DNA of 64,000 nt from [Chlorobium] sp. 445 (GTDB taxonomy: Bacteria; Bacteroidota; Chlorobiia; Chlorobiales; Thermochlorobacteraceae). A program made the translations under genes and the position numbers. Of this stretch, positions 1 to 64,000 are shown in pieces. How positions within the stretch are numbered: the first letter of the stretch is position 1; every line of letters starts with the position of its first letter. The notes beneath the pieces are model-generated. The model was not told the DNA's origin and ran no database searches. It was given only the letters and a program-made list of their open reading frames with translations. The DNA lies in NCBI GenBank assembly GCA_002763895.1, contig NSLH01000003.1:1-64000 (forward strand), read 5' to 3'.

Positions 1-3000
1 TAAAGGCTTCGTTTAAGCCGGTTTTTATTCCATAGTAAAATTTTTACATCCCAGTCTTTAAGTGGTTTTCCAATGCGTTCTATTTTTTCTTTTTAATCGT
101 TGCTCGGCACTGTTGCCAATAAACCAGGCGTCTTTGGTTAGTTTGGTCAGCACAGTGCTATTTTCTTCTACTTGTTCGGCTATGCTTTGAGTATCGATTT
201 TTTGCAGGGTTAGGGCTTTGAGGCGGTATTGGTTAGAGCGTTTTTGTATGAGTAAGATGTTGGTATCGACGGTTGCGCTTTCGAAGATGCTGGGACCTAA
301 ATCAATGAGAATAAGCGGGTTAAATTTTGTAAAATACTCACGAAGTTTTTCGCCATAGCCTGTGCGCATCCATTTATTGGAGGTAATAAAACAAAGTATG
401 CCATCGGTTTTAAGTAGTTGTAAGCCTTTTTCGTAGAAGAGGGTGTAAATATCGCCGGTGCGAGTGAAGGTTTTGAAAGGTTGTGTTTGATAAAGTTTAG
501 CGAGTTTGCCGCCGTCTCTTTGCAGTTGGATATACGGTGGATTGCCGATAACGATATCAAATCCATCTTTGACTCCAAACATCCATTCGGGGTCGAACCA
601 GTTTGCGGAGTGGTTTTGGGCGTAGGGGTCGAAGTCAGCGATTTGCTGGGCGACGGTGTTTTTCCAGCCATCGTGTTTGAGCAGTTCGACGAGTTCTTGT
701 CGGAGTTGTTTGTCTTTCTCTTGGAGTTGAAGTTTTTCTTTTCGGGTTATGGCGGTGAAGTAGTTGTGGCGGAGGGCTTGGAGTTCAGATTCTTTTTTTT
801 CTATGTCGGGGTTACGCATTAGAAGTTGTGTTGGTTTTTCTAAGCCGATGAGTGCATTAGCGGCGACGAATTTAGTTTCGAGGTTGGGCAGGCTACGGAT
901 GCCGAAATTGTCTTTGGTTTTATCGACTGTTTGGTCAATGATGAGCGAGATAAAGAAGCGTAATTTAGCGATTTGTACGGCAATAGGTTGAATGTCGATG
1001 CCGTAGATGCAGTTTTCAATCAGGTAGAGTTTGCGACCGTAGTCGCTGGCGTTATTTTCGAAGATGTCATTAATTTCGTTGAGGCGTTTTGCGCGTTCTT
1101 CTTTGTCGCCAATTTTAAAGGCTTCTTCGGTTTCTTGAATGGCTTTTTGGCGTTGGAGTTCGCGCCAGTAGGTATTGTTGGGGTCGAGTTTTTGGAGGAT
1201 ATAGACCATTTTGTGCAGAATGCCCATGGGGAAGGCGCCGGAGCCGCAAGCGGGGTCTAAAATTTTGCATTTATTGAGGGCTTCGATGAGGGCTTTTGTT
1301 TCGGTTTCGTTGAAGGGGTTAGGGTTGTCGGAATAGGAGAGGAGGTTGCGCAGCCGTGCCTCAAAGGTATCCGAAGCAAAAGTATCAGAAGCATCTATGC
1401 TGCCCGTGCTGTCTGTGTTTCTCGCACTTTGCTCTGAGGCCAGGAACTCTCCGACGCTGAGCTTGGCTTTCAGCGGATTTTCTCGGATATGTTTTCGGAT
1501 TGCCTCAAAAGCGCGTTCATTTCTGACGATATAGTCGTAGGATTCATGCATCCAGAGTTGTCCTTTGCGACCGAGTTGTTTATTGATTTCGTCAGCAGTA
1601 AAGGATGTCCAAGAATGCAGGATATCGGACAACTGATGATTGTCAAGGGGTTTGACTAAGACGTGCACATGATTGGGCATAATGACCCATTCATCTAAAA
1701 TATAGCGTTGATGGTTAAAGTATAGCAAGGCATTGGCGACGATTCTTGCGATTTTTTCTTCTTTTAATACACAACTTCCAGAACCAGCATGCAGCAAGGT
1801 TTCAATTCGTTCAGAAAACAGGCGGTAATATTCTTTAAGCTCTGCTTTTGAGAGGGTTTTCAAAGCGGCTTGATGTCTCTGTTTAATATCTGTTGGGATA
1901 TTGTGTTGTGTCAGCCAGAGTTCTCTTTGTGATTTGATTTGTTCTAGCACGTCGTGTGGAAGTGAATCTGCGAGTCGGAAGGTGACGAAGTACCAGACAT
2001 TTTCTTGTTGCCAGTGTGGGAGATTGCCGCGGTAAATGTCGACTTCATCAAATGGGTTGAAGAAGGTGTATAGGTGATTGATGTCTTCATCGTCAGCAGG
2101 GATGTTGAGAGTGCTTTTACTTTTGAGGTATTGAATCAGGGATTCATCGACCATGTAGTCGACGATTTCGCGCGGGGTATAGAAACTGCCAGTTTGTTTG
2201 CGGGCGGTGGTTTGAGTTTCGGGGTTGTAGTTTGCCAGCAGGTTTTCGAAGACTTTGCCGAGAAGTTCAGGATCGAGCGCGACTTCCTCTTCTATCGGGG
2301 TATTTTCGGCAACTGTGAATTTGTAACTCTTCAGCAAATTGATTAAGCCTCTGAATGTGTAGCGTTTGTTTGTCGTGGCATAAATTTTGTTTAGGTCAAT
2401 TTCTTTTTCTTTGCTGAAGAGAAGGTAATCGGGCACGATAGCTTGTTTTTTCTTTTCACGGCTGAAGCCATCGACATATTCAATTTTGCCCTGATCGTTG
2501 GGTTTATCTAAGCAATCAAACAAGCCGCCGTTGAGGAACGGAATATCTTTGAACAAGTTCAGCACGTCCTTTTCAGAAATTGTAAATAAATCAGCATAGC
2601 GGAAAAGATTTTTGACGCCATATTCTTCGCGGTTTGTCTTGAAGTCGCCGGTTTTGGCGAACTTGCGGTTGTTCATGTTTTGATTGAGCGTTGCAAAAAA
2701 GAGGTTTTGCAGAATGGCGTTGTAGTAGCTATGCGAGTTTTTGTTTTTATTAAAATCTTTTAAGATGCTGGTGATAAAATTTTCGTCGAAGAGTTTTTCA
2801 GGAACAAGTTCTTTTTCTTTGATAAACCAAACGAAGATGAGGCGCGTAATGAGGCGAATGAGGTTAGTGGCATTGCGAATCTCTTGGTTCTTTTCCAAAT
2901 CATCAGGGAAAGAGACCGCATCCATAGCGGCAAAATACCAGTTAGAAAGTTCTTGGAAGAATTTTTTGTTGAGGGTATTGACGTCTAAAACATCTAACCA

Positions 3001-3585
3001 GTATTTGTGCAGTTCATTGAAATTTTTTGCGCTATGCTCGCTAAGGTCTTGAAGGATGCGCAGGTGTCCAGCGTGTGTGGTTTTGGTGTGAATATCGCGC
3101 AGGATAATAACTTTACCTGCTTTTTCGCCTTGTCGCCATTGTTGAAGGTGTTTGGAGCGTTCACTGATGGAAATGGAAATCACAGCTTCTTGATTGACGG
3201 TATATTTCAGCACTAACGCAACGGGCATTTTTTGGCTAACGCGATTAAAAGCGCGGGTGAGTTCGGAAATTTTAGTGCGTGTAGGAGACTCACTCAGTTC
3301 TAAACCAAAAATTGTAAGTCCTTCATAATTTGCATTGCTTTGCTCAAGGGCTTGCTCAACGGAATAAGCATTTTTTTGAGAATTAAAAATTGAGTCATCA
3401 ATAAGACCAAGAAAATATGTATTCACAACGGTTTGGAAAGTGTCGTTCTCTTTGTAGTGTTCTTTCAAAAGCTCTTTCAAACGCAAGGATTGAGCGGTAT
3501 TAGAATTGAGCCGAATGCCAAGTTGCTTAAAGAGGTCAGTAGCGGCGTCAAAAAAGGATTTGCTATTGAAGGCGTTGAGGTTCAT
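1..3585 (-). CDS. Eco57I-type adenine-specific DNA methyltransferase with an in-frame RAYT transposase domain (partial, frameshifted)
   Basis: This protein probably methylates adenine in a restriction or defence system with the helicase upstream. The start at 3585 gives MNLNAFNSKS. Motif X (FYTPREI) lies near residue 465, the SAM-binding motif I (DPACGSGAFP) near 776 and the catalytic NPPY near 1012. Motif X and motif I are normally separated by a short linker. Here about 240 residues (roughly 505-745) form a Y1/HUH transposase-like domain with MPNHVHVLV and ESYD motifs. The first stop, at 58-60, is a frameshift. Removing one base in the T5 run at 90-94 and one in 37-45 restores conserved sequence (IERIGKPLKDWDV, then YYGIKTGLNEAF) through position 1, so the gene runs off the window. 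It is more AT-rich than most of the window. The family is certain; the target sequence is unknown. Confidence 0.85.
1345..2080 (-). mobile_element. RAYT (REP-associated tyrosine transposase, Y1/IS200-like) domain inserted within the methyltransferase gene
   Basis: The translated stretch begins NPFDEVDIYRGNLPHW, a typical start of free-standing Bacteroidota/Chlorobi RAYT proteins. It continues with YFVTFRLADSLP, the metal-binding HUH motif (HVH in MPNHVHVLV, about 1660-1690) and a catalytic tyrosine candidate in HESYDYIVRN (about 1520-1550), followed by IRENPLKAKL. All catalytic residues appear intact. Reading frame is kept into and out of the domain. The C-terminal side ends with a duplicated DNA unit (GTATCCGAAGC / GTATCAGAAGC, 1367-1393) before methyltransferase sequence resumes at EARLRNLLSYS. 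RAYTs are normally single-copy genes beside REP palindromes. The exact boundaries are estimates to within about 15 bp. Confidence 0.85.
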
Positions 3586-3658
3586 CGTACTTTACTGGAT
3601 AGAGTTATGAGAAGAAGATAAACCATAGAGGTTCACTGTGTTCTTCTTGGTAAAAAAA

Positions 3659-6600
3659 TCATGAAGCTGAAATAAAAAACCAGTTGATAAGGTCAAAGTT
3701 TTCGGATGTAAATTTTTCTTCGGTCTTTTTTTCTGCTGATATATTTTTAGGATGGAGTGAACCTGAAAATAAATCGTGAATTTGACTTATTGCAACAGGT
3801 CTGGCTTGTCCTTGAAGCCAAGATTGAATAGCCTGAGCGAGTTTATTTAGCTCTTCTTGATTGCCATCATCAATTGCTTTCGGAATATAGCGAGGTTGAA
3901 GTTGATGATATCGAAGCAGGGTAAGAATTTCTTGATTATTTTTTAGAGTGGTGATGCGATTTTGATCGGATGCAATAGGCTGGTGGATAAGATAAATTTC
4001 TTTGTAGTTATGGTCTTTGGTGTCATCGGAGCGTTTGGGATAACCGAGCACGGCAACGAGGCTATCGGGTATCGTTTGCCATTTTTCAGTAGGCTTTAAT
4101 TTGAAGCCGGTGAAAACGCCGTTGGGTATTTTCTTGAAAAATTCAGCATTCTTTCTGAGGAAATCATAAAGTTCTTGTCGGAATTGTTCTAACGAGAGGT
4201 CGTTCAAGCCGAGCGTTTCATCGCTGGTTTCTACATCGTCCCAAGTGATTTGCAGTTGTTCGAGCATTTTTTGGGTTTGTCGTGGCAAGAGCGGATTATC
4301 TTCAATCATTTGTTGCAGTTCGGATGTAAGTTTATCGTGCAGTTCTGTGCCGACAACCGTCATTAAAGCCATGCGTTTTTTCGACGCGCGATTTAAGTTT
4401 GAGATAATCTTCATAGTTTTTAGCGGGCCAAAAGTTAATGCCCTTGATGGTTTTATTAGGTGAGCCAATACGATCGATGCGTCCCATACGTTGAATAAGC
4501 CGAACGGGGTTCCAGTGAATATCGTAGTTGATGACCATGTCGCAATCTTGCAGATTTTGTCCTTCGCTGAGGCAGTCGGTCGCAATCAATACATCAATAG
4601 GATTTTCGAGTTTATACCGTGTTTCAGAGTCATGCTCGAAGATGAGGGTTTTCCAAATGTCGTAGGGCACTTTCCATGTACCTTTGTCTAAGAACTTGGA
4701 TTCTAAACCAAGATGGTTTTGGTACATTTCTGTCCAATCTTTTTCGTTGTAGAGTTTGGTATAAGGAGCGAAGCGTTCTAAAATGGGTTCAAACTTTGCG
4801 CCTGAGTAGCCATCGTAGGCTTCGCTGATCGAGCCTGAGACATAAGCGATATTTTGAATACCGCGTTTTTTTAATTGTTTGTAGAGAAACTCTGCCGTGT
4901 CCTTGAATACAGTAAAGACAAGTACTTTTTTGTTAGGTGAAGTTTTTTGCTTGCAAGTGATGTGCTCAATGAGTTTATTGAGTTTTTCATCTTGTGCTTT
5001 ACCAGCGTTGAAGGCTTTTTCATACTCATCTAAGTTGGCTTTTAGTTGGCGAAGTTTCTCGATGTCAGCTTCAAGATGTTGTTTGAAAAGGGCAAGATTG
5101 GTGATAGAAGAGAGCAGAATGGGATTTTTCTTGCCAAGCGTGATGGGTTTTTCAGTTTCGGCACTAAGTTGAGCTGCTGTCTCAATAAGTTCTTCTTCCT
5201 CTTCTTCGGACATGTCATCTTCAATAGTGGTATCGACTTTGCTTTGATTAAATAATGTTACTTTTTCTAAGGCGTGAAGGTGATGATTTAAGATATTTTC
5301 CACTGTGCATTTGAATGAAAACCAACTCGATTCAAGGCGTTTAATTAAAAGGATATACATCATTTTAACGAGAAATTTTTGGCGTTGCTGTTCATCTTCG
5401 AGCACGCTTTTAGGCGGAATGGTTTTCATGTAGTCGGCAGGGCGGTAAGCGGTAAGGTTTATAGAAATCGCATCAAGAATATCGTCAAATGATTTTAGAT
5501 TGCCGATATTTTCAGGGGTTACATATTCATTGATAGGTGCTTCTTTTTTGGGGAAGTTCATTTCGCCAAATTCGCCTTCAATGAGTTGTCGGGTTCTTGC
5601 CACAATTAAGGCGTCGGTGAGTTTTTCAAATTGTGGTGGAAGTGTAGCGATGAAGTCGGCAATTTTTCTATTGTCAAGGGCTACCCATTTGCTAAATTCT
5701 TTTTGTGCTATTCTGAAAATATTTTCAAGGCTATCGATTTCTAAATCCGTGTCCTGAAAACCATTGTCGTGTCCTTTGGTCATCAGTTTAAATTGATTAC
5801 GAATGTCCATGAGTTTATTGTTGATGGGGGTTGCCGAAAGTTGCAAAACTTTGACTTCTCGGCTTGTATTTTGAGGCAAAAGCAAGTGCTCGACAAGGAA
5901 GTTATAGCGTGAAGATTTGTCGTTTCTCAGGTTATGGCTCTCGTCAATAACGATGAGCAGTTTCGGTCTAGTTTGGAAATAGCGCAGAGTTTTGTCGGCA
6001 TAGCGATCAAAGCGATCTTCTTGCAAGTCGGTGTGATAGCGGATGTAGAAGTCAAGTTCATCTTGTTCGAAACGGCTTTGCTGACCGATTTTGTATTGTT
6101 CCCAGTTGCTTGAAAGTTTTTTAGGACAGAGCAGTAAAACAGTGAATCCTTTGAGTTCAAAGTATTTCATGACGGCAAGGGCAGTCCAAGTTTTGCCCAA
6201 GCGACTGCATCGGCTAAAATCGCGCCATTATATTTTTGAGCATTTTAATCAAACTGATTGCGCCTTTTTGTTGATAGGGATAAAGGCTTTTGTAGATAGT
6301 AGTTTCTTCTAAATGAGAAATTTCACGCCTGAATTCTGCATCACCTGAAAGTTCCAAAATATCGCCCTTAAACATTTCGTAAAGGACTTTGTAATAAAGG
6401 TCGTGAGGGGTGTATTCTTTGTAGAGAGTTTTAATGAGGTCAATGATATAGTCTTTGACATCAACTTTGGTTTTGTTAGGTAGTTCTCTTTTGTCTGAAG
6501 CGGTGTGTTCCCACAGTTCTTGAAACCATTTTTTCAAATCTCGAAATTCATGTTCGTAGTCATGTTTAGCGATGTTCATTTCGATATTTGAGCTAAATTG

Positions 6601-7041
6601 TAAGCCAAGCCCAGCATCGGTGAGGTTTGAGCTACCAACGATGAAATAGTTTTTTGTTTTGGTCTTATCAGTGTAGATATAAGTTTTAGCATGGCAGAAA
6701 TTTTTTTGAATGGTCTTGACTGCAACTTTATCTTGTTGCAAAAATGCAACCGCTTTTTGGGCGGAGTGACTCAAAGAAAGCGCGGAACTAATACCGATGT
6801 TTCCATTGAGTAGATCGAGGATTTTATCTTCATCGGGCTGTACCTCTTCCTGCATCAAGTTTCCTAAAATGAGGCGGAAGTGTTCGACGGCGTTGATATT
6901 GTCGTTCATCCACGCCAAGGCATTGACGGAAAAATAACCAGTAACGATGTCTAAAGAACCTTTTTCGGTGCTTTGCTTGACGAAGTCGAACACCGTGTAG
7001 TATTCGCTGTCCGAGGTTTTGGTTTTATTATCGAGGAGCAT
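3659..7041 (-). CDS. Phospholipase D-like nuclease / SNF2-type helicase fusion (three frameshifts)
   Basis: The N-terminal third is a PLD-family nuclease domain with one HxK motif (FCHAKTYIY) followed by GSSNLTDAG. A superfamily 2 helicase follows, with a Walker A that reads AVGLGKT after correction, a DESH box (LIVIDESHNLRN), SATP (motif III), and a helicase-C domain with ATDCLSEGQNLQ and QRMGRIDRIG. Three single-base errors split it: a missing A in the run 6233-6237, a missing G at 6201-6203 (inside Walker A), and an extra A in the run 4376-4381. Corrected, it is one protein of about 1127 residues. The methyltransferase gene starts 73 bp downstream on the same strand, so the two probably form one operon. 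It plausibly translocates or cleaves unmodified DNA. If the breaks are real, the gene is dead. Confidence 0.8.
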
Positions 7042-7088
7042 AGTGAGTCATGTTAAGGAGTTATTGAGTAATCTAATGTTAGTGGAGT

Positions 7089-7118
7089 ATGATATGAATT
7101 TTTAGGGTATATAATCAA
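7089..7118 (-). promoter_or_regulatory. Possible sigma-70-like promoter for the helicase/methyltransferase locus
   Basis: Read on the minus strand, a TTGATT hexamer (7113-7118) and a TATCAT hexamer (7089-7094) are separated by 18 bp, about 50 bp before the helicase start. This is pattern matching only; the AT-rich surroundings make chance matches likely. Confidence 0.3.
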
Positions 7119-7183
7119 GGAACTTGTAGAAATGAACGTGCTGCTTAACTTTGTATTTTACCTAACACCAAACATGCAAACTT

Positions 7184-8095
7184 GTGAATCCACTTACGCT
7201 GTTTGAAATTGAGCTAATCAAAACCACACGTCGTGCTGCCTTTTGGATGACTGCAGGAATCTACACGCTCTTTGCCGTGTTAGTGCTGAGTTTTCTGGTC
7301 TTTGCTGCACGGGCTGTAAATGTCAACAATCAAGAAGTGCTGCTGCGCTTGCCTGAAGGATGGTCGGGCTTGATTGGGCTATTCAAATGGTTTAGCACCA
7401 TTTATGTGCCTGTTACCATTACGCTGCTTGTAGCAAGCGAATTTACCTACCGCACCGCACGACAAAATGTGATTGATGGGCTCTCCAAGGAAGAGTTTTT
7501 TCTCTCCAAACTCTTTCTGGTGCTCTTTACAGCGCTGATTTACTTGCTGATTTTTCTAGGTACCGTGTTCATTTTTGGTGCAATCGGTTCAGCGAAGGTA
7601 GGCAGTGAAGCGCCGCTTGTGCGAGCGCAGGATATGGCGTTGCTGGGTGCCTATTTTGTCGTACTCTTGGGCTATGGCAGCATTGCCTTTTTCTTCGCTT
7701 TTTTGACGCGCAGTTCAGGTGCTGCAATGGCATCGACACTGCTTTATACAATTATCATTGAAAATATTCTCAGTGCGGCACTGGGATTTACGGAGTTGCT
7801 CAAAGGCATGGCGAAGTATTTGCCTACCAAAATTTTTGATGACCTGCTGAACCCCTTGCGATATGATGCAGAAAAATTAGCGGAGATGACGGAGCAAATT
7901 CAAAAAATGCGAGATGAAGTGGACTTAATTGCACGCGATATGCCATCCAGAGCCGAGCAAGCAAAGCAATTTCTAGCGCAAATGGAGCAAAATTTACCAG
8001 CACATGACACGTCTATCGCTTACATTTTAGCCTTAAGTTATATCATTGCCCTCTGCGCTGCGATCTACCTAATCTTCAAACAGCGTGACCTTTGA
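7184..8095 (+). CDS. ABC-2 type transporter permease
   Basis: This integral membrane protein of 303 residues has about six hydrophobic segments. The first begins around residue 18 (AAFWMTAGIYTLFAVLVL) and the last ends shortly before the C-terminus KQRDL. A soluble, helix-rich stretch (about residues 225-270, KLAEMTEQIQKMRDE) separates the last two membrane segments. The TYRTARQNVIDGLSKEEFF region is characteristic of ABC-2 permeases. The start is GTG at 7184; the ATG at 7174 is out of frame. These permeases normally sit just downstream of their ATPase gene, but none is adjacent. The gene instead abuts the divergent AT-rich defence locus, which may have separated it from its partner. Substrate unknown. 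Confidence 0.75.
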   Translation: MNPLTLFEIELIKTTRRAAFWMTAGIYTLFAVLVLSFLVFAARAVNVNNQEVLLRLPEGWSGLIGLFKWFSTIYVPVTITLLVASEFTYRTARQNVIDGLSKEEFFLSKLFLVLFTALIYLLIFLGTVFIFGAIGSAKVGSEAPLVRAQDMALLGAYFVVLLGYGSIAFFFAFLTRSSGAAMASTLLYTIIIENILSAALGFTELLKGMAKYLPTKIFDDLLNPLRYDAEKLAEMTEQIQKMRDEVDLIARDMPSRAEQAKQFLAQMEQNLPAHDTSIAYILALSYIIALCAAIYLIFKQRDL

Positions 8096-8115
8096 TTGAG
8101 CGCAATTGAAAATGA

Positions 8116-8154
8116 GAGCAACGCACTGCAAATAGACCATGAAGCGCGTTGCTC
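8116..8154. terminator. Hairpin between convergent genes
   Basis: A 9-bp perfect stem (GAGCAACGC at 8116-8124 with GCGTTGCTC at 8146-8154) closes a 21-nt loop between the convergent ends of the ABC permease and the DUF4397 gene. It lacks a clean T run, so bidirectional terminator function is inferred from position. Confidence 0.5.
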
Positions 8155-8176
8155 TGAAGCCTAAGAGAATCAAAGT

Positions 8177-8977
8177 TTAATTATCTCTCACGACTGTTGC
8201 GCCAAGGGCAGTGGCGCCAGTACGACCAGCAAGACCGCGGATATAAATGGTGTAGATAAAGCCGGGTGTTGGTGAAGCTGAGCCGAGACCAGGTCCAGGA
8301 ACAGCTGCGCTGAACGAGGCAATAGGCGCCTGTGTGGCAGGATCGAGGAGTTGAACCGTACCAGTGCCCGAATTGATTAGCACATAGCCTGTGGCTTGAC
8401 GGAAAGAAATATCGGGAAGGGTGCGCACGCTATCGCTGCCACCGCTAACGCGCAGAACAGGTCGGACCGTAGGCGCATTCGGTGAAAGATGCACCACACG
8501 CACCAGTGAGCGACCGGGCGGAATGGTCTCAAAGGTCGGGGCAACCGATGTATCACGATACACGGTGAGCGTCGTGCGCGGGAAGCTGTCCGTTAGGGCT
8601 ACGGTGTAACGCGTCTGGTTGCCCTCAGCTTGAATGGTGGTGTTTAGCGACAGTTGAGGCGGAGTGGGAATAGCCGCTGTAGGAGCACTGGTCAGGTTAA
8701 TGACAACAGGACCAGCAGGCACATTGTAATACGGGCGATTATCCAGATAGCGAATGGTATCCGGTGCTGTTGAGCTGGGCGCAACCGTTGGACGGCGACC
8801 GTTGATTTGCAAATTGACTGCAGGCGCACCCGGAGAAAAATGCAAAACGCGCACATTGGCTGTGTTTGCAAGCGGATCGGGACTTTCCGTTGGACGTGCG
8901 CAGCCCAAAATAGCTGACAGGGCGAAGATGAGTAAAGGTGTAAAAGAGAAGCGAAATTTCGACATGGGATTGTTCAT
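8177..8977 (-). CDS. DUF4397 domain lipoprotein
   Basis: The protein starts with a hydrophobic signal and a lipobox (LSAILGC), so it is probably a lipoprotein processed around residue 26. Two DUF4397-like repeats follow, each opening with a similar motif (RVLHFSPGAPAVNLQING near residue 43 and RVVHLSPNAPTVRPVLRV near residue 160). DUF4397 domains are beta-sandwich-like extracellular modules of unknown activity, common in cell-surface proteins of Bacteroidota and others. The start could be 8977 (MNNPMSKF) or 8965 (MSKF). It lies directly downstream of a TonB receptor on the same strand, 91 bp away, with a hairpin between, so co-transcription is possible but not assured. No enzymatic motif is seen. 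Confidence 0.75.
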   Translation of the reverse strand: MNNPMSKFRFSFTPLLIFALSAILGCARPTESPDPLANTANVRVLHFSPGAPAVNLQINGRRPTVAPSSTAPDTIRYLDNRPYYNVPAGPVVINLTSAPTAAIPTPPQLSLNTTIQAEGNQTRYTVALTDSFPRTTLTVYRDTSVAPTFETIPPGRSLVRVVHLSPNAPTVRPVLRVSGGSDSVRTLPDISFRQATGYVLINSGTGTVQLLDPATQAPIASFSAAVPGPGLGSASPTPGFIYTIYIRGLAGRTGATALGATVVRDN

Positions 8978-9014
8978 TGCGTTTGTAAGTTATTTTGGAT
9001 TTTTTTGAGGCAAG

Positions 9015-9061
9015 GGCGCACAAGCCCACTGTGCCAAAAGGTAAAGTCAGACCTGTGCGCC
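9015..9061 (-). terminator. Hairpin after the TonB-dependent receptor
   Basis: GGCGCACA (9015-9022) pairs with TGTGCGCC (9054-9061), giving an 8-bp GC-rich stem immediately after the receptor stop codon on the minus strand. No strong U tract follows directly. It could be a terminator or a processing hairpin before the DUF4397 gene. Confidence 0.4.
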
Positions 9062-9068
9062 GCCGAAT

Positions 9069-11900
9069 CTACAGTGCATAGGAAATACGAGAATAGAAGT
9101 GTGCTCCGTTAAAGCCAAAGGGCGATGCTCCAGAAAATGGCAAAATTCTGCCACTGTTGGCGTTGTTGGGAATCAAGACCGTGCGGTCTGGGTAAATGTT
9201 GAAAATGTTGGTGCCACCGACAGCAATGGTCAGCTTATCAAAAAACCGATATGAGACATCAAGATCGGTAATCCAGCGCGCCCCGAAGGTTTGATCGAAG
9301 ACCGTAATGTCAGGATAGATTACGTTGTTAATAGTTATAGTTGGGTTGAGCTCAGGGAGTTGACCAAAGGCTGGGGCAGCAATTTCGCCAAAACGTACTG
9401 TGCGTATCATGACCGCAAGATCACCATAGCTGTAGTTGAGCATCAGGTTCAAGTTGGTCTGCGGTTGACCACGCTCAATGCGGAAGCGTTCTACACGGTC
9501 AATGAGCGTCTCTTCAAGTTGACCAAGCTCAGGTGGTGTTGGGGTGTTGATGTTCGTGATCTGATTTTGCGTAAAATTGAACCCAGCCGTGAAGCGCAGC
9601 ACCCCATACTGACCTAAGTCCGCCGTGTAGCGTGCAACGACATCGACGCCCTGTGTGCGGGTATCAATCGCATTGGTAAAGAAGCGCCCTCCGCCCACAC
9701 CAGAAAAGCCACGACTGTTGAGGAAGTTGCGAATCGCAGGACCTATAAAGTTCCCGGAGAGGACAATGCGATCTGTTACTGTGATATTGTAGTAGTCAAT
9801 CGTGAGCGAAAAATTAGGCGAGGGATCGAGCGTAAGTCCGCCAGCTAAATTAAGTGTGCGTTCAGGTTTAAGGGGCTGCGCTCCCAGTGCTCTTGCAACA
9901 GGATCATCGACCGTAAAGGTTTTGATTTCAAATGGCACACCACCGATAAAGTTTGTGGAGACTGTTGAGAAACCAATTTGTTGCATTGAGGGCGCACGGA
10001 ATCCAGTGCTGACGGAGCCACGAATCGCATAACCTTTGAGGAATTCAAAGCGGAAAGCAGCTTTGCCGTTGAGAGTTGAACCAAAATCGCTAAAGTTCTC
10101 AAAACGACCTGCGAGATTAAGTAAAAAGTTATCGGTAAAGTTTTGCTCCACTTCTGTGTAAAAGGCAAAGCTATTGCGACCAATGGATTTGGCATCAATT
10201 GGCTGGAAACCGGGAAAGACTTGGATACCAGCTGCAGCAAGTCCGCCACGTGTGCCATTAGGACGCAACACAAGTGTATCAGGTCCTCTGCCACGCATGT
10301 ATGAGGCGGGCTCGCCTTCACGAATGCCATACTGGTCGTTGCGGTACTCTGCACCCAGCGACAAATTCAATGGTGCGCTCAGACCCCAATAGAACTGTGT
10401 GTGTGCATCGGCATTGACGGTTGTTTGGAAAAATGAAATGGTACCAGCGTATGCCGAAGTCGGGGTCGGTGAACCAACAGGTAAGCCCAAAATCGGGGCG
10501 TCTTGTGCAGAGACAAGTGCCCCAAGTGAAGCATTGTTACTATTAGCGACGTTAAAGTCAAGATAATTTCTGCCATGAACGGCGCCGAAGTTTAAATCCC
10601 ACGTACCGGCTTTCCCCTCAATACCGGCTGAGAAAGAAAGGTCATAGATATTAGTGCGAATGGCAGGCAAAAAGCCATCAGGATGCAAGCTGACAATATT
10701 TCCGTTTGCATCGCGAGAGCGGGCGACGCGATCATCTTGCGGCGGTCGGAAAAAGCCCGTAGCATCGCCGCGCCGATAGCCAAAGCCGCCGAAGCTATAA
10801 ACAGCAAAAACCTCTGAAATAGGCACAGACAGGTTAAAGAAGAGCGTCCCATCGGTCGTTGCAGCATCTCCAAAGCGGTGATTGATGCGGTTTGCAGTAG
10901 CTTCTCTTGGGTCAGGATTGCCATTAACGAGCGGGTAGAGCTGGCGCTCATCACGCCCAGAGCGATTGGTAAAACCTCGGTCGCGCACCTCGCCACTAAG
11001 GTTCAAAAAGCCATTTTCGCCCAGTTTAAAGCTATGCGACACATCTGCTTGCAAGACCCGGCCATCACCTTCAATATTCTGACCGAATTGCGCAGAGATA
11101 TTGGTAGGGGCATCTTTTTTGAGAATGATGTTGATAACACCTGAAATGGCATCCGAGCCGTATTGTGCAGCGGCACCATCGCGCAAAATTTCAATGCGTT
11201 CGATTGCACTTGCAGGAATAGCATTCAAATCAACCGCTGCTGCACCCCGACCAATCGAGCCATTGACATTGACCAGTGCCGCTGTGTGCCGACGCTTGCC
11301 ATTAAGCAGCACCAACACTTGGTCAGGACCCATGCCGCGTAGGGTTGCTGGACGGATGTGGTCTGTTCCATCCGTGATAGAAGGGCGCGGAAAATTGTAA
11401 GAAGGCACAAGAAATTGCAAAATCTGGTTGGTTTCAACTTGCCCCATCTGACGAATTTCCTTTGCCGTAATGATGTCAATCGGAGCAGGGGATTCAGTAA
11501 CGGTGCGATCGCTGCGGCGTGTGCCTGTAACCACAAGTTCTTGCGCTTGCACAAACGTCTCTGTAAGCACAAAATTCTTGGTTACAGTTTCGCCAGGACC
11601 AACTTTGACTTTTTCAGTTATAGGTGAATACCCAATGCTAGAGACACGCAATGTGTATTCGCCTGCTGGCACGCGAAAACTGTAGCGACCATCAGCTTGT
11701 GACACCGTGCCAAGCTTAGAGTCAACGACTTGAATGCGCACGAAGGGCAGCGGTTCGCCGAACTTGGCATCTGTGATCCTGCCCGTAATTGTGCCATAAT
11801 CTGTCTGTGCCTTTATGGTGCCTGGCAAAAAGATAGAGATAAGGCTCAGCATCAACACAAGATGCAAAGCCCACTTTGTTTTTGTAGAAAGTATGCTCAT
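9069..11900 (-). CDS. TonB-dependent outer-membrane receptor with carboxypeptidase-regulatory-like domain
   Basis: This outer-membrane active transporter has 943 residues. A signal peptide (about residues 1-31, ending IKAQ) is followed by a CarboxypepD_reg-like domain (about 35-115, TITGRITDAKFGEPLPFVRI). Next come a plug domain (about 130-255, with TLRGMGPDQVLVLLNGKRRH and ERIEILRDGAAAQYGSDAISG) and a 22-strand-type beta barrel ending in an aromatic/hydrophobic C-terminus (YSRISYAL). The ligand is not deducible. No SusD-like partner is adjacent, which argues against a classical glycan utilisation pair. The 329-bp upstream region carries a structured leader (12012-12065). The reading frame is intact throughout, unlike the second receptor in this window. 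Confidence 0.9.
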   Translation of the reverse strand: MSILSTKTKWALHLVLMLSLISIFLPGTIKAQTDYGTITGRITDAKFGEPLPFVRIQVVDSKLGTVSQADGRYSFRVPAGEYTLRVSSIGYSPITEKVKVGPGETVTKNFVLTETFVQAQELVVTGTRRSDRTVTESPAPIDIITAKEIRQMGQVETNQILQFLVPSYNFPRPSITDGTDHIRPATLRGMGPDQVLVLLNGKRRHTAALVNVNGSIGRGAAAVDLNAIPASAIERIEILRDGAAAQYGSDAISGVINIILKKDAPTNISAQFGQNIEGDGRVLQADVSHSFKLGENGFLNLSGEVRDRGFTNRSGRDERQLYPLVNGNPDPREATANRINHRFGDAATTDGTLFFNLSVPISEVFAVYSFGGFGYRRGDATGFFRPPQDDRVARSRDANGNIVSLHPDGFLPAIRTNIYDLSFSAGIEGKAGTWDLNFGAVHGRNYLDFNVANSNNASLGALVSAQDAPILGLPVGSPTPTSAYAGTISFFQTTVNADAHTQFYWGLSAPLNLSLGAEYRNDQYGIREGEPASYMRGRGPDTLVLRPNGTRGGLAAAGIQVFPGFQPIDAKSIGRNSFAFYTEVEQNFTDNFLLNLAGRFENFSDFGSTLNGKAAFRFEFLKGYAIRGSVSTGFRAPSMQQIGFSTVSTNFIGGVPFEIKTFTVDDPVARALGAQPLKPERTLNLAGGLTLDPSPNFSLTIDYYNITVTDRIVLSGNFIGPAIRNFLNSRGFSGVGGGRFFTNAIDTRTQGVDVVARYTADLGQYGVLRFTAGFNFTQNQITNINTPTPPELGQLEETLIDRVERFRIERGQPQTNLNLMLNYSYGDLAVMIRTVRFGEIAAPAFGQLPELNPTITINNVIYPDITVFDQTFGARWITDLDVSYRFFDKLTIAVGGTNIFNIYPDRTVLIPNNANSGRILPFSGASPFGFNGAHFYSRISYAL

Positions 11901-12011
11901 ATGATGCTTTTGTTGTGTTTGTTGAAAGAGAAAGAGTGTGTCAGAAGAAAAACTAAAAAAGTCAGGTAAAAATTCAAGCTCAATAAAGTAACTTAGGCGA
12001 CTTTGGGCAAT

Positions 12012-12065
12012 TTGGCTTCAGGCACAAACGGGTGTGCGCCTGCGGCTGTGAAATTAGAAAGCCAA
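12012..12065 (-). promoter_or_regulatory. Structured leader element upstream of the TonB receptor
   Basis: On the receptor strand an outer 7-bp stem (TTGGCTT, 12059-12065, with AAGCCAA, 12012-12018) encloses an inner helix: CAGG/CCTG then CACA/TGTG, with a 2-nt bulge and a 6-nt loop. It ends about 110 nt before the receptor start. The rest of 11901-12229 shows no gene. I do not recognise a named riboswitch consensus. Confidence 0.4.
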
Positions 12066-12229
12066 GTAGTGCAAAAGAGCTTTTGTATTGAAGAGAAGTG
12101 AGCATGCTAGTGCTGTGCATCGCCAAATATGTCGGTGCAGACTTGAAGACTAATTGCAAAGCGATGCAGCTTTAACTGTTCGGCTCAATGTTTATCGTTT
12201 GCACTGCACATGCTGTGCTCCTGAAATAC

Positions 12230-12598
12230 TTATGCTCTAAACCAACGCTGAGCGTCGTGTGCTGTGCGGAAGACCTGCATCTTAACGCCTGCTACTTCAA
12301 GCAGATTGCCCAGGAATTTGCCAAGACCAAAATGAAGAAAATTGCTAACAATAAGTGCAGTTTTCCCTGAACATTTGTCCTTGAGCGAAATCAGCACGTC
12401 GGCAAAGTCGCGTATCTCCGAGAGTGACGGCAAGTAGTGCAAATGGCACATATCAACCAGAATGTTGAAATCAGGCTTGAAACGGCAATCGCTGGCAACT
12501 TGCAAAATGTGCTCTATGCCTTTCTGGAAATTGCCCACACCTTCGACACGAATAGCAACGAGAGATTCGGATTCCAAAATGTCAAATTCGAAAATCAT
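12230..12598 (-). CDS. Small SpoIIAA/STAS-like hypothetical protein
   Basis: The protein of 122 residues has alternating beta strands and helices (FNILVDMCHLHYLPS, KTALIVSNFLHFGLGKFL, KMQVFRTAHDAQRWF). The final pattern, a strand followed by T..A..W, resembles SpoIIAA-like/STAS-type single-domain proteins found widely in Bacteroidota. No catalytic residue is evident. It stands alone between the receptor's upstream region and yqeY. No strong Shine-Dalgarno is visible before the ATG at 12598. The fold assignment is inference from pattern only. Confidence 0.6.
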   Translation of the reverse strand: MIFEFDILESESLVAIRVEGVGNFQKGIEHILQVASDCRFKPDFNILVDMCHLHYLPSLSEIRDFADVLISLKDKCSGKTALIVSNFLHFGLGKFLGNLLEVAGVKMQVFRTAHDAQRWFRA

Positions 12599-12748
12599 CG
12601 GTCTTGATAAGTCGAACTTAATTGATTCAGGTAACTGATTTGGATACGATTGGATATTTCAGGCAACAACTGTGTTGCAAAGTAAAAATTTTACGTAAAA
12701 TGCAAAACAGATTGGCTTTGAAAATTGGCGTGTGTCTTCAGTTAAGGA

Positions 12749-13207
12749 TTAGTTTGGCAGAAGCTCTTTGGCGATTTTCTGTACCATGCTACCGTCTGCT
12801 TTGCCTTTGAGTTCTTTCATAGCAGCACCCATGACTTTGCCAATGTCTTTAGCCGATGTTGCCCCTACTTGCGAGATAATTTTCTGCACGACGTCTTTTA
12901 CTTCGGCTTCGGAGAGCTGAGCCGGCAAATACTGCTCAATGACGGCAAGTTGCTTGATTTCCTCATCAGCAAGGTCGTGACGCCCGGCTTGCTTAAACTG
13001 CTCAATAGAATCACGTCGGCGTTTGACCATTGCCGTAAGCACTTCAAGTTCCTCTTCAGGCGTAAGATCGCCACGCTGCGCACGCTTTTCAGCGGTTTCT
13101 TTTTCAATAATATCTTTTTTGATAGCGCGTACAGCCTCGAGGCGAATTTTGTCGCCAGCTTTCATAGCAGCTTTGAGGTCTTCGTTAATGCGTTCTTTGA
13201 GCGTCAT
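12749..13207 (-). CDS. yqeY: GatB/YqeY domain-containing protein
   Basis: This is a full-length (152 aa) YqeY-family protein, starting MTLKERINEDLKAAMKAGD at 13207; an upstream in-frame extension to 13267 is not typical of the family. Recognisable segments are RLEAVRAIKKDI, the RRDSIEQFKQAGR motif, EIKQLAVIEQYLP and the C-terminal GKVMGAAMKELKGKADG. YqeY resembles the tRNA-binding tail of GatB and has been linked to tRNA amidotransferase activity, but its exact role is not settled. It is followed upstream by panB on the same strand, 73 bp away. Confidence 0.9.
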   Translation of the reverse strand: MTLKERINEDLKAAMKAGDKIRLEAVRAIKKDIIEKETAEKRAQRGDLTPEEELEVLTAMVKRRRDSIEQFKQAGRHDLADEEIKQLAVIEQYLPAQLSEAEVKDVVQKIISQVGATSAKDIGKVMGAAMKELKGKADGSMVQKIAKELLPN

Positions 13208-13280
13208 GGCTAACAGATTGGGTTTGGTTTGTTTGGTCTTGATTTGAGGTCTTTGATTGCAAAGCAAAGGTCAGACGCTG

Positions 13281-14120
13281 TCAGTAACTTTCATCTTGGC
13301 TTGGAAAATCGCCTTGACGCACGTCGTTGATGTAATTTTTGACGGCGGCGCTGATGATTTCTTCCAAATTCGCGTAGCGACGCACAAATCTTGGATGAAA
13401 TTGTGTGTTAAGCCCAAGCATATCATTGACGACAAGCACCTGTCCATCGCAGGCTGCTCCTGCACCAATGCCGATTGTTGGCACAGAGATTTTCTTCGTT
13501 ACTTTGGCAGCAAGCGCGCTCGGAATTTTCTCCAGCACCAGACTGAAGACTCCCGCGCGCTCCAAATGTTCGGCGTCTTCTATCAATTGTTCCGCTTCGG
13601 CTTGATCCTGCGCGCGAACTTTGTAAGTGCCGAATTTATAAATGGACTGCGGCGTAAGACCTAAATGCCCCATCACAGGAATACCTGCATCAACAATGCG
13701 CTTGACCGCATCGAGAATAGTTTTGCCGCCTTCGAGTTTAACGGCATGGCAGCCCGTTTCTTTCATAATTCGACCCGCATTTCTAAGCGCCTCTTCAGAG
13801 GAGAGTTGATAGGACATAAACGGCATATCAGCAACAATCATGGCGCGGCGTGTTGCAGCATGAACACCACGCACAACGGCTTTAACATGATAAATCATTT
13901 CATCGACCGTGATGGGCAAAGTGGTTTCATTGCCCGAAAAAACATTGCTAGCAGAATCCCCGACGAGCACGATGTCAATGCCTGCAAGATCCAACAGGCG
14001 TGCAGTCGTAAAATCATAGGCTGTAAGCACAGCAATTTTTTCGCCACGTTTTTTCATTTCCACGACTGAACGAGTGGTCACTTGGCGCGTTACGGTTTTA
14101 CTATCTAACTGTGTCGACAT
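13281..14120 (-). CDS. panB: 3-methyl-2-oxobutanoate hydroxymethyltransferase
   Basis: PanB makes ketopantoate from 2-oxoisovalerate and methylene-tetrahydrofolate, the first committed step of pantothenate and coenzyme A synthesis in the cytosol. The 279-residue protein has normal length. Typical blocks are ITVLTAYD-like [16 protein letters not shown], the metal/substrate site [34 protein letters not shown] and the C-terminal [22 protein letters not shown] (beta/alpha)8 barrel is expected. No other pan gene is adjacent. It lies between yqeY and rpsO on the same strand, and an intrinsic terminator separates it from rpsO, so it probably has its own promoter. Confidence 0.95.
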
Positions 14121-14147
14121 AACTCAAAAAGCCTGTTAGAATAGACG

Positions 14148-14171
14148 AAAAAACCCTGCGCAGCGGCAGGG
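14148..14171 (-). terminator. Intrinsic terminator of rpsO
   Basis: On the minus strand CCCTGC-CGCTGC-GCAGGG forms a 6-bp GC stem (arms 14166-14171 and 14154-14159), followed by six T residues (14153-14148). This is a textbook rho-independent terminator about 30 bp after the rpsO stop. Confidence 0.85.
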
Positions 14172-14201
14172 CTTGCAAGCATAAGCCGCGCTTACGCAGT
14201 G

Positions 14202-14471
14202 TTACTTACGAATATCAAGATCGGTGATAAGTTTGCGGTAGCGCATAATGTCGGTTTTCTGTAAATAACTCAGCAAGCGCTTACGCTTACCGACCAGCTT
14301 AAGCAACCCGTAGCGCGAGTGATTGTCTTTGACATGCGTCTTAAGATGCTCGGTAAGCTGGTTAATATGCTCGGTGAGCAGCGCAACCTGCACTTCGGTC
14401 GACCCTGTATTTTGCGCAGAACCGCCAAAACGCGCAATAAGCTCAGCTTTTTTCTCTTTTGTTAGAGGCAT
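14202..14471 (-). CDS. rpsO: 30S ribosomal protein S15
   Basis: S15 binds the central domain of 16S rRNA and is a primary binder in small-subunit assembly. The 89-residue protein starts [12 protein letters not shown] at 14471, the normal length; the longer in-frame extension to 14561 lies over the end of argS and is not S15 sequence. The conserved block [21 protein letters not shown], the [13 protein letters not shown] motif and the YLQKTD..RY tail are present. It is followed by a strong intrinsic terminator and preceded by argS on the same strand. Confidence 0.97.
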
Positions 14472-14557
14472 GATAAAAAAGTCGTTACAAGGTTTGGAAA
14501 ATTGAGCGCAGAATATAAACGTTTTTTGCATTGCAGCAAAAGCAGAAAAGAGAGGCT

Positions 14558-16245
14558 TCACATCCGCTCAGGTGCAGTAATCCCCAAAATCTTAAAGCCA
14601 TTCTTCAGAACCTGCCGCGTTGCCAGTGAAAGATAAAGGCGCGACTTCATTACAGGCTCCGCTTCACCAACAATTCGACACTCCACATAAAACTTGTGAA
14701 ATGCCGTGGCAACGTCGTTGAGGTAAGTGATAAGTTTTTGTGGCTCTAACTGTGCCACTGCAAGGTCAACAGCTTCGGGGAAACGCATCAGAGTTTTAGC
14801 TAAATCAAGTTCTTCCTTGAGTGAAAGATGTTGAAGCATGTCGTATTCAGATGCCTTCGGCTCAAAGCCGCTGGTCTCTGCGGCAACACGCAAAATGCCA
14901 CAAATACGCGCATGCGCATACTGCAAGTAAAACACGGGATTATCGCTCGATTGCTTCTTGGCAAGATCTAAGTCAAAATTCAGGTGTGTGTCCTTCGAGC
15001 GCATAATAAAGAAAAAGCGTGTGGCATCGGCACCAACTTCATCAATAAGATCATCGAGCAGCTCAGCATTGCCTTTGCGCGTCGACATCTTAACGACTTC
15101 GCCGTTGACAACTGTCGTAACAAACTGGTGAATAGCAACTCTGACAATACTGGTGTCGTAGCCTAATGCACTTAAAGCGCGCAATACATCGGGATATTCG
15201 TCAATGTGGTCGGCACCGAAGACATCGACAATCAAATCAAATCCGCGATCAAATTTGGTAATGTGATAAGCAATGTCAGGTAAGCGGTAAGTCGGCTCCC
15301 CATTGGATTTGACGAGAACAGTATCGACAGGCACTTCTTCTTTTGTCTCTTTGCTGACCACTTTCTTACCCAGCAGCGAGGTCTTGAACCAGATTGCGCC
15401 ATCTTTGTGCTCTATCAAACCACGCTTGCGCAGTTCTTCAAGAACGCGGTCGTTAGCATTTGGCGCATCGCATTCACGACGGTAGAGCTCGAGTTCATTA
15501 AAAAATGAGTCATGCACGATGCCTAAACGACGCAACGTGGTCTTGATGGAATCAAAAATTTCAGCTTCTGCGAAGTCTTTGAAAAAGTATGGTGAAGCGC
15601 TGTCTTTTTTGGAGTCGCCGTATTGGGCATAAATCTTTTCTGCAATATCCTTAATGTAACTGCCTTGATAGTAATCGCTGGGAAAATCAACCCGAACACC
15701 ACAGCGCTCAAGGTAGCGCAGTCTGACCGACTCGCCTAAGATGCGCATTTGTCGCCCTGCATTGTTGAAGTAGTATTCGCGTGTAACGGTGTAGCCTTGT
15801 GCCTCAAGCAAGTTGGCGATGGTGTCGCCAATCACGCCGCCACGACCGCGCCCAACTGTCAGCGGTCCAGTCGGATTGGCGCTCACATATTCAACGATGG
15901 CTTTTTTGCCTGCACCGATTTCAGAGCAGCCGTAGCGTTCGCCTTGTAGCAAGATGTTCTGAACCGATTTAACGACAAATGGCTTGGCGAAATAAAAATT
16001 GATGAAGCCTGCGCCGGCAACTTCAGTGCGCTCGACTGTATCGGTGCTAAAAGGCAGTTTGCTGACAATGTCAGATGCAATTTGGCGCGGATTTTTTTGA
16101 GCTCTTTTGCTAGCACCATAGCAATGTTGGTGGAGGCATCGCCGAAGCGCTCATCAGCAGGTTTTTCTATAAGAATCTCACGAGACGGTGCCGCACCAAG
16201 TTCTAGCAGCGCCGATTGAATACCTGAGACAAGAAGTTCTTTCAT
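14558..16245 (-). CDS. argS: Arginyl-tRNA synthetase (one frameshift)
   Basis: ArgS charges tRNA-Arg. The N-terminal additional domain runs to about residue 110 ([32 protein letters not shown]). The catalytic domain contains [13 protein letters not shown], the class I signature position reading TVGR instead of HVGH, and [19 protein letters not shown] serves as the KMSKS loop, and the anticodon-binding helical domain ends GITAPERM. A missing A in the run 16092-16098 breaks the frame between KELKK and [10 protein letters not shown]. Corrected, the protein is about 562 residues. Its start overlaps the DUF3078 stop by 4 bp (ATGA), suggesting coupled translation. Confidence 0.9.
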
Positions 16246-17207
16246 TGATTTGAAATTTTAAAACTCACGGCAAGTTCAAGTGTCTGCTGCAATTGCAGTT
16301 GTTTGCTGATATTTTCTTGATAGAGCAAAACAAGTGTTAAGCGTGTATCTAGAAAGTTATTGAACTTTAGGAAAACTGTCAGTTTCTCACTGACTTCCAG
16401 TGCGCCCAAACGCGCAAATGGAGCAAAGAGTTGCGTTTGCGTCCGAAAGGTTACACTCTTAAAGACTTCAACCAGCCATATGGCAAAGAACTCAACGCCA
16501 GCGCGGATGTTGATGCGCTCAATTTCGGGAGTTGTGCGGTCGTCAGCAAAATTCGGGAAACGACTCGTAAAAATCTCGCGTGCGGCAAGACCCAAAGAAA
16601 TACGCAAAGAATCTGACATAGCAAATGCTAAGCCTAAACTCTGGACACTGTAAGCGGGATCGAAAAATGCAGAAATCTGCGGTGCAGAGGGTTGAGAAAA
16701 ATCAATTCCGTCTGCAAACTGTGTGCGCAGCGAAGCAGAAAATTGTGGCGAAAGCCAAGCCCCAATGTGGTACTTGAGAAAGGTCGTGATGTCCAAAATA
16801 TCATTGGTCTTTCGAAAAGAGCCTTCTATCAAGGTTTGACCAAATTCACCCAAAAAGCGTGTTTCCCATAGCCATACTCCTTCTCGGTATCGCAGCAGCA
16901 CATTTAAGCCGCTCGACCACGCTACAGCATTCACGCCGCCGCCGACCCAATTGCTAAAAGTTGCCTGCACAATTGAAAGATTTGGACGAATCTCATAGAG
17001 AAATGCAGGCGGCGGAGAAGCACGCACAAAGCGCTGGCGCACCTCTATAGTCTGAACAACAGCTGTCGTATCCCCGCTTTGTGTCGTATCGGATTGGATG
17101 ATGCGTGTCTCTTTGCTGATTTCGCGCAGAAGTTGTGCTTGCGCAAGCGGCAGGTGCAAGTTCAAGCTCAAGAAAAAAAGAGTAAGACGAGTGGGCACAG
17201 AGAGCAT
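16242..17207 (-). CDS. DUF3078 domain outer-membrane-type protein
   Basis: The protein has about 321 residues from MLSVPTRLTLFF at 17207, chosen because it opens a clean signal peptide ending near AQAQ; longer in-frame starts would bury that signal. DUF3078 features follow: SNWVGGGVNAVAWSSGLN near residue 95, then many alternating amphipathic strands and a C-terminal strand pair rich in leucine and glutamine. This suggests an outer-membrane beta barrel. DUF3078 proteins are typical of Bacteroidota/Chlorobi and have no established function. It is translationally coupled to argS downstream, an odd partnership that looks like simple co-transcription. Confidence 0.8.
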   Translation of the reverse strand: MLSVPTRLTLFFLSLNLHLPLAQAQLLREISKETRIIQSDTTQSGDTTAVVQTIEVRQRFVRASPPPAFLYEIRPNLSIVQATFSNWVGGGVNAVAWSSGLNVLLRYREGVWLWETRFLGEFGQTLIEGSFRKTNDILDITTFLKYHIGAWLSPQFSASLRTQFADGIDFSQPSAPQISAFFDPAYSVQSLGLAFAMSDSLRISLGLAAREIFTSRFPNFADDRTTPEIERINIRAGVEFFAIWLVEVFKSVTFRTQTQLFAPFARLGALEVSEKLTVFLKFNNFLDTRLTLVLLYQENISKQLQLQQTLELAVSFKISNQ

Positions 17208-17402
17208 AGCGTTGAAGTGCTGCAGTAGTGGAATAAGAAACTTGCATGCAATCTTGCTCGACCCAAAGTCCGCTTGCCATGACGCACCCACATCATGAGC
17301 CTAAAAGAAGCAGAAAGATACAAATCTGCACGGAATATTTTCAGAAGGTGTGAATGATGAACAGTAGGGTTAGAATTTCATATTTTTGTGCCTTGATCAA
17401 AA

Positions 17403-18665
17403 ATGATGGATAACAAGACACAGACTGACCCCTACGCAGTTTTCAAAATCAAGGATTATCGGTTTTTTCTTGCCGCACGATTTGCTGTGGTGCTAGGCGT
17501 ACAAGTGCAAGGCGTTGCTGTAGGCTGGCAAGTCTATGAACTGACCAAAGACCCGCTGTCGTTAGGGTTGGTTGGGTTATCCGAAGCCATACCAGCGCTG
17601 TCAGTTGCACTGTATGCTGGCTATGTCGTCGACCGCACAAATCGTAAAACCTTACTGATGCTATCGCTCGTGGCGCTGCTGTGCTGTGCGCTGGCGTTGC
17701 TGGGTTTTGCCTACTTGTCAAGCGTAACAGAGACATTTGGCGCACTGGCGATTTATGCGGTAGTGTTTCTGTCAGGACTTGCGCGTGGCTTTTTAAGTCC
17801 AGCCATGTTTTCCTTAGCTGCACAAATTGTGCCACGCACACTCTACGCCAACATGGCATCTTGGAACAGTGCATCGTTTGAGACTGCCTCAATTTTAGGA
17901 CCAGCCTTAGGTGGATTGATGTATGGCGCTCTGGGCGCACAGGGTGCCTATGCCCTCGATGTGGTATTGATGGCACTGTCAATTCTCGCCTTAGCTGGCG
18001 TGCTTTCACCACCGACGCCCACACCAAAAGAAGATGAATCAATCTTAGAAAACATTCTGGCAGGTGTGCGCTTTATTTTCAAAAACCAAGTGATTTTAGG
18101 AGCACTTTCGCTGGATATGTTTGCGGTCCTATTTGGCGGCGCTGTGGCGCTGCTGCCGGTCTATGCCTCCGAAATCTTGAACGTAGGTCCCGAAGGACTC
18201 GGTGTGCTGCGCGCTGCACCGTCTGTGGGTGCTGTGCTGACCGCCCTGCTGGTGGCACATCGACCGTTCGGTAAAAATGCAGGTAAAGTGTTGCTCTTGA
18301 GCGTAGCAGGGTTCGGACTGTGCATCATTGGCTTTGGACTTTCAACAAATTTTTATCTTTCTCTCATGATGCTGGCTGCAAGCGGAATGTTTGACAGCGT
18401 CAGCGTGATTATTCGCTCAACAATTTTGCAAATGATGACACCCGACGACATGCGTGGGCGCGTCTCAGCTGTCAATACGATGTTTATTGGCTCTTCAAAC
18501 GAAATTGGAGCATTTGAATCGGGTGTCGCAGCCAAACTCTTAGGCACAGTGCCCTCCGTCGTCTTTGGTGGCAGCATCACCTTGCTGGTTGTGCTCATCG
18601 TGATGGGGCTTGCACCAAAATTGCGACAGCTGAGTTTTCTTGAACCTGCTCAAAGCAAGCTCTAA
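17403..18665 (+). CDS. Major facilitator superfamily transporter (MFS_3-like)
   Basis: The protein has 420 residues and about 12 predicted membrane segments. It shows the N-terminal FRFFLAARF-like opening (YRFFLAARFAVVLGVQ), the loop 2-3 motif YAGYVVDRTNRKTLL of MFS carriers, and a mid-protein cytoplasmic loop (PPTPTPKEDESILE). MDMRGRVSAVN-like PDDMRGRVSAVNTMF near residue 358 is typical of the MFS_3 branch (enterobactin exporter EntS-like). The substrate cannot be told. It starts ATGATGGAT at 17403. Its stop overlaps the ATG of xdhC by one base, so the two are probably co-transcribed. Confidence 0.85.
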   Translation: MMDNKTQTDPYAVFKIKDYRFFLAARFAVVLGVQVQGVAVGWQVYELTKDPLSLGLVGLSEAIPALSVALYAGYVVDRTNRKTLLMLSLVALLCCALALLGFAYLSSVTETFGALAIYAVVFLSGLARGFLSPAMFSLAAQIVPRTLYANMASWNSASFETASILGPALGGLMYGALGAQGAYALDVVLMALSILALAGVLSPPTPTPKEDESILENILAGVRFIFKNQVILGALSLDMFAVLFGGAVALLPVYASEILNVGPEGLGVLRAAPSVGAVLTALLVAHRPFGKNAGKVLLLSVAGFGLCIIGFGLSTNFYLSLMMLAASGMFDSVSVIIRSTILQMMTPDDMRGRVSAVNTMFIGSSNEIGAFESGVAAKLLGTVPSVVFGGSITLLVVLIVMGLAPKLRQLSFLEPAQSKL

Positions 18666-19712
18666 TGAAAGAATTAAGCGACATCTTCTCTCTGCTTCAA
18701 GCGGCACGCAGCGCAGGCGAGCGATTTGCACTGGCAACGCTGGTCAAAGTGCAAGGCTCATCGTATCGGAGAGTGGGGGCAAAAATGCTTGTAACTGAAT
18801 CGGGCAAGAGCGTTGGCGCAATCTCTGGCGGCTGCCTCGAGAGCGACGTGCAAAAAATGTTTACTTGCTATGCAAATCAGCGCGTCATTGCTAAGCGTCT
18901 ATGATGCACTCGATGAAGAGGATATCCAATCTGGCTTCGGGTTAGGGTGCAATGGCGTAATTACCGTGCTGATTGAGCCAAGCACCTTACCGACACTAAA
19001 CGCACGGCTCGGGCACTATGAAAACTTCCTGCATACACAACAACCGACCACTGTCGCTACAATCTACAGTGCCGAAGGAGTACTAAAATCGCAGATAGGC
19101 AAAACACTTTGCTTAACGCAAGCACAAGACCCCATCAGCAACATTGAGCATCACGACTTGGCGCAGGCACTTTGCAGAGAGGCGCAAGAGGCACTGGCGC
19201 AGCGATACACAACATGTAAGCAGTATTCTGTTGCGCACGGCGCTGCTGAAGTTTTGATTGAAACGCTTCTGCCCCCAATTCATCTGGTTGTTTTTGGAGC
19301 AGGCTACGACGCTGTTCCGCTGGTAAAAATGGCAAAAGAGTTAAGCTGGCGTGTCAGTATAATTGACTACCGCACTTCATGCCTCAGTCGTGAGCGATTT
19401 GCATCTGCAGATAGGCTTGTTCTAGCAAAAGCAAATGACCTAGCGACCTTAACACTTGAGCGTGAGTGCACAGCAGCTGTACTGCTCTCACATAATTTTG
19501 AATATGATTTGGCAGTGCTGGCAAAACTGCTGCCACTGCAACTGCCCTACCTTGGCATATTAGGACCTAAACGGCGCGCTGAAAAACTGCTCGCTGAACT
19601 GCAAAAACGCCAACATGACCATAGCTATCTGCTCGAGAATTTATATGCGCCGGTTGGGTTAGATATTGGTGCAGAACTCCCCGAAGAAATCGCACTTGCA
19701 ATTTTTAGCTGA
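18665..19712 (+). CDS. xdhC: XdhC-family molybdenum hydroxylase maturation protein (one frameshift)
   Basis: XdhC/CoxF-type proteins hold sulfurated molybdenum cofactor and insert it into xanthine dehydrogenase or CO dehydrogenase-type enzymes. The N-terminal XdhC_CoxI domain shows ALATLVKVQGSSYRR, GAISGGCLESDVQK and GFGLGCNGVITVLIEP. The C-terminal Rossmann domain shows VVFGAGYDAVPLVK, SIIDYR and YLGILGPKRRAEKLL, ending AELPEEIALAIFS. An extra A in the run 18852-18857 breaks the frame; corrected, it reads DVQKCLLAMQIS and the protein is about 348 residues. A MocA-like gene follows, which fits the role, but no hydroxylase subunit is in the window. Confidence 0.85.
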
Positions 19713-19794
19713 AATCAAAGCGGTGATGATGCGCCGCAAAGGTTCGTTCTTGCGAGAGCGAAATGCCCCAATCCACGAGACGCACTGACAAAAA

Positions 19795-20397
19795 ATGAGG
19801 ATGGGAAAAATCGGCATTGTCATATTAGCAGCAGGTGCATCGAGGCGGTTAGGTGAGCCGAAACAACTGTTGCGTCTCTCGGGCAAGTCGCTCCTACGTC
19901 GTACTGCAGAGGAGGCACTTGCCGTCGATGCAGCGTGTGTCATTGTTGTGCTTGGCGCCTATGCTGAAAAAATGATTCCAGAACTTGAAGGGCTGAATGT
20001 GCTGATTGCCGAAAATCATGATTGGCAAGAAGGTATGGCGTCATCGATACGAGTGGGAATAGGTGCGCTGCAAAAACAACAAGTTAATGCAGCACTGTTG
20101 ATGCTGTGCGACCAGCCGTTGATTGGGCGAGAGTTTCTTGAGGAGATGATGGCGGTGTGGCGTAGGTTGAGCGTGCCAGTCGTAGCAGCAGGCTACGGCA
20201 ATGCAGTGGGTGCTCCTGCACTCTTTGAAAGCGTGCTCTTTGATGACCTCATGAAACTGCGTGGCGAGAGTGGCGCCCGCCAGCTCATTCGTCAGCATCC
20301 GTATGAAGTATTGCCATGTCCGGCAGGCTTAGTCGATATTGACACGCCGGAGCATAAAATGGCTGTGGAGGCAATCTTCAAGCTAAAAAGCCAGTGA
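19795..20397 (+). CDS. Molybdenum cofactor cytidylyltransferase-like nucleotidyltransferase (MocA/MobA-like)
   Basis: This is an NTP_transf_3 protein of about 200 residues. It carries the nucleotide-binding loop ILAAGASRRLGEPKQLLRLSG, the ENHDWQEGMASSIRVGI block and MLCDQPLI, which contains the metal-binding aspartate, plus a C-terminal VDIDTPEH motif. These are the hallmarks of the MocA family, which makes the cytosine dinucleotide form of molybdenum cofactor for xanthine dehydrogenase-type enzymes. Its position just after xdhC supports that role over a generic MobA. The start may be 19795 or 19801. It converges on the APC transporter gene with only 22 bp between stops. Confidence 0.85.
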   Translation: MRMGKIGIVILAAGASRRLGEPKQLLRLSGKSLLRRTAEEALAVDAACVIVVLGAYAEKMIPELEGLNVLIAENHDWQEGMASSIRVGIGALQKQQVNAALLMLCDQPLIGREFLEEMMAVWRRLSVPVVAAGYGNAVGAPALFESVLFDDLMKLRGESGARQLIRQHPYEVLPCPAGLVDIDTPEHKMAVEAIFKLKSQ

Positions 20398-20419
20398 TGA
20401 GAGCAAGTCGCGCAGCGTC

Positions 20420-22539
20420 TTAGATTTCCGCCTCAACTTTTTGCAGCTCATTATCAAAGACGCGGAACATAATTTTGTGCTGTTCATCGGGGCGCTCGTA
20501 TCCCCAAATCATCGCAAGTTCTTCCATTTCAGTTTCCATGCTAAAGCGTTGCGATTCGCCGAGATAGACTTCGCTGGCGCCCAGCTCTTTTGCTGTGTGC
20601 ACGATGCTGTAGAACGCATTATAGCCAGGCACAATAATTGGAATAACCGGTTTGCCATACTCTTCAGCAAGGTTCACAACTTCAGTAAAGAGCTTGCGCT
20701 CTTCCGAGGTCATTTGCGTGTCGAAGATGGCAATATGATCTTTTTGCATCACGCGCACGGTCATCACAATAATATCGGTGTGGTCGGTGTCTGTTACTTC
20801 CAAGCACTTATCGAGATGTTCTAAATTCGTATAGCGTTTGACTGCAACCAGCACGCGTCGAGGTTTCTCTGAGCCGATGGATTCGGGGGTAATTTTAAGA
20901 CCATTTTCTTGATTGAATTTCTCGAGCTTTTCAATGTCTTCAAGCGAAAGATTTTCGGGTGGGTTTTGAGCGCGACGGGCTTTGGCGCGTCGGTTCAGGC
21001 GCTCTGAGATGAAAAAAAGCAGCAGAAAGAACAGTGTGAAGAGTACACCAGAGACGGTGGCGACAGACTTCGTGAAAAGGTTAGCGACAGCCACGGTCAG
21101 GAGCACCAGCAGCACAAGCAGAATGCCAACAGGAAATTCCACACTTCCAATTTTAATGTTGAGTGGCACTTTGAACTCGCGTGGACGGCGGTCTTTGAAG
21201 CGCAGCGCCAGCATAGCAAACGCATTGAAGACAAAACTCCAAATCACACCGAAAGCGTAGCTTCGCCGAGCACATAGACATTACCATTGCTCAAAATGAC
21301 TGTGGTAAGTTGAAAAAGGGCAATCATGTTAATCATGCGGTAGCTGGTGCCATAGACAGGATGCGGTCGACGGAACCAGTCAGCCAAGATACCATCTTCG
21401 GCGACACGATTGAGTACACCGTTGGCACCGACAAATGAGGTATTGACGGCACTGGAGAGAATCAAAAAGCCGACCACGACCACGAAAGCTTGCAAGCCCA
21501 GACGTACCGATTCTGGGGCTTCAACATGCATGGCTAAGCCAGAGAGCAGGTTATCAGCATAGTGAGTAATGCGCACATCGTCGGGGATAATCATCACGGC
21601 AAGAAAAGAGAAAATGCCGGTGAAAGTAACACTAAAGATGAGAATGGCAACGGCAGCGCGTTTAAGATTTTGAAGTTTTGGTGCGGCAATTTCACGATAG
21701 ACTTGCGCCAGTGATTCTTCGCCCGACATTGCCAGCATGGAGTGCCCCAAGGCAAAGATGATGCCGATTGCGCCCAGTGTGCTGCCTGACAGCAGATTTT
21801 CGCCAAGTTTGGTGTGTGCAAGAAAGCCTAACGATTCTTCATTGAACGAGATAAGAAACTTTGGCAACTCAAAGCCGCGCACATAGAGCGTAAAAATGCA
21901 CCAGACCAGCATCACAAGAATCATCACGCCTGTAACTTGGATAATGCGCAGTGCCGCCGTCGAGGATTCAGTAATGCCTTTTTTATTAACCCACCAAAAG
22001 TAAGTGATAATTGCAATGGCAAAGGCTTGAGAAGCCGTCCTGACATCAAGCACAGCATCAATGCCGAGCTTGGGTAAGAAACTGTTAATTAAGCCTGTCA
22101 TGTATTGACCAGCTGAGACCGAGCTAATTGGTCCTGTGAGCACATAGTCGAACATCAAGGCGGAGACAGCGACTTTGGCAATGCCTTCGCCAAGCACATT
22201 GCGTACGACGCGATAGACGCCGCCGCGTGTGAAAATTGAGCACGACTCGATATAGACAAGGCGCACAGCAAAGGCAAAGAGCATCACGCCAAAGATGAAA
22301 TAAGGGGCTGCTTCACCAATAGCGCGCTCGGTAATGCCACCAATGTAGTAAGCCGTCGATGCCAAATCGCCTAAGACGATGGCAGCGGCGCGCCAAAACG
22401 AGATAAACGATAGCATCACAGAGGTTACAACCACGACCTTAACGCCGTGTGGAGAAGTTGAAGCAAGCGGTGAAGAAGAAGTGTGAGCGTGATTTGCGGA
22501 AGTCGCAAGGTTGCGTTGAGTGCTACTGCTTTGTTCCAT
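20420..22539 (-). CDS. APC-superfamily transporter with C-terminal universal-stress-protein-like domain (one frameshift)
   Basis: The N-terminal two thirds is a 12-helix amino acid/polyamine/organocation permease (about residues 35-520), with VVVTSVMLSFISFWRAAAIVLGD, FTRGGVYRVV and ILADWFRRPHPVYGTSYR. The last about 200 residues are soluble (RRVLVAVKRYTNLEHLDKCLE, ELGASEVYLGESQRF) and resemble a Usp-like regulatory domain. A missing T near 21259-21261 breaks the frame at LGEAYAFGVIWSF. Corrected, the protein is about 706 residues. Permease-Usp fusions are known in this superfamily, where the soluble part is thought to be regulatory. The substrate is unknown. It is divergent from trpF across a 380-bp gene-free region. 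Confidence 0.85.
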
Positions 22540-22679
22540 ATTTTCTCATCATACCGACCTTGCCATGCTGTTCAACCTGCAAGAGATTCGCCACGATTTT
22601 GCTGCGGCAAGTCGGTTTGGTTTCAAAAGCTTCAGCGCACAAATATAAAAAAGCCGTTTTGGCGTGCAAAAATCATTTT

Positions 22680-22746
22680 GTGCATGCCCAAGCTTCGTGC
22701 ATGCCTAAGTCAAAAGATGCGCAAAATGCGCGTTATGCGTTGATGC
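22680..22746. repeat. Short direct repeats in the intergenic region upstream of trpF
   Basis: GTGCATGCC occurs twice (22680-22688 and 22697-22705). A ladder of ATGC(G) units follows at 22717, 22726, 22735 and 22743, at 9, 9 and 8 bp spacing. The surrounding 22540-22919 contains no convincing gene; ORFs there have no recognisable protein content. A regulatory role is possible but only suggested by spacing. Confidence 0.35.
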
Positions 22747-22919
22747 TGCGGCAAGAATGCTCGTGCCATGAAAGCAACATGCGATTAGCTGCTTTCTCGA
22801 TGAGTCTTGCAAAGCCAAGCAAATGCCTTATCTTTTACATAGTTATACATCAAGTCGCAAAACACATATCAACGAAACACAAAGCAAAGGGTTGCAAAGC
22901 CAAACCTTGCCTTTGAACA

Positions 22920-23597
22920 ATGAAGGTCAAAATTTGCGGTATCACAAGCTGGGCAGATGCCCGGGTGGCGGTCGCAGCAGGTGCAGACGCCTTAGGCTTT
23001 ATTTTTTACACGAAAAGTCCAAGGCGAATCTCGGTGCGCGAAGCAAAACGTATTATTCAAAAACTGCCTGTCTTTGTAGAAAAAGTCGGTGTATTTGTCG
23101 ATAGTCCTTGGCAAGAAATTGAGGAAATCTCGCGCTCTCTGAAACTGACACTGGCACAACTTTCAGGCGAGGGTTTTACTTCTGGCGTGGTCAAGCGTCT
23201 ATCGGTGCCCACAATGCGTGCGTTTCGTGTACATGAAGCATTCGAGGCCAGTATGGCAATTAACTTTTTGAAGCGTTCGAAGACCACAACGGTATTGCTT
23301 GATGCTTACAGCGCTAGACTTTACGGCGGCACAGGTCAATGTATTCAGCTAGAGAGGGCAAAGAGCTTAGTCAAGGATATTTCAGAATTTGGCTATGTGC
23401 TGCTTGCAGGCGGGCTGACACCTGAAAATGTAGCAGAAGTCATTTGCAGCGTTCAACCTTATGGCGTCGATGTTGCCAGCGGCGTGGAGAAAGAAGCCGG
23501 CAAAAAAGACCCCGACAAAGTGCGCGCGTTTATTGAAAACGCAAAGTCAGCTTGTGCACTTGGAACGAATGGCACACCAGCCAAAGTTTTGCGCTAA
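22920..23597 (+). CDS. trpF: Phosphoribosylanthranilate isomerase
   Basis: TrpF converts phosphoribosylanthranilate to CdRP in tryptophan synthesis. The 225-residue (beta/alpha)8 protein begins [14 protein letters not shown], whose cysteine in KICGIT is the catalytic base. It continues with [18 protein letters not shown], a FVDSPWQEI segment, [15 protein letters not shown] (with the general-acid aspartate) and [24 protein letters not shown] near the phosphate site. Length and motifs are normal. No other trp gene is adjacent, so the tryptophan pathway is apparently dispersed. The aspartate aminotransferase gene follows after 38 bp on the same strand. Confidence 0.95.
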
Positions 23598-23635
23598 ATT
23601 TCACAGCATTTGACTTTCAACTAAAAACATCAAGA

Positions 23636-24860
23636 ATGAAGCCTGAAACACTGCCTGTCGACCAAGACCGATTTCTGTCAGAGCGCGTGAGACGTGTAGA
23701 AGAATCTGCAACGCTGCAAATCACGACGCGCGCCCTCAAAATGAAAGCGGAAGGCAAGGACATTGTGAGCCTATCTGCCGGTGAGCCTGATTTTCCAACG
23801 CCGGACTTTGTGTGCCATGCTGCCATAGAGGCAATTCAGAGAGGCTTCACACGATACACCAGCGTGGCGGGTATCCCTGAACTGCGCAAAGCCATTGCAG
23901 ACAAACTGCAAAGAGAAAATGCTCTGAATTACTCTCCTGAAGAAATTTGTGTCGCTGTAGGTGGCAAGCAAGCCATTATGAACACAATGCTTGCCCTAAT
24001 TGATAACGGCGATGAAGTGATTATTCCAGCGCCGTATTGGGTAAGTTTCCCGGAGATGGTCAAAATTGCAGACGGTGTGCCTGTAATTGTGCCGACAACA
24101 CTTGAGCAAGGCTTCAAGATTACGCCTGCGCAATTAGAGGCAGCTCTCACACCCCGAACGAAAAATGTTCATTCTCAATACGCCTTCGAATCCCACAGGC
24201 GCGATGTATTCCGAATCAGAAATTCGTGCCTTGATGAGTGTCTTGCAAGAACGCGACATTTTTGTGCTCTCCGACGAAATGTATGAACGGCTCACGTATG
24301 GCGAAGTAGAGCACTTTTCACCGGCACGCCTTGAGGCAATGAGAGAAAAAGTAATTGTCAGCAACGCGCTCTCCAAGTCGCATTCAATGACAGGCTGGCG
24401 CGTTGGGTATGTGGCTGCGCCGAAGTGGATTATTGATGGCGTTGCCAAACTGCAATCGCAGATGAGCTCACACACGTCTTCGATTTCACAAAAAGCCGCT
24501 GTTGCTGCACTGACGGGCGATCAGGCGGTGGTAGCAACCATGCGCGAGGAATTCAAAAAACGGCGTGATTTTGTCTATCGCGAGCTGTCTAAGATCGAAG
24601 GTCTTAAAGTAAACTTGCCTCAGGGGGCGTTCTACTTGTTTCCCTCTGTTGCAGGCTTGCTGGGCAAAACAGTCGACGGTGTTGCACTGCACTCTTCTGT
24701 AGATGTCGCTGAATTTCTTTTGGAAAAGTACGGGGTCGCTACCGTGCCCGGCGATGCCTTTGGCGCACCGGGCTACCTGCGCCTGTCTTACGCGGCATCA
24801 ATGACGGAGCTGGAAAAAGCAACGGAGCGCATGCAGAAAGCCTTTGCAAAAGTGGCATAA
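23636..24860 (+). CDS. Class I/II PLP-dependent aspartate aminotransferase (one frameshift)
   Basis: This is an aspartate aminotransferase of the thermophile/AspC Ib type, transferring amino groups between aspartate and 2-oxoglutarate in the cytosol. It shows [41 protein letters not shown] and [11 protein letters not shown]. After the break come NTPSNPTG, the lysine site [17 protein letters not shown] and a C-terminal LRLSYA arginine motif. An extra A in the run 24161-24165 splits it after ALTPRTK; corrected, it reads [12 protein letters not shown] and is about 407 residues. The chosen ATG at 23636 matches family length. The Ib subgroup is my inference. Confidence 0.9.
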
Positions 24861-24892
24861 GTGCAGTCGACCTGTGGCTCTCGTGCTACTCT

Positions 24893-24920
24893 TTGTATAG
24901 CCTGTGATTTTCGCTATAAT
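24893..24920 (+). promoter_or_regulatory. Sigma-70-like promoter of the amino acid permease
   Basis: A perfect TATAAT (24915-24920) is preceded by TTGTAT (24893-24898) with a 16-bp spacer, in the gap between the aminotransferase and the permease. The predicted transcript start would leave a leader of about 75 nt before the GTG. Confidence 0.5.
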
Positions 24921-25000
24921 TCCTGTAAAGCAGTACGCCTAAACAAATCAAGCAGGCACGAAAGAACTTAATTTCGGCAACAAAACAAAAGGAGCAACAC

Positions 25001-26503
25001 GTGGCAAATCCGCTTTTTGCAACGAAATCTATTTCTCAGCTCTTAAAAGATGCAGGTATCGGCGGCGACGGTGAAGTCGTTACACTTAAACGTACGCTCA
25101 GTGCAACTAACCTTGTTGCACTCGGTATCGGCGCCATCATCGGTGCGGGGCTGTTTTCGCTGACAGGCCTTGCTGCAGCAAATAATGCAGGTCCAGCCGT
25201 TACCATCTCGTTCGTGGTTGGTGCGATTGGCTGTGCCTTTGCAGGGCTGTGCTATGCTGAGTTTGCCTCAATGATTCCTGTTGCAGGCAGCGCTTATACT
25301 TATTCCTATGCCACCATGGGGCAGTTTATTGCTTGGATTATTGGCTGGGATTTGGTGCTCGAGTATGCAGTCGGTGCTGCTACAGTCTCTATTAGCTGGT
25401 CGCAATACTTGGTCAAACTGCTGGCAAGCTATAACCTTTATTTGCCTGCGCAACTGACGTGCTCCCCGTGGGAAATGGCAAAACAAGCTGATGGAACAAT
25501 GGTCTCAGGGATATTCAACTTGCCAGCGGTCTTCATTGTGGTCGCAATTTCACTCTTGCTCGTCAAGGGCACAAAAGAATCCGCATTTGTCAATGGTCTT
25601 ATCGTAATCTTGAAAGTCTCTGTGGTGCTCATCTTTATTGCCTTGGGGTGGGCGTTTATTGACCCTGCCAATCATACGCCTTACATTCCAGAGAACACCA
25701 CAGATGAGTTTGGACACTTTGGCATTAGCGGCATTTTCCGTGGAGCGGCAGTGGTCTTCTTCGCATTTATCGGCTTCGATGCGGTTTCAACAGCGGCACA
25801 AGAAGCTAAAAATCCGCAGCGTGATATGCCCATCGGCATCTTGGGCTCGCTGCTGGTTTGCACAATTCTCTATGTGCTCTTCTCGCATGTGATGACAGGC
25901 GTAGCACATTACAGCGAGTTCAAGGGCAGCGCTGCACCAGTCGCAATCGCTATTGCAAAGACCCCATACAGCTGGCTTGGGCAAGCTATCATCATTGCGA
26001 TTCTTGCTGGCTATTCATCGGTTATTCTCGTGATGCTGCTGGGACAATCGCGTGTGTTTTTTTCAATGTCAAAAGACCGGCTGCTGCCTAAGGTCTTCTC
26101 TGAAGTGCATCCAGAATTTCGCACACCCTACAAATCTAACTTGCTCTTCATGCTTTTTGTCAGTCTCTTTGCTGCATTTGTGCCCGTGCAAGTTGTGGGC
26201 GAAATGACAAGTATTGGTACACTCTTCGCCTTTATACTCGTCTGTATTGGTGTAATGGTCATGCGCAAAACACAGCCCGATGCACCACGCGCATTTAGAA
26301 CACCACTTGTGCCACTTGTGCCTATTCTTGGCATTCTGACATGCCTTGCCATGATGATCTCACTGCCAGCCGACACATGGCTGCGTCTGATTATTTGGCT
26401 TGTGATTGGGCTAGCCATTTATTTCTTCTATGGCTTGAAAAATAGCCAGACACCAGAGATTGCAACAAACACAAGTCCTGTAACCACAACCACGAACTCT
26501 TAG
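25001..26503 (+). CDS. APC family amino acid permease
   Basis: This 500-residue cytoplasmic-membrane carrier has about 12-14 membrane segments and belongs to the cationic amino acid transporter-like branch (YfnA-like). It shows LKRTLSATNLVALGIGAIIGAGLF near residue 27, SYATMGQFIAWIIGWDL, the FFAFIGFDAVSTAAQEAKNPQRD motif near residue 250 and RVFFSMSKDRLLP. The C-terminus is a soluble threonine-rich tail. The start is GTG at 25001, chosen because AAAAGGAGCAACAC lies immediately before it. The gene has its own promoter-like sequence upstream. Substrate specificity cannot be read from the sequence. Confidence 0.9.
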   Translation: MANPLFATKSISQLLKDAGIGGDGEVVTLKRTLSATNLVALGIGAIIGAGLFSLTGLAAANNAGPAVTISFVVGAIGCAFAGLCYAEFASMIPVAGSAYTYSYATMGQFIAWIIGWDLVLEYAVGAATVSISWSQYLVKLLASYNLYLPAQLTCSPWEMAKQADGTMVSGIFNLPAVFIVVAISLLLVKGTKESAFVNGLIVILKVSVVLIFIALGWAFIDPANHTPYIPENTTDEFGHFGISGIFRGAAVVFFAFIGFDAVSTAAQEAKNPQRDMPIGILGSLLVCTILYVLFSHVMTGVAHYSEFKGSAAPVAIAIAKTPYSWLGQAIIIAILAGYSSVILVMLLGQSRVFFSMSKDRLLPKVFSEVHPEFRTPYKSNLLFMLFVSLFAAFVPVQVVGEMTSIGTLFAFILVCIGVMVMRKTQPDAPRAFRTPLVPLVPILGILTCLAMMISLPADTWLRLIIWLVIGLAIYFFYGLKNSQTPEIATNTSPVTTTTNS

Positions 26504-26572
26504 CAAAAGCCTAAAACCTGAATTGGAAAGAAGCCTTCGTGCAAGGTGTGCAAAGATGTCCGTAAGGGACTG

Positions 26573-27547
26573 CTAAGGTCGCTCGCCAGAGAGAGCCGGT
26601 TCGTAGGTCTGCTGCAAGCGTGAAGGATCGACGGTGCGTAAAACTTCAAGTAATTCTTGACGCATTGCAAGTGGTGCGCCCCTAAACACCTCTGCAATCT
26701 CAATGGCTTTTGATTCGAAAAATCGGCGTATAAACAGGCTACGCGGAAAGCGCATGTCAATTTCAGCAATAGCTTTAATACAGTTCAAGATGTTTGTGCG
26801 CGCAGCATTAGCATCGTAGTAAAATTCATCGAGACCGTTATAGTGATACTCATAGAAGAGCTCTCGCAGCCGAATGAAACGCGCATCAAGAATTTCATCA
26901 ATCATGACGGCGCGGTTTAGACCGCCATTATCTCCAAACTGCCAGCCACGTGGAAAGGGACCTTGCTCCTGTGCCAGTCGTTTGATGCGCAGAGCTTTTT
27001 CGAAATAGGGCGTGCCTGAAAGTTTGCGATAGGTATCAAAATCGTAGCCAATGATAACATTACCGTAAAAATCTAAGAAACTTGCGAGCGGATTGTGCAC
27101 CAGTTCATTGTGCAAGAGCACACCTTGCTGTTCATTGTAGGAAAATTCTAAAGCACCATCAAGCATACGCAAGGTAGAGGCGGTCAGGGTAGAGCGATAA
27201 ATCGGGCGTGTAACACCAATAAAGACCTGAGCCGAATACACTGGCGGTGAGGCACCTAAGTTTGCATCCATAAAGACAAATTGAATCTGACACTTGATGC
27301 GGTCTTCATCGGTTTCAAACTCCGTGGAGTTCGTCCAGCGATAGTTATTCATGTAGTTGCGCACAGTTTGTGCAAAATTGGCAAGGCGTACACGTGCTTC
27401 TGACTGCAAGCGTTCTACATTTAGTGTAACTTCACATTGCAGTTCATAGCCCTGCGCTAAAAGAGAGGATAGAGGTGCAAAAGACAGCACCATAGAAATC
27501 ATAAGACCACGCAAACGTGTCGACATTGCGCCAAATAAAGACCTCAT
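26573..27547 (-). CDS. DUF4835 family protein (type IX secretion PorD-like)
   Basis: The protein has 324 residues with an N-terminal signal peptide ending near LLAQ. The DUF4835 pattern is clear: YELQCEVTLNVERLQ, NNYRWTNSTEFETDEDRIKCQIQF, SAQVFIGVTRPIY, LASFLDFYGNVIIGYDFDTY, then GGLNRAVMIDEILDARF. Members are largely confined to Bacteroidota relatives and are named in some annotations as a type IX secretion component (PorD), which I recall but cannot verify here. That would fit the T9SS-tailed protease at 56338-60930. Its ATG overlaps the YceI stop (ATGA), so the two are translationally coupled. Confidence 0.8.
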   Translation of the reverse strand: MRSLFGAMSTRLRGLMISMVLSFAPLSSLLAQGYELQCEVTLNVERLQSEARVRLANFAQTVRNYMNNYRWTNSTEFETDEDRIKCQIQFVFMDANLGASPPVYSAQVFIGVTRPIYRSTLTASTLRMLDGALEFSYNEQQGVLLHNELVHNPLASFLDFYGNVIIGYDFDTYRKLSGTPYFEKALRIKRLAQEQGPFPRGWQFGDNGGLNRAVMIDEILDARFIRLRELFYEYHYNGLDEFYYDANAARTNILNCIKAIAEIDMRFPRSLFIRRFFESKAIEIAEVFRGAPLAMRQELLEVLRTVDPSRLQQTYEPALSGERP

Positions 27548-28083
27548 GGCAGCACAAAGGTCATCGTAAAAGAAATTTTAAGCGCATCACTGACTCGAAT
27601 CATCAAGAGAGAGGGACGCTCAACCTGGAACTGGGTCAGGCTAACATCCGCGGTGCCCTTCACAATGAGTTTCGAGCCCATGACGTTGTGCTTTGCACAG
27701 AAACTAATGTTTTTTGTAACACCGTGAAAGCACAGCTCGCCGCTTACATACAGGTCATCGCCGAAAGTGTCAATAGATGAGCTTTGAAAAGAAACTTCTG
27801 GGTAGCGCTGTGCCTCAAGGAGTTCCAGCGCACGTGCATCTCGATCTGAATTGCCGCTGTCAAAGCTCGTAACGTCGGCAACGAAGCGTACGGCTTGAAT
27901 GGCGGGTGAGTCCTCCGAAAGTTCAATCTCGCAAAGAAACTCTTGTGTTGAGCCAGTTGTCACGTGAAGTGGATGCCATAGCTGATACTTCAAAATGGAC
28001 TCGCCTTGAACGGCGCACAGCCTACATGCAAAGCGTTGAGAGTGAATCGTATGTGTTAGTGCGAAGGGTTGCTCACTTGGCAT
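27544..28083 (-). CDS. YceI-like domain protein
   Basis: This 179-residue lipocalin-fold protein matches the YceI family. DVTSFDSGNSDRDARALELLEAQRYPEVSF is the diagnostic central block, preceded by a VRFVADVT strand and followed by GELCFHGVTKNISF and a C-terminal RVSDALKISFTMTF. YceI proteins bind isoprenoid-type lipids in some bacteria. No signal peptide is visible (it starts MPSEQPFALT), unlike classic periplasmic YceI, so location is uncertain. It lies directly upstream of, and coupled to, the DUF4835 gene, with the TonB receptor 164 bp further upstream on the same strand. Confidence 0.85.
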   Translation of the reverse strand: MPSEQPFALTHTIHSQRFACRLCAVQGESILKYQLWHPLHVTTGSTQEFLCEIELSEDSPAIQAVRFVADVTSFDSGNSDRDARALELLEAQRYPEVSFQSSSIDTFGDDLYVSGELCFHGVTKNISFCAKHNVMGSKLIVKGTADVSLTQFQVERPSLLMIRVSDALKISFTMTFVLP

Positions 28084-28247
28084 AGATTAGTTTGAGAAAT
28101 TAAAAAGTTAGGGTTGTCATTATGGCGCTAAAACAGTGAGCTACAAACAAGAGTTCCGACAAAATCTTGCAGCAGAAGCCCCTACTGGCTACAATTTAAT
28201 CCCAACAAATATGAAGCAACCCACAGGAACACGAAGGTAAGCACGAT

Positions 28248-30745
28248 CTAAAAAGCAATGTTAAAGCCAACCGTAGGAATAAGTGGCAAGGCAAGTTGCT
28301 CAGTTACAGCGATCTCTGTACCACGCGCTGATTGTGTGATGCCCAAAACATTCTGTCGGTTATAGACATTCATAATATCGAGGTAGAGTTGCCAATTTAC
28401 TTCGCCCCATTTGCGCATGTAAGTCAAGCGTGCATCTAAGCGGTGATAATCGGGCATGCGGGCACTATTGATGCGCGTACCATCGCCAAAGTCGGGTAGA
28501 AAAATCGCAGTACCAGTTTGTGTGCGCAGCACTTGCCACTGTCCATCGATAAATGCTACAATTGGTCGGGTTTGCTGTGCAGGGGTGTAGGGCTGTCCAG
28601 ATGCAAATCGCCAGGTCAGTCCAAATTCCCACTCGCGGCTCGGGCGAAAGTTAAGCACAACATTAACACTGTGTGGTCTATCAAAAGCAAAGGTACAGTT
28701 TGACCGTATTGCATGCGCTCAGAGCGTGTAAAGGCATAACTAATCCACCCGTTGAACTTGTCAGACGGCGATGTGAGTTTTTTTCGAGCAAAATTTCTAC
28801 ACCGTAGATATTGCCTACTCCTGCATTAACTGGTGTAGGCAAAAGCAAGGTCTGCTCTACCTGTACAATGTTGTAAGAAGACGCAAGCAAAGGATTTTGT
28901 CCACTTCTCAGTTCAGCTTGCGCTACTACACTGCGCTGCTGCGTTTGCACAATAATGTCGGTGAGCAATTTGTAATAGCCCTCAACTTTGAGTTGCCACT
29001 CTGTACCAAACTCTTGCTGAATGCCGAAGATGTAATGCACCGCGCGTTCGGCATTGAGCCTTGAGACAGCATTACGGTCTGATAAATCCAGCACATGAGT
29101 CGGGTCGTCAAAGTCTAAGCGCAAAAGTCCAGGATTTTGGTCGATCCATTTTTCAATGCCGAGCGATTGATAAAAAATGCCAAGAGCAGCATTCAGTGAA
29201 GTACCGCTGATGACTTCTAGCCGAGCACTCAGGCGTGGCGAGAAGTAGCTTTTTGGAGAAGTTGGTAAAAATCCCAGCGCAATCCTGATTCGATAAAAAA
29301 ATGTGCGTGTGGGTTGAAATCGATCCTGAATAAACGCACTGATGCGTCCAAAACGCAGGGCAGCATCCAGTGCAGGCGGACGGCTAGAACCGTATTGAAG
29401 TTGTCGCTGCGCGACGCGAATGCTATCGCGCACATTGAAATCACGACGCGTGTATCTGAACTCGGTGTCAAGCCAATCGAGTGTTGCGCCAGCTTCAAGC
29501 TGGTGCGCGCCTGCACTAAGGTAGAAGCGTTGTGTAAGCGTCCATTTTTGCAGAAGACTTTTTTGGTCGTATTCGAGCACAGGGCGCGTCGTAAATGGGG
29601 TAAGTGTGGCTACAGCGTCTTGCGATAAGTTGGCTGTGCTCCCATTTTGATAGCGCGAAAGTATAGTCATCATGCTCAGTGTGGAACTTGGCGTGTATTT
29701 CCAAGTGAGTACAGCAAGGTAGTCCAATGCGCCCACACTGCCAGAGCCTGCAACTTGTCCGACCTGTGTGCGCGGAGCCGTACTGCGGCGCTCGACAAAT
29801 CCATCACTGGCAAGGTAAGCGGCTAGTTCAACTTGGTGCTCGCCTGTTGGACGAACGACAACTTTGAATTGTCCTTCAGTAAAGTTTGGCACAACGCTAA
29901 GATTGATAAGCGGACCGATGATTAAATCCAAGTATGTGCGGCGCGCCGATACCCACCACGAGCCATTGAGCGAAGGTATCCAGCCTTCGGTAACCAAATT
30001 GGCATCGAGCAAACTGACATTAGCACTCAGACTAAAGAGGCTGCTGCGCGTCCCTTCTCTGAAATTGGCTTCAAGCACGGCGCTCAACCGATCGCCATAT
30101 CGCACAGGAAACCCGCCTACATAAAGATTCAAGTTGCCCAGCGTCATCGGATTGAAAATAGAGACGCCACCGAAAATGCGATAGGGATTAAAGATTTCGA
30201 TATTTTCTAAGACAATGAGATTTTGATCAGCACCGCCGCCACGTATCACGAGTTGTGAGTAAAGATCGTTGTTGGGCATCACGCCGGGCAAGGTGTAAAG
30301 CGCACGATGAAGATCCTCAAGTGCGCCAGCTGTCATAGCAAGCCGCTTTGGATTGAGCGTATAGGTCGAAGGGTTGTCTATCGTTTCAGCACTGACTTCA
30401 ATTTCACTGGCTTCAGGGACTTTTTCTTTTAGTGCAATGATGAGCGTGTCGCTAAGGCTTGTGCCAATGATAAGCTCTTGCGTGAAAGGTTGATACCCAG
30501 TGAGCGTGGCTTGCAAAGTGTAAGCGCCCGAATCAAGTTCAGCAATAAGAAATCGACCTTTGCGGTCAGTAACTGCGCCTTTGCTCGTACCGAGCAGTAC
30601 AACTTTTACGCCCGATAGATTTTCTTCAGTAAGTGCATCAAATCACTTTACCGAAAAGTCTATAGCGGTCTGATGATTGCGCCATCACAGCGCATGAAAG
30701 CATCAGGAGCAAGAGAATTGACCAGAGCGTTACAAACCATTTCAT
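28248..30745 (-). CDS. TonB-dependent receptor with carboxypeptidase-regulatory-like domain (three frameshifts)
   Basis: The true start is ATG at 30745, giving the signal peptide MKWFVTLWSILLLL..AVMAQ. A CarboxypepD_reg-like domain follows (KVIDALTEENLSGVKVVL), then a plug with TLPGVMPNNDLYSQLVIRGGGADQ and VGGFPVRYGDRLSAVLE, and a long beta barrel ending LIPTVGFNIAF. Three single-base errors interrupt it: an extra base in 30640-30642, a missing A in the run 28778-28784, and a missing base in 28689-28691. The last correction gives PFAFDRPHSVNVVLNFRPS. Corrected length is about 832 residues. It follows pgpA after 58 bp. The plug type resembles receptors without an adjacent SusD; the ligand is unknown. 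Confidence 0.85.
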
Positions 30746-30803
30746 ACACAGTCAAAGTGTTAAGTGCATGAGACTTGCAGTGCGAGCATGGTCGCTAAAT
30801 CAC

Positions 30804-31265
30804 TTATCCAATGCGGGAGAAAATCCATAACAAGACCTGACAAGTCAGGTTAGCATAAATTCCTGCCATCACATCATCCATCATTACGCCCCAACCATGA
30901 GGCAATTTTTGCAGTCTATTCACGGGCTCAGGCTTGATGATGTCGTAGAGACGAAAGATGCTGAAAGACAGTGCCATAGCAAGAAAGGTTTTGGGCAGAA
31001 AGAGCAAGGCAATCCACTGACCGACCACTTCATCAATTGTTGCTTCTTTTGGGTCATGACCATATTCTTCTTCCAAAACTGAACTTGACCATACACCCAG
31101 CACGAAGCCAATCACAATTGCACCAAGCAAAATAACAGGTTCAGAAAGCTTGGGCACAAACCAGTAGAGCAGTACTGCAAGCAGGCTGCCGAATGTACCT
31201 GTGGCGTAGCGCAGATAGCCTGTGCCAAGTCCGGTGCCAAAAAGTTTTGCGAAAAAAAGTATCAT
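30804..31265 (-). CDS. pgpA: Phosphatidylglycerophosphatase A
   Basis: PgpA removes the phosphate from phosphatidylglycerophosphate to give phosphatidylglycerol. The 153-residue membrane protein has the family pattern GTGLGTGYLRYATGTFGSL near the N-terminus, then EEEYGHDPKEATIDEVVGQWIALLFLP, the predicted acidic metal site, and FRLYDIIKPEPVNRLQKLPHGWGVMMDDVMAGIYAN. Four hydrophobic segments are evident. It lies 10 bp downstream of pgsA, which makes its substrate, a clear functional pair on the minus strand. Confidence 0.95.
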   Translation of the reverse strand: MILFFAKLFGTGLGTGYLRYATGTFGSLLAVLLYWFVPKLSEPVILLGAIVIGFVLGVWSSSVLEEEYGHDPKEATIDEVVGQWIALLFLPKTFLAMALSFSIFRLYDIIKPEPVNRLQKLPHGWGVMMDDVMAGIYANLTCQVLLWIFSRIG

Positions 31266-31275
31266 TAGCTTCTAG

Positions 31276-31893
31276 CTAAGCATTTGCCGATGAGCGGACC
31301 TCGAGATAGACAGCGCGCAAAGTCTGCCAGTTTTCGACCAGATAGGCAGCACCCGTATAGACCGTGTAAATCGTCAGAGCCAGCATGGCAACATACACCA
31401 CAGGTGAGTGCAGATACGCAGAGGCTTTGTCGGCAATAGCGCTGCCAAACACACTGCGCTCTGAGCAGAGCATCAAAAAGAGAAGTAAATACGCTAAGAC
31501 ATTCTGCAGTAGCGTTTTGATTTTAGCGGATTTGCTGGTGATGACAGGCTTATCTTTGAGTTCAGCATACAGCCGCAGGGCAGTAACAAGTACATCGCGC
31601 GCAAGGACAATGAGCACCATCCAAAGCTCAACGATACCACTTGCTACAAAGATAAGAAAGGCAGAGGTGATAAGAATTTTATCAGCAAGTGGGTCCATAA
31701 ACGCGCCCCAGCGTGTGGTCTCTCCATACTTGCGAGCATGGTAACCATCGTAGAGGTCAGTCAGAGAAGCAACAGTGAAGACACCAAGACCGATGAGGCG
31801 CAGGGCAGAACTCTCTGAGAGCATAAGCCAAACAAACAACGGCGTAAGCACAATGCGCAATACCGTCAGTTGATTGGATAAAGTCATGTTCAT
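31276..31893 (-). CDS. pgsA: CDP-diacylglycerol-glycerol-3-phosphate 3-phosphatidyltransferase
   Basis: PgsA makes phosphatidylglycerophosphate from CDP-diacylglycerol and glycerol-3-phosphate in the inner membrane. The complete CDP-alcohol phosphotransferase signature DG-x2-AR-x8-G-x3-D-x3-D is present in DLYDGYHARKYGET and WGAFMDPLADK. Several membrane helices surround it. The start is placed at MNMTLSNQLTVLRI (31893) because this matches family N-termini; the longer in-frame extension to 31980 does not. The corrected length is 205 residues. pgpA follows immediately and catalyses the next step. Confidence 0.95.
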   Translation of the reverse strand: MNMTLSNQLTVLRIVLTPLFVWLMLSESSALRLIGLGVFTVASLTDLYDGYHARKYGETTRWGAFMDPLADKILITSAFLIFVASGIVELWMVLIVLARDVLVTALRLYAELKDKPVITSKSAKIKTLLQNVLAYLLLFLMLCSERSVFGSAIADKASAYLHSPVVYVAMLALTIYTVYTGAAYLVENWQTLRAVYLEVRSSANA

Positions 31894-31981
31894 TGCCTTT
31901 GCTCGTTTTGAGTCTTGCTGTGTTGCTCGAAACATACTTTTCTTAGCGCTTGCGTGCAAGACGAAGGAGCAAAATTGCAAT

Positions 31982-32245
31982 TTAGAGCAAAATCACCCCT
32001 TCAATGCGGGAGGCAGCACGGTAAATACCAATAATTTCTTCGCTGGATTGCATTTCAAGTTCAGCGGTTACACTGATATAATTGCCATTGCGAGAGGATT
32101 TGGTGGTAAAAGGCTTCGCTTCAAAAATGCCAATCAATTCTTGGGCTTTTTCAAGCGGTGCAATGAATTTGAAGAGAAAGAGGCTAGGATATTTGAGTTG
32201 CTCGTCAAGTCGAGCTTGCAGGCCATCAAAGGAGATATCTTTCAT
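31982..32245 (-). CDS. DUF493 family protein
   Basis: This 87-residue ferredoxin-like-fold protein starts MKDISFDGLQARLDEQLKYPSLF at 32245; the in-frame extension to 32302 is not typical. The YPSLFLFKFI strand and the C-terminal block GNYISVTAELEMQSSEEII..YRAASRIEGVILL are diagnostic of DUF493 (YbeD-like). Related proteins are small putative regulators; no enzyme motif exists. It heads the pgsA-pgpA run on the minus strand. Confidence 0.85.
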   Translation of the reverse strand: MKDISFDGLQARLDEQLKYPSLFLFKFIAPLEKAQELIGIFEAKPFTTKSSRNGNYISVTAELEMQSSEEIIGIYRAASRIEGVILL

Positions 32246-32363
32246 GTGCAACAAAAATGAGTTGAGTTTCTCGTAGATAGGTAAGTTCAAGCGAATTAAC
32301 AAGCCTTTTGCAAAAAATACTGACGAAGTATGGTGTTTATTTGTGTTTTAGGTTCATCAGTTG

Positions 32364-32375
32364 CTTGCATGCAAG
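32364..32375. repeat. 12-bp perfect palindrome CTTGCATGCAAG
   Basis: CTTGCATGCAAG lies between divergent DUF493 and the methyltransferase gene, about 37 bp before the chosen ATG at 32412. A related TTGCATGCAA occurs at 17244-17253. It could be an operator, but short self-complementary words of this type recur in the window. Confidence 0.25.
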
Positions 32376-32411
32376 AAAATCGCGCATTCTTTCCTAAATT
32401 TCAACAAGTTA

Positions 32412-33047
32412 ATGCAAAAAACTATGTCCGCATCAGAAAAATCATTGAGCGAAAGCAAACTGCTCTCTAAAGCCCAACGGCTACTGAAACATGCACTAGG
32501 CAAAGACAATGAAGAAAAATGGCAAGAGCAGTATGCACGCGGCGAATGGGCATGGCTACGCAACTTGGATGAGCTAGCGCACCACAGTATTCTTGCAGGT
32601 TACTTTATGCGGCTTAAACCGCATGGCTCGCTGCTCGACATGGGCTGCGGCGAAGGAATCTTGCAGGAGAGCATTCCTGAAACGATGTATTCCAAGTATG
32701 TTGGTGTTGATTTTTCTGAGCCGATCAAGCTTGCGGCTCATAAATGCACAGAGCGCACGCAGTTCGTGGTCGGTGATATGAATACCTATGTGCCCAACGA
32801 ACAATTTGATGCTATTGTCTTTAACGAATCGATTTACTACCTGAATAATCCGCTTAAAGGCTTACAGCGCTACGCTGAGTATCTCAAACCCGATGGTATT
32901 TTCCTTATCTCAATTTTTATCAAAGACAAGCACGAGGAGATTTGGCGTCAAATTCAGAGTGTGTTCCCGCCACTGGATGCCGTTACGGTCTATAACCAAA
33001 AAGGTACGGGCTGGACTTGCAAAGTGCTCACGGCTCCGAAGAGATGA
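32412..33047 (+). CDS. Class I SAM-dependent methyltransferase
   Basis: The protein has about 211 residues. The SAM-binding motif I is LLDMGCGEGIL near residue 77, motif II is the acidic VGVDFSEPIKLA, and the post-II segment VVGDMNTYVP..FDAIVFNESIYYLN fits a Rossmann-fold methyltransferase. The C-terminal part holds strands (GIFLISIFI, GWTCKVL). A preceding segment NEEKWQEQYARGEWAWL resembles small-molecule methyltransferases. The substrate is unknown. ATG 32412 or 32424 are both possible starts; the TTG at 32361 would extend into a palindrome and is less likely. xerC follows after 63 bp. Confidence 0.8.
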   Translation: MQKTMSASEKSLSESKLLSKAQRLLKHALGKDNEEKWQEQYARGEWAWLRNLDELAHHSILAGYFMRLKPHGSLLDMGCGEGILQESIPETMYSKYVGVDFSEPIKLAAHKCTERTQFVVGDMNTYVPNEQFDAIVFNESIYYLNNPLKGLQRYAEYLKPDGIFLISIFIKDKHEEIWRQIQSVFPPLDAVTVYNQKGTGWTCKVLTAPKR

Positions 33048-33110
33048 CCGTATGAACGGCATGTTCAACACGCAGAGCATAGCATGTTCATTGTCTAAAC
33101 ACCTTCAATT

Positions 33111-34052
33111 ATGAAAGATGCTCAAGCGTTACTGCATCAATTTCTGTGTCATCTTGAGTTTGAGCGGCGGCTTTCGCGCCATACGCTGGTTGCCTATCAA
33201 ACCGATCTGAACCAGTTTTGTGAGTTCTTGCAACGCCACTTTGAGACGGCACATCTTGACCATACGGTGCTAAGTCAAATTGATGCGCTCACGATTCGGT
33301 TGTGGATGGGCGAGTTGCTCTCGCAAGCTATGCAGCCGCGCTCAATCGGGCGCAAACTTGCAGCTGTAAAAAGTTTCTTTAGATATCTTGTCCATACAGG
33401 TGAGCTACCTGCCTCGCCAGCGGCATCGGTCAAGACGCCAAAGATAGATAAGCGTCTGCCGCAGTTTCTCAGCATAGAGCAGACACGAAAACTCTTCGAT
33501 GAAGAACTTGCTAAAATAGACACCGAAAGTTTTGAAGGATGCCGCGACAGAGCTATACTTGAGCTGCTCTACAGTTCAGGGTTGCGTCTGTCGGAACTTA
33601 TTTCGCTGCAGCTCGAAGATATAGATATGAAGAATGGGCTTGTGAGAGTGTTAGGAAAAGGTAAGAAACATCGTCTTGTTCCATTCGGAAATTTAGCAAA
33701 AGAGGCGCTAAAAAAATACTTTGAAGTTCGTGAGAATGTGCTTAACATTCACGCAGAGAGACGACGCGATAATGCTTCGGTTGTATTTCTGACGGCGAAA
33801 GCCGAGCGCGTCTATCCAATGCTAGTGCAACGGCTCGTCAAGAAATATCTGGGAGGGATTACGGAAATGAGAAAGAAAAGCCCGCATGTCCTGCGCCACA
33901 CTTTTGCCACACATCTGCTCAACAATGGCGCTGATCTCAGAAACGTTAGCGAGATGCTCGGACACAGTAACCTTTCTACAACTGAAATCTACACTCACGT
34001 CACATTTGAACGATTGAAGGAGGTCTACCAGCAGTCGCATCCCAAAGCATAA
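33111..34052 (+). CDS. xerC: Tyrosine recombinase XerC-like
   Basis: Site-specific recombinase of the type that resolves chromosome dimers at dif. The 313-residue protein has an N-terminal SAM-like DNA-binding domain (HQFLCHLEFERRLSRHTLVAYQTDL) and a catalytic domain. The catalytic residues are visible: arginine in LYSSGLRLSEL, lysine in VLGKGKKHRLVP, H-x-x-R in HVLRHTFATH, histidine in LGHSNLSTTEIYTHV and the nucleophilic tyrosine in that same stretch. It is full length and free of integrase-type extensions, and no att-like repeats flank it. So it is housekeeping Xer rather than a phage integrase. XerC rather than XerD is a guess. Confidence 0.9.
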   Translation: MKDAQALLHQFLCHLEFERRLSRHTLVAYQTDLNQFCEFLQRHFETAHLDHTVLSQIDALTIRLWMGELLSQAMQPRSIGRKLAAVKSFFRYLVHTGELPASPAASVKTPKIDKRLPQFLSIEQTRKLFDEELAKIDTESFEGCRDRAILELLYSSGLRLSELISLQLEDIDMKNGLVRVLGKGKKHRLVPFGNLAKEALKKYFEVRENVLNIHAERRRDNASVVFLTAKAERVYPMLVQRLVKKYLGGITEMRKKSPHVLRHTFATHLLNNGADLRNVSEMLGHSNLSTTEIYTHVTFERLKEVYQQSHPKA

Positions 34053-34141
34053 TGATTTGGAGCAGTACAGTCCAATATGCGAAGCCCTACAGTTCTTCTT
34101 GGGGCGTCGTCTTCTTAAATCACAACGAAAGGAGAAGCGAT

Positions 34142-34489
34142 ATGAACAGAGCTCAACTGAACGGACAGAAGCATTTCCCAAGAGAAATGCGGATTCAATT
34201 CACGGTGCGCCATACATCGAAACATCATCACCCTGTTGAGCAATACGCACGACTTGCCGTGCAAGAGTTTCAGAAGTATTATGATGGTATTACGGATTGT
34301 CATATTGTGCTTGACCACCAAAAGAATGATTATGTCAACAATAAACTGGCTGAAATCACGATTCATGTGCATCACCATACTTTCGTATCCAGAGAGGCTG
34401 CAGAGACGTATGAAAAAGCAATTGATGCCTGTGTAATGCATATCAGCCGTCAGTTACAAAAGTATAAAGAAAAAGTACGCCATCTCTAA
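34142..34489 (+). CDS. hpf: Ribosome hibernation promoting factor / RaiA family
   Basis: HPF/YfiA-type proteins bind the 30S decoding region and silence or dimerise ribosomes in stationary phase. The 115-residue short form reads RIQFTVRHTSKHHHPVEQYAR, YYDGITDCHIVLDHQKND and AEITIHVHHHTFVSREAAETYEKAIDACVMHISRQLQKYKEK. These match the family's beta-alpha-beta pattern. The start at 34142 is chosen because GAAAGGAGAAGCG sits just before it. Upstream in-frame codons (from 34052) have no such signal. A strong hairpin follows the gene. It lacks the C-terminal dimerisation domain of long HPF. Confidence 0.9.
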   Translation: MNRAQLNGQKHFPREMRIQFTVRHTSKHHHPVEQYARLAVQEFQKYYDGITDCHIVLDHQKNDYVNNKLAEITIHVHHHTFVSREAAETYEKAIDACVMHISRQLQKYKEKVRHL

Positions 34490-34511
34490 TCATGTCGTTT
34501 GAATGAGCAAC

Positions 34512-34557
34512 TTGGGCGAACAGCGTATCGTAGGAGTCTCAGACGTTGTTCGCCCAA
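34512..34557 (+). terminator. Long inverted repeat after hpf
   Basis: TTGGGCGAACA (34512-34522) pairs perfectly over 11 bp with TGTTCGCCCAA (34547-34557), closing a 24-nt loop. ACTGTTTAATG follows. It is probably an intrinsic terminator for hpf. Confidence 0.6.
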
Positions 34558-34697
34558 ACTGTTTAATGATAAAGACTGTGCTACTTCACACAATTTTCAC
34601 ACAATCTCTGGTTTGATGCTCATAGAGTTCAATAAAAAGCCGCTTAAAAAAAAGTTCAATATCCGTTGCGGAGTTTTACAATCAGATTAGCTTAAAG

Positions 34698-35627
34698 ATG
34701 GGAGTTGCGCTCGAGCGCCTCAATGAGGTCGATATGTCGAAGCGCAAAGTAGTCGAGCGCGACATTCACCGTCCAGGGCTGGCGCTGGCAGGCTTTACCA
34801 ACCTTTTTACTTACAAGCGCGTTCAAATTTTTGGCAACACTGAAACACGCTTTCTTAATCACCTGCCACCTGCAAAACGCATTCAAGCCTTCGAGAATAT
34901 CACCAAGTTCAAAATGCCGTGCATTTGCTTGACCGATAGCAATCGGCTCGATAAAGCACTCATCGAGCTTGCTACACAAGCAGGCATACCTGTGTTTCGC
35001 ACAGAAATGCCGACTACGAAATTTATTTACCTTGTTACTGATTTTCTCGACGATCACTTCGCACCGCATCAAACTTATCATGGCTCAATGGTCGATGTCT
35101 ATGGCATTGGCATGCTGCTTGTGGGACGCAGCGGCATTGGTAAGTCAGAAATCGCACTGGATTTGGTTGAGCGCGGTCATCGCTTGGTGGCAGATGATGC
35201 GGTGGTCTTAACGCGTAAAGGTGAATCGGTCTTGATTGGCTCAGGCACAAACCTCGTGGGGCATTTTATGGAAATTCGTGGGCTCGGCATTATTGATGTG
35301 CAAGCCATGTTTGGGGTGCGTGCCATTCGCTATCAAAAGCGCTTGGAAGTGGTAGTAGAACTGCTCGAGTGGGATTCAAGTCGAGAATACGACCGCACAG
35401 GACTTGAGCCCAAATTTCTCAACATTCTCGGCGTCAATGTTCAGCACATTCAGCTGCCGATTTATCCGGGCAAAAATATCACGGTCATTGCAGAGGTGAT
35501 TGCACTCAATTACCTGCTCAAGCACTATGGTTATGATGCTGCTAAAGCTTTCGAGCAGCGCCTTACTGAAAAATCGCCGCGCAGAGTGGGGCGCGTCAAC
35601 GTGGCAACGGGCTGCAACGCTCCGTAG
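34698..35627 (+). CDS. hprK: HPr kinase/phosphorylase
   Basis: HprK phosphorylates and dephosphorylates HPr on serine to couple carbon status to regulation. The N-terminal domain includes FTNLFTYKRVQIFGNTE. The catalytic C-terminal domain has the histidine in YHGSMVDVYG, the Walker A LLVGRSGIGKSEIALDL, the VADDAVVL segment and the HprK signature EIRGLGIIDVQAMFG, ending near KSPRRVGRVN. Length (309 aa, or 297 from an internal ATG at 34734) is normal. No HPr or PTS gene is nearby. In phototrophic Chlorobi and other groups HprK is often kept without a sugar PTS, so its role may be non-classical. Confidence 0.93.
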   Translation: MGVALERLNEVDMSKRKVVERDIHRPGLALAGFTNLFTYKRVQIFGNTETRFLNHLPPAKRIQAFENITKFKMPCICLTDSNRLDKALIELATQAGIPVFRTEMPTTKFIYLVTDFLDDHFAPHQTYHGSMVDVYGIGMLLVGRSGIGKSEIALDLVERGHRLVADDAVVLTRKGESVLIGSGTNLVGHFMEIRGLGIIDVQAMFGVRAIRYQKRLEVVVELLEWDSSREYDRTGLEPKFLNILGVNVQHIQLPIYPGKNITVIAEVIALNYLLKHYGYDAAKAFEQRLTEKSPRRVGRVNVATGCNAP

Positions 35628-35729
35628 AGTATTTCGAGCATGACTTTGAATAAAGTTTGCTTCAGCGTCGGCTCGATTGCATTTTGCAACTTGTTTGCAA
35701 ACTCAAACATTTGTAGTTAAACGCAAATT

Positions 35730-36386
35730 ATGCCAATTACACTCAAAAATGTGATAAAACAATACACTCCTCAGAGTACACTTACCCTGAACATTCCAAA
35801 CTTCTCGGTCAATGACGGCGAACATCTCGCATTAGTGGGTCGATCAGGAAGTGGTAAATCCACACTGCTGAATTTGATTGCAGGTATTCTTACCCCAACC
35901 AGCGGCATGATTGACCTCAATGGCACAGACATTGCCAAACTCTCTGAAGCAAAACGCGATCTGTTTCGGGCAGAAAACATTGGATATGTGTTTCAAACTT
36001 TTAACCTCATTCAAAGCCTTACAGCCTGCGAAAATGTGCTGTTAGCCATGAGCTTTGCCAAGAAAGTGCAGCAGCCCAAAGCCCGCGCTAAAGAACTCTT
36101 GCAACTTGTGGGGTTGGGTGAAAAAGCGCATCTAAAACCGCGAGAACTCTCAGTCGGAGAGCAGCAGCGTGTAGCGATTGCTCGCGCTATTGCAAATGAG
36201 CCACGCATTATCTTAGCTGATGAACCAACGGCGAATCTGGATGAGCAAAATGCTGATACGGTGTTGAACCTCTTATTGGAACTTGCCTCAAAAGAAAATC
36301 GCATACTTTTGCTCGTAACGCACGAGCGTGATGTAGCGGCGCGTTTGCCGCGCACGCTGGAACTAAAATCTATCAATCATGCCTAG
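35730..36386 (+). CDS. ABC transporter ATP-binding protein (LolD/MacB-like)
   Basis: The 218-residue ATPase subunit has Walker A GRSGSGKSTLLN, a Q-loop (GYVFQTFNLIQSLTACENV), the ABC signature LSVGEQQRVAIARA and Walker B RIILADEPTANLDEQ, with H-loop VTHERD. The FQTFNLI and PTANLD pattern is that of the LolD/MacB/FtsE branch, which drives lipoprotein release or mechanotransmission. Its membrane partner is not adjacent, so the substrate is open. Its stop overlaps the start of the following LOG-family gene by 8 bp. Confidence 0.9.
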   Translation: MPITLKNVIKQYTPQSTLTLNIPNFSVNDGEHLALVGRSGSGKSTLLNLIAGILTPTSGMIDLNGTDIAKLSEAKRDLFRAENIGYVFQTFNLIQSLTACENVLLAMSFAKKVQQPKARAKELLQLVGLGEKAHLKPRELSVGEQQRVAIARAIANEPRIILADEPTANLDEQNADTVLNLLLELASKENRILLLVTHERDVAARLPRTLELKSINHA

Positions 36387-37221
36387 CCGTATGCCAAAAT
36401 CCACTGCAAAAAAGAATGCATCGTCATCTGCCAAAAGAAAGGAGAGTGATGCCACAAGCAAAACGATACTCAACGGCAAACCAAAGAACGGTCTTGCAAA
36501 ACATGGTCAGAAAGTGATGTGGAGTGCTACTGCAAATCTCAGCGATGAAAAGCTGCGTGCGTGGATTGCATTAAGCCACGAGGGCTGGCGTGTGTTTCGT
36601 ATTATGTCAGAGTTTGTCGCTGGCTTTGAAAAAATGTCAGAATTAGGTCCTGCGGTGACCATTTTCGGCTCGGCACGCGTCAAAAAAAACGACAAGTATT
36701 ACAAGATGGCGGAGCACATGGCGGAACTGCTGGCACAAAACGGTTTGGGCGTAATTTCAGGCGGCGGACCCGGCATTATGGAAGCAGCTAACAAAGGTGC
36801 AAAAAAAGCAGGCGGGGCATCAATCGGCTTCAATATCGAACTGCCGCACGAACAAAAACCCAATGATTACATTGACCCCGACAAATTGCTTACATTCAAT
36901 TACTTCTTTGTGCGCAAGATGATGTTCGTCAAGTATTCGCAAGCCTTTATCGTGATGCCGGGCGGTTATGGCACGCTCGATGAACTCTCCGAAGCCATTA
37001 CACTGATGCAAACCAAAAAGACATCAGCATTCCCCGTTGTGCTGATTGGCTCTGAGTTCTGGGGCGGGTTGATGGATTGGATAAAAAACACAATGTTCAA
37101 AAAGTATCACTACATCGCCGCATCCGACCTTGATTTTATGCGCCTTGTCGATACGCCCGAAGAAGCACTAAAAATTATTTTAGATTTCTACGCCGAGTGC
37201 GACTTTGCACCGAACTTCTAA
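36379..37221 (+). CDS. LOG family (TIGR00730-like) Rossmann-fold protein
   Basis: This 280-residue protein belongs to the LOG/cytokinin riboside monophosphate phosphoribohydrolase family. It carries the paired signatures GVISGGGPGIMEAANKG and MPGGYGTLDELSEAI, within a TIFGSARV..YYKMAE..AELLAQ framework. It has an unusually lysine- and serine-rich N-terminal tail of about 50 residues (MPKSTAKKNASSSAKRKES), which may be disordered. In bacteria these enzymes hydrolyse nucleotide monophosphates or act in nucleotide salvage; the physiological substrate here is unknown. It overlaps the end of the ABC ATPase gene. Confidence 0.85.
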   Translation: MPSRMPKSTAKKNASSSAKRKESDATSKTILNGKPKNGLAKHGQKVMWSATANLSDEKLRAWIALSHEGWRVFRIMSEFVAGFEKMSELGPAVTIFGSARVKKNDKYYKMAEHMAELLAQNGLGVISGGGPGIMEAANKGAKKAGGASIGFNIELPHEQKPNDYIDPDKLLTFNYFFVRKMMFVKYSQAFIVMPGGYGTLDELSEAITLMQTKKTSAFPVVLIGSEFWGGLMDWIKNTMFKKYHYIAASDLDFMRLVDTPEEALKIILDFYAECDFAPNF

Positions 37222-37239
37222 GTGGGCTAAAACTCAAAG

Positions 37240-37929
37240 TCAAACACTGCGAACGGCAAGATGCTGTGCAAGTCGTGCTGAACGCACACGCAAGTTATGC
37301 ATCCAGAAAAACAGCGCAATAAAGCCAAGCATGGAACCGTAGAGAATTAACCGAATTTCTATGTCCGTGGTGCTTGAGACGGCAGGATTGACATCGCCTT
37401 TATCGGAACCGGGATGCAAGCCGGGCACCATTCTCGGCAAAATAAAGTACAGGAAGATTAAGGCAGGGAAAGAAAAAATGCTGTAGACGCTCGAGAGCAT
37501 AGCACGTTTTTCTGCAGTAGGCACGCTTGCACGCAAGGCGAAATAAGCTGAATACATCAGAAAAACCAGAAAAATGGTGGTCTGACGTGGGTCCCAATGC
37601 CAGAATTGTCCCCAAGTAACTTTAGCCCAAATCGCGCCGGTGACCATAGCCAAAAGATTAAACAAAAAGCCGAGGCTTGAGGCGGATTCGGCTGCTATGT
37701 CGTGCTCCAAATCTTTTGTGCGCAGATATGCGATGCTATACCAAACGGAAGTGAGAAAAGCAACGACAGCCGTAATCGCCATAGGGACATGAAAGTACAT
37801 ATTGCGTGTGGTCTCGCTGAGCATCCCGACTTTATTTGGCGAAAGTAAGGCGGCTGCAATGATAACGACGAACCAGACATACAGCCCGATTTGAAACGCT
37901 AATTTTTTAGTCATGTTACTATCTCTCAT
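37240..37929 (-). CDS. ccmC: Cytochrome c biogenesis protein CcmC/CcsA-type
   Basis: This six-helix haem-handling membrane protein has 229 residues. The tryptophan-rich signature WGQFWHWDPRQT near residue 107 is the haem-binding WWD motif of the CcmC/CcsA family. A conserved histidine in FHVPMA lies near residue 47, and a second in PGLHPGS on the extracytoplasmic side. The gene overlaps nothing but follows the OppB-like permease after a 1-bp gap on the same strand. No other ccm gene is in the window, so the rest of the cytochrome c maturation set is elsewhere. CcmC rather than CcsA is a length-based call. Confidence 0.85.
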   Translation of the reverse strand: MRDSNMTKKLAFQIGLYVWFVVIIAAALLSPNKVGMLSETTRNMYFHVPMAITAVVAFLTSVWYSIAYLRTKDLEHDIAAESASSLGFLFNLLAMVTGAIWAKVTWGQFWHWDPRQTTIFLVFLMYSAYFALRASVPTAEKRAMLSSVYSIFSFPALIFLYFILPRMVPGLHPGSDKGDVNPAVSSTTDIEIRLILYGSMLGFIALFFWMHNLRVRSARLAQHLAVRSV

Positions 37930-37930
37930 G

Positions 37931-38896
37931 TTAACTGAGTTTGATTCTTGGGTCTACGACGGCATAAAGCACATCAGCAAGTAAGTTTCCTAAGATAATC
38001 AACACGGCGGAAACAAAAGTGTTGGCGATAATGAGCGGGTAGTCGCGTGCAAATATGGCTTCTACGGTAACGCGTCCCATTCCCGGAATTGCAAAAATGA
38101 CTTCCACAAAGAGTGCGCCACCGAGCAAAATCGGCAACGAATTGCCAAGTATGGTAACCACAGGCAAAAGCGCATTGCGCAAGGCGTGTTTGTAGATGAC
38201 CGTGCTTTCTTTCAAGCCTTTTGCGCGTGCTGTGCGCACATAGTCTTGCTTGAGCACTTCCAGCATGCTGCCACGCACATAACGGGCAAGTCCAGCGGCA
38301 CTGCCCAAACTCAGCACAAAGACGGGCAAAATCAGATGCAGGATGCGGTCCATGATGCGTTCATCAAGCGGTAGGAATTCTGCGCCCACGCTCTCTAATC
38401 CTGAGGCAGGCAGCAAGCCAAGTTTTAAGGCAAAGATGATAATGAGCATCAGCGAGAGCCAAAATTCGGGCATGGAGTAGAGAAAGAGCGCGAAAATCGT
38501 TAAACCTCTGTCGTAAAAACTCCCCTGCTTGATGGCGGAAATGACGCCAAGCAAAATCCCGAAAAAAAATTGCAATGAAAGTGCAAGTGTAGAAAGCATT
38601 AGCGTAATGGGTGCAGCATCGGCAATGACATCGAAGACAGGGCGCATATAGCTAAAACTCTGACCAAAATCGCCGCGCAAAACACTTGAGAGCCACTTGA
38701 TGTACTGAATCGGAAGTGGGTCATTTAGACCGAATTGTGCACGCAACTGCTCAGCGACTTTGGGACTGACACCGGGAGCAAGATAGAGTGTGGTAGGGTC
38801 GCCGGGTGCCAAGCGAACAATGAAGAAAGTGAGCGTCAGCACGCCAAAAATAAGGGGAATAGCAATGAGCACACGCCGCAAAATGTAAGTTGCCAT
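37931..38896 (-). CDS. Dipeptide/oligopeptide ABC transporter permease (DppB/OppB-like)
   Basis: This inner-membrane permease has 321 residues, close to the family norm. The N-terminus MATYILRRVLIAIPLIFGVLT and the segment FFIVRLAPGDP are diagnostic of DppB/OppB. The EAA-type loop is RTARAKGLKESTVIYKHALRNALLP, followed by FVEVIFAIPGMGRVTVEAI and a final helix ending VDPRIKLS. The usual partners (DppC, ATPases, solute-binding protein) are not adjacent; instead a GNAT/FemAB-like gene lies 3 bp upstream and ccmC downstream. Operon-splitting of peptide transporters is plausible. The substrate is unknown. Confidence 0.88.
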   Translation of the reverse strand: MATYILRRVLIAIPLIFGVLTLTFFIVRLAPGDPTTLYLAPGVSPKVAEQLRAQFGLNDPLPIQYIKWLSSVLRGDFGQSFSYMRPVFDVIADAAPITLMLSTLALSLQFFFGILLGVISAIKQGSFYDRGLTIFALFLYSMPEFWLSLMLIIIFALKLGLLPASGLESVGAEFLPLDERIMDRILHLILPVFVLSLGSAAGLARYVRGSMLEVLKQDYVRTARAKGLKESTVIYKHALRNALLPVVTILGNSLPILLGGALFVEVIFAIPGMGRVTVEAIFARDYPLIIANTFVSAVLIILGNLLADVLYAVVDPRIKLS

Positions 38897-38899
38897 AGT

Positions 38900-39922
38900 T
38901 CAGAGCAGTTTTCTGAAGGTGCTGCGCAGCACGCCTTTGGCAGCAAATTTTTCCTTGAACTCAATGAGCGAATAAGCGGGGGTCATCTGATTTTCATGCT
39001 GCACGTTTTGCGAGACGCCAATGTCCAGGTACTTACAGCCTTTGCTGATTGCCCAGTGCACGACTTTGTTCATTACATAGTGAATCGGGTGATAGGCTGC
39101 AAATTCGTAGTCAAGCATGTTGTAAAAACAGAGTGCAACTTGCGCATTGCAAAGAAAGACAAGTGAGCCACCAATCGCTTTGCCTTTAAGACGCACGAGA
39201 AAGAGAAAGATGTGCTCAGGCAAGAGACGCTTAAGGCGATAGAGTTCGTCTAAGGTGTGCGTAGGCTTTGCGCCGTGTCGTGCTTTATTTTCTAGGAGAA
39301 TCGGGTAGAACTCATCAAGACCGGCATAGTTTTCACAGAGTTCAATACTCAAATCAGGATTGCGCTGGCATTGATGAATGTAGCGGCGCACAGTACTTGA
39401 AAAATACTTGGTGAAATTGTCCGTATTCTCGAGCTGAATTGCATGAGAGATGTAGTGCCTATCAAAATCGAAGCCTTTGAAGACAAGGGCATAGTCAATG
39501 TCTTGAATAAGCTTTTTTTGGTAGATAAACGGTGCGGGTGTCAGTAAAATTTTTTTGAACCCCTGACGTGCGGCGTAGTCCAAGAGTGCATCTACGAGCT
39601 GTTCATTTTCAGCGTATTTGAGCATGGGCAAAACAAAACTGCCATAGCTTGCCCCAATTGGGGATTCAAGTGTCTGTCCGTTATCCATCAAAGCGGCAGG
39701 CAGCACAGCAAGCAGAGTTGTGCCACGATAGAAAAGTAAGTGGTGGAACGTGAAGCGTCCTTCTGGGTGATAGCTCAGAAAGCGTTGCAAGTGAAAAAAC
39801 GTGCCGTTGTTAGACTGCCAGACAAAGCTATCCCAATGCTCTGCGTCATTGGGTGAGTAGGGACGCACCGCAATGGCAGAGGATTTACTTACAATTGTCG
39901 GTAATGGCGGCGACCCAGACAT
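38900..39922 (-). CDS. GNAT/FemAB-like acyltransferase (Acetyltransf_6 type)
   Basis: The protein has 340 residues and the double-GNAT fold pattern of FemX/BioF2-like acyltransferases. A first domain contains DNGQTLESPIGASYGSFVLP. A second, near residues 190-320, contains FSSTVRRYIHQCQRN, LFLVRLKGKAIGGSLVFL, HYVMNKVVHWAISKGCKYLDIG and a C-terminal FKEKFAAKG. That last block matches Acetyltransf_6 proteins that act on cell-wall precursors or lipids. The acceptor substrate is not deducible. It is tightly placed (14 bp from the DUF151 gene, 3 bp from oppB) in one minus-strand operon. Confidence 0.75.
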   Translation of the reverse strand: MSGSPPLPTIVSKSSAIAVRPYSPNDAEHWDSFVWQSNNGTFFHLQRFLSYHPEGRFTFHHLLFYRGTTLLAVLPAALMDNGQTLESPIGASYGSFVLPMLKYAENEQLVDALLDYAARQGFKKILLTPAPFIYQKKLIQDIDYALVFKGFDFDRHYISHAIQLENTDNFTKYFSSTVRRYIHQCQRNPDLSIELCENYAGLDEFYPILLENKARHGAKPTHTLDELYRLKRLLPEHIFLFLVRLKGKAIGGSLVFLCNAQVALCFYNMLDYEFAAYHPIHYVMNKVVHWAISKGCKYLDIGVSQNVQHENQMTPAYSLIEFKEKFAAKGVLRSTFRKLL

Positions 39923-39936
39923 GGCGTCATTGCCGA

Positions 39937-40536
39937 CTAAGAGCGGCTTTGCAGTTTGCTAATTTCATCACGAATACGGGCAGCTTTTTCGTAATCCTCT
40001 TTTGCAATAGCTTCATTGAGTTTAGCGTTAAGCTCCTCGAGTTTGCTCATGGGTGTTGAAGCTGTTGCGCGTTTTTCTGCCCCAGCACTGCCCGTGCCAA
40101 CGCCATAGCCGCTTTGTTCTGGTGCTTTATCATCAATGATGCCCGCTTCGTTCATCACTTCTTCGGAGACGAAGATAGGGGCATCGCAGCGTACCGCCAG
40201 CGCAATAGCATCACTAGGACGTGCATCAATTTCGTGAACGACGCCAGAGAGTTCGCACACGACTTTTGCAAAGAAAGTTTCATTGCGCAGTTCATCAATC
40301 ATCACTTCAGAGATGTTGATGTTGAACGTATCGGTGATGTTGCGAATCAAATCGTGTGTAAACGGGCGCGGTGCTTTGATATTTTCTAGCTTGAGTGCAA
40401 TGGCTTGCGCTTCAAAGCCACCGATGATGATGGGTAACTTGCGCTTGCCGCCCACTTCAAAGAGTATGAGCGCATAAGCGCCATTGTTGTGTGGGCTGCT
40501 GGAAAGACCAAGTATATCGACTTGAATTTTCTTCAT
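39937..40536 (-). CDS. DUF151 bifunctional nuclease with C-terminal UVR motif
   Basis: The protein has 199 residues. The N-terminal 140 match the DUF151/BFN nuclease family (VDILGLSSSPHNNGAYALIL, KLPIIIGGFEAQAIALKLE, RPFTHDLIRNI, DARPSDAIALAVRCDAPIFVSEEVM). A UVR domain follows (LEELNAKLNEAIAKEDYEKAARIRDEISKL), a UvrB/UvrC-interaction-type coiled coil. Such fusions are known in Chlorobi and relatives. DUF151 members have been reported as nucleases; the in vivo role is unclear. This is the first gene of the DUF151-GNAT-oppB-ccmC run on the minus strand. Confidence 0.9.
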   Translation of the reverse strand: MKKIQVDILGLSSSPHNNGAYALILFEVGGKRKLPIIIGGFEAQAIALKLENIKAPRPFTHDLIRNITDTFNINISEVMIDELRNETFFAKVVCELSGVVHEIDARPSDAIALAVRCDAPIFVSEEVMNEAGIIDDKAPEQSGYGVGTGSAGAEKRATASTPMSKLEELNAKLNEAIAKEDYEKAARIRDEISKLQSRS

Positions 40537-40659
40537 AATACTCTCTCAGTGTCGTTGAAGTTCGAAGCGTCAATGAAGTTTGTCATTTTTTGAAGATACA
40601 CCAAACAGTGTAGAAAAAGCAAGTAGTACATGTAAAGAACACTTGCGTATGCACTTATG

Positions 40660-41649
40660 CTACTGATGCACAAGCACTTTCTTAAACTCTTCGGTCAATT
40701 TTGGCAACACATCTTCTACCGTACCGACGATACCATAGTCAGCAATTTGAAAAATCGGTGCATCCTTGTCTTTGTTGATAGCCACAATGACTTTTGATGA
40801 TGCCATGCCAGCAAGATGTTGCACGGCGCCTGAAATGCCGCAAGCGATGTAAAGTTTCGGCGAGACGACTTTACCTGTCTGTCCGACTTGTTCGGAATGC
40901 GGGCGCCACCCAGCATCAACGACGGCACGACTTGCACCAACAGCTGCACCTAAGACACTTGCCAGCGTTTCAAGATTTTGCCAATTTTCTTTGCCTTCGC
41001 CGTTGGGGTCGCGCAAGCCACGACCGCCGCTGACAACGATATCCGCTTCCGCTACATCCAACTTGCCTGCTGAAGCAACGATTTCTTTCACCACCGCTTT
41101 TAAGTCGCTGTCGTCAGGGCTGTAGGTTGAGTGCACAATTTCTGCAGTACGATTCAAGTTGGAGTTGATAGGAAAAACATTCGGGCGAAGACTCAAGATT
41201 TTGACCGGCGTTTCAAGTTGCACAGTAGCAATAGCTTTACCTGAGTAGGCGTATCGCTTGGCTAGAATGTTATCGCCTTCGGCTTTGACTTCGATAACAT
41301 CACTGGCAAGTCCTGCACCAAGGCGAATAGAAAGACGCGGGGCAAGGTCTTTGCCCATCGCAGTTGCCGCAAGCAAGACAAGCTGGGCGGATTCTTCTTT
41401 AGTGATGCGCGCCACCAATTTGGAATACGCCAATGCTGAATAATTTAGAAGCGATGGATGCTCGAAAAGAAAAACCTTTGAGGCACCATATTTGCCCAAA
41501 TCTTGAACAGCACTTTTTAAGTCGCTGCCAATGGCAACAGCATAAACTTCTTGAGCAAGTTCGCTGGCTTTGCTTAAAGCCTCGAACGAAGCGCGCTTGA
41601 TGACATTGCCGCGCTGCTCAATAAAGACAACAGCTTTTGACATACTCAA
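40660..41649 (-). CDS. etfA: Electron transfer flavoprotein alpha subunit
   Basis: EtfA with EtfB carries electrons from acyl-CoA and other dehydrogenases to the quinone pool. The 329-residue protein has an N-terminal ETF domain ([26 protein letters not shown]). The C-terminal FAD domain carries [53 protein letters not shown] and the [23 protein letters not shown] tail. The gene follows etfB on the same strand, 55 bp away. No dehydrogenase or EtfQO is adjacent. An ETF pair points to aerobic or anaerobic fatty/amino acid oxidation. Confidence 0.95.
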
Positions 41650-41704
41650 AAATGTTTAGGTTAAGTTTGAAATACTCAATGAAAGACCAGCCGGCACAGT
41701 ATCG

Positions 41705-42448
41705 CTATACCACATTAGCTTCACGATGAAGTCTATCAACAAGTTCGGCTGGTGAATCCAGAATTTTCCCGGCTTGTTTTTCGACGGGTTTCTCAAGGCG
41801 AATAAGACGCACTTTAGATGCTTCAGGCGCTGCAATCTCCAGTGTTTCAATCGGTTTTTTCTTAGCCTCCATAATACCTTTCATATTAGCCACACGCGGA
41901 ATGTTCAAGCCTTTTTGCGCCGTAAGCACAAAGGGCAAAGATACTTCAACAATTTCTTTACCGCCCTCAATTTCACGCTCAATTGTGGCAACCTTGCCGT
42001 CAGTGTGCAATGAAACTGCCACGGTTACGGCAGGTAACTCCAAAAGTTCAGCAATCATGGGTCCGACTTGCGCATCGTTGAAATCTGTGGATTCTTTGCC
42101 AAGCAATATCATATCGGGCACACCGCCAAAATGTTGTTTGATAGCGTGTGCTAAAACAAACGCCACACCAAAAGAATCTTTCACATTGGATTTGATGAGC
42201 ACGGCTTTGTCGGCACCCATCGCAAAGGCTTTACGGATGTTTGCTTGAAACTCCTCACCACCGACACTAAAGAGTACGACACTGCCACCAAATTTCTCGC
42301 GCAATTTGAGTGCTTCTTCTAGCGCAAATTCATCGTAAGGATTGATGACGAAATTGACCCCTGCCTGCTCAATGTGCTGCCCATCAGGCGCAATTTTAAC
42401 GCGAGTAGAGGTGTCAGGAACTTGGTTAAGACAGACTGCAAAATTCAT
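41705..42448 (-). CDS. etfB: Electron transfer flavoprotein beta subunit
   Basis: EtfB is the AMP-binding partner of EtfA. The 247-residue protein starts MNFAVCLNQVPDTSTRVKIA. It continues with VNFVINPYDEFALEEALKLREK, the segment ADKAVLIKSNVKDSFGVAFVLAHAI, LLGKESTDFNDAQVGPMIAELL and PAVTVAV..LHTDGKVATIEREIEGGKEIVEVSLPFVLTAQKGLNIPRV. The RVANMKGIMEAKKKP region is the family's recognition loop. It lies directly upstream of etfA. Confidence 0.95.
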   Translation of the reverse strand: MNFAVCLNQVPDTSTRVKIAPDGQHIEQAGVNFVINPYDEFALEEALKLREKFGGSVVLFSVGGEEFQANIRKAFAMGADKAVLIKSNVKDSFGVAFVLAHAIKQHFGGVPDMILLGKESTDFNDAQVGPMIAELLELPAVTVAVSLHTDGKVATIEREIEGGKEIVEVSLPFVLTAQKGLNIPRVANMKGIMEAKKKPIETLEIAAPEASKVRLIRLEKPVEKQAGKILDSPAELVDRLHREANVV

Positions 42449-42630
42449 AGTTATTGGAAAATGATGATTGAAATCTTGCGCAAGACAGACTCATGCGCTT
42501 AAACTGTGCGGCGTGAAAATACATAATTTTTTGGAGCCAATGCAGTTACAGTCTCATGAAGCTTGTGCAGCGTGAAGCGCTTGACATCTTGACAGCAAGC
42601 AATTCCAACTTGCACTTTGCAGTGAGCGCA

Positions 42631-43461
42631 TTACGGTGCGGGCTTTTCAAAAATAAAGATGTGTTGCCATGGCAAGCCGCTTTGAGTCTCAAGCCATTTT
42701 AAGCCAACTGCATGCATCTCTTTTTTGACTTGCGCTTGGCTCATCTTATGTAGGGGCTTGATAGGTACAGTATCATCTTCGGCACGATATTCGATTTGAA
42801 TGACTTTGCCACCAACTTTAAGTGAGCGCACAAGAGCGTGCATCATCTCAAAGGGATATTCAAACTCGTGATAAGCATCGACGAGCAGCACGATATCAAT
42901 GGCATTTTCTGGTAAGTTTGGATTTTGCGGAGAGCCAAGCGTGGGAATGACATTTTGCACATGGCGTGCTTGCATGCGTGCTGTGATGATCTCGAGCATC
43001 TCTGGCTGAATATCGACCGCATACACTTTGCCTTGGCGAACGCGCTCAGCAATGCGAAACGTGAAGTAGCCTGTGCCTGCGCCAATATCAGCCACGACAT
43101 CAGTAGGTTTAAGTTGCATAGCTTCAAGCACAAGGTCGGGACGCTCTTCAAAGAAGCGTTCAGGTCGCTCGAGCCATGTGGCGCCAAGGTGTCCCATCAC
43201 TTTTGCGATTTCTCTGCCCATATAAATTTTGCCGATGCCATCGGCGCTGGGGAATGGTGTGTATTGATAGCGCTCGTGTTGGGTGGAATCACGCTGAGTG
43301 CCCTGCTCGAGTGTAAGAAGTTCGGCAGAAGACACTTTGTTGCAGCTCCATAGCATGGTAGCAGCAAGCAGCAGCGCAAGCGCAGAAAGTTGCGCGGCAA
43401 GAGCGGTGCGCCAGCAAAAAGATAGCATGAGAAAAAATGCAGTTTTTGTTTTGAAATTCAT
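42631..43461 (-). CDS. Class I SAM-dependent methyltransferase with N-terminal export signal
   Basis: From MNFKTKTAFFLML at 43461 the protein has 276 residues and a hydrophobic export signal followed by LWSCNK, an imperfect lipobox. The catalytic domain opens with GIGKIYMGREIAKVMGH and contains the SAM site VVADIGAGTGYFTFRIAE near residue 125. VYAVDIQPEMLEII and the post-II motif IDIVLLVDAYHEF follow. Proteins of this type recur in Bacteroidota and cyanobacteria; an exported SAM enzyme is odd because SAM is cytosolic. The long in-frame extension upstream to 43671 is arginine/leucine-rich and unlikely. The substrate is unknown. Confidence 0.8.
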   Translation of the reverse strand: MNFKTKTAFFLMLSFCWRTALAAQLSALALLLAATMLWSCNKVSSAELLTLEQGTQRDSTQHERYQYTPFPSADGIGKIYMGREIAKVMGHLGATWLERPERFFEERPDLVLEAMQLKPTDVVADIGAGTGYFTFRIAERVRQGKVYAVDIQPEMLEIITARMQARHVQNVIPTLGSPQNPNLPENAIDIVLLVDAYHEFEYPFEMMHALVRSLKVGGKVIQIEYRAEDDTVPIKPLHKMSQAQVKKEMHAVGLKWLETQSGLPWQHIFIFEKPAP

Positions 43462-43519
43462 CGACGAGAGCCTATCTTTGCAGTCCGATTTTTTGGAAAC
43501 TAACTGAAAACAAGAACAA

Positions 43520-43627
43520 ATGCCTTGTGGAAAAAAGCGCAAGCGCCATAAGATGGCGACGCACAAGCGCAAAAAAAGACGCCGCAAGAATCGCCATAAG
43601 AAGCGTTTGAGATACGCTAACAAGTAA
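43520..43627 (+). CDS. 35-residue basic AURKAIP1/COX24-like small protein
   Basis: ATG CCT TGT GGA opens a 35-codon frame: MPCGKKRKRHKMATHKRK continues with further runs of R, K and H and ends YANK. This is the very basic small protein family (AURKAIP1/COX24 domain) seen in Bacteroidota and Chlorobi. It resembles the C-terminal part of the mitochondrial small-subunit protein mS38, so it is plausibly a ribosomal or rRNA-binding protein; I infer that from resemblance. It sits directly upstream of two tRNA genes. Confidence 0.85.
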   Translation: MPCGKKRKRHKMATHKRKKRRRKNRHKKRLRYANK

Positions 43628-43693
43628 GCGCAAGTGCAAAGAAAACTTTGTAAGTTTTTTTGAAGTTTCATATCTTACAGATTCCTTGACTAA

Positions 43694-43707
43694 GCTGCAC
43701 AAGCAGC
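43694..43707 (+). promoter_or_regulatory. Hairpin just before tRNA-Lys
   Basis: GCTGC (43694-43698) pairs with GCAGC (43703-43707) around a 4-nt loop, followed by CAAA and then the tRNA acceptor at 43717. A similar GGCTGCC-AGT-GGCAGCC hairpin precedes the next tRNA. Confidence 0.35.
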
Positions 43708-43716
43708 CAAATGGAT

Positions 43717-43789
43717 GAGCATATAGCTCAGTTGGTAGAGCATCTCACTTTTAATGAGAGGGTCGATGGTTCGAGTCCATCTATGCTCA
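43717..43789 (+). tRNA. tRNA-Lys (TTT)
   Basis: A full cloverleaf is readable: the acceptor GAGCATA pairs with TATGCTC; the D-loop is AGTTGGTAGA; the anticodon stem TCTCA/TGAGA encloses CTTTTAA with anticodon TTT; the T-stem is GATGG/CCATC around TTCGAGT; the discriminator is A. The CCA tail is not encoded. Confidence 0.97.
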
Positions 43790-43811
43790 CGCTTCCTCTC
43801 CAAAGGACGGC

Positions 43812-43828
43812 GGCTGCCAGTGGCAGCC
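43812..43828 (+). promoter_or_regulatory. Hairpin between tRNA-Lys and tRNA-Leu
   Basis: GGCTGCC (43812-43818) pairs perfectly with GGCAGCC (43822-43828) around a 3-nt loop, ending 5 bp before tRNA-Leu. No T run follows, so a processing signal is more likely than a terminator. Confidence 0.4.
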
Positions 43829-43833
43829 AAACT

Positions 43834-43915
43834 GCGCGGGTGGCGGAATTGGTAGACGCACTACTTTGAGGTGGTAGCGCCGCGAGGCGTAGGAGTTCAA
43901 ATCTCCTCCCGCGCA
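43834..43915 (+). tRNA. tRNA-Leu (GAG)
   Basis: The acceptor GCGCGGG pairs with CCCGCGC; the D-loop region is AATTGGTAGAC; the anticodon stem CTACT/GGTAG encloses TTGAGGT with anticodon GAG. The long variable arm (GCGCCGCGAGGCGT) is typical of class II tRNAs; the T-arm is GGAGTTCAAATCTCC and the discriminator is A. Confidence 0.95.
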
Positions 43916-43920
43916 CGCCC

Positions 43921-43957
43921 AAAGAGCCGCTATGTTAAAGCGGCTTTCATTTTTTAT
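43921..43957 (+). terminator. Intrinsic terminator of the tRNA operon
   Basis: AGCCGCT (43925-43931) pairs with AGCGGCT (43939-43945), extended by AAAG/CTTT-type pairs, and is followed by TTCATTTTTTATT. It ends the small-protein/tRNA unit. Confidence 0.8.
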
Positions 43958-44030
43958 TGCTCTTTCGGTACTTTGTGCAAATGCCTCGCCAGAGTTCAGG
44001 AGTTTCTAACCGCCAAACGACATTGACCCG

Positions 44031-45414
44031 ATGATGGACACGCCGCTAACTTCGCTGCCGTTTCTCGACCGTTCTCAACCGCCACAACCAAAATCTCCAA
44101 TCCGCGTCGATTTCCCGACCTGGCATGAAGCCATGTTGCCAAATGGTCTGAAAATTATGGTCTATGAGCAACATGATACGCCCGTGGTCTCTATACGCCT
44201 CTACAGTCATGCAGGGGCGCTGTATGATGGCACGCATCAAAAAGCCTCTATGTTCGCTTTCGCGCTGTTGATGCAAGGCACACGCTCGCGTACTGCTGAG
44301 CAAAATTGCCGATGAAGTTGACTTACTGGGTGCGGAGCTGGGGGCGTTTGCGGGGATTGACAGTGCATCAGTGTCGCTGTCAATTATGACCAAGTATTTA
44401 GACCGAGGGCTAGCATTGATGAGTGATGTAGTGCTAAATCCAACTTTTGAAGAAAAAGAAATTGAGTTTGTACGCCAACAAAGTCTGAATCGTCTGCGCT
44501 TCTCGAAATCTGATGCAACTCACTTAGCTAGTGATGCACTTACAAAAGCGATCTATCAACCGCATCCGTATTCGCAACCGATGCTGGGCACAGAAGAGGC
44601 ACTTCAAGCCCTGACGCGCGAGGCAATTGTGAGGTTTTATGAGACGTATGTCGTGCCGAATAACAGTTTCATAGTTGTCGCAGGCGATGTCAAAGCGCAA
44701 GAGATTGTTGAAAAACTGGCTGAGGCATTTGGTGAGTGGTCAGCTAAGGCGCTTGTAACAAGCAATTTTCCTATTCCTACGCGTCCTAACTCACCGCGTG
44801 TGATTTTGGTACAAAAAGAAGGCGCTGTACAATCGGTGCTGATGCTCGGGCATCTTTCTATTGCGCGTGCTCATCCAGACTACCTAAAATGCTATGTGAT
44901 GAACATGATTCTGGGTGGCTATTTCGGCTCGCGCCTCAATCTCAGACTGCGTGAGCAGCGCGGCTACACCTACAACATTCGTAGCGCTTTTGATGCAAAG
45001 CGAGAGCTTGGAGATTTTTACATTTTCACGCAGGTGCGCAAAGAGGTAACCAAACAGGCTTTACAAGATATTCTGAGCGAACTTCAAGCAATCATTGAGC
45101 ATGGCGTGAGTGAAGAAGAACTTCAAGACGCTAAAAGCTACATTGCAGGCAACTTCATTATTCAGAACGAATCTCCCGAGACCATTCTCAGTCGCCTTGC
45201 CACGATTGAACTCTATGGACTGAGCAAAGACTACTACAACGTGTATGTTGAACAACTGCAACGCTTGACGCTCGAAGATGTGTCTAATGCGGCAAAAATG
45301 TATATTCATCCTAGTTGCTTAACGCATGTCGTTGCAGGCGACGCTGACGCTGTACGTGCGGACTTAGAGGAGTTTGGCGACCTTGTCGTGCCCGACGGTA
45401 GTAATACTCAATGA
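44031..45414 (+). CDS. Peptidase M16-like protein without the zinc motif (one frameshift)
   Basis: The protein belongs to the pitrilysin/insulinase (M16) family and runs to about 460 residues after correction. An extra A in the run 44302-44305 breaks the frame at EQIADEVDLLGAELGAF. The N-terminal catalytic position HxxEH reads ASMFAFALLMQGT here, so zinc binding is lost. The C-terminal domain keeps the R/Y pair motif LRLREQRGYTYNIRSAF and NMILGGYFGSRLN. In two-subunit M16 systems one subunit has HxxEH and the other has the R/Y pair, so this looks like the non-catalytic partner. No catalytic partner is adjacent. No signal peptide is visible. Confidence 0.85.
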
Positions 45415-45509
45415 CCTCTTAGCGTAGCCGGCAGTGTATTGCGTTTCAAGCATTAGTCAAAACGACGCGCAAAGCCCGCAGACTGGTGCGCTTTAACTCA
45501 TTCAAATCC

Positions 45510-46493
45510 ATGCAACCATCAACGCCAACACTGACGCTTGCAGAAGAACTTGCAGCGTCATACAAGACACTTAAAGCTGAAATTCACAAAGTCATCATCG
45601 GTCAAGATGAGATCATTGAGCAACTGATGATGACGATTCTGGCTCGCGGTCACTGCCTAATGGTGGGGGTACCCGGACTAGCCAAGACATTGCTTATTTC
45701 GACCTTCGCCAAAATTTTGGACTTAAGTTTTAGCCGCATTCAATTCACGCCGGACTTAATGCCCTCGGATATCACGGGTACGGAGATTTTGGAGGAAGAT
45801 CACGAGACGGGCAGGAAGTTTTTCAAATTTATTCAGGGTCCGTTATTTGCAAGCGTGGTTTTAGCTGATGAAATCAACCGTACGCCGCCGAAAACACAAG
45901 CGGCTTTGCTCGAAGCCATGCAGGAGCACCAGGTGACATCGGCAGGCAAGCGTTATGCGCTGCCCGAGCCGTTTTTCGTGTTGGCTACACAAAACCCAGT
46001 TGAGCAAGAAGGTACATATCCTTTACCTGAAGCACAGCTCGATCGCTTCATGTTCAATCTTTGGATTGATTATCCTTCGTTCGAAGAAGAAAAAGCAATT
46101 GTCAAAGCCACGACGTCGTCTGAGAAGCCAGTACTGCAGAAGGTAATGAATGCCGAGAAAATTCTTTTGTTTCAAAAACTCGTGCGCGATGTGCCAGTCT
46201 CAGACAATGTCATTGAGTATGCGGTGCGGCTAGTAAGCAAAACACGTCCGCAAAGCACCGACGACAAGATGATTAAGCAGTTTGTCAGTTGGGGTGCAGG
46301 TCCGCGTGCCTCGCAGTATTTGATTTTAGGAGCAAAGGCGCGCTGCCTGCTCTTCGGGCGCTACACGCCTGATATTGCCGACGTGCAAGCGGTCGCCTTA
46401 CCTGTGCTGCGGCATCGATTGCTGACAAATTTTAGTGCAGAATCAGAGGGCATCAAACCGGAGACAATCATTACTGCTTTGACCAAAACGTGA
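45510..46493 (+). CDS. MoxR-family AAA+ ATPase
   Basis: MoxR ATPases are chaperone-like proteins that help assemble metalloenzymes or cell-envelope complexes. The 327-residue protein starts at ATG 45510 (a GTG at 45486 is an alternative). Features are VIIGQDEIIEQLM, Walker A GVPGLAKTLL, FTPDLMPSDITGTEIL, Walker B FASVVLADEINRTPPKTQAALLEAMQEHQVTSAG, sensor 1 FVLATQNPVEQEGTYPLPEAQLDRFM, and the arginine segment GASPRASQ-like GAGPRASQYLIL. The usual partner DUF58 and von Willebrand domain genes are absent; a histidine kinase gene follows after 9 bp instead. Confidence 0.93.
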   Translation: MQPSTPTLTLAEELAASYKTLKAEIHKVIIGQDEIIEQLMMTILARGHCLMVGVPGLAKTLLISTFAKILDLSFSRIQFTPDLMPSDITGTEILEEDHETGRKFFKFIQGPLFASVVLADEINRTPPKTQAALLEAMQEHQVTSAGKRYALPEPFFVLATQNPVEQEGTYPLPEAQLDRFMFNLWIDYPSFEEEKAIVKATTSSEKPVLQKVMNAEKILLFQKLVRDVPVSDNVIEYAVRLVSKTRPQSTDDKMIKQFVSWGAGPRASQYLILGAKARCLLFGRYTPDIADVQAVALPVLRHRLLTNFSAESEGIKPETIITALTKT

Positions 46494-46502
46494 TAGAAGC
46501 AA

Positions 46503-48421
46503 ATGTTAGAAAGAGTGGTCAATACCCTGCGTACGGCTCTTAAGCTCAATGAAGTACAACTCGGGTTATTTGCCTTCTTTCTATGCATGCTGGGCGCATT
46601 GATCTTCAGTGTGTCGCTCATCTACCTCAACTTCTCAGAAGTGATTACGACTTTGTTGGCTTTTTTGGGAGGCTCGCTGATTGGTGCAGTAATCGGAAGC
46701 GTGGTGTATCGTGTGGTCAAGCGTAATCGTGAGTTAGCCGAGTCGCTGCAAAAAGCTACTGAATCGCTCAATGACGCCAATAGCCGGCTGCAACTCTACA
46801 ATCAGTCTTTAGCGGATACAGTCAAGCGGCGCACGGAAGAATTGCTCTTTGCGGAGCTGCAGTACCGTAGCCTTTTTGATTCTACAGCTGAACTGATTTT
46901 CATTTGCACATCAGATTACCGTGTAATCGAAATCAATCGTGCAGTTGAGATATTTTTGGGTTGGGATAGAAACAGTTTACAGGAGTTTAATTTGCTCAGT
47001 CGACTCTCACCTGAAGATGCCGAGCGCTTTATCGAGGCTGCGCAGGTGACACAATCAGGCGAAATCTCGCAAATAGAGCTCTCACTTGATGATCTTTCGG
47101 GCGAGACACACTTTTTCAAAGCAGAGTTCTCACCGCTGATTTTTGGAACACTGTCCATCTCGGGTGGATTCAAAATCTTGATGCAAGATGTAACACTGGA
47201 AAAACGCTCTCGCTTAGAGCGTGAAGTCGTCATCAAAGTCAGCGAAATTTTTAATCAGTCTGAGACAATTGCTGAAGTTGCTGAGCGAGTCTCAAAAGAA
47301 CTACGCTCACTCTTTGAGCCAGCGTTTCTCTTGCTCTACCGATATGACGAGTCGACAAAAAACTGTTCTTAGCACACTCTAACGAGTACAATTTGCCTGA
47401 AAGTGCGCAAGTCTATACGACAAAAGAGCTGGCAAAGGGCATTGCGCCAGAAGTGGTAAGAACAAAATCAGAAATCTTTGTCGAAGATGTACTTAAAGAG
47501 CCACGCCTAAAAGATGTTGAAGAGTATTTGATACGTGTGGCAGGTCGAAGTCTATTTACGGTGCCTCTTATTGCAGCAGAACAATTGCAAGGTGTGCTGC
47601 AGATTCTCTCACTGCATCAGCATCGATTTTCAGAAGATGATAAACGCTTGGTGCGCATTCTTGCCAGTGAACTTGCTGAGGGACTTTACCGCAAAAAACT
47701 CAGTGATGCGCTTGCTGAAGCCAATAAAACACTGGCTGAAAAAAACGCAGAACTCGAACAATTCGTCTACTCTGTCTCGCATGACCTCAAAGCCCCACTG
47801 ATTTCTATTCAAGGCTTTGCTTCACAAGTGCAAGAGCTGTACTACGATAAGCTGCAATACGAAGCACGATTTGCACTAGAACGCATTCGCTACAATGCAA
47901 AGGTAATGGAAGATATGATTATGGAACTCTTGGATTTGTCGCGTGTCGGGCGTGAGACCGTCAAGATGGATGTCATATATCTTTATGAAATGACGTCGTC
48001 TATTATTGAGAATTATCGGGGACACATTGAAGCACAGCGAGCCAAAATCAACATTTCACCTGATTTACCAGCCGTGCACTTTCCACGTCGACGCTTGGAA
48101 CAGGTAATGACAAACCTCATTGGCAATGCTATCCGATACACTGCGCGTGTCAAAGACCCGTGCATATCTGTTTATGCTATTGACCACCTCGAGATGCATG
48201 AAATCGTGGTCAAAGATAATGGTATTGGTATTGCACAAAAAGATTTCGAGAAAGTCTTTCGGCTCTTCGAGCGTGGCGAGAGCGACCAACCCGGTTCTGG
48301 CGTTGGACTTGCTATTGTCAAAAAAATCGTGGAGCAGTATGGGGGTAAAATCTGGATTCAATCTGAACTGGGGAAAGGCGCTGAATTTCATTTTACGATT
48401 AAAAAACGTGAATACACATAG
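46503..48421 (+). CDS. Membrane sensor histidine kinase with PAS and GAF-like domains (one frameshift)
   Basis: Two membrane helices (about residues 20-80) are followed by a coiled coil (NRELAESLQKATESLNDANSRL), a PAS domain (LQYRSLFDSTAELIFICTS, about 120-230), and a GAF-like domain. The HisKA phospho-acceptor is FVYSVSHDLKAPLISI and the HATPase_c domain has VMTNLIGNAIRYT, DNGIGIA and SGVGLAIVKKIVEQYGG. A missing A in the run 47357-47362 splits it between ESTK and KLFLAHSNEYNLPES; corrected length is about 639 residues. No response regulator gene is adjacent. The signal it senses is unknown. Confidence 0.88.
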
Positions 48422-48664
48422 TGAAAAAGCCAGTAACCGACTGACTTTGATAGCTTTCAACCTTGCTTGCTCTTGAAATAACCTTGTGTCCTATCTCTAC
48501 GGTGTTCCTATTCTGCTGCTGGTATAATCTCTGCCATAGTTGCGTTTAGCATGATCAACATGAGTACACGCACAAAGCAGGCAATGAAACTACATCATGC
48601 TGCAACGATTTGACCTAACTCTGTCGTTACTTTAACAAATTTTATCAACTTTAATTCAAAAAGT

Positions 48665-50560
48665 ATGGCGACGATTCCAATTGACATTCGCACAGGCACC
48701 ATCAAAAAAGAACGTATCATTGGTATTGACTTAGGTACAACCAATAGTCTTGTAGCCTACATGCACGGCGATAGCCCAGCGATTATCTCCAACAAGTACA
48801 CCAAAGAACGCATTGTGCCCTCTGTGGTTTATTTTGGCGAAGATTTCACGCCGATTGTAGGCACGGGTGCAAAAGAATTGCTGTCAGAACATCCCGATCG
48901 GGTGGTGTATTCAGTCAAACGGTTGATGGGAAGATCTTTTAGCGATGTCAGAGAGGAACTCCCGCATCTGAATTACCGCATCAGTGAAAGTGAGTCGGAG
49001 CGTATCTGCAAAATTGAAATTAGCAACGGCAAGGAAACGCGCTACTTTACACCGATTGAAATCTCGGCGATGATTTTGCGCGAACTCAAGCGCTGGGCAG
49101 ACGATTACTTCGAAGAGCCTGTTACAAAAGCCGTAATTACAGTACCAGCGTATTTCAACGATGCACAACGCCAAGCCACAAAAGACGCCGGCAAACTTGC
49201 AGGCTTGGAAGTCTTGCGCATTGTCAATGAACCAACTGCTGCTGCCTTAGCCTATGGCTTAGACAAAACCAAAAATGGGACAATTGCGGTCTATGATCTC
49301 GGCGGAGGCACATTTGATATTTCCATCTTGAAACTCGAGGATGGTATTTTTGATGTGCTCTCCACCAATGGTGACACACACCTTGGCGGTGATGACCTAG
49401 ACCAAGCCTTGCTGGCTGCCATGGCAGAGGAAATTCAACAGGCACTCAGGTTCGATATTTTCTCCAATGCCCAAATCAAGCAACGCTTGCGCCTTGAGTG
49501 CGAGCGCGTCAAATGCGAGCTAACCGACAAGGCTGAAGCAATACTGCATGTGGATATCTGCGGACAAGACTTCAAGCGCAAAATTTCGCGCGAAGAATTT
49601 GAGCGTATCATTTTGCCCGTGGTAGAGCGCACAAAACAGCCTTGTCTCAAAGCCCTGAAAGATGCTGGACTTTCAGCAAGCGAGATTGATGCTGTGGTGC
49701 TTGTCGGTGGCTCAACGCGCACTCCATTTGTCAAGAAGTTTGTCTCAGAGATCTTCGGCGGCAAGAAACCGTATGATTCGCTTAATCCTGAAGAGGTCGT
49801 GGCACTGGGTGCAGCGGTGCAAGCCGGCGTCATTTCAGGTGATACTGATGATGTCCTGCTCTTGGACATTACACCACTTTCACTGGGCATTGAGACCGTT
49901 GGTGGCGTGTTTGTGCCAATTATTCCACGCAATACCAAAGTGCCAATTAAAGTGGCACAGGAGTTTACAACCTCTGTCGATAACCAGACCGGTATAGACA
50001 TTCACATTTTGCAAGGCGAGCGCGAGCTGGCTAAAGACAATCGCAGTCTCGCCAAATTTACGCTGGGACCGCTGCCGCCCTTGCCTGCAGGGATGCCCAG
50101 AATTTTAGTGATGTTTGCTATTGATGCTGACGGTGTACTTACCGTCTCGGCTAAAGATCAGCGTACAGGCAAAGAGCAGTCGATTACGGTAAAACCCACT
50201 TACGGGCTCACAGATGAGGAAGTCGAGAAAATGCTGCTCGATGGTTTCACGCATGCTAAAGAAGATGTAGAGCAACGCTTGTTGATTGAGGCGCAAGTAG
50301 AAGCGCGTGGCATGATTTCGGCAATTGAAAAGCAGATAGCGCAAGAATCTGAGGTATTTGCACAGTTGCCTAAGCACGAACAAGAAGCCATTTATGCTGT
50401 GCTGGCTGACTTAAAGCAAGCGGTTGAGGGCAGCGAGCGTCAGAAAATCACGGAGCTGATAGAAAAAGCTAATGCGATAACGACGCCGTTTGCACAAGCA
50501 GTCATGAACGAGGCAGTGGCGCGTGCACTTGCGCAAAAGAAAGTGGATGAAGTAGCGTAA
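48665..50560 (+). CDS. Hsp70-family chaperone (DnaK/HscA-like)
   Basis: This ATP-dependent chaperone has 631 residues. The ATPase domain shows [73 protein letters not shown] and [18 protein letters not shown]. The substrate-binding domain follows ([23 protein letters not shown]). [22 protein letters not shown] resembles HscA more than DnaK, as does the length, but no iscU, hscB or fdx gene is adjacent. No dnaJ or grpE is near. I prefer a neutral Hsp70 name. A TATAAT lies at 48523-48528 in the upstream gap, without a good -35. Confidence 0.9.
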
Positions 50561-50657
50561 AGAAAACATGAGTTGCACGGTACGGCACGCATCTGCAAAA
50601 AATCGGACGAATAAACTACTTAAGCAAGTACTCGAAGAGTTTGTGCTCTGATAAGAC

Positions 50658-51458
50658 ATGAAAAGAGCAGAAGTCATAAACCATTGTGCTGAGGTAAAAC
50701 GTCGCTCGTTGGCACGCGTGATGTCGAAGCAAGGTATTTGTTCACGCCAAGAAGCCGTGCGCTGGATTGAGTCGGGCAAAGTCAGAGTCAATGGGAAAGT
50801 GGCGCAGTCGCCCGAGCTGCTGGTGGCACTCAATGCAAAAATTGAAGTTGTTGGCGTAGAGACCCCTTTGCCTAAAAAAACATTGCGCTATGTGGTCATG
50901 AATAAGCGTAGAGGTGTTGTTACGACGCACAGAGATGAGCTCGGTAGAGCAACGGTCTACGACGATTTGCGTCCATTTTTAATCAGGCAGAATATCACAG
51001 AGCGGCTGTTTGCTGTCGGACGATTGGATAAAGATACTGAAGGGTTACTGCTGTTTACCAATGACAATCAGCTTGCCAACTTTCTCACTGCGCCTGAAAA
51101 CGGCGTGCCAAAAACTTACCTTGCCACACTGAACAAATCACTGACAACGAGTGCCTTAGAGCAATTGCAGAGCGGCGTAGAAATTAAAGCCAGAGGAGAG
51201 CATTATGTGGCACAACCCCGTGACATCGTGCAGCAAAGCGCCAGAGTAATTCAACTCACACTAAGTGAAGGGAAAAACCGTCAGGTGCGCCGACTCTTTG
51301 AAGCCATCGGTTACACAGTCGAGCACTTGGTGCGAATTGGCTTTGCTGGGTTGCGCTTGAATCTGCTCTGCAATCCACCCAAATTAAACTCACAGCCACT
51401 GGCAAGTGGTGAGTGCATAGAGTGCCAGCCTGAAGAGCTGCTCAAGGGCTTGGGCTAA
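50658..51458 (+). CDS. S4-domain pseudouridine synthase (RsuA/RluE/RluF family)
   Basis: This RNA pseudouridine synthase has 266 residues. An S4 RNA-binding domain (RSLARVMSKQGICSRQEAVRWIESGKVRVNG) precedes the catalytic PseudoU_synth_2 domain. The catalytic aspartate lies in VGRLDKDTEGLLLFTND. A GKNRQVRRLFEAIGY motif follows, then LVRIGFAGLRLN. It is one of two such enzymes flanking scpB. The rRNA target cannot be assigned from sequence. It starts at ATG 50658. Confidence 0.9.
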   Translation: MKRAEVINHCAEVKRRSLARVMSKQGICSRQEAVRWIESGKVRVNGKVAQSPELLVALNAKIEVVGVETPLPKKTLRYVVMNKRRGVVTTHRDELGRATVYDDLRPFLIRQNITERLFAVGRLDKDTEGLLLFTNDNQLANFLTAPENGVPKTYLATLNKSLTTSALEQLQSGVEIKARGEHYVAQPRDIVQQSARVIQLTLSEGKNRQVRRLFEAIGYTVEHLVRIGFAGLRLNLLCNPPKLNSQPLASGECIECQPEELLKGLG

Positions 51459-51550
51459 GCTATCAAGGTCGTTATATTGCGCCGTCAAATTCTCTGAAAA
51501 CTAACTTTCTGAAATCAAGTACCAAATCAAACTTGGAACAGCAACACAAT

Positions 51551-52339
51551 ATGCCTTTTGAGACGCCGCAAGGCTATGAGCAAAATGGAACTGCGGCACC
51601 TTTAGATGCAGCGCTTGAAGCGCAGAAAGATGCTCAGAACGAAAATGGCGTTGAGTCAAGCCAAGCGGAACCCTTAGAAGTGCAAAGAGACGCGCAGGAA
51701 ATTTTACTTCGCCAAGATTGCAAGCAGCAAATTGAAGCCTTGATTTTTGCAAGCGATGAAGCGTTACCAGTTAAAATCATTCGCCAAGCGATTGGTCAAG
51801 AAAGATTCACCGATTTGGATATTGAGCAGATGATTGATGAACTCAATCAAGACTATGAACGCACAGGACGCACGTTTCGGATTCGCCATATTGCACAAGG
51901 GTATCGATTTCTTACAGAGAAACAGTTTCACCCCACGATTCAAAAACTGATGCAGCCAAAGTTGCAGCGCAGGCTTTCACAAGCAGCATTAGAGACGCTG
52001 GCAATTATTGCTTACCGTCAGCCGATTTCAAAAGCTGAAATTGAAGCCATACGCGGCACAAATGCTGACTATGTGATTCGAATGCTCTTAGAGCGCAATT
52101 TGATTGAAGTCTGCGGACGCGGCGAAGGTGTCGGTAAGCCACTCCTCTATGGCACAACCAAGGAATTTTTGGACTATTTCAACTTAGGCTCACTTTCGGA
52201 TTTGCCTAAGCCGCGCGAAATCGAAGAACTGATGCGTGAAACTGAAGCGCAGCTGTTTGTGCAACAGGAAATGAATGCGCGTCTCAAAGTCGAGTTCGAT
52301 AAAGACGACAAAAAGTCTGCTGATAGCGATGAAGACTAG
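51551..52339 (+). CDS. scpB: Segregation and condensation protein B
   Basis: ScpB is the winged-helix kleisin-associated subunit that works with Smc and ScpA in chromosome condensation. It has 262 residues from MPFETPQGYEQ at 51551; an upstream TTG would add six residues. An acidic, low-complexity N-terminus (EAQKDAQNENGVESSQAE) is followed by two winged helices: QIEALIFASDEALPVKIIRQAIGQE and SQAALETLAIIAYRQPISKAEIEAIRGTNADYVI, then ERNLIEVCGRGEGVGKPLLYGTTKEFLDYFNL. No scpA or smc is adjacent. Its end overlaps the start of rluB. Confidence 0.92.
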   Translation: MPFETPQGYEQNGTAAPLDAALEAQKDAQNENGVESSQAEPLEVQRDAQEILLRQDCKQQIEALIFASDEALPVKIIRQAIGQERFTDLDIEQMIDELNQDYERTGRTFRIRHIAQGYRFLTEKQFHPTIQKLMQPKLQRRLSQAALETLAIIAYRQPISKAEIEAIRGTNADYVIRMLLERNLIEVCGRGEGVGKPLLYGTTKEFLDYFNLGSLSDLPKPREIEELMRETEAQLFVQQEMNARLKVEFDKDDKKSADSDED

Positions 52340-53192
52340 TACTGCAACTGAACGCAAGAAGCAACGCCGTTCGACACGCAAGACAAATTCAGATGTAAGC
52401 CGTCTTGTGCCACAAGCAGCAGCAAGTGCTAAGGTTCAGACGCGTACCCAACGCAAAACAGAGCAGAGCGAACTGATTCGCCTAAACAAGTTTATTTCGC
52501 TCTGTGGTGTAGCGTCACGGCGTAAAGCCGATGAACTGATTGCAAATGGCGAGGTCATCGTCAATGGCAATGTGGTCAGGGAACTGGGCTTCAAAATCCA
52601 CCGCTTCAAAGACGAGGTGATTGTCGAAGGTAAGCGACTTCAAGAGCCGAAGCGAAAGTTGTATATTCTACTCAATAAGCCCAAAGATGTTATAACGACA
52701 AATAGCGATGAGCGGCAACGAAAGACGGTGGTGGATATCGTGGGTCTTGATGAGCGTGTCTATCCTGTTGGACGATTAGATCGCAATACGACGGGCGCTT
52801 TGCTCCTGACCAACGATGGTGAGTTTGCAAATAAACTCATGCACCCAGCACACGGCATTGAGAAAGAGTATCTGGCAACACTTGATAAAAAATTTCTGCG
52901 CGCTGACCTGCCGAAACTCACTGGGGGACTGCGTTTGAAAGATACAGGTGAAAAGGTAAGCCCATGCAAAGCCAAAATTTTGGGCGATGGTTCTGTGGTG
53001 TGGATAGCATTAAGTGAAGGGAAAAATCGTCAAGTGCACCGCATGTTCTGGTCACTGGGTTATGAGGTCAAAAAACTTGAGCGCATTCGCTATGCAGGCT
53101 TAGGTATTGAGGGCTTAAGGCGAGGGGAGTGGCGATACCTTTCAGCTGCAGAAGTAGCGCATCTTTGCGCACGCTTAGACAAAGAGACATAG
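52329..53192 (+). CDS. rluB: 23S rRNA pseudouridine synthase RluB-like
   Basis: The protein has 287 residues from the ATG at 52329, whose codon overlaps the scpB stop by 11 bp. The first 45 residues are lysine/arginine/threonine-rich (TATERKKQRRSTRKTN), probably disordered RNA-binding sequence. An S4 domain (IRLNKFISLCGVASRRKADELIANGEV) and the catalytic domain with VGRLDRNTTGALLLTND follow, then GKNRQVHRMFWSLGYEVKKLERIRYAGL. RluB modifies helix 89/93-type positions of 23S rRNA in E. coli; the scpB-rluB order is widely conserved, which supports the name. Confidence 0.92.
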   Translation: MKTSTATERKKQRRSTRKTNSDVSRLVPQAAASAKVQTRTQRKTEQSELIRLNKFISLCGVASRRKADELIANGEVIVNGNVVRELGFKIHRFKDEVIVEGKRLQEPKRKLYILLNKPKDVITTNSDERQRKTVVDIVGLDERVYPVGRLDRNTTGALLLTNDGEFANKLMHPAHGIEKEYLATLDKKFLRADLPKLTGGLRLKDTGEKVSPCKAKILGDGSVVWIALSEGKNRQVHRMFWSLGYEVKKLERIRYAGLGIEGLRRGEWRYLSAAEVAHLCARLDKET

Positions 53193-53320
53193 GGACCTAC
53201 ATTTCTCCGCTGCACATCGCAAAATCGTATTGACGCAAATCATATCGTAAATTTGCAAATGTCTTTAGAGAGTATCAGACAACTTGGAATCAGACAAATT
53301 GAACTAAAACCATACAAACT

Positions 53321-54499
53321 ATGCTGAAAAAACTTTTCCTGCTGCCACTTCTCTTATGCTTGGTATTTTCTGAACTGGTATTGATGGGTTGCGGCACGCC
53401 GCGTGAGCGCTCCAACGACAAAATGAAGGCAGCACTGCTCGAGTACAGAGACTATCAAGAAAAACAAGCCATGCTGGCAACTGCAACACCTGAACAAGCT
53501 AAGAAAATTGAAGCCGAACTTGAGATTCTGCAGAACAAAGCCCTCAAAATGATGCAGGAAGCGGTTAAAGAAGACCCAACCAACATTGATGCCATCAATA
53601 ACTATGGTCTTTTCTTACAAGGCACAGGCTACCCCAACGAAGCCATTCCCGTCTTTTTGCAAGGCTTGAGTATGCTGCCTAAGCCCCCATTTCAGGGTGA
53701 AAAAGCCGTGAGAGATTCTCTCCAAAACCTCTATGTCGGCTTCCATAACTACATTGCAAACTGCTACATGATGCTGCCGGGCAAAGCCGATTCTGCGGTC
53801 TATTATGCTGAGCAAATCAAAGATGAGTTTCCGTCGCTCTATGCAAAAATCGCACGTCAAGCGGGCATTCAACTGCAAGCCCAAAAGAAATTTGACGAGG
53901 CTATCAGATACTTTGAAGCATCTGTCGATGCCTACTTACCAGCATTGCTGCGCAACCGCAACGATGAAAACATTGAGGGTAACGAAAAGTCAGTTTACAA
54001 CTTAGAACAAGCCTACCGTGCACGGGCAAAAGCTAAAGGTCTGCCTAAACCAAGCAAAGAAGACTATGCAAAAATAATAGCAGGCTATGAGAAAGCCATT
54101 GCCTCAATGGAGAAAGCAGGCTTGGATGCGCGCAATTTGCCAAACTACATGCGTTATGCTGATGTCTGTGCCGAAGCAGGCGAACTCAAAAAAGCAGATG
54201 AAGCATTCAAGAAAGCGGTTGCACTCAACACCAATCCGCGCAATGTGGCGCCACGCACTAACTACGGACTCTTCCTCAAAGACACCCGCCGTGCGCGTGA
54301 AGCTGTTGAAGTGCTCAGAAAAGTGGTCGATGATAACCCTGATTACGCACTAGGATACTACAACCTTGCAACAGCGCTGATTGATGCAGGACGCAAAGCT
54401 GAAGCCATACCCATGCTCAAAAAGTACGTGGAACTTGGTTTGAAAGACCCAACTGAAAAGAAAAATGCTGAGATTGTCAAAAAAGAGTTCAATTTGTAA
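53321..54499 (+). CDS. TPR-repeat lipoprotein
   Basis: This 392-residue protein begins with a lipoprotein signal (LLPLLLCLVFSELVLMGCG, lipobox LMGC). Tetratricopeptide-type helices follow in two clusters: around residues 75-120 (DPTNIDAINNYGLFLQGTGYPNEAIPVF) and 270-370 (YMRYADVCAEAGELKKADEAF, ARTNYGLFLKDTRRAREAVEVL, YALGYYNLATALIDAGRKAEAIPML). A lysine/glutamate-rich link lies between. TPR lipoproteins usually scaffold envelope complexes; a partner is not identifiable. dacB follows after a hairpin. Confidence 0.85.
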   Translation: MLKKLFLLPLLLCLVFSELVLMGCGTPRERSNDKMKAALLEYRDYQEKQAMLATATPEQAKKIEAELEILQNKALKMMQEAVKEDPTNIDAINNYGLFLQGTGYPNEAIPVFLQGLSMLPKPPFQGEKAVRDSLQNLYVGFHNYIANCYMMLPGKADSAVYYAEQIKDEFPSLYAKIARQAGIQLQAQKKFDEAIRYFEASVDAYLPALLRNRNDENIEGNEKSVYNLEQAYRARAKAKGLPKPSKEDYAKIIAGYEKAIASMEKAGLDARNLPNYMRYADVCAEAGELKKADEAFKKAVALNTNPRNVAPRTNYGLFLKDTRRAREAVEVLRKVVDDNPDYALGYYNLATALIDAGRKAEAIPMLKKYVELGLKDPTEKKNAEIVKKEFNL

Positions 54500-54528
54500 G
54501 CAAGTTTTGCTGCTTGAAGTCAAAATGC

Positions 54529-54554
54529 GCCCTTGCAAGCCTGATTGCAGGGGC
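54529..54554 (+). terminator. Hairpin after the TPR lipoprotein gene
   Basis: GCCCTTGCAA (54529-54538) pairs with TTGCAGGGGC (54545-54554) with one mismatch, then AAATTGTTTATTT follows. This is a probable intrinsic terminator. Confidence 0.55.
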
Positions 54555-54605
54555 AAATTGTTTATTTAATTGCAAAATTGCCTCTGCGGCACAAGATCAG
54601 ACACT

Positions 54606-56271
54606 ATGTGGCGACCCCTTTGCTATCCGCTTATGCTAAGTACTGCGGTCTGGTTTGTGCTTCTGACTCAGCCCGTGCTCGTGGGTGCGCAGGTGATTTT
54701 CCAAAAAGAAATGTTTGCGCACAAAACGCTCCCACGGCGCTCCAAAGAAGAACAGCAGAAAGTCAAAGCCTTGAAGCAAGACTTGGAGCAACTGTTTGCA
54801 GACCCTTCAATGCAACACGTGCTCTGGGGTGTGCGCATTGAATCACTTAGCCGTAAAGAAGTCTTGTTCAAACAGCTTAGCGAAAAGAATTTTATTCCTG
54901 CCTCTAACCAAAAACTTTTGACCGTCGCTGCCGCATTGACTTACCTTGACACCGCCTTTTGTTACTCAACATCTGTTTTCGCAAGAGGCAGTCTGGTACG
55001 CACACCCGACAACATCGGTGCCCTGAACGGCGACCTGATTGTGACCAGCGATGGTAACCCTTGCCTCTCAGGTAAATGGCTTCAACCAGAAGTGCCTGAT
55101 AATCCTTCCCCGACAAAATTTTTCGAGGCAGTTGCTGATAGCTTGCTCAAAGCCGGCATTTCAGTCATCAAAGGCAATTTGATTGGCGACGACAGCGCCT
55201 TCGAGATCTCGCAAACTTCACAAGATTGGTTCGGCGGCGATGGCGACTACGCTACAGGCTTGGAATGGGATGATCTGTCCTACGGTATGGCAGCACCAAT
55301 TTCTGCACTGTCATTCAATGAAAATTCAATTCTCGTGCAAGCCTTCCCAGCCGATACCGTAGGCAAAGCGCCAGTAATTGTGCTCACGCCTGCAACAGGA
55401 TTTGTGTCCATTCAAAATAATGCTGTAACCTCAGCGAAAAATGCACGCCGCACTCTGATGATCACACGTGCGATTGGAACAAACACTATTGTCATTTCAG
55501 GTGAATTGCCTATCACACAAAAGCGTGGATACAGCGAAAAAATTGCAATCGAAAAGCCCGCAATGTATTTTCTGACAGTGCTAACTGAAACACTCTCGCA
55601 AAAGGGAATTCGCATTGAAGGAGAAATTCGACGCAAACTTCCGCACGAAAACTTTGCACGCGATTCCCTGCGACTCATAGCACGCTATACTTCACCCCCG
55701 CTCATTGAAATTTTTAAGCTATCTGCAAAAGGAAAGTAGCAACTATCTCTCAGAACAAGTTTTGCGCACTGTTGGTGCGGCTTATCAAGGTGGCAGCAAA
55801 GGCTCACTGGAAGCAGGATTGCAAGCTATACGCAAAGTCCTCTCAATGGCAGGTGTCAAGTTCGATGAATTTCTAGGCTTCGATGCAAGCGGACTGAGCC
55901 GTAAAAACCGCATCTCCCCTGATGCGATTGTGAGCCTGCTGCGCTGGTTGTACAATTCCAATAAATTCGAAAACTTCCTTAAAACGCTGGCAATTGCAGG
56001 CTACGATGGGACACTAATAGATCGACTGCGAAAGACTGCAGCCGAAAAGCGCATCTTTGCCAAAACAGGTTATCTCTCTGGTGTGCGCACACTCTCTGGC
56101 TATCTCTATGGCGAAAATGGCGAATGGTTTGCCTTCTCACTGATGGCAATGAACTTCACACAAGCACGGCGTAACATCGAAGAATTGCAAGACAAAGTCT
56201 TGGAAATGCTTGCCAACTTTGCTGCAAAGCCTGTGCCCGCCGAAGTGCCCGCCGCATCTACTGCACCTTGA
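54606..56271 (+). CDS. dacB: D-alanyl-D-alanine carboxypeptidase/endopeptidase, PBP4 type (one frameshift)
   Basis: PBP4-type enzymes trim and cleave peptidoglycan cross-links in the periplasm. From MWRPLCYPLM at 54606 there is a signal peptide ending LVGAQ. The S-x-x-K motif is PASNQKLLT; the KTG motif is AKTGYLSGVRTLSGY. An extra base in 55731-55732 (GG) breaks the frame right before the SxN motif; corrected it reads AKESSNYLSEQVLRT, restoring SSN. Corrected length is about 554 residues, slightly longer than E. coli DacB. The break falls just before the second catalytic motif, so an uncorrected gene would be inactive. A convergent subtilase gene follows. Confidence 0.9.
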
Positions 56272-56337
56272 GATATCTAGAAAAATCACTGTGCACTGCC
56301 GCACGCTGCATTCATGAGGCATAGCCTATAACTTCGC

Positions 56338-59300
56338 TTAGCGTACCACAGCAAGTTTGCCAACTTTTTCAGGTACGCCTTCTGCCGTAACGCGGTAAAG
56401 ATAAATGCCAGATGAGACCTTCTCGCCTTGCTCTGTATCCAAAAACCAGCGTGCGCCGCCAGTCTCGCCTGTGTGCTCAATGCGCTTGATGACGCGCCCT
56501 GTGAGAGTCAAAATTTCAATCGTAGCTTTGCGCGTAAGATTGGCAAACATTACAAAATCTACGCCTGCACTTTTGCGGTAAGGATTGGGATAGGTGAAAA
56601 CGCCTGACAAATCTTCTTTGACTTCAGAAAAGACAACCACATTCCCGCTCGAAGCTGTGTCAATCAGTGTGCCATCCGTAGCGCGTAAGTTGCGCAGCGC
56701 AATAGAAACCGAGACACCAAGTGCTCCAATTTGCCGACCTGCAAGACGTAAGCGTAAGCGATTTTCATGATTATCAACTTCGACACCGACAATGCTTCCA
56801 CTAGGGCGCACATCATAATTCTCAAGCACTTGCGCTGATGCAGCTTCAATCGGTTTGCTCATGATAAGTTCGACTTGGTCTGGAGCCAGCACGCGGCGAG
56901 AGAGCACAAAGAAGGCAGAGGCTGACATACGCTGCACTTCAAACGATACGGTGCGAAAAGCTGCGGCAAGACGAGCATTAAAAATGTCGCGCACGGCATC
57001 ATTCACGCTCACAGTGTAACGCCCCGTGTCTAATGGCGCACGTTGAAATGAGAGCACAACCTCTCTAGCACCACGCGCCAAAATTGCCGATGAGGGATAC
57101 ATCGGTAGGCTTCCTGACTTTTGAACTTCAAACCAAGCTGGATTGAGCGGCGCGTCTTGCAACGCCTCACTGAAGCGAAGACGTAAATGATCATCAGCGT
57201 CATACTCTGCAGAGAGCAGGCGCGGCAACGCTTTCGGGACCCCTAACACATAAACACTTGTGTCGCTTTCTTGCCGACCATCAAACGCCGTAACAGCATA
57301 AACATAAAATCGACCGCGCTGCACATCTCGATCAATAAAGATGCTATCGGCTGTAACGGCGCGCCGTGAGAGTGTAAAAGGATACAAAGGAAATGAAGTA
57401 TACTCAGCGCGATAGATACGATAGTTCTGTGCCTCGGGTGTTCTGTTCCAAGAAAGTGCAAGCGCGGTTTCATCAAGCGGTTCAATGCTCACACCGACAG
57501 GTGCAAGCGGTAGTGTGCTACCTTGAAATTCATAGCCATACGTCTGAAGATCATCGCCAAAGAAAATTTCGTTGCGTCCATTGCCGTCAATATCAGCGAT
57601 AAGAAGTTCTTGCGCAGTTGCCGCTGGAAAAATCCAAAATGGCTCAAAGCGTTGTCTCGGCACATTCCACTTGAAAAGGTAGAGATTAGGATAAGCCAAA
57701 ATGCAGAGTTCATCAATGCCATCTCGGTCAATATCGGCACTTTGAATAGCGCTCTCGAAGATGGATTTAGCGCGGTAGTTAAAAAATCGCTGTGACCAAA
57801 TTTTCTCATAGCGATCATTGCCAGTGGCTTGCCAGCACTCTGCAAGCCAGACTGGTGCGGCATAGTCGCGTGTCTGAAAGTCGAAGTTGAGATCAGCATG
57901 TGTCATCACAACAAACTGCTTTTTGCCATTGCCTAAGAAATTGCCGCTCACAATAAAATTGCTCCCGCCAAGATAAGGCGTACGGTTGAGCCAAGTGTGA
58001 GCGTAAGTGTTACCGATGCCTGAATACTCGTAGATGTAAAAATTACCATCGAAGTCACCGACAAGAATTTCAGGTTTGCCGTCGCCATCGAAATCTTCGA
58101 CGAGAGATTTGGGTTGTTCGAACTGTGGGCGCGTCCCATCTTTAGCGCGACGAACGGGATTGGGCAGTGTTGCCAATCGTCGAAATGTTGAATCTAAAAT
58201 GAAGTAAGCCGTGTCGTTGCGCACAAGAAGATGTTGCTCACCCGTCCCTTTGGTATCCGCAATACGCGATGCCCAGAAATTGCGTGAAGTAGTGTCTTGA
58301 AACAAAATGCGTGCAAAAGGCGATGAGGTCGGCGCAGATTGCGAAAAAATGATGCTGCGTCCAATCGAGTAAGCAACTGTTTCCAACAGTCCATCCTGAT
58401 TGAGGTCGCCAACATGCTGAGGAATCATGATCGGTGAAGTGACGGAATCCAAAAGTTCGAACCGCTCACCTGTAAATTCAAAGCGTTTGAGGCGAGAAAA
58501 ACGCAAGCCCTGAAGAGGCAAGGCTTCATTGAGCAAGACTTCACGGCGAGCGTTGCGGTTGAAATCCTGCACTTGTGTGAGCAGTGTGCCAGCAGGCAAG
58601 CGAAACTCGCGCCGTTCACGAAAGAGTGTCTGCCCGAAGGTCGGTGGCTGAAAAATCTCGCCGTTAAGTGTGAAAAATTGCCGTGCACTTTCCGCTGTAA
58701 GCCCAGCCACATTACGCACATGCAGATACCACTCATATTCAACATTTGGCTGAACTTCCGAGCGACGCAGCAGCGCAAAGTGCCGTCGACGAATGAAAGG
58801 GAGGCGAAATGGACGAAAAGTCTCACCTGAATGGCGACGTCTGAAAAAAAGTGTGGCTTCGCAAAGATCATCCGTTTCAGCTTCAATCAAGATGCCATAT
58901 TGGTCGTTGATAATAACTTGCTCACTGCGCACACTATCAAGGCACGGCGGCGTACGATCCAAAAAGTATTGAATACGGTGCTCGACAGTTCTGCCATTCT
59001 GCTCACGAACAACAAGCCGAATCACATAGACCGAATCAGGCAAAGCGGCGACATTCCAAAAACCAAGTGTATCGCGCAAACGTTGGCGTGCGGTAGCAGG
59101 TTGAATCGTTTGCCATGCAGTACGGTCGCTTAGTCCAGGACGAAATTGCAGTTCATAGTGCTGAAATTGCGGCGAGATAGCCGTGCCAATAATAGGCACA
59201 CGAGACAAAGTAAAGTTGTTAGGGAAAATACCGCTGTCGTAAGCTGGAGAAAGAATTTTTGCAATTGGTGCACCAAGGGCTTGAAGCGCGCGTTCAAGAT

Positions 59301-60930
59301 TGAGCCTGCCACCGCCACTGCTGTGGTCCCAACCTTCATCTTCAATATCATCAGCTGTGGAGACCAAAATGCCGCGCACTTGTTCAGGTGAAAGTGAAGC
59401 GTTAAGTGAGAGCACTAAGGCAGCAGCACCTGAGGCATGTGCAGCAGATGCACTTGTGCCGCCAAACGAGGCAGAATAAAAGTTACGGTAGAAGGGATAA
59501 GTTGTTGGAATGCCTTCGCCGGGTGCGGCAAAATCCACACGAAAGCCACGCGTAGAAAACTGCGTGATTTCATCGAAGCGTGTCGTTGCGGCTGTAGCAA
59601 TGACTTCATCGTAGCCTGCAGGGTAGCGTTGTTGTTCGCCGCCAGCGTTGCCTGCCGAAGCACACATCACCACGCCCTTGGAATAAGCATACTTGACCGC
59701 ATCGCGCATCACAGGTGAAGCGACCACATCACCAAAGCTCATATTAACGACGCGAATGCCGTTGTCAGCCGCATAAATAAGTGCTGAGGCAATGTCTTTA
59801 TCAGAGGCAAAATCGCCGCCGTAGCCACCAGCAGCGGTAAAAACACGCAGGGCAACAAGTCGGCAGTGCGGCGCAAGACCTGCAATGCCAATCCGATTGT
59901 TCGTAGCAGCCGCAGCAATCCCTGCGCAGGCTGTCCCATGAAAATTATCGTCAAACGGGTCAGGATCTGGAAATTGAAAATCGGAAAAGCCGTTAAGCGC
60001 ATCGTTGTTAAAAGGTTGGTCTGTAAAGTCCCAACCGATCACATCGTCGGGGTAGCCGTTGCCGTCTTGGTCAATGCCATCAAAGTCGCCACTAATGCCG
60101 TTGGGGTCCAGTTCGAAGGTTTCAGGATTGCGCCGCTCACGAAAGTCCCATGGCTCAAATGTGCCGTTGCGGTTACGGTCTTCAGCAGGCTTGACAAAAA
60201 GCTTTGGCGCAAGGTCGGGATGTGTGTAATCAATGCCAGTGTCAATAATGCCGATGAGAATGGAAGAGTCGCCTTTTGTGAGTTGCCATGCAGCTTCCGC
60301 TTGAATTTTCGCAAGATTCCATTGCGAAGCATAAGCTGAATCGTTTGGCACACGCCAATTGCTGGCAGTCGAAGAGAAGGGCGGCAATACTGAATTTTCC
60401 TGCAAGGCGTGTGAAGCGTGAGAAGACGCAGAGAAATGATGAGTATCCAGCGAAAGCAAGCGGACCGGCGTGGCGTATTCTATATCAGGATTGCGTAAAA
60501 GTTCAGCAAGTAATTGTTCCACATCAAGTGCGGAGATACCGCTTTCCAGACGAATAACGACAATTCGGTCAATTTCACGTAAGCGAGAGACTTGCAGCGT
60601 TTTTTCAGACCTACCAAGTGTTTTAGGCGTAAGCGCAAGCACGGTGGCGTTAGGAATCCTGAGGTTGCCCAAGCGCAGGTTAGTAGGTCTGGCTGAAAGG
60701 CAAGCCGCTTGGAGTGTGAAAAAAGTTTGCGCAGGCAGCGAAGGCTTAAATTTGACGATGAGTTCATTGGGTGAGACATGCAGAGCAGGCATCGTAGAAC
60801 TAGGCGTAGGTATCGGCTGCCCCTGACGAAATCGGAGGGCTTCAGGTTGTGCAAGCAGCAAGTGAGGCAAAAGGCAAAATGGCAAAAGTAAAATAAGACG
60901 TTGAACAAAGATTTTTGAGACAAAAAGCAT
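56338..60930 (-). CDS. Large secreted subtilisin-like serine protease (S8) with FG-GAP repeats and T9SS-type C-terminal tail
   Basis: A 1530-residue exported protease starting MLFVSKIFVQRLILL at 60930, where a clean signal peptide begins. An inhibitor-like propeptide (NELIVKFKPSLP) precedes the S8 domain: catalytic Asp near residue 230 (GIIDTGIDYTHPD), His near 330 (DDNFHGTACAGIAAA) and Ser near 492 (FGGTSASAAHASGAAALV). Aspartate-rich repeats of FG-GAP/VCBS type follow (VEDFDGDGKPEILVGDFDG, SADIDRDGIDELCI, IADIDGNGRNEIFFGDD), then a Fn3-like segment. The C-terminus has YPNPYRKS and ends KVGKLAVVR, typical of type IX sorting domains. It is divergent from the namZ-like gene, 85 bp apart. Confidence 0.9.
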   Translation of the reverse strand: MLFVSKIFVQRLILLLPFCLLPHLLLAQPEALRFRQGQPIPTPSSTMPALHVSPNELIVKFKPSLPAQTFFTLQAACLSARPTNLRLGNLRIPNATVLALTPKTLGRSEKTLQVSRLREIDRIVVIRLESGISALDVEQLLAELLRNPDIEYATPVRLLSLDTHHFSASSHASHALQENSVLPPFSSTASNWRVPNDSAYASQWNLAKIQAEAAWQLTKGDSSILIGIIDTGIDYTHPDLAPKLFVKPAEDRNRNGTFEPWDFRERRNPETFELDPNGISGDFDGIDQDGNGYPDDVIGWDFTDQPFNNDALNGFSDFQFPDPDPFDDNFHGTACAGIAAAATNNRIGIAGLAPHCRLVALRVFTAAGGYGGDFASDKDIASALIYAADNGIRVVNMSFGDVVASPVMRDAVKYAYSKGVVMCASAGNAGGEQQRYPAGYDEVIATAATTRFDEITQFSTRGFRVDFAAPGEGIPTTYPFYRNFYSASFGGTSASAAHASGAAALVLSLNASLSPEQVRGILVSTADDIEDEGWDHSSGGGRLNLERALQALGAPIAKILSPAYDSGIFPNNFTLSRVPIIGTAISPQFQHYELQFRPGLSDRTAWQTIQPATARQRLRDTLGFWNVAALPDSVYVIRLVVREQNGRTVEHRIQYFLDRTPPCLDSVRSEQVIINDQYGILIEAETDDLCEATLFFRRRHSGETFRPFRLPFIRRRHFALLRRSEVQPNVEYEWYLHVRNVAGLTAESARQFFTLNGEIFQPPTFGQTLFRERREFRLPAGTLLTQVQDFNRNARREVLLNEALPLQGLRFSRLKRFEFTGERFELLDSVTSPIMIPQHVGDLNQDGLLETVAYSIGRSIIFSQSAPTSSPFARILFQDTTSRNFWASRIADTKGTGEQHLLVRNDTAYFILDSTFRRLATLPNPVRRAKDGTRPQFEQPKSLVEDFDGDGKPEILVGDFDGNFYIYEYSGIGNTYAHTWLNRTPYLGGSNFIVSGNFLGNGKKQFVVMTHADLNFDFQTRDYAAPVWLAECWQATGNDRYEKIWSQRFFNYRAKSIFESAIQSADIDRDGIDELCILAYPNLYLFKWNVPRQRFEPFWIFPAATAQELLIADIDGNGRNEIFFGDDLQTYGYEFQGSTLPLAPVGVSIEPLDETALALSWNRTPEAQNYRIYRAEYTSFPLYPFTLSRRAVTADSIFIDRDVQRGRFYVYAVTAFDGRQESDTSVYVLGVPKALPRLLSAEYDADDHLRLRFSEALQDAPLNPAWFEVQKSGSLPMYPSSAILARGAREVVLSFQRAPLDTGRYTVSVNDAVRDIFNARLAAAFRTVSFEVQRMSASAFFVLSRRVLAPDQVELIMSKPIEAASAQVLENYDVRPSGSIVGVEVDNHENRLRLRLAGRQIGALGVSVSIALRNLRATDGTLIDTASSGNVVVFSEVKEDLSGVFTYPNPYRKSAGVDFVMFANLTRKATIEILTLTGRVIKRIEHTGETGGARWFLDTEQGEKVSSGIYLYRVTAEGVPEKVGKLAVVR

Positions 60931-61015
60931 AGGGCTTGATTTAAATTTGCAAGCAAAATAGATGTGTCTGCTACAAGAATCAAGGGCACCGAAATTCGCT
61001 AAACTCAATCTGCAC

Positions 61016-62242
61016 ATGCCTTTCCGCATTTGTTTGTGTTTTTTCTTTTTGTCACTGCTCTGTGCATCAGCTGTAGCACAGGTAAAAGTTGGGCTTGATG
61101 TCTTACTTGAGCAAGGCGATCAGGCATTGCAATCAAAGAGGCTTGGGCTAATTACAAACGCAACGGGCGTCGATAGGACAGGTGAGCCAAACTACAAGCG
61201 GCTCTTGCAAGCAGGCTTTCGCATTGAAGCACTTTTTTGCGCCAGAACATGGCTTTCAGACAAGTGAGGAAGCAGGCAAACGCATTCAAAGCACAAGGAC
61301 CGAGCAGCGCATTCCAGTTTATTCGCTCTACGGCAAGACCAAAAAGCCAACGCCCGACATGCTCCAGCACCTTGATGCTGTGCTCTTCGACATCCAAGAC
61401 ATTGGCACGCGCTGCTACACGTACGTTTCTACGATGCAACTTGCAATGGAAGCCTGCGCAGAACAGCGCAAAGCTTTTATCGTCCTTGATCGTCCAAATC
61501 CGATTGCCCCGATTGCCCGCAGGGTTTTATGTTGGATACTGCATACCGATCATTTGTAGGCTATGTCAAAGTCCCGTTTGTGCATGCGCTGACAGTGGGT
61601 GAGCTTGCTCGAATGATTCAAGCTGAAGTCTTACCAAGTTTGAACTTGCGCGTAATTTCAATGCAGAATTTTTCGCGTCAGCGCTTTGCCGACGAAGATT
61701 CGCTGTTTAGACTGATACCGCCATCACCGAACATTACAAGTGTGAATGCGATGCTGCTCTATCCTGCGCTGGTGCATTTGGAGGGAACGAACATCAGTGA
61801 AGGGCGAGGCACAGAGCAGCCGTTTGAGTGCTTTGGTGCACCGTTTCTCAACACAGAAAAAGTCTTAGAGCAACTGCGTGCATTTGGACTATCGGGTGTA
61901 GCGTTTGACGCGGTATCCTTTACGCCGCAGCGTTTGGCAGGCAAAGCAAGCAATCCAAAATTTCGTGGTGAGTTGTGTAAAGGTATTCAGGTCAGGATTA
62001 TCGACCGGCGTGCAGTGGAGCCGTTTGCCTTAGGTGTAGCAATTCTACTAGCGTTGAAACGCACGCATCCAAACGAGCTACAATGGCTCAGCAGTGGACA
62101 GTCTCTCGACAGACTTGCAGGGACAGGTCGCTTGCGTCAGCTCGTAGAGCAAGGCGCTTCATTGCAAACGATTCTTGAGGAGAGCCGAAGAAGCTACGCA
62201 GAGTACGAGCAAAAATGGAAAATGTATTGGCTTTATGAGTAG
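61016..62242 (+). CDS. DUF1343 protein, NamZ-like exo-beta-N-acetylmuramidase (two frameshifts)
   Basis: DUF1343 proteins include NamZ, which cleaves N-acetylmuramic acid from peptidoglycan fragments. From MPFRICLCFFFL at 61016 a signal peptide ends AVAQ. Conserved parts are VGLDVLLEQ, LGLITNATGVDRTG, FAPEHGFQTS, YSLYGKTKKPTPDML, DAVLFDIQDIGTRCYTY, LDRPNPI and LEGTNISEGRGTEQPFECFGAPF. Two errors split it: an extra T in the run 61233-61238 and a missing C in 61507-61510. A 9-bp tandem CGATTGCCC sits at the second site. Corrected length is about 408 residues, matching the family. It is a plausible partner of dacB in peptidoglycan turnover. Confidence 0.85.
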
Positions 62243-62308
62243 TAAGACTTACAAGCCAATGCACAAATAGCATGGCAAGGGCATGGTAAGATTGAACAAG
62301 CTAAGCAA

Positions 62309-62731
62309 TTAGCGTTGCTCTAAGTAAGTTTGAAGCAAAATTGCGGCGGCGGCTTTATCGAGTCTGCCCTTGATGTGACGCTCTTTGCGAGAGACACCGC
62401 TAGCAATCAGAATCTGCATGGCTTTTTTTGAAGAGCCAAATTCTGCAATGCGCTCAATTGGAAGCGTGGGGAAGTGCTGGTGCAAGCGCTCAATAAAAGC
62501 ATTAACAACACTTGTCATTCGGTTAGCAGAACCATCGCCGCTGGTAGGATAGCCCACCAAGATTTTTTCAATGCCATCTTGATCAAGAATCAACTGGATT
62601 TGCTTGTAAAGTTCAGATTCACTGAAGGTGCCGACAGGTTGCGCAAAGAGACAAAGCGGATCACTTTTGGCTAAGCCAATTCGTTTGGTGCCGTAGTCAA
62701 TTGCCAGAATCCTTTTTTTGATTGTTGTCAT
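62309..62731 (-). CDS. ruvX: YqgF/RuvX family putative Holliday-junction resolvase
   Basis: The 140-residue protein has the RNase H-like opening ILAIDYGTKRIGLAKSD, whose aspartate is the first catalytic residue. VGYPTSGDGSANRMTSVVNAFIERL follows, and a C-terminal block HIKGRLDKAAAAILLQTYLE supplies the last acidic residue. The family is linked to pre-16S rRNA processing and Holliday-junction resolution; the RuvX name follows common practice. Its start overlaps the end of the HU-family gene by 35 bp, so they form one operon. Confidence 0.9.
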   Translation of the reverse strand: MTTIKKRILAIDYGTKRIGLAKSDPLCLFAQPVGTFSESELYKQIQLILDQDGIEKILVGYPTSGDGSANRMTSVVNAFIERLHQHFPTLPIERIAEFGSSKKAMQILIASGVSRKERHIKGRLDKAAAAILLQTYLEQR

Positions 62732-63086
62732 GGAAATAGGTCGTAGGTGCGTCTTTTTGAAGAGAGCGCTTAATCAGCTTACTGGGTTTGAAATGCACTT
62801 TGCGCCGCCGTCCTGAATACTCCACCACTTTACCTGTGCGCGGGTCTCTGATTGTAGCAGAAGGTCTCATATACTTGACTTCAAAGACGCCCAAGCCGCG
62901 CAGCTCAATGCGAACCTCAGGATTAGCACTGCGAATAAGTTTAGAGAGTGACTCTAGCGTGGTATCAACAACATCTACCACTTCGGATTCAGATTTTCGA
63001 AGTCGCCGCGCTACATCGGCAACAAGGTCGCGTCGGGTGAGCGTACGCTCAATCTTCCGCGCATTGGATGGCTTATCTTTATTCAT
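62697..63086 (-). CDS. HU/IHF-family DNA-binding protein
   Basis: The protein has 129 residues from MNKDKPSNARK at 63086, where the HU core begins after a short charged leader. The HU fold is clear: TLTRRDLVADVARRLRKSESEVVDVVDTTLESLSKLI, then the arm ELRGLGVFEVKYMRPSATIRDPRTGKVVEYSGRRRKVHFKPSK. The N-terminal 12 residues and a C-terminal extension (SLQKDAPTTYFHDNNQKKDSGN) are additions beyond the usual 90. HU proteins bend DNA and organise the nucleoid. ruvX follows in the same operon, and a candidate small RNA lies upstream. Confidence 0.88.
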   Translation of the reverse strand: MNKDKPSNARKIERTLTRRDLVADVARRLRKSESEVVDVVDTTLESLSKLIRSANPEVRIELRGLGVFEVKYMRPSATIRDPRTGKVVEYSGRRRKVHFKPSKLIKRSLQKDAPTTYFHDNNQKKDSGN

Positions 63087-63154
63087 AGGGAAACTTCTAA
63101 GAAAGGGCATTTTATGAGACTGCAACTGCAAATCTGTCGCACAAAAATAGCAAA

Positions 63155-63312
63155 CAAAAAACAAAACCGCCTGAATTTTCTCGGGAATCGCTGCTGCTGC
63201 CCCAGCGACTCAACCTATCAAAACTCAGGCGGAGACTTAAGCTAACTTTACTGCAAGCATACCCTTGTTGCAAGGGACGAACAACTACAACCATCTGAAC
63301 GCAAGATGCAGC
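63155..63312 (-). ncRNA. Candidate structured small RNA with own promoter and terminator
   Basis: Between miaB and the HU gene, on the minus strand, three hairpins lie in order: CATCT/AGATG (63292-63308), CCCTTG/CAAGGG with a 3-nt loop (63262-63276), and a long terminal structure. The last is a 13-bp stem with one mismatch (63220-63232 with 63167-63179) enclosing TCGCTG/CAGCGA. A TTTTGTTTTTTGTTTG tract follows at 63166-63151. A TATAAA (63320-63325) and a CRP-like palindrome (63330-63345) lie just before. It matches no named RNA that I recognise (not 6S, SRP or tmRNA). Alternatively it is the 5' leader of the HU operon. Confidence 0.45.
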
Positions 63313-63319
63313 GAAAGGT

Positions 63320-63345
63320 TTTATAGGAATGTGATTGTTATCACA
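63320..63345 (-). promoter_or_regulatory. CRP-like operator and -10 element before the candidate RNA
   Basis: TGTGATTGTTATCACA (63330-63345) is a perfect inverted repeat, TGTGA-N6-TCACA, identical to the E. coli CRP half-site consensus. TATAAA on the minus strand lies at 63320-63325. The operator overlaps where the -35 element would be, suggesting repression or unusual activation. Confidence 0.5.
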
Positions 63346-63401
63346 AAGCGTGAGATTTGCCAACCGACCGAGCAAGTGCAAAAAGAAAGGAAAAGTCAAA
63401 T

Positions 63402-64000
63402 CTAGACACGCTCGCCGAAGAGTGTGGCAGAAGTTGCACCTGTAATTTTGACCGAAACCACATCTCCAACAGATTCTCCTGTTTTGGGAAAGACGACTAC
63501 TCGGTTCGTATCCGTGCGCCCCATCCAGTGCTCGCATGAGCGTTTGCTATCACCTTCAATCAAAACTTCATAGGTCTTGCCAATGGATTGCTGATAGAGC
63601 TCAAGTGAAATGCGCTGTTGCAGTTGAATAATTTCAGCAAGGCGACGCTGTTTGATGTCCAACGGCACATCATCTGCCAGTCTTTTGGCCGCAGGCGTGT
63701 TGGGTCGCTCAGAGTAGATAAAGGTAAAAGCGTAATCGTAGCGCACTTCATTTAGGAGCGAAAGTGTCTCTTGATGCTCTGCTTCAGTTTCGCCACAAAA
63801 GCCAGTGATAATGTCCGTTGAAAGTGAGCACTCTGGGATTTTGGCACGAATCATCTCAATTTTTTTGAGATAGTCCTCGCGCGTGTGGTTGCGGTTCATT
63901 CGGCTAAGCACGCTTGTAGCGCCAGACTGAACAGGCAGATGAATGAACTTGCACAGATTCGGACGTTCTCTCATCACCTGGATAAGGTCTTCAGAAATGT
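63402..64000 (-). CDS. miaB: tRNA-2-methylthio-N6-dimethylallyladenosine synthase MiaB (partial)
   Basis: MiaB methylthiolates i6A37 in tRNA. Only the C-terminal 190-200 residues are in the window; the frame is open to the right edge, upstream of position 63977. Visible features are CKFIHLPVQSGATSVLSRMNR, the radical-SAM core end STDIITGFCGETEAEHQETL and YDYAFTFIYSERPNTPAA. The TRAM domain follows near residues 125-190 (YEVLIEGDSKRSCEHWMGRTDTNRVVVF), ending TLFGERV. The HLPVQSG and PVTRAM pattern fits MiaB rather than RimO or MtaB, though the iron-sulfur cysteines lie off the window. Confidence 0.9.
   Translation of the reverse strand, partial: ISEDLIQVMRERPNLCKFIHLPVQSGATSVLSRMNRNHTREDYLKKIEMIRAKIPECSLSTDIITGFCGETEAEHQETLSLLNEVRYDYAFTFIYSERPNTPAAKRLADDVPLDIKQRRLAEIIQLQQRISLELYQQSIGKTYEVLIEGDSKRSCEHWMGRTDTNRVVVFPKTGESVGDVVSVKITGATSATLFGERV

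What the first reader, a model, noticed from the sequence alone, without database searches (positions are those of the whole stretch)
63155..63345. Candidate regulatory RNA under a CRP-like palindrome
Minus-strand order: palindrome TGTGA-N6-TCACA, TATAAA, then three hairpins and a stem followed by a T-rich tract, between miaB and the HU gene. The predicted start (about 63312) leaves about 155 nt. It fits no RNA family I know. The palindrome overlaps the -35 position, so a CRP/FNR-type protein could repress it.
Basis: partly seen in the sequence, partly recalled or inferred. Interest (0 to 1): 0.6.

Follow-up and report, generated by a model that had tools for sequence, protein, structure and literature searches.

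The report
New CRP-activated small RNA family
A stretch of DNA between two genes of a hot-spring relative of the green sulfur bacteria probably makes a small RNA, not in the RNA family library searched, that looks to be switched on by a cAMP-type regulator and ends in a hairpin whose nine-base tip has hardly changed across its relatives; what the RNA acts on is unknown.

Summary
The minus strand holds TGTGATAACAATCACA (63345-63330) and, downstream, one long two-part hairpin (63232-63167) followed by a U tract, between miaB and an HU-type gene. The hairpin recurs in 10 of 98 genomes of the order (16 copies, three tandem triplets): Thermochlorobacteriaceae, Chloroherpetonaceae and one other Chlorobiales lineage, but no Chlorobiaceae searched. 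No Rfam 15 family matches. Ten of 25 pairs show changes on both sides, and every copy keeps a 9-base loop [GA][GAT]GCAGCAG. In several genomes the neighbouring genes show it to be its own transcription unit.

The repression reading is not supported. Relatives keep the box with a -10-like hexamer 21 bases downstream (63308-63303; start near 63296). Protein genes with the same box have their -10 at that offset in 8 of 8 cases: the class II activator position (-41.5). A CRP protein with an E. coli-type recognition helix and adenylate cyclases are present; in the two Chlorobiaceae tested they are absent or only weakly matched.

Best explanation: a cAMP-CRP-activated small RNA of about 140 nt working through its conserved 3' hairpin, in bacteria without Hfq. 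Transcription was not measured and the partner is unknown. A new family of a known kind.

The parts
63330..63345 (-). CRP-type palindrome TGTGATAACAATCACA, inferred activator site centred at -41.5
   Evidence: Present upstream of the RNA in G000-G007 and G012, not in G010; motif enriched 61 to 4 over its reversed control in 11 genomes; 0 of 2000 shuffles reach the score in G000.
63303..63308 (-). -10-like hexamer CATCTT, 21 bases after the box
   Evidence: Same offset in G001 (CATCTT), G002 (CATTTT), G003 (CATCTT), G004/G006 (TATTAT); A..T at this offset in 8 of 8 protein-gene promoters with the box.
63153..63296 (-). Inferred small RNA, about 140 nt, start near 63296 and end in the U tract
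   Evidence: Start inferred from the promoter geometry, end from the terminator; fold z = -2.88. Not measured.
63234..63296 (-). 5' linker of the RNA, variable in length and sequence among relatives
   Evidence: 25-95 nt between inferred start and hairpin, not conserved beyond the genus.
63167..63232 (-). Conserved bipartite hairpin: outer terminator stem, purine-rich internal loop (GAUA/GAGA), UU bulge, apical stem
   Evidence: 16 copies in 10 genomes; 10 of 25 pairs with changes on both sides, 97.2% of cells paired; 13-sequence MAFFT alignment agrees.
63194..63202 (-). Apical 9-nt loop GGGCAGCAG, GCAGCAG invariant in all copies
   Evidence: Alignment of 16 copies and folds: kept on apical stems that differ in sequence and length.
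63153..63166 (-). U tract of the intrinsic terminator
   Evidence: T-rich tail after the stem in all single copies and in copy 3 of each array; absent or weak after copies 1 and after G007 copy 2.
63142..63149 (-). TATTTTTG, candidate separate promoter element (TAnnTTTG) of the HU gene
   Evidence: TATCTTTG at the same place in G001 and G002; the TAnnTTTG consensus is general knowledge of Bacteroidota promoters.

Best explanation
This is an intergenic small RNA gene with its own promoter and terminator. A CRP/GlxR-type protein, presumably with cAMP, binds the palindrome at -41.5 and activates transcription from about 63296 (class II arrangement); transcription ends at the U tract. The 5' part of the RNA is not conserved. 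The working part is the 3' hairpin, which is terminator and functional domain in one and presents an invariant GCAGCAG loop and a purine-rich internal loop to a partner in trans. The partner is most likely a set of mRNAs paired through the loop, or else an RNA-binding protein, so that gene expression is adjusted when cAMP rises in cells that have no Hfq. Shown by comparison: the structure, the independent unit, the box and its spacing. Inferred: that it is transcribed, that this particular CRP activates it, and that it acts in trans. Unknown: the target.
For: Covarying structure in 16 copies, above all 500 shuffles and all slid controls. Own unit: in G012 the upstream gene is divergent, and in G006 the array lies between a divergent and a convergent gene. 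Box present in 9 of 10 genomes, strongly in most. Box to -10 spacing of 21 shared with 8 of 8 protein promoters. Motif enriched genome-wide and recurrent before orthologous genes. CRP protein with FGEMSVLDGATRSADA and SRETISR; CRP and class III cyclases strong in the RNA-bearing lineages and lacking or weak in the two Chlorobiaceae tested. No Hfq.
Against: No transcript data. G010 has the hairpin but no box, and the box in G002 is weak. The RNA's -10 hexamers match TATAAT poorly (mean 2.9 of 6), as activator-dependent promoters may. G009 has a CRP protein but no RNA. No conserved target was found for the loop. A cAMP requirement was not tested.
Confidence: 0.66

Rival explanations
1. A protein-titrating or protein-docked RNA: the hairpin binds an RNA-binding protein (for example the RRM protein) through its loop and internal loop, and tandem copies raise the number of binding sites, as repeated hairpins do in CsrB-type RNAs. 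Activation by CRP would then change that protein's action on its other clients.
For: Both the loop and the internal loop are conserved, not only a pairing stretch. Triplets in G004, G006 and G007, with the three G007 copies inside 315 bases and T-rich tails missing or weak after the first two, so one multi-hairpin transcript is possible. RRM proteins are present in all nine genomes tested.
Against: Seven of ten genomes carry a single copy. RRM proteins also occur in lineages without this RNA (G009, G028). No binding data.
Confidence: 0.22
2. A 5' leader or attenuator of the HU gene: the hairpin ends or permits transcription into HU.
For: HU lies directly downstream in G000-G003, G010 and G012.
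Against: In G004, G005 and G007 the RNA is not beside HU, and G004, G005 and G009 have HU homologues without the RNA nearby. HU seems to have its own TAnnTTTG element after the terminator in G000-G002.
Confidence: 0.05
3. Only the transcription terminator of miaB or a repetitive DNA palindrome, with no RNA of its own.
For: It lies downstream of miaB in G000-G003 and folds as a terminator.
Against: A plain terminator would not keep a 9-nt loop, an internal loop and G-U pairs across families. In G006 and G012 the upstream gene is divergent. There is one locus per genome and no match in phage or plasmid collections.
Confidence: 0.04
4. A CRP/FNR-type repressor covers the -35 of a promoter with TATAAA as -10 and start 63312.
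For: TATAAA is present in G000 and TATAAT at a similar place in G012.
Against: No such hexamer at that place in G002, G003, G004 or G006, while the 21-nt spacing to a second hexamer is kept and matches the protein-gene promoters.
Confidence: 0.07
5. A small protein encoded across the hairpin (one frame, DRLSRWGSSSDSRENSGG, is open through most copies).
For: That frame is open through the core in 11 of the 12 copies checked.
Against: No shared start codon, a stop inside the core in G005, compensatory non-synonymous stem changes, and length changes in copies 1 of the arrays.
Confidence: 0.02

Closest known systems
CRP-controlled small RNAs of enterobacteria (CyaR, Spot 42, McaS; Crp-controlled small RNAs of Yersinia, title and abstract of PMC4376681)
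   Same: Intergenic, with a CRP-type box, short, ending in an intrinsic terminator (the enterobacterial features are general knowledge).
   Different: No sequence relation found by Rfam scans; no Hfq in this lineage; the conserved part is the terminator hairpin itself.
Chlorobi-1 RNA (Rfam RF01696, PMC2864571)
   Same: Small structured RNA of the same order, often in tandem copies, ending in a terminator.
   Different: Different sequence and structure (GUGGGGGAC motif), other loci in the same genomes, commonest in Chlorobiaceae, where the present RNA was not found.
FopS/GibS small RNAs and the RRM protein RbpB of Bacteroides (PMC11697453)
   Same: Paralogous small RNAs in Bacteroidota without Hfq, associated with an RRM protein; RRM proteins are present here too.
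   Different: FopS works by a seed in its 5' part (PMC11697453); here only the 3' hairpin is conserved. No RRM binding is shown here.
CsrB/RsmY-type protein-titrating RNAs
   Same: Repeated hairpins with an invariant loop motif; in Yersinia CsrB and CsrC are under Crp influence (title of a paper in the reference list of PMC9029176).
   Different: Loop motif GCAGCAG, not GGA; usually a single copy; no protein partner known.

Membership tests
CRP-activated (class II) small RNA gene | CRP-type palindrome upstream, conserved in relatives | tested here: met
   exception G010, weak in G002.
CRP-activated (class II) small RNA gene | Box centred near -41.5 relative to the start | tested here: met
   Spacing of 21 to a -10-like hexamer, shared with 8 of 8 protein promoters. 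The start itself is not mapped.
CRP-activated (class II) small RNA gene | A CRP protein able to read TGTGA is present | tested here: met
   cNMP domain plus Crp HTH with SRETISR.
CRP-activated (class II) small RNA gene | Expression depends on cAMP-CRP | not testable with these tools
   Needs expression data or a reporter.
Independent small RNA (not a leader) | Own promoter and terminator, no obligatory downstream gene | tested here: met
   Divergent or convergent neighbours in G006 and G012; HU not adjacent in G004, G005, G007; U tracts.
Rfam Chlorobi-1 (RF01696) | Match to the Rfam model | tested here: not met
   No match at the locus at any E-value up to 10; Chlorobi-1 lies elsewhere.
Any Rfam 15 family | Score above the gathering threshold | tested here: not met
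   permissive searches gave only chance matches.
Hfq-dependent base-pairing small RNA | Hfq in the genome | tested here: not met
   0 of 9 genomes.
CsrB-type titrating RNA | Several hairpins with a conserved loop in one transcript, binding a protein | tested here: inconclusive
   Triplets in 3 genomes, single copies in 7; whether the triplets are one transcript, and any protein binding, is not known.
RRM (RbpB)-associated small RNA like FopS | Binding to an RRM protein | not testable with these tools
   RRM proteins present; binding unknown.

The most novel reading that the evidence does not exclude
A cAMP-CRP-induced RNA in an Hfq-free lineage whose only conserved part is its own terminator hairpin, used as a modular, multivalent docking site (GCAGCAG loop plus internal loop) for an RNA-binding protein, and amplified to triplets in some species: a regulatory RNA class outside the Hfq and Csr systems.
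Probability: 0.22. Interest if true: 0.72.

Novelty: new member of a known kind. Interest (0 to 1): 0.5.

Why it matters
No Rfam 15 family matches it, and the literature searches here found no small RNA described for Thermochlorobacter or Chloroherpeton. It would be a small RNA tied to a global regulator in a lineage that lacks Hfq, and would link cAMP signalling, apparently missing from the Chlorobiaceae tested, to RNA control in the other Chlorobiales families. The invariant loop gives a sharp handle for finding its partner. The exact -41.5 spacing also gives a usable promoter rule for reading the CRP regulon of this clade.

Tried and rejected
Repression via TATAAA at 63325-63320: that hexamer is not conserved in most relatives, while the 21-nt spacing is. 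Known RNA families: none. Chlorobi-1 as a relative: different motif. Wider distribution: 395 genomes of the phylum add nothing; a pattern scan of genome and viral contigs gives Chlorobiales matches plus chance hits; phages and plasmids give none. Target search with the complement of the loop (CTGCTGCCCC) in four genomes: matches lie inside genes or in unrelated places; the only orthologous pair is a palindrome beside a transporter gene, on the wrong strand. Coding reading: no consistent start, one internal stop, non-synonymous compensatory changes. HU leader: RNA and HU are separate in several genomes. An antiterminator between the 5' end and the terminator arm was considered; part of that segment lies upstream of the inferred start and it is not kept in G003, so it was dropped.

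Full report
Observation. On the minus strand the palindrome TGTGATAACAATCACA is at 63345-63330, TATAAA at 63325-63320, and a long G+C-rich hairpin at 63232-63167 is followed by a T tract to about 63153. The upstream neighbour is the C-terminal part of a MiaB-family methylthiotransferase and the downstream one an HU/IHF-like protein. The hairpin folds at -36.1 kcal/mol, z = -5.74. It is one bipartite hairpin, not a series of three: an outer terminator stem, a GAUA/GAGA internal loop, a UU bulge, an apical stem and a 9-nt loop.

Distribution. A 221-base nucleotide search found relatives in 10 of 41 genomes, the window's own included. A covariance model found the same 10 genomes among 98 of the order and among 395 of the phylum, with 16 copies. 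They are Thermochlorobacteriaceae, a Chloroherpetonaceae genome and another Chlorobiales genome, named through a pattern scan of titled records. No genome of family f4, which I take to be the Chlorobiaceae, has it, and neither has G009. Three genomes carry three tandem copies. Phage and plasmid collections give nothing. No Rfam 15 family matches. Chlorobi-1, a known RNA of the phylum, lies elsewhere in these genomes and has another sequence motif.

Structure. On the 16 copies 97.2% of the pair cells are standard pairs, against 33-50% when the strands are slid. Ten of 25 pairs change on both sides, and the covariation score exceeds all 500 shuffles. That alignment was fitted to the model, but a plain MAFFT alignment of 13 copies agrees. 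Conserved G-U pairs and the T tract show that the minus strand is the RNA strand. The apical loop keeps GCAGCAG in all copies although the stem below it differs in sequence and, in copies 1 of the arrays, in length.

Independent unit. In G000-G003 the order is miaB, RNA, HU. In G012 the upstream gene is divergent, so the promoter must lie in the gap of about 220 bases that also holds the box. In G006 the array lies between a divergent and a convergent gene. In G004, G005 and G007 HU is not beside it. The 25-95 bases between the inferred start and the hairpin are not conserved. So the RNA is neither an HU leader nor only a miaB terminator, and no reading frame is kept.

Promoter. The box recurs upstream of the RNA with 9-12 of 12 letters in G000-G006, G007 copy 1 and G012. 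In G000, G003 and G012 no shuffle of 2000 reaches the score; G010 has no box and that of G002 is weak. The motif TGTGATNNNNATCAC occurs 61 times (both strands counted) against 4 for the reversed control in 11 genomes. It recurs before a secreted-protein gene in five genomes and before a gamma-carbonic anhydrase gene in three (gene names there are my reading of the sequences). In eight protein promoters the -10 hexamer starts exactly 21 bases after the 16-base box: A and T at hexamer positions 2 and 6 in 8 of 8, against 0-1 at the other offsets. At the RNA promoters the same offset is the best of 32 tested. This puts the box centre at -41.5, the class II activator position known from E. coli CRP and FNR (general knowledge). 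The start is then near 63296, an A.

Regulator. G000 encodes a 230-residue CRP-family protein (G000:C33:20651) with a cyclic-nucleotide domain, the segment FGEMSVLDGATRSADA and the helix SRETISR. Its nearest solved relatives are actinobacterial CRP/FNR proteins, with E. coli CRP also matched (that 3r6s and 4byy are GlxR is general knowledge). Strong matches occur in the RNA-bearing lineages and in G009, only weak ones in two f4 genomes. Class III cyclases follow the same split.

Function. The lineage has no Hfq and one or two RRM proteins per genome. With only the terminator hairpin conserved, the working site is probably in it. Two readings remain: pairing of GCAGCAG with mRNAs, or docking of a protein. 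A search for conserved loop complements found no target, so the partner is unknown.

Verdict. It is a new family of a known kind. The unusual points are the conserved terminator loop, the tandem triplets and the absence of Hfq.

Noticed in passing
G000 sites C6:55004, C27:31733, C38:5218, C1:149134 (L167-L170) and relatives L171-L184: A CRP regulon for this clade: the same box recurs before a secreted-protein gene next to ftsX or groEL, a gamma-carbonic anhydrase gene, a D-alanyl-D-alanine carboxypeptidase-like gene and others, with the -10 exactly 21 bases after the box in the best cases.
   Followed up: partly
L036-L045 (G001, G002, G003, G005, G006, G009, G010, G012): Chlorobi-1-like RNAs (RF01696), mostly below Rfam's gathering score, in the non-Chlorobiaceae families; sequences look genuine and would extend that family.
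   Followed up: partly
G028, G022 against the f1-f3 genomes: Class III adenylate cyclases are abundant in f1-f3 and absent in two f4 (Chlorobiaceae) genomes, with only weak CRP matches there: a possible lineage-wide loss of cAMP signalling.
   Followed up: partly
L064, L074, L087: Tandem triplets of the hairpin; copies 1 have a longer apical stem and no U tract, so the arrays may give one multi-hairpin RNA.
   Followed up: partly
window 63142-63149 (-): TAnnTTTG element directly after the terminator, kept in G001 and G002, likely the separate promoter of the HU gene.
   Followed up: no
window 43717-43915 (+): Two adjacent tRNA genes, the only Rfam matches in the window.
   Followed up: no
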